Source: Discostella pseudostelligera (Eukaryota; Bacillariophyta; Thalassiosirophyceae; Thalassiosirales; Thalassiosiraceae). Taken from it: 40,446 nucleotides of DNA. Made by a program: the position numbers and the translations under genes. Location: positions 1-40,446 of the forward strand of contig JALLBK010000022.1 of NCBI GenBank assembly GCA_036940085.1. The letters run 5' to 3'. A model generated the notes under the pieces. The model was not told where the DNA came from and searched no databases. It saw only the letters and a program-made list of their open reading frames with translations. Positions 1-40,446 of the stretch are shown piece after piece. Position 1 is the stretch's first letter; each line of letters starts with the position of its first letter.

Positions 1-179
1 CCGTCGTTCTCATCATTATTGTTGTTGCTGCTGCCCTGCCTGATCAAGTGGCGTGGTAGTAGTACTATCAGTTGAATTGATGTTGTCCGTACTACTACAA
101 ACACCCGCTTCACTACAACCTACAAAATATAAAATTGCCAACACCAACAGCGCGGTCGCATGTGAGCTTGATCTTGATT

Positions 180-1405
180 ATGAGCGCAATCGCCAACAAC
201 GACGAAAGCCTCAGTGATCAGCGAAATCCAAATCGGGTTGCCGATTTGCTTCGGAATCATCTGAGACGTCTTCAACTATCACCGACGGAAACGCTGCTCC
301 TCGACGGCGGCACCGGTGAAGAACTATTCAGGCGAGGAGTTCCCGATGATCGGACAATTTGGAGTGCAACCGCGATAGTAAACGAGCAATACCATTCTGT
401 TGTTGAGGACGTCCATAGAAGTTTTCTCAAGGCTGGAAGTCAAGCAATCACAACAAACTCATATGGAATTACACCTGGTGTTGGCTTCACAGACGGCGAA
501 GAGGTGAAGAGATTAGTCGGCATAGCGGGTCATATCGCTCGGAGGGCAGTTACCACGTCATCATCGTCAGCACCATCTGCACTGGTGCTAGGTTCGTTAG
601 GACCGCTGGTAGAGTCGTACAGACCTGATCTGATCATGAATCATCCTGACGGAGTGGTCGCATATCAATTCGCAGTTCATGGGTTATATCCGCACATAGA
701 TGTTTACCTGGCAGAGACAATGTCATGTGTTGAAGAGGCGTGTCAAGCGGTTGATGCAATATCAATATTTTACCGTGGACTACATGATCATGATCCGAAA
801 CATCCGTTACTGGTTTCATTTACACTTAACCAGGATGGCAATCTCCGCGATGGCGAGGCAATTATTGAAGCTATTCCAAAAGTAACAGAGTATGCTTACC
901 GGAAAAAAGTGAATCGTAAGTAATACTCTCATTCTGTTTGCATTGCTTCTCGATGCATGCAATCTAACTGGTGATTATTTCTCGATGCATGCAAACGTAT
1001 TGATGCGGTATTACAAAAGTGATTGGTGTTCTGTTCAACTGCTGTGAGCCTGAATCAATAAGTAAAGCAATGTACGAGATTCGACGAGATTTGACAATGC
1101 AACAATATTTACAGCACCCATCGTTAGAGTTATTGTCTGATAGTCTTTTGGAAGATAACCCACCACCCAAAATTCTCTTGGGGGCGTACGCAAATAGACT
1201 CACACCTGTCGACCCTGAATGGACATTGGAATCCTCTGAGGGAGCGCAAGCTATGAGAGATGACTTATCGCCAGATCAGTATTCGAACGAGTTTGTCCAT
1301 TTATGGCGAAGTAGCAATCGAATCGGAGGTGTACAACTCATCGGCGGTTGCTGCGGTATTGGCCCGGATCATATATCTGCACTTAAAAATCAATTCGAGC
1401 AATAG
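180..1405 (+). CDS. homocysteine S-methyltransferase (two exons)
   Basis: Homocysteine S-methyltransferase family: transfers a methyl group, commonly from S-methylmethionine, to homocysteine to give methionine. Exons are 180-915 and 1020-1405. The donor is c|GTAAGT at 916 and the acceptor AAAAG at 1015-1019, and the join gives Leu in ...VN-L-IGVLFNCC. Family hallmarks are the N-terminal LLDGGTGEELFRRG, TNSYGI in the middle, and the zinc-thiolate cysteines in FNCCEP and, near the C-terminus, IGGCCGIGPDHI. The first in-frame ATG is at 180; the frame is open upstream to 135 but has no ATG there. Length about 373 residues, slightly above the 300-340 usual for the family. No clear targeting peptide is seen. 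It is convergent with the mitochondrial carrier on the other strand. The family is secure; the methyl donor is inferred. Confidence 0.9.
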
Positions 1406-1576
1406 CGCTATGCTTATCTGGCGGGTTTGTACTCCTGATTGAATCATACTGCCAGGTTGATTGACACTCTAAGTGTGATAGATTTGGGTAAAATATAAAA
1501 TATCATGAGCAAAGCACTAATCTCGGCCACGAGTAGTATTTGGGACAAACACATATTTCCCAGAATCGGCCAACGA

Positions 1577-2783
1577 TCATCTTTGCGATGTTAATCCACT
1601 TTTCCGGCACAGCCACAACGCCCCCTCATATGCTGAAAATCGACTTCCAGAAACCAAAAATGCACGGGCAATACTAGGACTGACTCCCGAATATAAACCG
1701 GTAATGCCCTTTGTCCTCAGCAGTTGGTTAAAAATCTCCAAGGCTCCTACTTTTTGTAATTTGAAGGTCGGCGATAATGGAATAAGTTGTCCCTGCACAC
1801 CTGCACGAACACAGTCCAATGGGAAGGTGAACGCCCATGCTGTTGCGCCTGCACATCCGCCCGCCATGGGAATTGCAAGAGACGTCGCAACAAAATCAGC
1901 CTGGCTACTGTCAGATCGGAACAGCATGATATTCTCAAGCCGCTGAATCATACTCTGAAATTCTCCCTTATATCCTTCGTAACAAAAGAAGTAAGCTCCC
2001 ACAAAAGCTGCCTCTCGAACAGTGTTGATTGCGTGTCCGGTGTACAATACAGGTAACCCATGAGATGAAACGAGCGATTTTGCACAGTGAAGCGAACTAG
2101 TAAATCTGCCTGTCGACCTTTGCTGTATGTGACTGTGTCGTTGTCCACTACTCTGATGATTTGTCTGTGATTTACTCCCACTCAGTTTCTCCCGTTTGCT
2201 CTGAACATTATCGACCTGCATTTGAGTTTTTAAGAAGTTCTCCGGAGTTGTAACAATCCCGAATATTGGTGCACCCATCATACCACTAAAAGCGTTATTG
2301 ATGTCCCAACCATCCTGGCCATGAAAATGATTCTGGCGAAAGTATGAGTAGCTTGTGAAGGACAGGGTGTTAACGATGGACAGTGATATCAAGGGTGGTC
2401 CTACGCCTTTGTAGACACTAGATATGCCCTCGGTTCGTAGAATATGTAATAGAAGGGGTATTGTCGAGTATTGTTTCGTTGCAGAAGATGATACTGATAA
2501 TAGCTGAGTCTGCATACTGTAGTTTTGTTGGTAATAGAAGTCTTCAATATTTATGATAGGATATGCTTTGGAACGATAATATTTTCATGTTACTTACCGA
2601 GTCTTCACGAGATCAAGGGGAAACCCCAACAATGTGCCAATAATTCCAGCTGCAAGACCTTCACATCATTAGCATCAGTTCGTTAGCGGACGAAAGCAAA
2701 TGTTGCTAGCCATGAGCAGAAGCAGAAGCACAAGCGAAACAGAACGAACCTCCAATCGCTTCTTCTCCAAGGTGGAATGTCAT
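1577..2783 (-). CDS. mitochondrial carrier family (SLC25-type) protein, three exons
   Basis: Solute carrier of the mitochondrial inner membrane family. Exons on the minus strand are 2783-2750, 2649-2598 and 2516-1577. Splicing joins MTFHLGEEAIG, then AGIIGTLLGFPLDLVKTR, then MQTQLLS, and all phases agree; the third exon alone would miss the first signature motif. Protein is about 341 residues. The three carrier repeats each show the signature: PLDLVKTRMQ (residues about 23-32), TPENFLKTQMQ in repeat 2 (Gln where Arg is usual) and PLDCVRAGVQ in repeat 3. The matrix loop of repeat 2 is lengthened by a polar, Ser/Gln-rich insert. The substrate cannot be read from the sequence; the overall pattern recalls acylcarnitine/ornithine-type carriers, but that is only a guess. 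Confidence 0.88.
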
Positions 2784-3431
2784 CGTTTCATTTCCGGTGG
2801 GATGCTACCACAATAAACCTGGTCACAAGATGAATGAGCACGGTATTATGTATTATGATGCTGCGGCTATCACTCTCACTATCATGTTGTTCGTCGAGAG
2901 TCGGGAGAGGATACGTCGAGGTGACAGTGAAAAGGCGGTGAAGTCGACAGCAGAGCACTAACTGTTCGTTCCGACTTCCGACGACCACTTCTTGGAGATG
3001 ACGTGGAAAATACCGTCATCGACATCGTTCTTCGCATCGAGGGTTTGTGCTTGGTGCACCCAAGGATGGATGAATGCCAGTCTGACCCTCTCCAACCCCG
3101 ACCAATTACCCTACATCATGTAAGAACTCATCAACCCTCGTCTCCCGATCAATCAAGCTCTCCTGATGGTCGAAGAATGTTTCTACTGGAGTGATAGAAT
3201 GAATGCTTATTGTATCAACCTAAAGCAGTTCTTGAGTCATGTCCAATAATTAAGAAAGTCAATTATGAATTACACTACCAATACTATTTCCAAAGAAGCA
3301 TGGCAAAGTAGTAGCAAAGCAATACAAAGCCCGACCTTTCTCAATAACATGATTTCACCAGCAAATAGAACTCATTTCCTCTATCCGACGCAAATGTTGT
3401 CGATCTCTCAACCAACGACAATATATTATGC
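2784..3431. other. intergenic region between carrier promoter and Ubl-eL41 3' end
   Basis: About 650 bases without a supported gene. It holds the promoter side of the carrier gene and the 3' flank of the minus-strand Ubl-eL41 gene. Short open frames here have no recognisable protein features, and I see no RNA gene or repeat. Confidence 0.5.
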
Positions 3432-3734
3432 TTAACGGGCACGTTGACGCATCTTACGACGCTTGCGACGAAGGCGTCTCATACGCTTCTTGCGCCACTT
3501 GGCACGCATGCCTCCAGGAACCTCCAACATGAGGTCAAGTTCTTCATCCTCCTGGACGCCGTTTCCGAAGAGAGTTCCCTCAACAAGCTCAGCGTCACCG
3601 TTCACAAGACGAATGAGGTGGCCGGGGATGTACTCCTGGTTCTCAATCATGGCCTTGAGATCGGCGATGGTGGTGCTACCCTCGACGGCGTAGGCCATCG
3701 AGGTGCCCGTGGGCGCGTTCACGATAATCTGCAT
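3432..3734 (-). CDS. RPL41: ubiquitin-like domain fused to ribosomal protein eL41
   Basis: A single 100-codon exon. Residues 76-100 (starting MRAKWRKKRMRRL) are a complete 25-residue eL41, the very basic small protein of the large ribosomal subunit, with only conservative changes from the usual animal/yeast form. Residues 1-75 form a ubiquitin-like domain: it starts MQIIV, keeps the TI..LKAMI helix, IP, R42-L43 and a TL element, and ends in Gly74-Gly75 directly before the eL41 Met. It is one residue shorter than ubiquitin. Of ubiquitin's lysines only the Lys27 equivalent remains, and the tail is LEVPGG instead of LRLRGG. By analogy with ubiquitin-eL40, ubiquitin-eS31 and FUBI-eS30, cleavage after Gly-Gly would release eL41; that step is inferred. 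A CTCTCCCCAG tract just upstream (about 3771 on the minus strand) could end a 5'-UTR intron. Confidence 0.93.
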   Translation of the reverse strand: MQIIVNAPTGTSMAYAVEGSTTIADLKAMIENQEYIPGHLIRLVNGDAELVEGTLFGNGVQEDEELDLMLEVPGGMRAKWRKKRMRRLRRKRRKMRQRAR

Positions 3735-4436
3735 TATTTAGCTGCGGCAAGTTGGTTGCTCGAAACCTGGGGAGAGGAGAGTGTAGGGAACAAGAGGTGA
3801 GTGAGATGACACGACGGTGATGGGAGAAATAATTATCGAACCCAGACGCAGACCCGTCATCGTCATTTCGACATTAAATGAGGCCTTGCCCCCGACAAAG
3901 AACACAGCCTAGACTCCGCGGAGATTGAGACATACTAACAGCGCTCTCTCAGACTCAGTAGCCGTGGCTACAGCGGCCGACGGACGCCATGGTTCCTTAC
4001 CCTGGGTTGGGGAGCAGACAGCAACTTTGTGGGCAGATTTCGGAGGTTCCGACGGAACACGGAACAGCCTTACTCAAACCCTTGCACGTAGAATCGACGT
4101 AGGAATAGTACCCAAATGTGTGGCTAGAATGCGGACAGACCGAGGCATCGCAGAATTTGGTCTGTCTCTCGTAGGAAAAGGTAGCAAAGTGAGCGACATG
4201 AACATGTGTGGCTGAACCGCGGACAGACGAAAGGAGAATCTTTGGTCTGTCCGTCGTCCATCGACTGCTCGATTCCGACGCCGACGGACGACGGACCGGA
4301 CGCCCTCGCCCACAACATTCACAAAAGACATCTTGACCTCTCTAGAGACCAAGATACTACTTATGCTATTGCTAGCCTATCTTGACCATGATGCTCAGCG
4401 GATGTGCTACCAGATCCAACGCCAGTATCTGCCAAC
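3735..4436. promoter_or_regulatory. shared upstream region of Ubl-eL41 (-) and RluA-like gene (+)
   Basis: About 700 bases between two divergent genes. No supported coding sequence. It contains a candidate 5'-UTR intron for the eL41 gene, with an acceptor near 3771 and a weak GTATGT/GTTAGT donor near 3935-3941, the 13-base palindrome at 4046 and the tandem hairpins at 4132-4253. The promoter role is inferred from position. Confidence 0.5.
4132..4253. repeat. two tandem inverted repeats with GGACAGAC/GTCTGTCC arms
   Basis: The first hairpin pairs GACAGACC (4134-4141) with GGTCTGTC (4159-4166), loop 17. The second pairs CGGACAGAC (4220-4228) with GTCTGTCCG (4245-4253), loop 16. Each is preceded by a similar TGTGTGGCT sequence (about 4117 and 4205), so the whole unit appears duplicated at about 88-base spacing. 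It lies between the divergent Ubl-eL41 and RluA genes. A separate 13-base palindrome, GTTCCGACGGAAC, is at 4046-4058. These could be dimeric transcription-factor sites or 5'-UTR hairpins; which one is unknown. Confidence 0.75.
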
Positions 4437-5912
4437 ATGATCAAAGCATGCATCACTCGTAGTAGTACTTTCAACCTGCCTACCTCATTTTGTCGAATTA
4501 ACTGTGTCAAAGTCACACGTATCATCGATATGCAAAATCATCGTCGCTCTCATCGGCATCAACATCAACATCGCTTACCAGCTCACACCAAATTCCGTAG
4601 CAGACGCCAAATTCATCGTTGTCAGCCACCAGCTTGCATCTATCTAGTCGTCTCTATAATGCTTTATATTTCATATGTGACATCAGCGACATCGTGGCCG
4701 CTTGCATTTCTATCTTCTAGAACAAGTCGTCAGTCAGTACTACCTCCTGCCAGCATAACTTCACCTTGCACATCATGGTTTCATCGATTACATACTAGAG
4801 CAACAACCCCAAAATTCATCTCACAATTGAATGCAGACACTAGGGGAGGACGGAATCCAAGTAATGAAAGACAATCACAACAACCTCGAACTCGAATACA
4901 AAGAAGCGACAATAGAAGTCACTCTTCAACACCCAAAATTCAACTGGAAAAGCCGCAAGTTATTTTTTCTAACAATCATTTGCTCGTCGTGAACAAACCA
5001 CCCGGATGGAAATCTCAACCTGGTAATGGAGGAGGGACCAATGACAACAATAATTCACAAAACAAATCTGAATACAATAATGATCCGAAGTGTCTTTTAT
5101 CCTACCTCCAATCTCAATCATTGGGCGGTGGTTCCATGAAAGACTTTCTAATGCCCACACATCGTTTGGATCAACCATGTACAGGAGTGTTGATATTTGC
5201 CAAGAATGGAAAGGCCGCGAGTCGAGTTCAGGTTGCCTGGAGTAAGAGACAGGTGAAGAAGTGTTATTGGGTTGTGGTAGAGGGTGGAGGAATTGACAAA
5301 AATCGGGGTGGTGGGATGAACGGTTTGGAATTGCTGCAAAGCCGTTCGTCACATATCTTGGATCCTGAATCTGGAGGAAACACACATACCTATCGACTGT
5401 CAGCAATACTGAAAACTACGGGAGGTAAAGACAGAGATGAGAAGGGAGGTAGATTGAAGAATGCTGGCGGTTCAGTTGTTGTGAAACCTCTCCCGCCTGG
5501 TCAATCATCAACTTCTGCGGACGACGGCCGCGTGTGCCACATTGAATGGAAACATTTGCTTTCTTTGAAGACAGCACCATCTGCCTCGACCAGACATTTG
5601 CTCTCCGTGACCACTGATACCGGCGCGAAGCATCAGGTGCGTGCACTGCTTGCATTGGCAGGTGGCGCACCCATAGCTGGAGATTTACGATACGGGAACA
5701 ACAATCTGAATTCACAAAGTAAATATCAACCAGGGAGAGTCGACCGACCACTTCCTGATGGTTCGGTGGCGCTTCATGCACGATCTGTACACTTGCCAAC
5801 TGTATCTCTTGGAGGAATGGAATTTTTGAAGGATGAACCCTTCGTTGCAAGCATACCAAGGCAATGGAAAGACTTTTTCGGTATTCGCGAGGAAGACTTC
5901 AAAAAGTTTTAG
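4437..5912 (+). CDS. RluA-family RNA pseudouridine synthase
   Basis: Converts uridine to pseudouridine in rRNA or tRNA. About 491 residues, with the catalytic domain in the C-terminal two thirds. Motifs in order: VVNKPPGW (family VnKPaG), THRLDQPCTGVLIFAK with the catalytic Asp of HRLD, YWVVVEGG, and TGAKHQVRALLAL (family TGxxHQIRvhla). In HRLDQPCTG a Cys replaces the usual Thr/Ser. The first about 170 residues are low-complexity, basic and Ser/Gln/His-rich with one hydrophobic stretch (CIYLVVSIMLYISYV), consistent with an organelle-targeting leader, though the compartment cannot be assigned. Start at the first ATG of the open frame. One uninterrupted exon. It is divergent from the Ubl-eL41 gene. 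The substrate site is unknown. Confidence 0.88.
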   Translation: MIKACITRSSTFNLPTSFCRINCVKVTRIIDMQNHRRSHRHQHQHRLPAHTKFRSRRQIHRCQPPACIYLVVSIMLYISYVTSATSWPLAFLSSRTSRQSVLPPASITSPCTSWFHRLHTRATTPKFISQLNADTRGGRNPSNERQSQQPRTRIQRSDNRSHSSTPKIQLEKPQVIFSNNHLLVVNKPPGWKSQPGNGGGTNDNNNSQNKSEYNNDPKCLLSYLQSQSLGGGSMKDFLMPTHRLDQPCTGVLIFAKNGKAASRVQVAWSKRQVKKCYWVVVEGGGIDKNRGGGMNGLELLQSRSSHILDPESGGNTHTYRLSAILKTTGGKDRDEKGGRLKNAGGSVVVKPLPPGQSSTSADDGRVCHIEWKHLLSLKTAPSASTRHLLSVTTDTGAKHQVRALLALAGGAPIAGDLRYGNNNLNSQSKYQPGRVDRPLPDGSVALHARSVHLPTVSLGGMEFLKDEPFVASIPRQWKDFFGIREEDFKKF

Positions 5913-5957
5913 ACTATGAATGTAATAATTGAAGAGCGAGTAGATATCTCGAAGTTC

Positions 5958-8900
5958 TCATTTGTTTAATTGCGGTATAGTAGTCGCAAAAATTACTTGA
6001 TCATATGGATAAGGCCACATTACACCAGCATCTGTGTCCCACCAACTTCCAATACCCTCGTAGTACACTTCAAATCCCGCATTTCGTAGATTACCTATTG
6101 CCTCGTGAAAGATTTGTACCCGTCGTTCTTTGGTAAACGACCATTCAACAACGAGATGTGTACAGTCTAACCAATTGGATTGGAGTGATGCTTCCTTCGA
6201 AAGGAGAATGTCCATTTCAGCTCCTTCGCAGTCAAGTTTCACAAAGGTGACTCCAGGCCTTAGAGCCCCACCTAGACCAAAAAATGGAACACATTCAACC
6301 GTGAAACGTTGCAGTGTCCTTTTTTGCAAATTTGACGGCAGTGGGGTGCTTCTATCAACGTACTGAGAATACTTTTCCAGACAATGGCGCCATGTATTTT
6401 GTTTACCATCATTCTCATTTCTCGCTTCGACCAAGGTTTGTAGTCCAGAAGTCCCATGAACTACGGCAGCAGCGTGCAACTCAACAACTGGGATGGTAGG
6501 CTCAGATGGAAGTGATGCAATTTCCAAGTTATGCGCAAGAAGCGCAAAATTGCTCGGCTCGGGTTCATATGAAATGATACGTCTGCAACCTTCTCCCATT
6601 GCTATTCGGGAAAACACACCGATATGTGCTCCAACGTCAAGAACACATTCATGACCCGAAAGAGAAAATCCTGGTCTAGAAGTGTAAACGTTACCCATTT
6701 TTCGATCGAGCAGTTCTTTAATGACGAGTTCGTCTGTAGAGTTGTCACGGAAATGCAGCGGTGGTAAGAATGGTACCGCTTGGCAGTGCGCTTGGACCAA
6801 TTGAGCGGTGGACGTATCCTCTTCTTTGTTAGAGTCTTTTAGAGAAACCTCTGGGGTGAACCAAACCAGTGAATACCTCTCTCCTTTGAATTGAGATGTC
6901 CAGTGCAGCTGATTCCAGCCATCAAACTCGAGTGCAGTGTATCGAATATCATACGGCACTCCTTCCACGATTGTTTCGCCTCCAGTGTAATTTCCAAGAC
7001 CGACTATCATCTGAGGATGAAAGATAGGATTGAAACATGAACAATGAGCCATTATGCAGTGATATCAATTCTGAATTGTAAAAGCAGCTTACGGAAAGTG
7101 TTTGACCCTGTCCTCTGCCGCTGTCCACATGAGGAGTGAATTGAGCTAGGAGAAAAGTGAATAATCATTGCTGGTGGCACGTGAGACATGGTATCTACGA
7201 AGGGGCTTACCATTTCTATTTACTGCACAATGAGTAGACGGCAATCTGCGACGAGAGGAAGATAGTCCTCGTTTCATGCCGTCCGCGGATGGAAGAGGAC
7301 TTGCATTACGGATGATCTCCTTCTCCAACTCGAACACAGACTTTGTAAGTTCCGGAAACAGTGAGTTCCCGAGAGGAAGTTCATTGTTTCCCCATATGTC
7401 TTCATTTATCACTGTAAACGAACCCGACGAGATTGCCTGACCAGGAAATTTTGATACGAGATTCTTCTTCTTGGTGGCGAGAATGTTCCCTGACGCAAGT
7501 GCAGGAGACTTAATCACGCGAGAGCGAGCATCTGAAGTTGCAGGCCATTTCCCATTGCTGGCAATATCCCGTAATAACGCTAGTGTCGTAGAATACGCAC
7601 CGATTGGAGCATCCGAATCGACACAAGGTAGAGTGTTCAGTGATTCCATAGCACTGTCTTCCACTTGAGATATATCTGCGAGATTTTCAGCCTCAACCAT
7701 TTCGATGTGACTCCGAAGTGCAGGACAAATGGCATCTCTTAGCTCTAGCAGCCATTCCTCCTCATCTCGAATATTCGTCAATGAAGATCCTCCCAACAGC
7801 CTCTCTCGAATGACTTCCTCCCATTTTTGCTCAGATTCAGATGCATCAGGTTGAACTGTTTTAGCAAACGACTCAATCGAGTTCTCACTGCTCCCATTTG
7901 CGTTGCTAGTAAGTTCATGAAAGTGATATCGAGCAGATTGAAAATAAAGTCTTCTGTACAAACACGAAGGTGCCGGAAGCCCGGGCATGCGCACATCTGG
8001 CCGTGTGGCAATGTCAAAGAAATTTGGAGGTAACCATCCATTCGTCATTCCAACAACGGCAGAAATAATGCGAGGAATCTGTCCCATGACAAAGCCATCA
8101 GCTTTGAACACTAAAACAATATGCATATTTTGTATTGCAACGTTCTTTGCTTCACCTGCTCCCTCATTGTCGACGTTGTCATAACTTTGCAAATCAATTA
8201 CTCCGACAATTTGTGCACGGTCCATCGTTCTCCAGACCACCTCAAAACCCGGACTTGATGCCATTCCAGTGAGAGAACTATGAGCAAAGTTTGACCAGCA
8301 ACGCTTTTCCTTCCGCCAGAGTTGCCCAAACCGACCATGGCTTAATCTGGTGGCTGACTCATCTCCGCTACCGAATTCAGTAAAGGTAGTGCCGGCATCA
8401 TCACTTGCCAACTGGCGCCTTACACGCCTGTTTGGTACAGTCTCACTTTCTGAAGCCTTTAATGACTGCTTCAATTTGCTGATGAATTCTGGGGCTGGAT
8501 TGGACTTTCCAACGCTAGAGGCTCGAGGCAAATGCTGACGTACCGCCCTTGATCGTTGTGATATGTGTTTGTACCATTCGATAGCAATGTCTACTGCAGG
8601 TTGATTGAAAGAACCGTCAATGTTTGGAAAAATCCATGTAACTGGCAATAAAAAAGTGTAGCTTCTTTGGGTTGCACTTCTCTCGGCATAAAATTTGGAG
8701 GAGCGAGGCACAAGAGCGTCCATGTGATGGAGAAGAATTTGTAGATGGGAATTTTCACTGTCAAGCAAAATTTGCACATGCTCCTGTATTTGACCGCTAT
8801 TGGCATATTCTTTCCACATTGATATTGTCTCGGGCTTGCACCGAAGTCGATAATTGAACGACATCACTTCTGATACCGCTCCAACCACCTCCACTTCTTG

Positions 8901-9467
8901 CCGAAGAGTCGGCTGTCGCATGATTGTTGCAGTGCTGTAACTGAGTGCAGTGGTTGCATCCTCAAAATCATAATGATCACCAAGAAAAGCATTCGCGTGC
9001 TGAATGAAAGATTTGTGTATCATATTTGCAACAACCTCATTTGCTGCCAGACGTTCGCCTGTGATATCACTATCTGCATCATCACCTTCTAGGATACCTC
9101 CATAATAACCATATCGAATGACGGTTGTCATCAGCAACTCGTCTTCCAATGTCGGCCGTGCTTGCTTTGCAATAGAACAGTTCAATGAAGCATCATCTTC
9201 TCCTCGGAGATGGCGAAATAGAGCGTTTCTAGATCCGAATGTGGCCTGGCACCCCTGGCACTTGAGCTGGTTTTCCTCATTGTCTTGACGGGATCGTCCC
9301 TCATCATGACGGGTAGCGATTGTAGAGTGAAGAATGGAATGATACCGTTGCAAATTCACTGAACCGGTGCAACTAGGCAGATATTTGCCCGGGAGAGGTA
9401 CAAACGAAGAAGACCAGGATGTCAGCAGCGCCAACGCGTATAGAACAGGCACGACCTTGTGCGACAT
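5958..9467 (-). CDS. Zn-finger / TruA-like / 2OG-Fe(II) dioxygenase / FkbM methyltransferase fusion, three exons
   Basis: Exons 9467-7211, 7145-7093 and 7010-5958 join in phase (donors GTAAGC and GTAAGC, acceptors TCTCCTAG and ATCCTCAG) into about 1120 residues. Domains in order: a hydrophobic leader ending SSSFVPLP (residues 1-25), like the diatom plastid ASAFAP-type site; a C-x2-C-x12-H-x10-C finger (C70, C73, H86, C97); a TruA/Pus1-like fold (about 113-520) recognisable by YAERSATQRSY, ADGFVMGQIPRIISAVVG and PGLPAPSCLY, in which the usual GRTDAGVHA active site is replaced around residues 175-195; a TET/JBP-like dioxygenase (about 650-825) with H758-x-D760, distal H806 and R815 in GERYSLVWF; and an FkbM methyltransferase (about 880-1118) with VLDVGAHIGVFS, YEPEP and VKLDCEGAE. 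The small middle exon carries the iron-binding HxD. RNA modification is inferred; the substrate is unknown. Confidence 0.85.
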
Positions 9468-10175
9468 TATAATAGGGGAGAAAAGCGTGGCTGGATCACG
9501 GAGAGAAAGAGATGACAATGAAGTGCGATAATCGATGATGGAGCCGGATCTCGAGATGAGGCGTGATGCTGATGCGACGGCGACCTGCCTACTGATACTG
9601 ATACCGACGACCGACGATGTGATGAATTTGACGACCCCAACACGCTGCCCATTAAGGTACCAGAAAGAACCTAAACTAAATCATGATGGTTGATGTCGGA
9701 TGTCTATCGTTACTACGATGCCATCATCATCATTGGATTGGATGGCATGCATTGGGTTGGCATGGATGGATGGCCAATGGCCACACTTCTCTTCCCGCCA
9801 AAAGTTTACTTCCCGCCATTTTCGCCACTTTCCATACTGCGGACCTCGCGTGAATGATGCTACAATGTCTCTCTCGATTAATGCATCGAATGAGATTGAT
9901 ATGGTACGTAGGCATTGATCTGCATCGATGATGGCTGAATACTGTTGAATGTGAAGGGACGAAGAACGTCGAGGGAGGTGAGGCAGTCGGCAATAGGGGT
10001 GGTGGTGCTGAGTGCAATATTAATGTTATCGTTGTTGTCTGTCGTCCAAGCAGAACATGATGAAGATAAGATATGAGGAAAATGACGACCACGAGAGGTA
10101 GATCTTAATTGACAGACTGTAAATAGATACTTACTAATTAGCAAACTTTGATAAAAACATTTTGTTTTATTATTC
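9468..10175. promoter_or_regulatory. intergenic region with paired TTCCCGCC motifs
   Basis: About 700 bases upstream of the TruA-like/dioxygenase fusion gene and downstream of the phosphatase-family gene. No supported gene. Two E2F-like motifs lie at 9792-9803 (TTCCCGCCAAAA) and 9810-9820 (TTCCCGCCATT), followed by TTTCGCC. A GGATGG/CATGG-rich stretch precedes them at about 9733-9782. Confidence 0.5.
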
Positions 10176-12480
10176 CTATGAAGGAGCGATAGGTTCAATG
10201 ATCGTTGCCAAAATACCATGATCCGAAGGAAATTTCAACGTTGGAAACGCCATATCTTCAATGTACTTCTTCTCTCCGGTGTTGTCCTTCCATGTCCTTA
10301 CAACCTTGAACTCTTTCTTTCCAAACAAAATGAAGTCTTTCGGGTTTACGTCGCCATTGGCACGTTTGTCCGACTTCGCACATGCCTTGTTGAGCTGTGT
10401 TTGCAGATACGTCCGAGAGTTGAAGGTAGTGTAGTTCGAAGGATTCGGCACATCTCCCCAGCACGATGTCAGATCATACGACACATAATGTTTTCCCCAC
10501 TCAAGAACATCCTGCGTCTTTCCAGGCTTGCCATTCTCGTAGGTGTTGGCGTCGAGACCAAATATAAGTTTATGTACGCTGAGTGCAGTGTCCGACTTCA
10601 TGGCCTTGACTATCGCGCTAAGGACCGGTTTCGTTGCTAGACCATTCGTGTCTCCATGGAATGAAGTAATCAAGAACGGAACCCCGTCATGATTTGTTGC
10701 AGTGATTGCTAGAATATCTCCCTTGGCAATTGGTACGTCCACACCCTCCTCGAACGAGCTCTCAACAAGTGTCGTTACTTCCGAACTTGGACCCGACGGG
10801 AACATATCTCTCTTCAAAAAGATCACTGAATTCTGATCTCGTACCGCATCCATTTCACTTGGACTTACAATCCAATACTTCTTCCCCAATGCTCGTTTCT
10901 TAGCCTGATCAATAAACGACCCCGACACTTCCTGAAGCGTGATGATATCAGATTCGCCGTACACAGTTTCAAGTATATCCAAAGTGTGTGGAACTTTCTG
11001 TTTATTGAGATTCTCGACCATTGTTTTCTTAAGAGATTGCCAAACTTCCGGTTCGGATACTGTGTTCATCATGTGTACGAGAATTGCATCAAAGATGGCC
11101 CCACACATGGTTTGCAATGGCAATGATACACTCTCCTCCTCGGGCGTGATGTCAGGGTATTTTGCCTTTTTAATGGGCTGAAGCAGTTTGTACGGTGGGT
11201 CAGTGATGGTGCCATCCTTCATTTGGATGGTAAGAGGTGTATCGAACATGAATCTCTCCCATGCTTCCCACCATAGGTCGAGATTGCTCAAGTCTCCGTC
11301 ATACCTTTGGGGAAAAATTCAATCATGAAATTGAGTTGAATCGCAACGCATTGATCTATTGCAATTACGCAGTCGAAACAACGTACATGTTGATAACAGT
11401 AGGTCGGCAAACCGGCTCATCTGAGCCCACAACATTGATGGTGTTGGTAATGCGATCTGGAGTTGCCAATGACATAATGTAAGAGTCGACAAACAAAGGA
11501 ACATTTTGAAACGACAAAATTTAGGATGCAAAATCTCACCTGGCATCGAAGCTAATCGTTTGCTGCCCAGCAGAGGATCCTACACATCAGAGAGGACAAT
11601 AAGTGATGAATATCAAGTTGTTCTCGAACAAAATTATCATGAGCAAGCACTTCTTCTCAACACTCCCTACCTTCATAAATCCCGAAACAATCTTTCTATC
11701 CCTAAAATCATTCTCCCAATACGATCGCACCGACTCCCATCCAACATCCAATATTCGTTTTTCTAACTGATCAAACATATCTTGGGTAAATACCTGCGAT
11801 ACCGATACATCTCTATCACCGGGACGTTCCAGAAATTCTTCAACATTCGACATGATCTTTTCATAATTTTCATTCTCGTCGTAGGTGATCCAATATTCGA
11901 ATGGATTGTTATTAATGGCGGCTATATTCCAGGAGGCGATTTGGAGATGGCGTTGGGAGGATGCCATGGCTAACATGCCGTTGCGTGCAGAATTGGCGAG
12001 ACTTTGTTCGGGTGAGTTTGCTCTGTTGTCGTTGCCACTTTCGAGGTATTGACCTGCGCCACCTTTGTGTGTCGAGAATGAAACAAATGCTGAGTCAGTA
12101 ATGTGTCATGCGTTGATAGATGATTAGGGAGTGTTAATCAGAGCACACGCACCCGAATGATACAAAAAGGCCGCATAGAGCGCCGTGGCCATGACAATGA
12201 GAAATGCCTTGTTGCGGTACGACGATGGCAACGGATTCCCCCCACCGCCACCGCGATGGAAGTAGGGATTGAGATTACGACGATCGTAGCTTCCGGCCAT
12301 GATGCTCTCCTCCTCCTGCTGCATTCGCTGCAATGATCGTGATAATGGTGAGGGTATTGCAGGACGTACCATGGAGAGCGGCACTTCCACCTTTGTTATG
12401 GTGGTGGTGGTGGTGTCGGTTGCTTTTGCTTTTTTGACTGTTGGTGTTGGGTGGATTGATACCGTTGCACTTCCCGCCAT
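10176..12480 (-). CDS. membrane-anchored endonuclease/exonuclease/phosphatase (EEP) family protein, five exons
   Basis: Exons 12480-12153, 12089-11671, 11579-11540, 11456-11387 and 11304-10176 join in frame, about 661 residues. EEP-fold motifs: IASWNIAAINNNPF (strand 1 with Asn), TLQEVSG (metal-binding Glu), SFHGDTNG, FGLDANTY (Asp/Asn pair) and FPSDHGIL (C-terminal Asp-His). This fold covers Mg-dependent nucleases, phosphoinositide phosphatases and deadenylases; the substrate is not evident. One hydrophobic segment, AFLIVMATALYAAFLYHS, ends exon 1 ahead of the catalytic domain and suggests a single-pass anchor. The start is uncertain: in-frame ATGs at 12480, 12372 and 12300 all precede the anchor, and TTCCCGCC motifs overlap the most upstream one. 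Exon junctions such as MP|DRITNTINVV and INM|YDGDLSN read as continuous conserved-looking sequence. Confidence 0.82.
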
Positions 12481-12587
12481 GTTTCGCAATTTTTGGCGGG
12501 AGAGACTTCCCGCCATCCAACCTGTGCCTCCGGCCGCCGCCTCCGCCGATGCACCATGAACATTCATTGACCATAATAGTTGTTGCC

Positions 12588-13043
12588 ATGTCCGCCGCTA
12601 CCACTCCTCCTCTGCATGTATTACGAGGCATCTTGCGCCTCATTAAATCGTCATCTACTGTCAAAACATCAACTCACGACGGAGCAGCAACCACTACTAC
12701 TACTGCTGCCGTCGCCAGCCAATCATCGTCGGCGTCGGCATCGACATCGGTAACAGGAACAGGATTGTCGTCACAATCTCCGCCATCCTCTTCAACATCA
12801 TCATCCTCTCTCTATGCACACGTTCTATCCCAATATCGTCAATCGAAATTTCTTCTCCCACCTCAGTCCACACAACAACGACAAATTGCCTACGATTACT
12901 ACATTCTTAAACAAGATTTGGTGGAACGGGCACGGTTGCATAAATTAGATATGGGTGCGGATGAAAAATTAAGTCCAAGAGAATTGGCACGACGAAGTGC
13001 GGCACGTGCAGGATTGCAATTGCCTGAGGAAGTTGGACAATGA
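12588..13043 (+). CDS. FMC1: FMC1-like mitochondrial ATP synthase assembly factor
   Basis: A single exon of 151 residues. The N-terminus, LHVLRGILRLIKSS, has the LYR-like start of the FMC1/C7orf55 family. After a Ser/Thr-rich insert (about residues 25-75), the C-terminal half (SQYRQSKFLL, then LVERARLHKLDMG, LSPRELARRSAARAGLQLPEE) matches the layout of FMC1, which ends with a GxxLSPxExAxxxGLxLP-type segment. FMC1 helps assemble F1 of the ATP synthase in mitochondria. ATG at 12588 is the first start fitting the family; the frame is open further upstream but that part overlaps the divergent promoter. It lies about 100 bases from the EEP gene start. Similarity is moderate, so the assignment is probable rather than certain. 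Confidence 0.65.
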   Translation: MSAATTPPLHVLRGILRLIKSSSTVKTSTHDGAATTTTTAAVASQSSSASASTSVTGTGLSSQSPPSSSTSSSSLYAHVLSQYRQSKFLLPPQSTQQRQIAYDYYILKQDLVERARLHKLDMGADEKLSPRELARRSAARAGLQLPEEVGQ

Positions 13044-13289
13044 TGTGTAGGTAGTAGAAGGGATAGAGCGAGGGAGCAGTCGGGCGTCGTCATCTTCGAA
13101 TGGTAGATGTAAGCATTCGGCTGGGCGAGTTGATTATTTGATTAATATTCACAATAGAGTCGGCCCAAACACTAGAGAGAACACACAATACAATTCAATA
13201 ACCCGAGCTAATTTCATGAACTAGCGGTATGTTATTATTGGTCTACCCCTTGCGACTCATGCATGTACTGATGAACACCATTCTAGTAC

Positions 13290-14823
13290 TTAAGCTCGCC
13301 CCGACAAGGGTTTCAGTTCCCAATTGGCACCCGTACCTGCCTTGTGCATGTACGAAAAGGTTGAAAATAGATTCTGCCATATCCAGGGGTAATATGCATA
13401 ATTCACGTTGTGTTTCTTGCAGATCTCACGGACCTTCGGTGCAATGTACGGATACCAAGCGCTGCTCATACGAGGGAAGAGGTGATGCTCCACCTGAAAG
13501 TTGAGTCCACCGGTAAGATAGCCCGAGATGGCACCTCCATATGTCGAGGATGTTTCCACTTGGGACTTGAACCAACAGATGGATTCACCCGTCTTTTTGT
13601 ACGATGCGGTAGGATCACGATCGGAATGGATAAAGTTGTGCGAGAGCGAAAAGAGTAGACTCAGTGTGAGACTTTCACTGATGCCCATAAGCATGATGAT
13701 ACCAAAGGTAGCCCAACTCAATCCATTGTTAGCGAATGGGGAGTAAATGTTCAAGAACATGTACACGACCCTCAACGCAATGGCATACTTCCTCCGCTTG
13801 ACAATGTAGTCATTCTCCATTTGAATACCCACATACTGTGCACCGCGTTGGCGTAGATCCATTACCTGAGGATTGACTACCGTCGAAAGCCAGTAGAAGC
13901 CGAGCATGAAAATAAAGTACACTCCCTGAAACTTGTGCCACCACTTTCTTTTGGGATGCCCAATGGGATAGTCATTGAATGCAAACATCGGCTCTGAGCT
14001 GAAACTATCCGGATCCTTCTCCGAGTGATTTGTGTACGCATGATGAGTCCAATGCTGTGCCATCCAATTCCATTTGTTCGAACCAATAAGATCAGTGCCA
14101 AATCCCAAGAGATCGTTGACCCACGGACGTTTGGATGCAGCACCGTGATTGGCATCATGCTGGACATTTAATCCAATGAACGCCTGCGCCACGCCAAATA
14201 CCACCGCAATGCAAACACCACTCTCATACCAAGTTGCATAGTTGAAAAATGTTGTGGATGTAGCGAATGTGTATTGCATGAAGAAAAAGAAAGCAATATA
14301 GAGGAAGGCACGGAAGAAATACCCGGGCGTTCCAAACTCGCGTCCTCGACGAACTATCTTAAACACTTCTGCTTTAATCTCGCGTTCGAAAGGAGTATCA
14401 AACTTGTATCTGAAGTGAATTGGTAGAGAAAGTGGACAATAGCACATAGGCATTAGGGACAACGTAGTCAACAAACAATAACCACCAATAGCGCACTCTG
14501 CACAACCACACTCACTCTGGCTCATAGTCCACCACTTTTCCAACAGCCTTCATCTTCTCCAAATGCTTACTAGTATGGTACGGATGTATCATTTTGTATT
14601 GGATAGTAACATCATTCCCACCAAAGAACTTAATCACCTCTCCACCCGGATGGATAAAGTCGGCAATGTCGTATATGATTCCGTCGATTGCCAATTCGGT
14701 GCCGCTGAGACGTTTGATGGACCGGAGGGGTGGGTGTGTTGCCTCATCATACTCGTCGGCAGCAGAATTGCTCGAATTGATCAAGCGATTACGGAGGATG
14801 TTGGTGCTGGCGTTGGGCGGCAT
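13290..14823 (-). CDS. front-end (delta-5-type) fatty acid desaturase with cytochrome b5 domain, two exons
   Basis: Exons 14823-14516 and 14409-13290 encode 475 residues; the join reads ...DYEPE-YKFDTPFER. The N-terminal cytochrome b5 domain carries HPGG (FIHPGGEVIKFFGG). Three histidine boxes follow: QHDANHG (HxxxH), HWTHHAY (HxxHH) and QVEHHLFP, whose first His is replaced by Gln as in all front-end desaturases. The sequence follows the known diatom delta-5 desaturase of Phaeodactylum almost throughout, including KMIHPYHT, KRPWVND and VEHHLFPRMSSAWYPYIAP, so delta-5 activity (eicosatetraenoate to EPA) is the best call. Acts in the ER membrane with b5 electron transfer. Several membrane helices are visible between the boxes. 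Divergent from a TLC-domain gene across a promoter with three CCACGTGG boxes. Confidence 0.95.
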
Positions 14824-15508
14824 GGTTTTAAGGAACAAATGGCGAAGAAAAGGAAGAGATAGGGGTGATAATGATTACGATATCTACAGATGATCACGAT
14901 TGATGATCATCGCCACCGATCGATCGGGTTGTAGTTGGTGCCGTCGGCGTCGTGGTGATAGATATGTTGGCTGGATTTGGAGCTGTGGTGCTTAGTTGTG
15001 ATTGGGCGGCGGGGAAGCGGCCGTCGTCGGCAGTTCAGACTACATATTTATTCCTATTTATGTAGAAAACAACCACGTGGCCTCGGGGGCAGGACAAACG
15101 ATACGTCGACCCCTGCTCCTGATAATCTGTCTCGGAGAGTTGCCATTGTGCCACGTGGAGGATCTGGTAGCGGCGGGGATGCCACGTGGAATGGTGAGCA
15201 CCTCCTCTCGCGCGCGGACGAGACGAGAGACGAGACAGCACGGAGACGATGACGTTGCCGCCGCCGCCGCCGTTGCATGGCAATGGCATTCTGCAGATAA
15301 TAATATTTGACGATGACGATGACGACCGTAGTAGTATGCTCGAAACTACTCCTACTGCCATAGTTACTCATCATCATGCCGTATCCGTGATTGTATTCAG
15401 TGGGTGACGGTGGGCGACATCTTTTCTTGGTCTGCGAACTATCAATACATCTACATCTATCTCTGAAATATCTAATCGTTATCGACCCCAACCTCTGCCT
15501 CTGGAATC
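14824..15508. promoter_or_regulatory. divergent promoter of desaturase and TLC gene with three CCACGTGG boxes
   Basis: About 685 bases. Three identical 8-base palindromes CCACGTGG (extended G-box/E-box) occur at 15073-15080, 15151-15158 and 15182-15189, on an otherwise gene-free stretch. CACGTG cores are bound by bHLH and bZIP factors in eukaryotes. The region also has a GCCGCC run at about 15255-15272 and a GACGATGAC repeat at about 15310-15327. No coding sequence is supported here. Confidence 0.7.
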
Positions 15509-16605
15509 ATGTCTGACAACGCTAAGGGCAACAAGGAACAAATTCCACCCATCCTACAACCGTGGATCTCCCTCTACCGCTCCACACCCAAATTCAACAT
15601 TCCCGGAACTAGTGTAGACATTTCCTTCTCCCTTCACTGTGCTGCTATATTTTCCATCTTGCGCATTGCTGCGCGCTATGCACTCTATTGGTTGGGTTGG
15701 ACCGTCGGCTGCGACACCAACTATACAGCGGCATGCCTCGTCTCAATTTTTCATAGCTCGTTGCTATTGCCCGGGCTAGCTGCGGTTCTTTTATCGCAGA
15801 AATTCGTCCCATCAGGTCAAATGCTAACATCTCCGATTTGGTATCAAGATGCAACAAATTCTTTGATGGGGTTTTGCACCGGATACATGATATATGATTC
15901 TGTCATGGGATACATAATAGAAACGTGGCAACCTGGAATTGGACCCGTGTTGTCGGGAGATGATTGGATGTTTCTTGGACATCACATATTAACAACCCTG
16001 TACATGGTCTCGGCACGATGGCAAAAGGCAGGACACATGAGTGCCATGGTATTAATGTTCAATGGGGAATTTTCTGCTCCGATCATGAATGTGCATTTTA
16101 TTCTTGAGAAGGCAATGCAGCAAGATTGCTGCAAGGATATTGCGTGGCTGTCTGCATTATTTGCTATCAACGAACACATCTTTTCAGCTGTCTATCTGAT
16201 CTGTCGGGTGGTGGTGTCTCCCTTTGTTATATCGTATGTGACATATGATTTACTATTCACAAGGAGTGGAAGGCGAAATGTGCCACTGTGGCTGTCAATT
16301 AGTTGGATGCCGATGTGTTGGGTGAGCTATCATGTCACTTATTGTGTTCTTGATATAGTATTCAGTTCGATGTTGACTTTATCCAATGACTCTCGTCAAT
16401 CGTCAACTACATTATTATCTCGTTTACTTCAGGGAGGTAAGCAGAATTTGGTGTTTTACGCGTGTAATTATATTTGATATTTTTATGCATTAAAATCGTT
16501 GATTTTGTTTCTTCATCAGTTCAATTCGGCTCAATCCCATGGATAATGACGTGCTTTGAAACTTTGGGGAAAGAGCTTGTTTTTGGTGCTCGTGGGGAGT
16601 TGTAA
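15509..16605 (+). CDS. TLC-domain multi-pass membrane protein, two exons
   Basis: Exons 15509-16436 and 16520-16605 (donor GTAAGC, acceptor TTCATCAG) give 337 residues ending VQFGSIPWIMTCFETLGKE...; without splicing the frame would end in unrelated sequence. Six to seven hydrophobic segments are visible. The TLC (TRAM-LAG1-CLN8) family features are GDDWMFLGHHILTTLYM, with the conserved adjacent histidines, and GEFSAPIMNVHFIL further on. TLC proteins include ceramide synthases and several lipid-handling or lipid-sensing membrane proteins; the ceramide-synthase Lag1 motif with its HxxxDD is not seen here, so this is a general TLC protein. Sharing a promoter with a fatty acid desaturase fits a role in lipid metabolism, but that is inference. 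Confidence 0.82.
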
Positions 16606-16924
16606 ATGATGCACCTGATTAGGTGGCATGAAGGATGAAGAATTACTGGTGCCACATATTCATTTCTGTGATGTACGCTATTTGACAATCTCATGGACGT
16701 CTGCTGATGGTCGGTAACCGCAGCTCTTTTAATTTTCAGCTAGATACACATTATGAATCTACGATAGGATGCACAACCGCCTTCATATATTGAACTTCTT
16801 GTTAAAGCAAAACCCAACCTCATGCAGCGCTTTCATAGGGTGACTATTTTCGGCAGTCTTCTTCGCCAATCGACATCATGGACAATTTGACTGTACATAT
16901 AGTTGTGTAGACTTGTCTTTGCAC
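16606..16924. other. convergent 3' region, no gene seen
   Basis: About 320 bases between the 3' ends of the TLC gene and an unrecognised minus-strand gene. An extra 3' exon of the minus-strand gene would be possible here (acceptor GTACAG near 16888) if its last intron were real, but the simpler stop at 16925 is preferred. Confidence 0.4.
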
Positions 16925-18114
16925 TCACGCTGTTTTGGTTGTCTCAACAGGTTTTGCAGCAGCTCCACGACCACCAAGAAGTGCTTCGATAGGATTTCCA
17001 CACCATTCCATGAACCCAACAGATGAATCACCTTTCTTATCGGGATACACTGCTTTTTTCCACGACAACGTTTTTTCATCCCATTCCTCTGTGAGATAGC
17101 TCAAGATGATCTGCCTCTTCTCCTCTGTATCGTAGGGAGGGAGGAAGTTGGGTGGAAAGAATTGATTGGGCCAGGTGCGATCAGTGAATAGCCATAGGCC
17201 GGACCTGTTGTCCACTGCAGTTGCGTTCAATGGACGCGGTCCATTGATCTTCCACTTTTTCAACACTGCCTCGCACATGGCAAAATATGCATCTTTGTGC
17301 TATAGAATATCATTGCGTTATCAGAATTATATGATAAGTGATCACACGTGATTAGTACAAGCAATCAAATGACTCACCTTCTCGGAACGGAACTCAGCTT
17401 TCCGAACAATTGTAGAATGGAAGGCACCGGGGCAGAATCGACTGGGGTTGTAAAAGTGCTTGAAGAGCTGGTTGTGAATAAAGCGAAGCTGCCAGTTGGG
17501 AGGCAATTCTGCTGTCATATCCACAAAGTCAGGTCCATAGGGCATGTCAAATCGTATTTCAAGCTCAGGTGGACTGTCGCCATTGGCGACTACCTGAGTA
17601 GGAAGGACCTCAATTTGTGGAATTAAGATTTTTCCAGACTTCAATACTCTATCGTGGATTGAAGTTTTGCATCAGAACCAAAAATCGTAAATATATTGTT
17701 GTATCACGTAATGCAATAGGAACTCACTCGATTATTTCCTTCTCGCTGATGCCTCCCCACTCAGGATTGTATGTTCCAATACGCATAATCTCGACATGCG
17801 CCGAATCCTTCGCGGGTAGCTTGTACGATTTCGGAGGTCCAGGTTCACCACCACCTACGAGCCACCCATCGTCATTCGTTGATGCCAGGAATTCATAGTT
17901 ACGATCGATGATATCATTGAAATCAAATGCAATTTGATGAGTGACGGACTCTGGATGGCCTTTGTCCGATTTTCGTGCCAACGACAGGCCTAGGAAGACC
18001 AAGCCGTCCACCTTGGATTGTTCTGGTTTCAGCACAGGAGGCTGCGAATGGATTAGATCATGATCATGAATACATTATTCTCTTCACCATTATTTCCATG
18101 TCGGCACTCACCAT
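16925..18114 (-). CDS. unrecognised protein, four coding exons
   Basis: Exons 18114-18112, 18041-17728, 17648-17378 and 17299-16925 join in phase into about 320 residues. The first coding exon would contain only the ATG, which is followed at once by GTGAGT. I do not recognise the family. Visible features: LVFLGLSLARKSDKGHPE near the N-terminus, a Gly/Pro stretch GGGEPGPPKSYKLP, MRIGTYNPEWG, PELEIRFDMPYGPDFVDM, CPGAFHSTIVRKAEFRSEK with an H-x-T-like FHSTI, and W-rich SGLWLFTDRTWPNQFFPPNFLPPY. No signal peptide or membrane helix is visible. FHSTIV resembles one half of a 2H-phosphoesterase motif, but a second HxT/S is not evident, so no function is claimed. It is divergent from the sugar transporter. 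Confidence 0.75.
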
Positions 18115-18154
18115 TGTCCAAGTATTTTTGGTTGCTGGTAGATAAGTATGGGAG

Positions 18155-18184
18155 TTGGGATAGGTTGGGATAGGTTGGGATAGG
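18155..18184 (+). repeat. three exact copies of TTGGGATAGG
   Basis: A 10-base unit repeated three times without mismatch in the short region between the unrecognised gene (-) and the sugar transporter (+), followed by GCGGGCGCGC. Possibly a repeated promoter site or a simple microsatellite. Confidence 0.85.
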
Positions 18185-18251
18185 GCGGGCGCGCTCATTT
18201 GTGGAGGGAAATTCGTCAGTTACCTTCCCTTCTTCCTTTTTCTTCTCGCCG

Positions 18252-21200
18252 ATGGCTGGCCGGCGTGAGTTTGTACTATTTCCTCTGTTCGTTGCAGACG
18301 AAATGGCGGGAGGGGTCGAGCTCGAAGAATTCGGGGGACAACCCTCAAATAATTCCACTGCCCCCGTTTTTGGCCAACAAGATCCTCGAGATCTTTCCGA
18401 AAAAAACGAAACCGGAAATCCGACACCACCCGAGCCCGACGCCCCACCATCACCGTCACCACCATATTATCGAACCTCAACAATTCCTACTACCACCACC
18501 GGCGCCAACAACATCCTCCTCCACGAGCTTATGGATGAGAGAACATCGCTGCTGGCCAGCGGCACAAGCAGTAGGGACGGTGATCATGGCGCCGCCCAAA
18601 TTCGCACTGGACGCAATGGTCGATCCAGTCGCTTCGGAGGTGAGTTTGTCTATATCAGATGTTGAGTTTTGTCTCGAGCTGGATGATGTCTGCTCTTCAC
18701 AACAATTTCTTGACCTCACTCCATGATTGTATTGCTATTGAATTTTCTCCCCAGCCAATGCCGAAGCAATTGGAGTGCGACCATCGAAGACTAGCATTTC
18801 CAATATCCCTCACGCGTTGGAAGGATGGCATCGACGCACCCTTAGTGGTGAGTAGATGAAGAAGCAGATGAGATACCGTCGATCAAACGCATCGATCATG
18901 AACGCTCTAACCTTTTCTTTCTTGTTTTATTTCATGGTAAAAACAGCTCAAGTAGCTTCTGTCAATGATGAGTATCCGCGGCACAGGAGGATCACGACCG
19001 CTGGTGGAGAAACTGGTCATGTCCGCTCGAGATCTTTTATGCAAGCCCCCGACGGATCCATTTCTGCAATGAGTAAGTATCATATTTGTCTCGTGCTGAT
19101 GACTTTTCTTTTCTTGTCTTTGATTTATCCCCTAAGCCCTTAGTCTTCTAAACCTCGTATTTCGTATTTCTTTCGATTAATCGTCAATCGTCAGCTCCGG
19201 TGGAAATGGGCCGTCATGAACTTTACGAAGAGCTTCCTTTCCTCGCTGTACCTGGACTTCAAAAGAAGGAGCACAGCCTTTCAGTTGCATTTTCAAGCTA
19301 TGCAGCTGCATTGGATACGATAGAAACTGATGAATATCTGACGTCTACTACCGGTAAAGGATTGAATCCTGAAGAAAAGGAGCAACGATTGAGTCGAATG
19401 AGTCTGTTGCTATTAGACGAGCTGGAGGCAGATGCGACAACAGTGACTACTCCGCTGATCTTTGCTGTCCTTATAGCATCGCTGCTCATGTTTAATGGTG
19501 AGTGCAGAACGTGAGTGTGCCAGACCTATTTCATGCATGTCCGCTTACAAAGGCGCTCCTTCTCTTTTCGTCCACAGCTGGGTACAACATCAGCGTAATG
19601 AATGCTCCTGAACAGTTCGTCTTCCCAGGGCATAGTACTGAAGAATGGAGTATGGCAGTCGCTGCATTTTGTATCGGAGGACCGTTCGGGGCCGTTTTAG
19701 CTGGGAAATGGGCCGATCAACGCGGAAGAAGGGGTGCATTGTTGTTGACTACATGGTTGTTCATTGCCGGTGGAGTGCTCCAATCAATGGCGCCTTCATT
19801 ACTCGTCGTCATGATGGCACGTACCGTGGTTGGTCTTTCGTCCGGTGCTTCAACGGTTTTGGTCCCAATTTATCTGGGGGAGCGTAAGTTGAAAGTTGTC
19901 TTTCACTCAATATCCGACCTACGCGCTGTGTGTAAGTGGTCTATCTGATTTTTTCTCCTCTCACATTCAACAGTGGCTCCTCCAAATCTACGTGGAGTAA
20001 TTGGCACTATGACTCAATTTGCTTTGGTTCTGGGAATTCTGTTTGCAGATATTGTTGGGTTTCAGTTTGCCAATGAAACTCAGTGGCGATGGATGTTCTC
20101 GTTGACTTCCGTCATGGCCTTGTTCCAGCTGCTATTGACTCCGTTTCTGTTAGAGAGTCCTCGTTGGCTTTTAGGGAAGAATGCAAATTCAATCAAAGCA
20201 CGGTTTATTATTAAGAAGCTGCGTGGGTTCCGATACGACGAAGAGGTGGAGACTGAAGTTGGCCACTATGTAAGTTTCACCTATTCACATATCATACTGT
20301 GCGTTATCCTCATGCTGACTAATCAACGTGTTTTTACCCGACAATAGCTGGGAGCATCAAAAGTCCAGTCGATAGACGCGGATAAAGTCGACCATGATAA
20401 GAGTGCGCAGAATACAATGGCTGAAATGTTTGCCGATAAGAAGGTTAGATTGTTGGTTGTGTCGACTCTCGTCCTGCAAGTCGCAAATCAATTCAGTGGG
20501 TGAGTACCATGTTATCTTTATTACTTTGCTTTACGACGCTGAACTTCGCAACTTATTATTCTTCGTTACATCGATCGTTTGATAAGGATCAATGCAGTAT
20601 TCTACTACTCCGGTCTATTCTTTGATTCAGTCATCGACAACCCCCTTGTTGGTACAACTCTCATTGGAGCTATCAACGTCCTTGCGACATATGCTGCACT
20701 TCTCCTCATGGACCGATGTGGACGTCGGACTCTCATCATGTGGTCATCTGCTGGGATGTTTCTATCATGTGTCGTTATCGTCCTGGCGTTGCTCGGTTAT
20801 TTTGGTAAAATGGTAGCATTAGGAGCTGTCGCATCATACGTTACATTCTTCGAAATTGGGCTTGGTCCGATTCCGGTAAGTTAATTCATTGTGCAAGTTA
20901 CATTGTTAGAATACGAACAATGATCTGACCATTTACTCTACTTGTCAATTCAGTGGCTTATTGTAGCCGAAATGTTTGATGCGAAGTATATTTCTGTTGC
21001 AATGAGTGTTTCTTCACAGCTTAACTGGACATGCAACTTCTTCGTCGGACTGCTATTCCCTAAGATCAATGAGATGCTTGGTCCATACAGCTTCTGTCCA
21101 TTTGCTGGTGTGTTGCTCCTAACGTTCCTATACGCTTGGATATGGCTGCCTGAAACTGCAGGAACGACTCCAGCGGAGCTACAGGCGGAGCTGGTCAGGA

Positions 21201-21337
21201 AGAATGCCGGGGTAACATACCACAACATGGACATTGAAGGGATGGCAGCTTCAGCTCCGCCATCGCAGGAAGAATGGGCGGACGCTCTTGCCTATTTGGA
21301 AGACGAGGAAGGTGGTGTTGGTTATGGTCGTAGTTGA
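18252..21337 (+). CDS. SLC2/GLUT-like sugar transporter (MFS), nine exons
   Basis: Exons 18252-18639, 18755-18847, 18947-19072, 19195-19497, 19578-19883, 19974-20269, 20348-20499, 20587-20875 and 20954-21337 join in frame into about 778 residues. Sugar-porter motifs: [11 protein letters not shown] in helix 1 (GLUT-like), [10 protein letters not shown] (loop 2-3), [35 protein letters not shown] (helix 7), DRCGRRTL (loop 8-9), [14 protein letters not shown] (helix 10) and WLPETAGTT after helix 12. Twelve helices are consistent with the hydrophobic pattern. Compared with about 500 residues for GLUTs, it has an extra about 300-residue soluble N-terminal part, Pro/Ser-rich then polar, encoded by exons 1-4. 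The start may instead be the ATG at 18303. Hexose transport is inferred from family membership; membrane location is not determined. Confidence 0.9.
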
Positions 21338-21639
21338 TGATGAAGCTATTTCAGTGTGACAAATAGAGTGAATGTCGTAGAATGCTCATGTTGTAAAGCG
21401 AACTTTATCCGTTACCTCCGACTTCTTTTAACCGATCCGAAATAACAAATTTGCTCTGCATTGATTTAATAAACCCGAAAGTCGCGATGAAACAGTGCCA
21501 CGATCAGTATCTACTACTCCAATGGTAAGTTCAGTAGAATTGAGTTTAGAATGCGTATTGTCGGGTGCATTGTATATCTGCGTTTCAAGCCATAACTGCT
21601 AATCAATCGAAAACCCAAGTTGTGCATACCATAAGTGGA
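21338..21639. other. convergent 3' region, no gene seen
   Basis: About 300 bases between the 3' ends of the sugar transporter and the GNAT gene. No RNA gene, repeat or open frame worth reporting. Confidence 0.4.
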
Positions 21640-22529
21640 TCAAGTCTTTATCCCCAAATAATCATCAGGCAACTGTTCCAAATCATAACGATAGCCGTAT
21701 GCCGTATCCAAATATCCCTCCTCCAAACCCTCCAACCTAGCTGCCTTTTCTAATGTGGCTACTCGTTCGAATCCCAAACTCTCCCATAACTTCACGCTAC
21801 CCACATTGCTTTTGAATACTAAGTTGAAATAGCTATTCGGACGTTCCATATTCAAATGACCACTCTCTCGTTAGACTTCTGACAATAAATAATGATTCTA
21901 AATGGTAGTATCAAATTGGATTCACCCACCTTGACTTATATCCTGAATCTCTCGCGGCCCTAAGGAATACCTTTCCCATTAACCGCCCAATGCCCAATCC
22001 TCGAAATCTCGGCGCCGTTATGAAACCTCCGTTGGCTACATGATTACACCTTCCCGGAAAATTGGGCTTAATGTAAAAGCATCCAAGGATTTCTCCGGGG
22101 CTACTTGAATTTCTCCTTGCTGCATCCATTCCATTGTCCAATGCCCGGACTACAAATGCCGTATGACTCAAGAAATATGCTCGCCAATCATCTACGGATG
22201 TAAATTCGTCCTCGAATGGCCATGAGCGACCTTCGCGTATAACAAGATTCATAAGTGCCATCCCCACAAACCATGAATGTCGAAAGAAGTCNTGAATGTC
22301 GAAAGAAGTCGACTTCGACACGTCGTCCATCCTTGAGTGTGGATTGGTAGGGAATTAGATGGGTCAGAATGTGATGGTTGTCTTTTCCATCACTCGGTGT
22401 GCCCTGATACGCAGTGGTGAACGGTCTATATGCGATATTGTACAGTACAGTTGTCGATGGCAGAAGTGATACGCACGGTGAAGACTCCGTCACCATCGGG
22501 AGGAAGTAGTGGTGGGGACGTATCATCAT
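21640..22529 (-). CDS. GNAT-family N-acetyltransferase, interrupted by an assembly join
   Basis: Exons about 22529-21930 and 21862-21640. Acetyl-CoA-dependent transferase fold: FFRHSWFVGMALMNL, then GEILGCFYIKPNFPGRC, NGGFITAPRFRGLGIGRLMG (the acetyl-CoA loop RxxGxG) and, in the last exon, YFNLVFKSNVGSVKLWESLGFERV, the typical C-terminal strand-helix. The frame is broken near 22292 by an N flanked by two copies of an 18-base sequence. The 19 extra bases account exactly for the frameshift: without them the two exons sum to 268 codons and the reading is continuous. The break is therefore most likely an assembly artefact, not a pseudogene. The start is uncertain; the frame is open further upstream to about 22715. 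Substrate unknown. Confidence 0.72.
22274..22311. other. assembly join: duplicated 18-mer around an ambiguous base
   Basis: TGAATGTCGAAAGAAGTC occurs at about 22274-22291 and again at 22293-22310, separated by the only N in the window. This pattern is typical of two overlapping contig ends joined by a one-base gap without merging. It shifts the reading frame of the acetyltransferase gene by one base. Confidence 0.9.
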
Positions 22530-22923
22530 GAGCGAATTCGGACATGCATTCTTCGAATCTGAAAGAGATGAAATAGCTGCCCGGGAGCAAGCTGACACCA
22601 GGGACGTTGATTTGAAGTTCCATTGACGTGCAAAGTGAGATTGCAATGAGTGGCGGACGTTGCCAATAGATACTCCCATGATGTCGGCGATCGGGTTCAC
22701 GTCGCGTCGGTACACGTAGGTTCACGTCATGGGCAGGTGGAGGCAGGGGCGGGGTGTGGGTGATGAGTTTGGAGCCGCCAAAACGTCTTCCCGCCAAAAT
22801 TTGGCCACCGTTCGTCGCAGATTTCTCTTCCCGCCACTTATTTAGATACTGCTACAATACGATACTGCATTCATATTCATCGACCATGCCGATTGCCGAT
22901 GGCGAAGCTGGACGTATTGAACG

Positions 22924-24359
22924 ATGGTGACGTGCGATGAGCGTAGAACAATGGTCCCACAGCGGAGGTATGCACCCGACAATCCTCGTTTACCCAGGAA
23001 AACACCGATTTTAGGGCTTGGGTGTTCATCTTTCTCTTCATTTTTTTCATCAGCCGGCGACGATGAATTGACTGTGGATACGATATCGATAGACCATCCT
23101 GCCGTGCGAGGTTGGGTCGAAACTATTCGGTGAGATCACCAATCTGCTCATTTGTCGCAATTTTCTCCCGCTGCTTATGCAAGAATGTATGATATTGAAT
23201 AAACGACAGGCATGCAGTCCTCAAGCGTGGAATAAACCTCCTCGACACAGCGCCCTGGTACGGACATGGCACTTCAGAAATAACCATGGGTTATGCTTTG
23301 GACAACATCCTGGAACAAGACGTTGACGAACATCAAATAATATCACCTGATCAGAAAGTTTCGATCATCTCTACTATCCAAAAGAGGAAGCGCAATGGAG
23401 ATCTGCCTCGAGATCGTCTCATCATTAATACAAAAGTTGGCCGATATGAATCCCAACCTAGTCATCAATTTGATTTCTCATATGATACGACAATTACGTC
23501 AGTGCAACGATCAATCGAACGAATGAATTGCTCATATATCGATGTTATTCAACTTCATGATCCTGAATTTGCTCCAAATATATCTATATTGAAAGAAGAA
23601 ACTATCCCTGCATTACTTGAGTGCCAACGAAGAGGTTGGGCGAAAGCTATCGGTCTGACGGGTTACCCAATAGAAATACAACATCAAATCCTCGTGGAAT
23701 GTCAGGGAAGTCTAGTTGGTGATGCGGTAGTTTTTGATCAGTCGCTTGTATACTGTCATAACAATTTGCATGATATGAGTTTGTATCGTGATCGATGCTT
23801 CCCATCAGTGGATGAGAATGGAAGCGGCAGTGACAATATTTCCTTTGCACAATTTTGTCTAAAGTTCAACATTCATCTGATGGCAGCTGCACCACTTAGC
23901 ATGGGACTTTTGACTTTGCATGGACCACCCTCCTGGCATCCGGCATCAATAGCACTCAAAGAGGCTTGCTCTGCTGCTGTAAAAATATGCGAATCAAAGG
24001 GAGTGAATATCTCATCTCTCGCATTGTTATTTGCACTTTCGCAGCCGGAAGTGGGGTGCACTTTGCTCGGAATGAAAAATGTAGACGAAGTGGATGCTGC
24101 GACAGACTTGGCTATGCGCTTTTGCGGTGTAAATTTTGACACGACAATGAAGAGCGGAGACAGTGACAGTCAGCTTCGTTACGGGACGATTTTGGACAAG
24201 ATACTGACGAAAACAGAGAGGGAGGTATTGTCGCTTCTACTGGACGAAGATCACGGTCCTTTTTCGGGCGTAATATCCATCGGAGAATATAGATGGAATT
24301 GGAAGGATGAGGTAACAAGGTTTTGGTCGTCGGTGCAGGAGTCAGGGCAGACGATATGA
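22924..24359 (+). CDS. aldo/keto reductase, L-galactose dehydrogenase-like, two exons
   Basis: Exons 22924-23129 and 23210-24359 (donor GTGAGA, acceptor CGACAG) give about 451 residues; the join restores RHAVLKRGINLLDTAPWYGHG. AKR catalytic residues: Asp and Tyr in DTAPWYG, Lys in INTKVGRY and His in IQLHDPEF. The segments FDFSYDTTITSVQRSIERM, CQRRGWAKAIGLTGYPIEI, AAPLSMGLLTLHGPPSWHPA and ALSQPEVGCTLLGMKNVDEV follow plant L-galactose dehydrogenase closely. That enzyme oxidises L-galactose to the 1,4-lactone in the Smirnoff-Wheeler ascorbate route using NAD. About 450 residues is longer than the plant enzyme (about 320), with an N-terminal extension of about 25 residues, an internal insert and a longer C-terminus. 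The promoter region upstream has two TTCCCGCC motifs. Confidence 0.85.
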
Positions 24360-24567
24360 CATGGGTTTAATTATGAATTTTGTGAATCGACATAGATAGC
24401 AAGTGCTCCGATGATGCTTCAGATGAATAGACACACTACAGTTCAACGAATTTGAATTAGTTATTACTTTGGGGGTTCTGTTAAGATCAGACAACTCATG
24501 AACACAAATTGTTGTTGAATTTCCACATCGCAGCAAGTATCATCGTCACATGGTTGAGCGGTGCCTA

Positions 24568-25884
24568 CTAAATATTGATGTTCGACGGATAGTGCAGGGA
24601 ATTGCATAGTTTTTGTAAGTCTCGATCACCGTTATGATCATCTGCTTGCTCCAAATCTCTTGGCTGAACTTCAATTCGTCTAATCCACTTCGATATCTGG
24701 CCTCTCACTCGCCCATCACTACGATTGAAATACCACTCCGGCAAAAAGTATCCAAAGTAAAATGCCAACATCACATCCACCGAGTAGTGACTTCTGCAAC
24801 TGATGGTGAAGTATATCCCAATGAGTGCCACCATCCATACCAATGTTGCAACTACTTTGCTTCTCAAGAAGCCATGTCGATGCAGTACCGCCATACAAAT
24901 TAGTGTGCATCCAACATGCCCACTGTAAATTAGATCACCACACGCGTGTGGAGGGAATCCTCGTCCCATGACAAATCGCAATGCATTCCCAAATGTAACA
25001 GGCAAATGTTGCTGGTCAACGCACTTTGGGTTGGGCTGTGGCAAACCCGTCAATCCAACGGTACTTGTACGGGTGAGGAAGATAAGACAGTTTAAATGAC
25101 ACAAATGCTGGAGAATGAGTCGACCATCACCACCCCAAATTATTGATCCAGTTTTTGGATGATATCGCGGTTCCCAACGTATGGCAACTCCAGCAAATAT
25201 TAGTGCGTAGAGTATGACCAAAACTATGCTCTGAACGTTTCCATGTGGTATGTGTGGGATGCTCGGACACCAATACTATTCATTGATTGAGGAGGCACAT
25301 GTTAGAATGTTTCTCGAAAACGACATTTCCTGCGCATACACAATGACAACGAAGAAAGGCAATCATTTACTCACCGGAATAGCATCGTACCCAAAATCTG
25401 GCAATGGATCTGGAGTATCCCTATCGGACCTTTGAAAGTGCATGTACGCAACCGACCCTCCGAAAATTCCCATAATCATATAACTTATGAACCAGATTGA
25501 TACCGAAATGATCAGCTTGAAGTTATTAATTGTAAATAATGTAGTTTCAAAGAAGTTGTTGCATGCATTTCTTGACCGATGACGATATCGAGCGGCGCGG
25601 TCGTAATACCCGCCCTCCTCTGAGATGTCGCTGAAGGAGGAGGACATTCGCGAGTGTCCAGTTAATACTACATTATCATCGCTGCTGGCAAGAGAAAGAT
25701 CTAGGCTCAGACCATGAACTGTCAGGCCGGGTTGTGTTGTTGACGATTCTTGCGACAACGACGTCGATGACGACGATGACAGTGTATTGAGTTCGGTTGA
25801 TATTGTTCCAGTGCTGCCATATTGCTGACGCTGACGGCCGAGAGGACGAGCGTCCTTCCTTTCCCTGGAGATTGCACCATTCAT
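24568..25884 (-). CDS. sphingomyelin-synthase-like PAP2-family membrane protein, two exons
   Basis: Exons 25884-25375 and 25230-24568 encode about 390 residues; the join gives ...DAIP-SIVLVILYALIFAG. After a Ser-rich cytosolic N-terminus (about 110 residues) come several membrane helices. The catalytic motifs are those of the sphingomyelin synthase/PAP2_C group: CGDLIYSGHVGC (family CGDxxxSGHT, Val instead of Thr) and CRSHYSVDVMLAFYFGYF (family HYTxDVxxAY), supplying the His-His-Asp triad. Members transfer phosphocholine, phosphoethanolamine or phosphoinositol to ceramide in Golgi or plasma membrane. Which headgroup is used cannot be told. It is divergent from PrimPol across about 415 bases. 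Confidence 0.87.
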
Positions 25885-26299
25885 AATTATGCTGCTCCGC
25901 TGCGGCTATTCTCTCTCCCGATGAGTAAACTGTAGAATGCCTCGACAGTGGTGGAGGTGGAGGGATTATGTATTATGTGGACCATCGGCAATCTTTTGAA
26001 CCACATCTTCGTGTTGTTGCTGTTGCATGCTGCTGGTTGAACGCGGAGTTGGTATCGTCCTCTAGAGTGAATTGGTTCCTACGTATGCTTGGGTTCGGCA
26101 TTGCATCGCTTCTTTTGGCGAGATAATGAACGGCGGATCTCGTACTGCCTTGCAGCCTCTTCCCGCCAATTTCAACTCATACCGTCTGAGGGTGCAAGCG
26201 CAAGAGATGGTGCATGGAGCATGGACCGCGACGACGGTGCATTGCACTCCTATCTTCTAGAGTAACGGTAGTTCACCGCCGCTCGATGCATAATGAGCA
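25885..26299. promoter_or_regulatory. divergent promoter of SMS-like gene and PrimPol with TTCCCGCC motif
   Basis: About 415 bases without a gene. An E2F-like TTCCCGCCAAT lies at 26160-26170 and a TTTTGGCGAG element at about 26113-26122, 130-190 bases upstream of the PrimPol ATG. E2F sites classically drive replication genes, which would suit PrimPol; activity here is inferred. Confidence 0.55.
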
Positions 26300-28402
26300 A
26301 TGGCTAGTGATCGATGGCGCAGTCTCAACGAGCCGACGAATAGGCCCTCCGTTCCGAATGATAAGATAAAAAGCCATGGCGTCAACCCGTCGTCATTTTA
26401 CACGAAGCTCCGACGCAAATTGGAGGGGCCGGTGACGGCCACTCAAAAACAACTCGATGAAATCCTTCACTTGGCTGCACGCAATGAGGTCGTTCAACGG
26501 AGACATGAGTTCACTTCAATCCAAAAATTGCAGCGCGAGGCCTACCATGAAGTTACCGCAATTAAGATTTTCCCTCTCCAGGATTTGGCCATCGAGTTTT
26601 TCAGTGACATGATGAAGGAATATTTTGGGCACGCCGTCAATGAGAGAACCACGGCATGTGATAATTTGGAACAGCACGAAGATTTTGATGGAAAGCACGG
26701 AGTAGATGATGAGCTAAGAGGTCAACCGCCGAGCGAGAGAGTTAAGAGAATAAAAGTTGAGCGGCGTTGGGGTGAGGACTTGGGTAGATTGAAGGAACAG
26801 TACAGGGCCATGTTCCTCGAAGAGATGCATCACATTCCATTAACCTTTCTTCCCGAACTATGGTCGATGGAACCCCGCATTTTTGCTCTGGAAACATCGT
26901 CAGGGAAAAGGAAGTATGTCGTTGGAAACCTGGGCAGATTCTTGCAACATTATTGGAGGGATACAAATCCTCGGAGTCGACATTTTTATGAGCTGATACC
27001 TGAGGGGACGCCTTGTCGACTATACTTCGACCTTGAATATTCCAAAGAGTGCAATCAAATTTCTACGCAAGAAAGTGAAATGTTGATGACAGAGTTTATT
27101 GACGAGCTGTGCCATGAATTTCGATTGGTCCATGATATTACAATGAACAGATCCTGCGTGGTTGATCTTGACTCATCGACGGAGAAGAAATTTAGTCGCC
27201 ACTTAATCATACACTTGCCCAATGGTGAACTCTTCGCCGATACCTATTCAGCAGGTCTTTTTGTGAAGAGATTTGTCGGAAGGTTGGTAGATGAGTTATC
27301 AGCAGGGATGCTTGCGACCAGACATGTAACCTTGGCGAAATGTTTATTCGTCAAGAACCAATCTACCGGGTCTGCCGAACAGAAGTCAGTGGAGTCAGAA
27401 AAGTCAGGAGAAACAGTGGATCGAGTTGCCGACAATCAGCAGGAGAGAGAACGAGGAAAGATGATTGAGAATTTATCGTCCTTTGTTGATCTCGGTGTTT
27501 ACACTCGGAATCGCCTCTTTCGATTAATGGGTTCGACGAAGTGGGGAAAATGTGCCTCTGCTGCCCTTCGAATTGCGGATGCAAACAAATTCTGCTTCCC
27601 TACCAGATTCAGTAATAGCAAGTTCTATTTGCCAGATAAATTGCCAATTGAACCATCGACAGATCTCGCATTCGCTGTTACGAACGACGCAGATGAGCGT
27701 CGAGAGAAAGTTCATGAGGAGTTCTGTGCTGCTCTGGACTGGGAAACCCATGCCCGCGCCTTGGCAATGACTTTGATTGTGCCTGCTAATAGAAGCAAGA
27801 CAACTGCTTCAATTTTAATGAACCAATCTGACGGTGATGGAACTCTGACTACAACAAGAAACTCTTCCGGTACACGCAGAGACAAATCGCTGATACGGAA
27901 CTGCAATGGTGCATCTCCTATCCCATCGCTTGATTTCTTCTTCTTGCAATTAAGCCAACGCGGCGGCATCCAAGGGAAAATCCGCGCATGGTCGCACGAA
28001 GGCCCTTACTTCTTCTACCAAATTTCGGAGAATAGATGGTGTGAAAATATTGGAAGGGCGCACAAAAGCAATAACATTATTTGGAATGTGGATCTGACAT
28101 GCAAAAGTTACTGGCAGACATGCCATGATCCTGATTGCCGAGCAGCTAATTTCCGTGGAGTGAAAACGCAATTGCCTGAAGAGATGGCAATCTTAATAGA
28201 TGACTATCTGCTCGAGCAAGAGCTTGGAGAGCTGGACGAAGAGAAGGTCGTCAACGAAGCTACCATTATGAATGGCGATGACCATCTACTCGAGCAAGAA
28301 CTTGGAGAGCTGGACGAAGAAAAGGTAATCAACGAGGCTACAACTATGTTATGCAGATCGAAGATCGACAATTGCTCAGTTAATAATGATGTGTCTACGT
28401 AG
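26300..28402 (+). CDS. PRIMPOL: PrimPol (DNA primase-polymerase, CCDC111-type)
   Basis: A single exon of 700 residues. An archaeo-eukaryotic primase that reprimes stalled replication forks and bypasses lesions in nucleus and mitochondria. Catalytic motif I is RLYFDLEY (D244, E246), motif II FSRHL (S299, H301) and motif III FVDLGVYTRNRLFRL (D397). The zinc knuckle is C581-x6-H588-x19-C608-x4-C613, the same spacing as in human PrimPol as I recall it. A basic/acidic low-complexity insert (about 360-390) separates motifs II and III. The C-terminus has two 26-residue copies (634-659 and 660-685) of an acidic unit starting DD-[YH]-LLEQELGELDEE, placed where human PrimPol has its acidic RPA-binding motif. 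The family is certain; RPA binding is inferred. Confidence 0.95.
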   Translation: MASDRWRSLNEPTNRPSVPNDKIKSHGVNPSSFYTKLRRKLEGPVTATQKQLDEILHLAARNEVVQRRHEFTSIQKLQREAYHEVTAIKIFPLQDLAIEFFSDMMKEYFGHAVNERTTACDNLEQHEDFDGKHGVDDELRGQPPSERVKRIKVERRWGEDLGRLKEQYRAMFLEEMHHIPLTFLPELWSMEPRIFALETSSGKRKYVVGNLGRFLQHYWRDTNPRSRHFYELIPEGTPCRLYFDLEYSKECNQISTQESEMLMTEFIDELCHEFRLVHDITMNRSCVVDLDSSTEKKFSRHLIIHLPNGELFADTYSAGLFVKRFVGRLVDELSAGMLATRHVTLAKCLFVKNQSTGSAEQKSVESEKSGETVDRVADNQQERERGKMIENLSSFVDLGVYTRNRLFRLMGSTKWGKCASAALRIADANKFCFPTRFSNSKFYLPDKLPIEPSTDLAFAVTNDADERREKVHEEFCAALDWETHARALAMTLIVPANRSKTTASILMNQSDGDGTLTTTRNSSGTRRDKSLIRNCNGASPIPSLDFFFLQLSQRGGIQGKIRAWSHEGPYFFYQISENRWCENIGRAHKSNNIIWNVDLTCKSYWQTCHDPDCRAANFRGVKTQLPEEMAILIDDYLLEQELGELDEEKVVNEATIMNGDDHLLEQELGELDEEKVINEATTMLCRSKIDNCSVNNDVST
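28199..28354 (+). repeat. 78-base tandem duplication in PrimPol C-terminus
   Basis: Two in-frame copies of a 78-base unit (28199-28276 and 28277-28354), about 80-90% identical by eye, encode the acidic 26-residue repeat. Differences include synonymous changes (GAGCTT/GAACTT, GAAGAG/GAAGAA), which argues that the protein sequence of both copies is kept. Confidence 0.85.
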
Positions 28403-28469
28403 CCGATATTACTATGATACATAATGAATACTGATTCATCGCCCCGAGGGTTGCTAGCTTGAATTACCC

Positions 28470-29697
28470 TTACTGGAACTTTATTCCAACAGATCTCATC
28501 TCTCCCTTCTTGAACATTTCGAGGCCTTTACTTTCGGGTTCATACTGCAGCGAGAAGGCACATAGAGAATGCAACCATGTCGCATGACTTGACACTGTAT
28601 CGAGGAAGATGAATAGAGTAAGTTAGTCGGCGGCTATGGGCAGTGCTTGAATTCATTATCCGGAATGTTCATTACTTACCAACAATGACTCTCTCATCTC
28701 TTTCCTTGATCCATCGTACGAACTCATCCGTCCGTGCCATCAGATCCATTTTACTCTCAAGCAATGAAACCTTCTCTCTTCCATTCAACTCGCTGACACT
28801 CCCATTCGCCAAGCTCTTCTCAAACAACGAGTAATCAACGCCCGGAAACAATTCCTTCAACTCGTTGGACGATGAGACGAATTCACTCTTGTTTCCATTC
28901 GCTTGTTCCATGCACGTGGGATGGCAAATCCAGGGTGTATTCAAAAGAGAAGTGTGTGCCGTATATGTGGGGAAGGAAATCATAGCCGATTGAATTGCGC
29001 GGCGGAGTGGCGAGACGACGACGAGATCAGGCTGAAGACCGGTCTCTTTGTTGAAGAAGGTTGCGGTTCGCCGAGAGACACTCAGCATTTGGCCACATCC
29101 CTGTTGATGATGTGAACGCTAAACTGAGAAAGAATCAAAGACTATCGATTCATGTAACACTTCAAATTCACATACCTTTCCAGTAAGCATAGGATCAACG
29201 GGGTAGGCCTCATCATCATTGGCATCCATCATCGATGCACCATGTTTCCGTGCATACTCTCTCTCGAAGACATTATGCTTCGCTTCTCCATGCCTCATAA
29301 GGATGAGTATCTTATCATAAGATTCATGATCACGAGCAGCATACGATGCTTCCACAAGGTCCATGTCATGGGCAACGGCGGATACGCGCGGTTCTGCGAC
29401 AGGAGTCTCATGCAAATCAAGATATGAATTCAAGGCCGCGAAGAGAGCTTCCGAGTGTGCCTCAAAGTAGTAATCGCCTTCATCGCGTTTCAAGGCTACG
29501 GAAGAAAAATCGACGGTTGGCGAACGGACATGGATGGTAGAATTGATATGCGTCGTCGGTTCATGAGCCTTCCTCGCAATTTGCTCATTGGCATGACGAG
29601 CGATGGCGGCAGTACCCTGCGAGCGGGTTTGTTGGCTGCCAAATAGAAACGCTTGGCGCGGAAGCTGGGATCGGGAGAGAGCAGCGCGAATCATCAT
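28470..29697 (-). CDS. histidine phosphatase (phosphoglycerate-mutase-like) family protein, three exons
   Basis: Exons 29697-29176, 29100-28680 and 28594-28470 join in frame, about 355 residues. The N-terminal catalytic motif is LILMRHGEAKHN (RHG). The first join gives DPMLTGK-GCGQMLS, matching the family's DxxLTxxGxxQ. VVVSPLRRAIQSA provides the conserved SPLxRAxQTA. The third exon completes the domain with the second catalytic His in SSHATWLHSL and the GEMRSV near the end. The start MMIRAALSRSQLPRQAF looks like a mitochondrial presequence. It resembles plant/algal phosphoglycerate-mutase-like proteins of unknown substrate. Divergent from frataxin. Confidence 0.86.
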
Positions 29698-30211
29698 GTT
29701 GTTGCTGTTTGGATGATAATGAAATAGATGATTGACCAAAACAAAGCCGCCATTGCTTGCCTCATTCAATAGGCCACACAACAGCTCGTAGTAGCTGGAG
29801 TTGGTGCGGAGTGCGGATTCTCAAGATTCTTTTTCCAAGCGACGATGACGATGAATGCGAACCAAATCAACGGCAGCTGTGATGTGCAGATGTGCAGAAG
29901 ATTCGTCGCCTTCTCCTCTCGTGTCTTTTGTGTATCTGACGACAGTCAGACACAACCACTCTTCTTTGTCTTTGTGTCACGGTGTGTAGGTCTTCGTCTC
30001 CGTGCGTTGGATATTCAGCGAGGCATTGGGTAGGAACCACTATTAAGAATACTCATTCAGTTATCGCTGATTTCTGGGGGGCTGAGGGCTCATCAACCCC
30101 GCCCCGCCGCTGCCCCGCCAAAACACAAAACAAAGAGCTGACGCTGACGCGAGAGGTCCGAGCATTCCCATAATATTTCTTCGATCAATAATCAGTACTC
30201 TAAGAAGTAAG
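29698..30211. promoter_or_regulatory. divergent promoter of histidine phosphatase and frataxin genes
   Basis: About 515 bases with no supported gene. A CCCCGCCGCTGCCCCGCCAAAA stretch at about 30102-30123 recalls the TTCCCGCC motif found elsewhere but lacks the TT. Nothing else stands out. Confidence 0.4.
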
Positions 30212-30991
30212 ATGTCAGCGTTATTGATGTCGTCAACATTCCAACGGATTATCGCAGTGCCAAAGGCCACACTCACTGGTGCACAGCCATCTCTTCATGC
30301 ACTCACAAAAACAAAAGGTAACAATGCCGCCACTGCCGCGTTGAGGTTGAGTTGTCTCGGTGGGCATTCGAGACGATTTTATTCAGCAAACATTCGACGC
30401 ATCAATCAGACATCGCTTCTTGCTTCATTTGATTCGAATGCCTACTGCAACAATAGTTCGGGGGCTATCATATTCAACCCACGGACCTCCATCTACATGG
30501 AACAAGCATCAACATCATCTTGGGCTCCATCCTTGAATTTATTTACTGTACAGATTCGGAACTTCCAAAGCGTGGGGCAATATCATGATGTAGCCGATCA
30601 AACACTGCATTCTATTCAAGATGGGGTGGAAGATTTTCTCGAAGAACACTATGACGCTGGCGCCACCGATAATGACGACGATGCTGATGAGGACATACCC
30701 GAAGTGAATTATGCCAGTGGAGTTCTCACAATTTACCTACCTCCTCATGGAACCTACGTGATTAATAAACAAACTCCGAATCAACAAATCTGGTGGTCAT
30801 CTCCGATTTCTGGACCAAAAAGGTATGAGTACGATGAAAGGCGGAAACGATGGGTGAATAGTCGTGTAGTGGATGTGAATTTGACCGAGGATGTGGGGGG
30901 TGTATACTACAGCGAAGAAGACACGCTGGGAGGAATATTGAACGAAGAGTTTAAGGAATTATTCAATCATAGTCTAGATCTGGAGGCATAG
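30212..30991 (+). CDS. FXN: frataxin
   Basis: Frataxin, the mitochondrial iron-sulfur cluster assembly regulator that stimulates the cysteine desulfurase complex. A single exon of 259 residues. The frataxin fold covers about residues 125-255: QYHDVADQTLHSIQDGVEDF, a long acidic loop (DNDDDADEDIPE), NYASGVLTIYL, HGTYVINKQTPNQQIWWSSP and SGPKRYEY, which are the family's most conserved strands, then a C-terminal helix LGGILNEEFKELFNHSL. The first about 120 residues are Ser/Arg/Ala-rich with few acids, as expected of a mitochondrial presequence but long. Start at the first in-frame ATG. Confidence 0.95.
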   Translation: MSALLMSSTFQRIIAVPKATLTGAQPSLHALTKTKGNNAATAALRLSCLGGHSRRFYSANIRRINQTSLLASFDSNAYCNNSSGAIIFNPRTSIYMEQASTSSWAPSLNLFTVQIRNFQSVGQYHDVADQTLHSIQDGVEDFLEEHYDAGATDNDDDADEDIPEVNYASGVLTIYLPPHGTYVINKQTPNQQIWWSSPISGPKRYEYDERRKRWVNSRVVDVNLTEDVGGVYYSEEDTLGGILNEEFKELFNHSLDLEA

Positions 30992-31123
30992 ATTGATGAG
31001 ATTTCATCAACCGCCGGTCAACCCATCAACCTATCCTCCAAGAGAAATCCTCAAACATTACTATCTTAACAAATGATCTACACCACCATCGAAGCTTCGC
31101 TCAGAAGGAATATGGCATCTCAA

Positions 31124-32943
31124 TTAACAAATGCTATTGGGAAGTTCTTTCCCCCTCAACCCGGTGCTAAAATTGTCGATGTTCTCGATGGTCGTCGACA
31201 CAATCTTATCAATGGCCTCTCGAGTGAAGAATGCTTGGTGAGCCGTCATCACCACACGGTTGTTACCAAGCAACGCCGTGAGGGTACTGTCAATGATGGC
31301 CTTGCCACTCCAATCTTGGAAGAAGTAGTCGCCTTCATTTTCGTACACATCAAGTCCGCACCCTCCAATGATGTCCGATTGAAGGCCAGTAACCAATGCA
31401 GATGTATCAATCAACCCTCCACGGGACGTGTTGATCAAAACGACTCCCTTTTTTAGGAGGGGTAGGACACTTGCATTGATGGTGTGCTTAGTTGCTGGAA
31501 GGAGGGGCATCATGAGGAAGATGACGTCGCAATTTTTGTAAATCTCTTCCTGGGGAACATATTTTCCACCCATGTCCTTGACGGCGTCAGATTCAAAGAC
31601 ATCATATGCCAACAAATTGGCCCCAAATCCGGTGATGATGCGACATAGGATCTGCCCAATCTGACCAGTGCCCATAACTCCAACCGTCTTTCCGTGAATA
31701 TCCACGCCAAGAAGCGACGAATCGAGCGTAAAGTCGGCCATTTTGACGCGGGTGGAGGCGGCGGGGATTCGTCGATTGACTGACATGAGTAGAGCAATTG
31801 CATGCTCTGCCACAGCATAGGGGCTGTATGCGGGGACTCTTACAATGGAAATGCCAAACGTCTTGGCAGTTTTGATATCCACGCGGTCGAATCCAGCACA
31901 TCGCATCGCAATGAGTTTCACCTACGAGAGAGAGAAGTGGCGAGGTCGACGATTGCAGTGCAACATGGATTAGGTACTGCATGCGTTCATTCATCAATGC
32001 ACGTCCATGGAAAATGAGATGCTTACCCCGCACATCGATAGGACCGTGATCGTTTCGGCATCCGCTGTATCATTGACAAAAAGACAAATCGCATCGTATC
32101 CAACTGCAAATCTGGCAGTGTGGGCATTGAGGCGGTCATTGGTGAAATCCATCTTCACCATCAAATCTTTTCCACTTTCGTTGAATGCTTTCACCTGTTC
32201 AGGGGCGAATATTGGTCAGAGAATTAGTGCATATCTGACGTAAGGTCGCGCAAGTAATACTGTGTAAACTCTTACCTGCGGTTCAAATGTCTCTTTCACC
32301 CATGAAGTGGTATCATAACATAGCACTTTTATCAGATTTTTTTTCGTCGACGACTCATTTTCATCCTCGTCGTGATGTTTGTCTACAATGGAACGGACAA
32401 TTTTAGTAGTAGATCTCAACCTATTCGAGAGAACCTTCACGACTTCCAATGAATGCTAGAGGTAGGTAGAGAGGATACGATGAATTCGAGGATGCAGTGA
32501 GTACTACGCCAGGACAAACAATTATGATGACTTCAACGCTCGCCCATGATGCTCACCATTGAATTGGATTCACACATCTTCCTAAAGTCGTCTCCACTGA
32601 CCTCCCACACCCTCGCTCCACCTGCGCCAGCGACGATGGTTGCGAATGCCACCTCCTCGTGTGGAGAAGCACCGGCGACATGCAGAAACCCAGTGACGCT
32701 GCCTGGGCCTACCACATCAATTTGGAAGGGTACATCAGCTTCGGTGCCTTCTTCGGATTGACGCTTTGTACGGTATAGAGTACCCGATTCAACAATGAGA
32801 AAAGAGTTGATGCGATCGCCTTCGTTGATGAAAATTTGTCCCTCTGGACTATCGCTTGGGACCATGAGCTTCGCGAGATCATCCTGGAAGGCACCAGAGT
32901 AGTTGGCCCAGTATTGACTCTTTTCAAGCACTGCTTTCGCCAT
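31124..32943 (-). CDS. cyclic-nucleotide-binding-fold domain fused to D-lactate dehydrogenase, four exons
   Basis: Exons 32943-32557, 32455-32276, 32194-32027 and 31921-31124 each join at phase 0 (donors GTGAGC, GTAAGA, GTAAGC), giving about 510 residues. Residues about 15-155 form a CNB-like beta-barrel: IFINEGDRINSFLIVESGTLY is the typical eGdxxdxfyivxxGxl element and the end SGDDFRKMCESNSMHSLEVV-KVLSNRLR fits the closing helices across the intron. The phosphate-binding cassette (GFLHVAGASPHEEVAFATI) lacks the standard Arg-Ala, so the ligand may not be cAMP or cGMP. Residues about 165-510 are a D-isomer 2-hydroxyacid dehydrogenase of the fermentative LdhA type: RCAGFDRVD, MGTGQIGQ (NAD loop), NTSRGGLIDT (Arg), GLDVYENEGDYFF (Glu) and MTAHQAFFT (His). 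Reaction: pyruvate to D-lactate with NADH. Confidence 0.85.
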
Positions 32944-33293
32944 GATTCTGTTCCGTCAAGATCAGCAACAATATAGGAAATCCTGGATTTGAAAATTATG
33001 AGCATGTATCAAATCTCCGTCTTTATGAACGTGACCATCGGCAGCGACAGGCGACAGTGACATCGAACTCTCCTTTCATCGACATCGACATCGGGAAAAG
33101 ATGAAAGCTGCATACGATAGGACAGAGTCAGAGTGCATCTTCACGAGTTCTCCTCTCCCGCCCAATTCCACTTAAATTTAGCGATGTATTTCACGAAACT
33201 GCCGTAGGGGTGATCACTTAAATCTTTTAGGATCTTTGATTCACGGCGGACTTCATACGATCTTTTGGAGAGATTCTGCAACGAGGCACGAAG
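32944..33293. promoter_or_regulatory. divergent promoter region
   Basis: About 350 bases between the CNB/D-lactate dehydrogenase gene (-) and the protease-like gene (+). A CTCCCGCCCAATT element at about 33155-33167 resembles the E2F-like motif. No gene is seen. Confidence 0.4.
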
Positions 33294-34439
33294 ATGAAGT
33301 TCGCATGTAAATTCATCTCAATCATTCATAACTCATTACGATACCTCTCTTCGACAATGAATGCGATGATGATCAGCCATCCAGCCTTCTTCATGCTCAT
33401 TTCATTTGTTTCTACATTATTTGCATTTCATATTCACCCGAATGTGCATAAGCTGCACCGTCAGAGACATCATCGGCGTAAATTGTCAACCGAACATTCA
33501 GAAGGCACTCCTCAGTTAATTGGAATTGTAGCGCCACTCAAATATGTCGGTCCATATGCTTGTTTGCAACTCGACTTCCCTCATTTGTTAGGGACATCCC
33601 TTACCTTTCTATTAGACACTGGTGCGAATGTAAATGCCATAAGCAAGCATGTCGCAGACAAACTGGACCTCCCGGTAGTGATGAAGAAGGAGGACCTTTC
33701 CATTCTCGCATCAGCTGGCGCAGGAGGATCGTTTCAGCCGGGAGATTTCGTCATGTTGGGAGACTGCCAGCTGGGAGATATGCCCAAAGATCAACCGAAC
33801 ATTACATTTATGACCAACCTAACAGCTGCAGCAATTGACTTGGGAGTCGCCAACATGTTCAGCAACGGATTGCTTGGGTCATCATTCTTTGAATGTTTTC
33901 CTGCAGGTGTGGAGTTTGACTTTCATGGTACAGATGGTGATCCTCCGACAATCATATTTTATTATGGCCAATCATTACCTGATTGGGCAAAGAACAATTC
34001 GCTTTGTATACCAATAGGGGAATACTGGTGTGGCGTCCCTACAATCATCGTCATTGTGAATGGAATCAACATTACGGCCATTATTGATACTGGTTCTCCG
34101 ATCACTATCTTATCACCCAATGCCGCTCGAGAAGTAGGAGTTGAAACAGCGATTTCCAATAAACATATCACCGTCAAAACCAGAGGAATAGATGATGCAA
34201 CTGTAAATCTCTCACCGTCAAAGAATGGTGCACCAATCTCAATTGGAAACATTTCATTGGGAAACATAGAAACTGTGTGCGTAGGAGATTTACCAGGTCT
34301 ATCCCTCGCTGGTAAATTATCCGATTCAGATTGTCCGCAGATGCTGCTTGGACTTGACGCATTGCGGCGCACGTATCGAATGATATTGAGGCTACCTCAT
34401 AACGAGGTCTGGTTTGAAGAGATGCCAGTTGGTGCGTAA
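33294..34439 (+). CDS. two-lobed retropepsin-like aspartic protease
   Basis: A single exon of 381 residues. Two aspartic protease half-sites occur in one chain: TFLLDTGANVNAIS (DTG 108-110) followed by GLLGSSFFECF, and TAIIDTGSPITILS (DTG 265-267) followed by MLLGLDALRRTYRMIL. Each lobe therefore has the DTG loop and the later hydrophobic-hydrophobic-Gly strand of A2/retropepsin-like domains, and the protein could form its active site within one molecule. Residues 29-45 are hydrophobic (signal peptide or anchor), followed by a His/Arg-rich stretch. No reverse transcriptase, integrase or gag-like sequence adjoins it, so it reads as a cellular gene. The start could be the Met at 33357. The substrate is unknown. 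Confidence 0.8.
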   Translation: MKFACKFISIIHNSLRYLSSTMNAMMISHPAFFMLISFVSTLFAFHIHPNVHKLHRQRHHRRKLSTEHSEGTPQLIGIVAPLKYVGPYACLQLDFPHLLGTSLTFLLDTGANVNAISKHVADKLDLPVVMKKEDLSILASAGAGGSFQPGDFVMLGDCQLGDMPKDQPNITFMTNLTAAAIDLGVANMFSNGLLGSSFFECFPAGVEFDFHGTDGDPPTIIFYYGQSLPDWAKNNSLCIPIGEYWCGVPTIIVIVNGINITAIIDTGSPITILSPNAAREVGVETAISNKHITVKTRGIDDATVNLSPSKNGAPISIGNISLGNIETVCVGDLPGLSLAGKLSDSDCPQMLLGLDALRRTYRMILRLPHNEVWFEEMPVGA

Positions 34440-34441
34440 AA

Positions 34442-36259
34442 TCACATGAGCAATCTCCGAACGCCAGAGAGCGATCCAGGATGTATAATCCCTTTCAATA
34501 AAGCTAATGGAATAAGTCTCAACTCTGGCTTAACCAACAGTGCGACTCCAATTACCATCCACAAATATCTTATTGGAAAAATGGCTCGTGCTGCGTTCGG
34601 ATATATCCCAGCGCCCATCATTTGTCGAAATTCTGAGTCAGCAGTATCTCTTGAAAAACCATCAGCTCTTGTCAGCGCGTATGAGCGCTCATACCCTGGC
34701 CCAAAGAGATATCCAATTAGCCATCCACCCGCTAAACCACCCAGATGCCCGGCATTGCTCACGTTCGGTACCAAGAAGCCGAATAGTAGCAACCACATCA
34801 TGTGTCTCACGACGTAATAGACAGCATCGGCGTTCCCCATTTTCATCAAACTAGCGAGCATCAACCCATACAAACCACATATACCTCCACTCGCTCCTAT
34901 GCAAAGTGATGACGCTGCACGGCTCCCAATGGTAGACAGAGTTTGTGCGATATTTCCACTGACGATCCCAACCAAATAGGCAGATAAATACACTCCCTTG
35001 CCTATTCCATTCTCTAGCCACGACGGAAGAGAAATCAACGCTCTCATATTCATCCCCAAATGCAACAATGATCCATGTATGAAACCTGATGACAAATATC
35101 TGTGCTTCTGAAGGCTCGATAGCGGATACGGTTGATGGGCGTAATCCAGAAAGAATGGTCCCATTGAATGCGCGGCAATTGGCCCCCTTCCAATAACTCT
35201 TCCCATTGCACCTTGCATCCTTGAACCGGATGCAATCACTAAGCCAACCCCACCTCCTACCAATCCTAGTGCACGTAGCACAACCTCAAGCGGAGTCCAT
35301 TGGGGTACTATATTATTCGCATCCAACGCCGACGCCGAATACATATTGCCAGCCACACTACCCGCGAGCATTCGGTTGAATCCAGGCAAATAGATCACCG
35401 CTGTAATAATCTGATATATGAATGCAAGAACATTTAATGTGAAAATTAAGTTCCGTGCTGAGTTGGGTTTGGACATGAAACCTCGAAGAAGTTTGGGTGA
35501 TGAGAATATATCGTTGTAGTTCCGTGTATGTTGTCGAATTGCAATCTTCTTCCGTGATGATGACCCGTCAGAAGATAACGACGATGGTAAATGTCTCCGA
35601 GGCAGTATGAGCGATACTAATGGAGACACCCAAGGAAACAATCTCTTCCACATCCGTTCCTTCTGCTGTTTCTTATTCCTCAGACTATGTTTCTGCATCC
35701 AAAATTCAATGTCATCTACGGATAATGGATCGAGGGGTTCAAAGTCGGAATAAGATTCAAGAGTTCGGATAATACCATATTCGGGAACATCATCGAAAAT
35801 CTTTGATTCTGCTTCGTCAAAATTAATAAAGTCGCTCATGTTGATAAGTTCATCATTCTCGACATCATCATCCCCGTCATTGTCTGCATCATTGTTTGCA
35901 TTGTTGTGTCGATGAGCGGACAGTCTCCTCCCACTGATGACGATGCCGGCTTCATTCTTTCTTTTCGCATAATGATAACATATTACGCGGTGATGGCGAG
36001 ATGAAGTGGAGGTAGTATGGAATGGGTTTCGGCATTGTATCTGCTGCGTTGGTAGCTGCAGTGATGCCGCCAGCGTAGGATACGACAGCACTGAATATAT
36101 GAGCGCCGACGAGAATCTCTGGCGGAGCTTTGGCATCTTCAGGTTGCCATTACAGGTTCTGCTTGTCGATCGCGCTAGGATGTGAGCTTGCCTTGATCTG
36201 TCGGCGTCGTGCGAATAGAGGTGGCGAATTCCGCTGTACCACTGAGCGGCGAAGTTCAT
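34442..36259 (-). CDS. rhomboid-family intramembrane serine protease
   Basis: A single exon of 605 residues. The rhomboid domain is in the C-terminal 330 residues with at least six hydrophobic helices. Key residues: SLLHLGMNM (His and Asn of the HxxxN oxyanion motif on helix 2), IGASGGICGLYG (catalytic Ser in GxSG on helix 4) and SNAGHLGGLAGGWLIGY (catalytic His on helix 6), so it should be active. The N-terminal about 270 residues are polar, with an acidic Asn/Asp run (about 115-140). A leader-like segment MPKLRQRFSSALIYSVLSYPTL starts at the second Met (36136) and may mark the true start; an organelle location is possible. Convergent with the protease-like gene, and divergent from the RRM gene. 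Confidence 0.9.
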   Translation of the reverse strand: MNFAAQWYSGIRHLYSHDADRSRQAHILARSTSRTCNGNLKMPKLRQRFSSALIYSVLSYPTLAASLQLPTQQIQCRNPFHTTSTSSRHHRVICYHYAKRKNEAGIVISGRRLSAHRHNNANNDADNDGDDDVENDELINMSDFINFDEAESKIFDDVPEYGIIRTLESYSDFEPLDPLSVDDIEFWMQKHSLRNKKQQKERMWKRLFPWVSPLVSLILPRRHLPSSLSSDGSSSRKKIAIRQHTRNYNDIFSSPKLLRGFMSKPNSARNLIFTLNVLAFIYQIITAVIYLPGFNRMLAGSVAGNMYSASALDANNIVPQWTPLEVVLRALGLVGGGVGLVIASGSRMQGAMGRVIGRGPIAAHSMGPFFLDYAHQPYPLSSLQKHRYLSSGFIHGSLLHLGMNMRALISLPSWLENGIGKGVYLSAYLVGIVSGNIAQTLSTIGSRAASSLCIGASGGICGLYGLMLASLMKMGNADAVYYVVRHMMWLLLFGFLVPNVSNAGHLGGLAGGWLIGYLFGPGYERSYALTRADGFSRDTADSEFRQMMGAGIYPNAARAIFPIRYLWMVIGVALLVKPELRLIPLALLKGIIHPGSLSGVRRLLM

Positions 36260-36317
36260 GGTCGATCGGCGGAGGCGGCGGCCGGCGGCTTCGGGTGGCG
36301 GGAAGGACAGAACCCTC

Positions 36318-36362
36318 TGACGTCAGCAACCAGACGTAACGCGATACGCGTCTCCCGCCAAA
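36318..36362. promoter_or_regulatory. CRE palindrome and E2F-like motif in rhomboid/RRM promoter
   Basis: A perfect TGACGTCA (cAMP-response-element palindrome, bZIP site) lies at 36318-36325 and TCCCGCCAAA at 36353-36362. Both are inside the 249-base region between the divergent rhomboid and RRM genes. Related TGACGT elements are known in CO2/cAMP-responsive diatom promoters; whether this one works is unknown. Confidence 0.6.
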
Positions 36363-36508
36363 CGCGAAAGATCCATCACCATTCATTCCTCACCGATCAC
36401 CGATCACCAAAACCATGGCCATTGCCATTGCCGCACCCTACGCCCCAAAACCAAATCACCTGCCGACGCCAAACACTGCCATCTTACTAACATCGCAAAT
36501 CCTTTATC

Positions 36509-37764
36509 ATGGGCGAGAAGAAATCCATCGATGGCGATGCAATATCATCTCTCGCTACCGACATCATATCCGCCATTCGTTCCTGCGACAATGGCAAATC
36601 GATGGACCTCAAGGTCTTGCGCTCTGCTGTACTGACAACAACCGACATTGACAAATCCTCCAAAAAGTTATTCAAATCTGCAGTCAAGTTGCTAGAGAAA
36701 GATGAGAAGGTGTCCTTGAGCTCTGAGGGTGTTGTAAAATTGTCTAAATCGGAACGACGAGACGGTGGCAATTCCGATGAGAAGAAAGACAAGAAGAGGA
36801 GCAAGCGGAAATCAAAGGAGAATGAAGCTGATGTGGTCGATGACGGTGATGATAAATCGATGAAAAAGAAACAACGTACCACAGAAGAAGACGAAGAATT
36901 AAACGCTGATGACTCACAACAATATGAACAGAACAACGATGATGATATCGAACAAAATAATGATGGTAATGAAGATGGCGGCGATAACGACTCCAAACAT
37001 AAAAACAAACCCTGCAAGAACAATCCTCAGGGTATCACTCGACTCTTCCTTGGAAATCTCCCATTTGCCATATCTGAACCCACACTCAACACCCATCTCG
37101 AAGAATGCATCACACACGTCAAGTGGATCACAGACAAGGCCACTGGTAAATTCTACGGTAGTGCCTTCGTAGAGGTACGCAATTCGAAAGATGCTGCCAA
37201 GGCAGTCACACAAATCAATGGAACGATGTTGATGGGACGACCAATCAAAATTAACTTTGCCCCCGTCCGATCTGGTGAAGAGAATGATTGGCCACCACGT
37301 AGTCGAGTCATTACTGGTGGAAAGTTGGCCAATGCAGGAGGTGGAGGTGGTGGAAGTGGTGGTGGACAGGCCGGTGGATCCGGTATCAAGGCCATGAACG
37401 CCAAACCAGACGGGTGTTGCAAATTGTTCATTGGGAATTTGTCCTATGATATTGATGATGAGGGAATAACCAAGTTCTTCATGGGCGTCGAGGCTGAGTT
37501 GAAGGCGGTACGGTGGTTGTATCATCAAGACAGTGGAGATTTCAAGGGCTGGTGAGTCCGTCATTGAAGAAATTATTGCTGTTGCATTCACATGTGTTTT
37601 GCTTTATCTGACCTTGCAAACTATCAATTTTCATTTGCTCAAATCGTATACTGGATATCAGTGGATATGTTGATTTTTGGAATACAGAGGCCTGTGAGAA
37701 GGCTGCCACTCTAAACGGTAAGACTTTATTAGGGAGACCCATCCGTATTGATTGGGCTGAATAG
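36509..37764 (+). CDS. nucleolin-like protein with two RRMs, two exons
   Basis: Exons 36509-37551 and 37662-37764 encode 381 residues; the junction reads FKG-CGYVDFW and restores the RNP1 of the second RRM. The N-terminal about 90 residues are helical and lysine-rich, followed by alternating basic (KKDKKRSKRKSK) and acidic/Asn (DDDIEQNNDGNEDGGDND) stretches like those of nucleolin. RRM1 (about 175-255) has RNP2 LFLGNL and RNP1 GKFYGSAFVEV. A Gly-rich linker follows. RRM2 (about 305-380) has RNP2 LFIGNL and ends LLGRPIRIDWAE. A nucleolar or rRNA-processing role (Nsr1/nucleolin) is inferred from the layout. Start at an ATG in a divergent promoter with CRE and E2F-like sites. Confidence 0.88.
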
Positions 37765-37834
37765 AAAAAATGAGTAATGATATTTAAGTCTTCAAGATCG
37801 ATAACATTATGTCGAATACGATTAAATATTTATT

Positions 37835-38125
37835 ACAGCTGCGAGACATTCCATGTCTTGCCAACAACATTTATGATGGGCAGAGAAGGAGGAGGACAAT
37901 AAGCGGGCGGATGAATCATTTTTCTTCAATATCCCTTTGCCGCCAATGATTCATCGGGCCCGTTATCATCTGATGCGTCGAGCCATCAGTTACAGCTACG
38001 AGACATGCCATGCCTTGCCAGCAACACTTAAAATGTGCACAATGTGCGGATAGATCAATCATTTTTCTTTTCAGTGGGTTCTTTTGCCGCAGACGACTCA
38101 TCGGGCCCGTTCTCATCGGTGCTCT
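37835..38125. repeat. degenerate tandem duplication of the ubiquilin 3' end
   Basis: Unit 1 (37835-37989) and unit 2 (37992 to about 38125) align along their length at offsets of about 147-157 bases. Shared blocks include ACAGCTRCGAGACAT, CTTGCCARCAACA, AATCATTTTTCTT and TCATCGGGCCCGTT. Unit 2 contains the real last codons and stop of ubiquilin (38055 onward). Unit 1 is a decayed copy: on the minus strand it still reads NGPDES-L-AAKG before a stop, against NGPDESSAAKEP in the gene. Confidence 0.8.
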
Positions 38126-40130
38126 GGCTCACAGCAACGTCCTCGGTGTTACCTCCTGAAACAGCAGGATCAGCACCTGCAGTGTCCGAGCCATCACCCA
38201 TTTCCGGGGGACTTTCCAACAGAATTTCAATTGCCCGGTTGACATTTCCATGACTCGAAGTTAATGCACGAATATTCGCCGAACGGTCCGTGAAGCCCAT
38301 ATCATGGAGACTATTTAGCTGTTGTCGAAAGCGCTGACCGGGGGCAGGTTGAGATGCATTTCCACCAACGGGATGTTGACCACCACCGGCCGCGGGAGGC
38401 ATGAATGGAAACATAAAGGGGTTAGCCATAGGTGCCGCACTGGATGCACCTCTGTTTGTACCGCTGCTGCTAGATCCAAGTAGGTTGGAAAAGTCTAATC
38501 CTCCCGCGGGAGGAGCTGCTGCTGCACCACCACCGGTGCCGCCAAGAGTTGGTATCCCTCCTATCCCTGACATACTTCCATTGAGTTGCTCCATGGCCTG
38601 CTGCATTTGAATCATGGCACGAACATTGGTTGGGTCCATCATTGCCCGTATCTTCGTTTTATGCAACAAAACAGCAAGGAACAATAAGTTAGAATGATGA
38701 TGAATGCACAAAAGAAAGAAACCACATCAACTACGCACCGCCTGAGGATTCTCAAAAATAGCTGCTGCCTGCGGATTCGTCTGACGTAGCTGCTGAATCA
38801 TTGGGTTCGACTCCATCATCATTCTCATCGCTTCGGGATTATTCAACATGTTTTGCATCATATTTTGCATCATTGGATTTTCCATCATCTGGAGTGTAGC
38901 CTCGAGGTTGGGTCCGTTAGGACCCATGGCCGGATTTGCCCATGGATTACTTGCAGCAGCAGCACTTCCTCCTCCTCCCGCTCCGGGTGGCATTCCAAAG
39001 CTCCCCATACCCCCCATGTTCCCCATGAGTGACGCAAATGGATTCGCCCCTCCCGCACCACCTTGGCTGGTGGGTGCTCCCGACGTGGCCGACGGTGCCG
39101 GTGCCCCCCAAGGATTCGGCATGGCTCGATTGGTCGCTCCCTGTCCACTATTCGCACCACTTGCACTGTTACTTCCACCGCTACTATCACCACCACCTCG
39201 GCTTCCACTACTTCCACTCATCATGGCATCCATCATCGGCTCCTGAACATCCTCATACATCCTCCGTAATGCACTATATCCCCCGGGCATATTCTCAATT
39301 TGACTCATGGCCAAATCCTGATTCCGCATCATATTTTGCATCGCCGACGGGTCACGCATCATCTCCATCGAACGACGCATGAATTCCGGATCCTCAAGGG
39401 CATGTCGAAGCTCGGGATTGGAGTCCATAATTTGACGCATTTGGGGATTGCTTTCCATCATGCTACGTAAAAAGTCAGGCGAGTTCATTAGAGATTGTAC
39501 CATGGGATTATTCATCATTTCGGACATCATTTGTGGATTTTGTTGGAGCTGTTGTTGAAAGCTGGCCAAGTCGGGCATGCCACCGCCACCGCCACCTCCT
39601 GCTCCCATCATGGAATTCATCATGTTTGCATAGGGATTATTATTGGTAGAAGAATTGGCATTACCAAAGTTGAGAAAGGGGTTGCTGTTCAAGTTGGCGT
39701 TTGGATTGGGCTGGCTAGATGGGACAGTCGATGTGTTGCTGGTGGCGGCAGCAGTTGCGTTTGCACTACTGCCAGAATTGGCATGGACCCCGCTCGTCGC
39801 TCCTCCCCCCTTGACCAAATACAACACAATGCCATCATTGCCGGCGACATGACCACCCTCAATACCATAAAAGGCCAAAGTTCGAGTATCCTCACTAAGA
39901 ATCCGTCCCTTGTAAATCAATCGTTGTCTTTCCACGGCGCAATGGCCGCTCTCGTCCCGTTGAGCGATGAGCTCCTTGATCTGTCGAACGGTGCTGCTGG
40001 GTGTGATGATGGTGCCGCAATCGCCGCCGCCGATTTCGAAGCGGGCCGACGAGGAGAGTCGAATGATGAGTTTGAGGAAGCTGCTGCTGCTGCTGCTGCT
40101 GCCATTTTCAGAGGGGGCGACTCCAGTCAT
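38055..40130 (-). CDS. DSK2: ubiquilin / DSK2-type ubiquitin shuttle factor, two exons
   Basis: Exons 40130-38739 and 38651-38055 encode about 662 residues; the join reads NPQA-IRAMMDPTNV. Ubiquilins carry ubiquitinated clients to the proteasome. Domains: an N-terminal ubiquitin-like domain (about 18-95; LKLIIRLSSSARFEI, VRQIKELIAQ, RLIYKGRIL); STI1-type Met/Asn-Pro-rich repeats (about 190-300: MSEMMNNPMVQSLMNSPD, NPQMRQIMDSNPELRHAL, and a second set at about 430-485); and a C-terminal UBA domain (about 569-612: LNSLHDMGFTDRSANIRAL with the MGF loop). Gly/Ala/Asn-rich linkers are long. A Ser run near the N-terminus comes from a CTG/CAG-type repeat. Upstream is a cluster of five TTCCCGCC-type motifs. 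Confidence 0.94.
40079..40102. repeat. CTG trinucleotide run in ubiquilin exon 1
   Basis: An uninterrupted GCTGCTG run of about eight units, read on the minus strand as a poly-serine stretch near the ubiquilin N-terminus. A simple microsatellite, likely length-variable. Confidence 0.85.
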
Positions 40131-40307
40131 GGTGATCGATTATTGGTTTGCGAATTCAGTGATGCTATTGCCTCTTTATTATTGTAAGTACAATATTTGC
40201 TTTGGCTTTGGACTTGCTGCCTGCTGCCGAAACGATCTTGCTTCGCGCCGCGGAGGGCGGCGGGCGGCGGTGAAGCGACGCGAACGCGAACGATTTCGGA
40301 TTTAGAT

Positions 40308-40394
40308 TTCCCGCCAAAAAGGACTCGCCCGCCAAAATGTGACCTTCCCGCCAAAAATGAGAACTTCCCGCTAAAAATGAGAACTTCCCGCCAC
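40308..40394. promoter_or_regulatory. cluster of five TTCCCGCC-type motifs, E2F-like
   Basis: Copies at 40308-40318, 40327-40336 (GCCCGCCAAA), 40345-40355, 40365-40374 (TTCCCGCTAA) and 40385-40394, spaced 18-20 bases. The last three are embedded in a 20-base tandem repeat AAAAATGAGAACTTCCCGCY. The cluster lies 180-265 bases upstream of ubiquilin and may also serve a divergent gene beyond the window edge. The consensus matches the E2F/DP site TTTCCCGC; binding is inferred. Confidence 0.65.
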
Positions 40395-40446
40395 ACCTTT
40401 GATGTTCCTGCCAGATTTCAAATTATTCGCGACCTCGCTCTATCCA

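What the first reader, a model, noticed from the sequence alone, without database searches (positions are those of the whole stretch)
3432..3734. A ubiquitin-like domain fused to ribosomal protein eL41
eL41 is normally made as a bare 25-residue peptide. Here a complete eL41 follows a 75-residue ubiquitin-like domain ending in Gly-Gly, in one exon without an intron at the junction. Known ubiquitin-type ribosomal fusions are eL40, eS31 and eS30 (FUBI); I do not know of an eL41 one. The Ubl keeps the fold pattern but has lost all ubiquitin lysines except the Lys27 equivalent, and its tail is LEVPGG rather than LRLRGG. It therefore looks like a dedicated, non-conjugating chaperone-type leader analogous to FUBI.
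Basis: partly seen in the sequence, partly recalled or inferred. Interest (0 to 1): 0.92.

Follow-up and report, generated by a model that had tools for sequence, protein, structure and literature searches.

The report
Diatom ubiquitin-like leader on eL41
In diatoms the tiny ribosomal protein eL41 is encoded behind its own private ubiquitin-like domain, probably cut off at a conserved glycine; this resembles the animal FUBI-eS30 arrangement but with a different partner and a separately derived domain.

Summary
The finding is real. On the minus strand, 3734..3432, one 100-codon ORF encodes a 75-residue ubiquitin-like domain (Ubl) joined at Gly-Gly|Met to a complete 25-residue eL41. Of 163 proteins from two searches (window's own included), 162 carry the eL41 start pattern; the eleven organisms named are all diatoms, from Leptocylindrus and Proboscia to araphid pennates and Thalassiosirales. 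The Ubl is 37% identical to the genome's ubiquitin, is predicted to have the ubiquitin fold, and varies far more than eL41. Its last Gly and the eL41 Met do not vary; the ubiquitin Arg72 position, which the ubiquitin E1 needs, is acidic in 100 of 108. Best reading: a dedicated, cleaved, non-conjugated leader on apparently the only eL41 gene of an incomplete assembly. Cleavage, protease and any chaperone or checkpoint role are inferred. A 2021 review mentions Ub-eL41 fusions in a phrase, under a filter that would exclude this Ubl; five literature searches showed no paper on this family. Distribution outside diatoms is untested. New variant of a known kind.

The parts
3510..3734 (-). Ubiquitin-like domain, 75 codons, beta-grasp fold, ends LEVPGG
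3435..3509 (-). Complete eL41 (25 codons, MRAKWRKKRMRRLRRKRRKMRQRAR)
   Evidence: Pfam Ribosomal_L41 33.4 bits, cut-off 22.3; only match in the held genome; predicted helix 75-99
3507..3515 (-). Predicted cleavage junction Gly74-Gly75|Met76
   Evidence: G75 and M76 in 108 of 108, residue 74 G in 94 and A in 14, against 11 residue types just before it in 162 proteins; cleavage itself inferred
3432..3434 (-). Stop codon TAA
3738..3740 (-). In-frame stop TAA upstream of the start codon
   Evidence: read from sequence
3754..3769 (-). Conserved 5' untranslated motif CAGGTTTCGAGCAACC, right after a pyrimidine tract and CAG (3' splice site-like), ending 19 nt before the ATG
   Evidence: one exact match in the genome; 14-base core fits 15 of 19 relatives' upstream extensions with at most 2 mismatches

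Best explanation
The gene makes a precursor in which a private ubiquitin-like domain rides on the N-terminus of eL41. A deubiquitinase-type protease cuts after the last Gly (shown: the junction is conserved; inferred: the cut), releasing mature eL41 that begins with Met-Arg and a free Ubl that does not enter the ubiquitin cascade because its Arg72 equivalent is acidic (shown: the substitution; inferred: the consequence). While attached, the folded, acidic Ubl would keep the short, mostly basic peptide soluble and would block its docking, since the N-terminal end of eL41 faces the h27/h44/h45 cavity near the P site (known from an archaeal structure). So the Ubl works as a removable leader and cap, like FUBI on eS30.
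For: 162 of 163 proteins (P0002-P0164) match an eL41 start pattern; the 163rd, P0164, has eL41 with one changed residue; P0002 and P0052 are the window's own. PF05162 in 108 of 108 and PF00240 in 100 of 108 of the aligned set at E 0.01 or better. Final Gly in 162 of 162; GG 146, AG 16. Mean column entropy 1.25 bits in the Ubl against 0.12 in eL41, yet G75 and M76 invariant. Ub R72 position E/D in 100 of 108; variants selected by the ubiquitin E1 all kept Arg72 (PMC3731359 passages). Hydrophobics that deubiquitinases contact are kept: L71 position L in 98, L73 position V or I in 105, I44 position V, L, A or M in 102 of 108. Ub Leu15 is Tyr in 106 and Phe in 2 of 108; FUBI has Phe there, a change tied to its altered docking on USP36 (PMC10611586 section 9). 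Single eL41 locus in the held assembly. Canonical Ub-eL40 is also present, so the cell does not depend on this Ubl for ubiquitin.
Against: No cleavage, mature eL41 or free Ubl was observed. AG junctions (16 of 162) might be cut poorly by a strict diglycine protease; in human cells altered diglycine (AA, GV) makes FUBI-eS30 non-cleavable (PMC8354635 passages). USP36 contacts Arg72 and Arg74 of ubiquitin with glutamates and this Ubl lacks both, so an adapted protease would be needed. The held assembly is incomplete (eS31 not found), so a second eL41 is not excluded. The geometry argument rests on passages about archaeal eL41, not on a model made here.
Confidence: 0.68

Rival explanations
1. The freed Ubl is a new conjugated modifier of diatoms, with its own E1/E2, and eL41 is just the convenient tail whose removal exposes its Gly.
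For: Ubiquitin fold and invariant C-terminal Gly; invariant K27, E31, N32 and P37 could form a specific surface.
Against: Arg72 position acidic in 100 of 108, against the ubiquitin E1's preference, and acids are not among the residues named for NEDD8 E1 selection in the passages seen. Sixteen of 162 end AG. No second copy of this Ubl turned up in the genome: of 7 other matches, 6 lie in ubiquitin or ubiquitin-like ORFs and one (C75, E 1.64) was not examined.
Confidence: 0.1
2. The Ubl serves only expression: it gives a 25-codon gene a longer ORF and a defined N-terminus, and any cleavable folded leader would do.
For: The Ubl diverges fast and is shortened to 70 residues in 19 of 162.
Against: K27, E31, N32, P37, L43 and G53 are invariant and Y15 nearly so in 108 sequences, more than a mere spacer needs.
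Confidence: 0.13
3. The fusion is not cut and the Ubl stays on the ribosome as a permanent extension, as reported for Giardia Ub-eS31 and its altered junction.
For: Longer eL41 chains exist in some ribosomes; AG junctions occur; the Giardia case is described in PMC8122580.
Against: The junction is under strong constraint, and the N-terminal part of archaeal eL41 lies buried in an rRNA cavity, leaving little room for a 75-residue domain.
Confidence: 0.07
4. Artefact: chance adjacency, assembly chimera or contamination.
For: None found.
Against: Present in rows from genome, transcriptome and metagenome sources; a small tree groups the Thalassiosirales (support 0.993) and the two pennates (0.926).
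Confidence: 0.01

Closest known systems
FUBI-eS30 (FAU) of holozoans
   Same: Diverged Ubl, poor in ubiquitin's lysines, with terminal Gly-Gly ahead of a small basic ribosomal protein; aromatic residue at the Ub Leu15 position; as a rule no Arg at the Ub Arg74 position (5 of 162 have it).
   Different: Partner is eL41, not eS30; the family profile scores the genome's own ubiquitin 53 bits and FUBI 21; eS30 in this genome reads as an ORF with its own Met and no Ubl, though an upstream exon is not excluded.
Ub-eL40 and Ub-eS31 precursors
   Same: N-terminal Ub fold, Gly-Gly junction, ribosomal tail.
   Different: Those carry canonical ubiquitin; here 28 of 75 residues match the genome's ubiquitin.
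Ub-eL41 cases listed by Martin-Villanueva et al. 2021 (PMC8122580)
   Same: Ubiquitin-type domain with eL41.
   Different: Their set was limited to domains at least 80% identical to yeast Ub (section 4 read); this Ubl is about 37% identical to the genome's ubiquitin. Their Table S2 could not be opened here, so the organisms are unknown to me.
Ub-NiSOD fusion of algae
   Same: Ubiquitin directly ahead of a non-ubiquitin protein; one such ORF seems to be in this genome (L006).
   Different: Canonical Ub, enzyme partner (PMC6332867 passages).

Membership tests
eL41 (PF05162) | Pfam profile above curated cut-off over nearly the whole 25 residues | tested here: met
   33.4 bits against 22.3, positions 1-23 of 25; matched by 108 of 108 relatives at E 0.01
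eL41 (PF05162) | Present in ribosomes at the subunit interface | not testable with these tools
   no proteomics or diatom ribosome structure at hand
Ubiquitin fold (beta-grasp Ubl) | Predicted structure superposes on ubiquitin | tested here: met
Canonical ubiquitin | Near-identity to ubiquitin and LRLRGG tail with Arg72 | tested here: not met
   28 of 75 identical; tail LEVPGG; acidic at the R72 position in 100 of 108
FUBI (FAU) family | Closer to FUBI than to ubiquitin | tested here: not met
FUBI (FAU) family | Fused to eS30 | tested here: not met
   partner is eL41
Cleavable Ub/Ubl-ribosomal protein precursor | N-terminal Ubl ending in Gly-Gly directly followed by the ribosomal protein | tested here: met
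   GG in the window; GG 146, AG 16 of 162
Cleavable Ub/Ubl-ribosomal protein precursor | Proteolytic release in vivo | not testable with these tools
   needs proteomics

The most novel reading that the evidence does not exclude
The Ubl is an assembly checkpoint: carried into or onto the small subunit by eL41, it covers the decoding-site cavity that the N-terminus of eL41 faces, and its removal by a dedicated protease licenses subunits for translation. Diatoms would thus have independently turned a ribosomal protein leader into a quality-control step, parallel to FUBI-eS30, with a gene-specific 5' untranslated motif controlling its output.
Probability: 0.2. Interest if true: 0.85.

Novelty: new variant of a known kind. 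Interest (0 to 1): 0.64.

Why it matters
Why ubiquitin folds sit in front of ribosomal proteins is an old open question. A second dedicated, non-ubiquitin leader, on another partner and seemingly derived from ubiquitin on its own, gives an independent evolutionary replicate: what both share (terminal Gly, aromatic at the Leu15 position, loss of the basic tail) points to what such leaders need. It also shows that eL41 of diatoms is overlooked or misnamed by annotation (several JGI rows call the fusion S27Ae).

Tried and rejected
First genome search used the wrong strand (plus-strand translation) and was repeated on the minus strand.

Chimeric query (genome's own ubiquitin joined to the window's eL41) to look for canonical Ub-eL41 elsewhere: 7977 candidates scored, 120 listed, all with ubiquitin-family domains and, as I read the list, none with PF05162; many are 150-177 aa, as tandem ubiquitins would be. 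Uninformative, so presence outside diatoms remains untested. The limit of 120 listed rows also hid the lower part (681 hits; 913 hits).

Second eL41 gene: the degenerate DNA pattern gave 512 matches with up to 3 mismatches against 291 for its control, only this locus with none. I translated the two with 1 mismatch (L012, L013) and two of those with 2 (L014, L017); none continues as eL41. The other 2- and 3-mismatch places were not translated, and a split gene would escape.

Spliced-leader idea for the 5' motif: with up to 2 mismatches 9 matches against 15 for the control, one exact, so rejected. Rfam found nothing in 3300-4500; the 35-nt leader folds only slightly better than shuffles (z -1.70, 11 of 200 as good).

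Viral carriers: 44 pattern matches in viral contigs, none confirmed. NCBIfam: no match. FUBI descent: rejected on scores. dN/dS: no DNA of relatives was fetched. FUBI was not among the rows shown by the fold searches, which proves nothing about it. In the small tree the ubiquitin root falls beside Chaetoceros (0.828), so the deep order of diatoms is not recovered.

Full report
What is there. The minus strand of the window, 3734..3432, carries one uninterrupted ORF of 100 codons. Residues 1-75 are a ubiquitin-like domain ending LEVPGG and residues 76-100 a full eL41. Pfam scores eL41 well above its cut-off and ubiquitin a little below its own; PDB ubiquitins align over the whole Ubl. An in-frame stop that begins six bases before the ATG rules out a contiguous N-terminal extension.

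Where it occurs. The best database match is 99% identical and named Discostella pseudostelligera, a thalassiosiralean diatom. The held genome has 23.0 Mb in 963 contigs; a D. pseudostelligera assembly is listed at 30 Mb in 3358 sequences (PMC12159174, passages), so ours is incomplete or another strain. Two protein searches listed 120 rows each, of 681 and 913 hits. Of the 163 distinct proteins P0002-P0164, 162 match an eL41 start pattern and the other, P0164, has eL41 with one change; P0002 and P0052 are the window's own, and a few rows have broken tails or starts (P0043, P0054, P0112, P0146). Eleven organisms are named in those rows, all diatoms: Discostella pseudostelligera, Stephanodiscus triporus, Cyclostephanos tholiformis, Cyclotella cf. 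meneghiniana, Mediolabrus comicus, Thalassiosira oceanica, Chaetoceros neogracile, Cyclophora tenuis, Fragilaria crotonensis, Leptocylindrus danicus and Proboscia inermis (lineages of four of them). No raphid pennate and no non-diatom was named, and neither is thereby excluded. A small tree of 12 fusions groups the Thalassiosirales (0.993) and the two pennates (0.926), as vertical descent would give; its root, beside Chaetoceros, is not informative. That Leptocylindrus and Proboscia branch early among diatoms is recalled; if right, the fusion was in the ancestor of living diatoms or nearly so.

Is it the only eL41? The eL41 profile matches this locus alone in the genome, and the four near matches to a degenerate pattern that I translated are not eL41. 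Caution: eS31 was not found, so the assembly lacks or splits some ribosomal genes. Ub-eL40 with canonical ubiquitin is present. eS30 reads as an ORF with its own Met and no Ubl, an upstream exon not being excluded. Of seven other matches to the fusion in the genome, six lie in ubiquitin or ubiquitin-like ORFs; the weakest (C75, E 1.64) was not examined.

What is conserved. In 108 aligned sequences the Ubl has a mean entropy of 1.25 bits and eL41 0.12. The invariant Ubl residues are M1, Q2, K27, E31, N32, P37, L43, G53 and G75; the eL41 Met is invariant too. Residue 74 is G in 94 and A in 14, while the place before it takes 11 residue types in 162 proteins, Arg in 5 and Lys in none. Mapped onto ubiquitin: Arg72 is E or D in 100 of 108; Leu71 and Leu73 positions stay hydrophobic apart from one Gly; Leu15 is Tyr in 106 and Phe in 2; there is no Lys at positions 6, 29 or 63, none among the seven commonest residues at 11 and 48, Lys in 41 at 33, and Lys27 in 108.

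What that suggests. Ubiquitin variants selected by the ubiquitin E1 all kept Arg72, while the NEDD8 E1 took aliphatic and sometimes polar or aromatic residues there (PMC3731359, passages); an acid at this place should block activation. Human USP36 holds ubiquitin and FUBI by hydrophobic patches, and FUBI's larger core residue at the Leu15 position is part of what changes its docking (PMC10611586, section 9). The diatom Ubl has the same kind of change. So the surface for a USP-type protease is plausibly kept and the E1 surface lost; against this, USP36 also contacts Arg72 and Arg74, which the Ubl lacks. In human cells uncut FUBI-eS30 disturbs late 40S maturation (PMC8354635, abstract and passages). 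[quoted passage not shown] A 75-residue domain on that end should clash with the mature site. Hence the proposed mechanism: soluble carrier and cap, removed before or as eL41 docks. Steps shown: fusion, conservation, predicted fold, substitutions. Steps inferred: cutting, its protease, non-conjugation, capping.

What is in print. Five searches listed no paper that, by title, abstract start or term search, treats this family; the library holds only openly licensed PubMed Central papers. A 2021 review says that a few fusions of Ub with eS8, eS19, uL1 or eL41 were found in Pfam, after keeping only domains at least 80% identical to yeast Ub (PMC8122580, section 4 and passages); a 2024 review repeats the list (PMC11354881, one passage). 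A study of ubiquitin fusions in algae has no occurrence of L41 in its main text (PMC6332867, term search). Supplementary tables were not open to me. UniRef names some members '60S ribosomal protein L41' and JGI names some 'S27Ae'.

A side finding. CAGGTTTCGAGCAACC ends 19 nt before the ATG, after a pyrimidine tract. Nineteen relatives have a database ORF running at least 10 codons upstream of the Ubl Met; back-translated in any frame, 15 of the 19 fit the 14-base core with at most 2 mismatches, and 13 of the 19 (12 of those 15) beat 95% of shuffles. Back-translation picks favourable codons, so this flatters the fit. In the genome the exact motif is unique. A conserved, gene-specific 5' leader element is likely; its role is unknown.

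Verdict. Real, conserved, best read as a dedicated cleavable Ubl leader of eL41 in diatoms: a new variant of the Ubl-ribosomal-protein precursor kind.

Noticed in passing
window 3754-3769, minus: Gene-specific conserved 5' untranslated motif CAGGTTTCGAGCAACC, seen in relatives in several reading frames; single exact copy in the genome.
   Followed up: partly
L006:883-1608 minus (G000:C697): Ubiquitin repeats followed directly by HCQVPCGIF..., which looks like a Ub-NiSOD fusion (NiSOD motif recalled).
   Followed up: partly
L009:1003-2019 minus (G000:C128): Ubiquitin-like domain behind a hydrophobic leader in a 338 aa ORF; perhaps the plastid-associated ubiquitin of diatoms (recalled).
   Followed up: no
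P0042 and P0072: Two Ubl-eL41 clusters whose eL41 ends RSK instead of RAR; gene conversion, contamination or chimeras.
   Followed up: no
P0048, P0062, P0069, P0075, P0095, P0096, P0103, P0105, P0114, P0115, P0117, P0118 and four more: Ala-Gly instead of Gly-Gly at the junction, 16 of 162.
   Followed up: partly
window 26300-28402, plus: 700 aa ORF with Herpes_UL52 primase domain (PF03121), perhaps a cellular PrimPol relative.
   Followed up: no
window 38727-40130, minus: Ubiquilin-like gene in the same window.
   Followed up: no
G000: No eS31 (PF01599) match in the assembly: missing or split gene.
   Followed up: no
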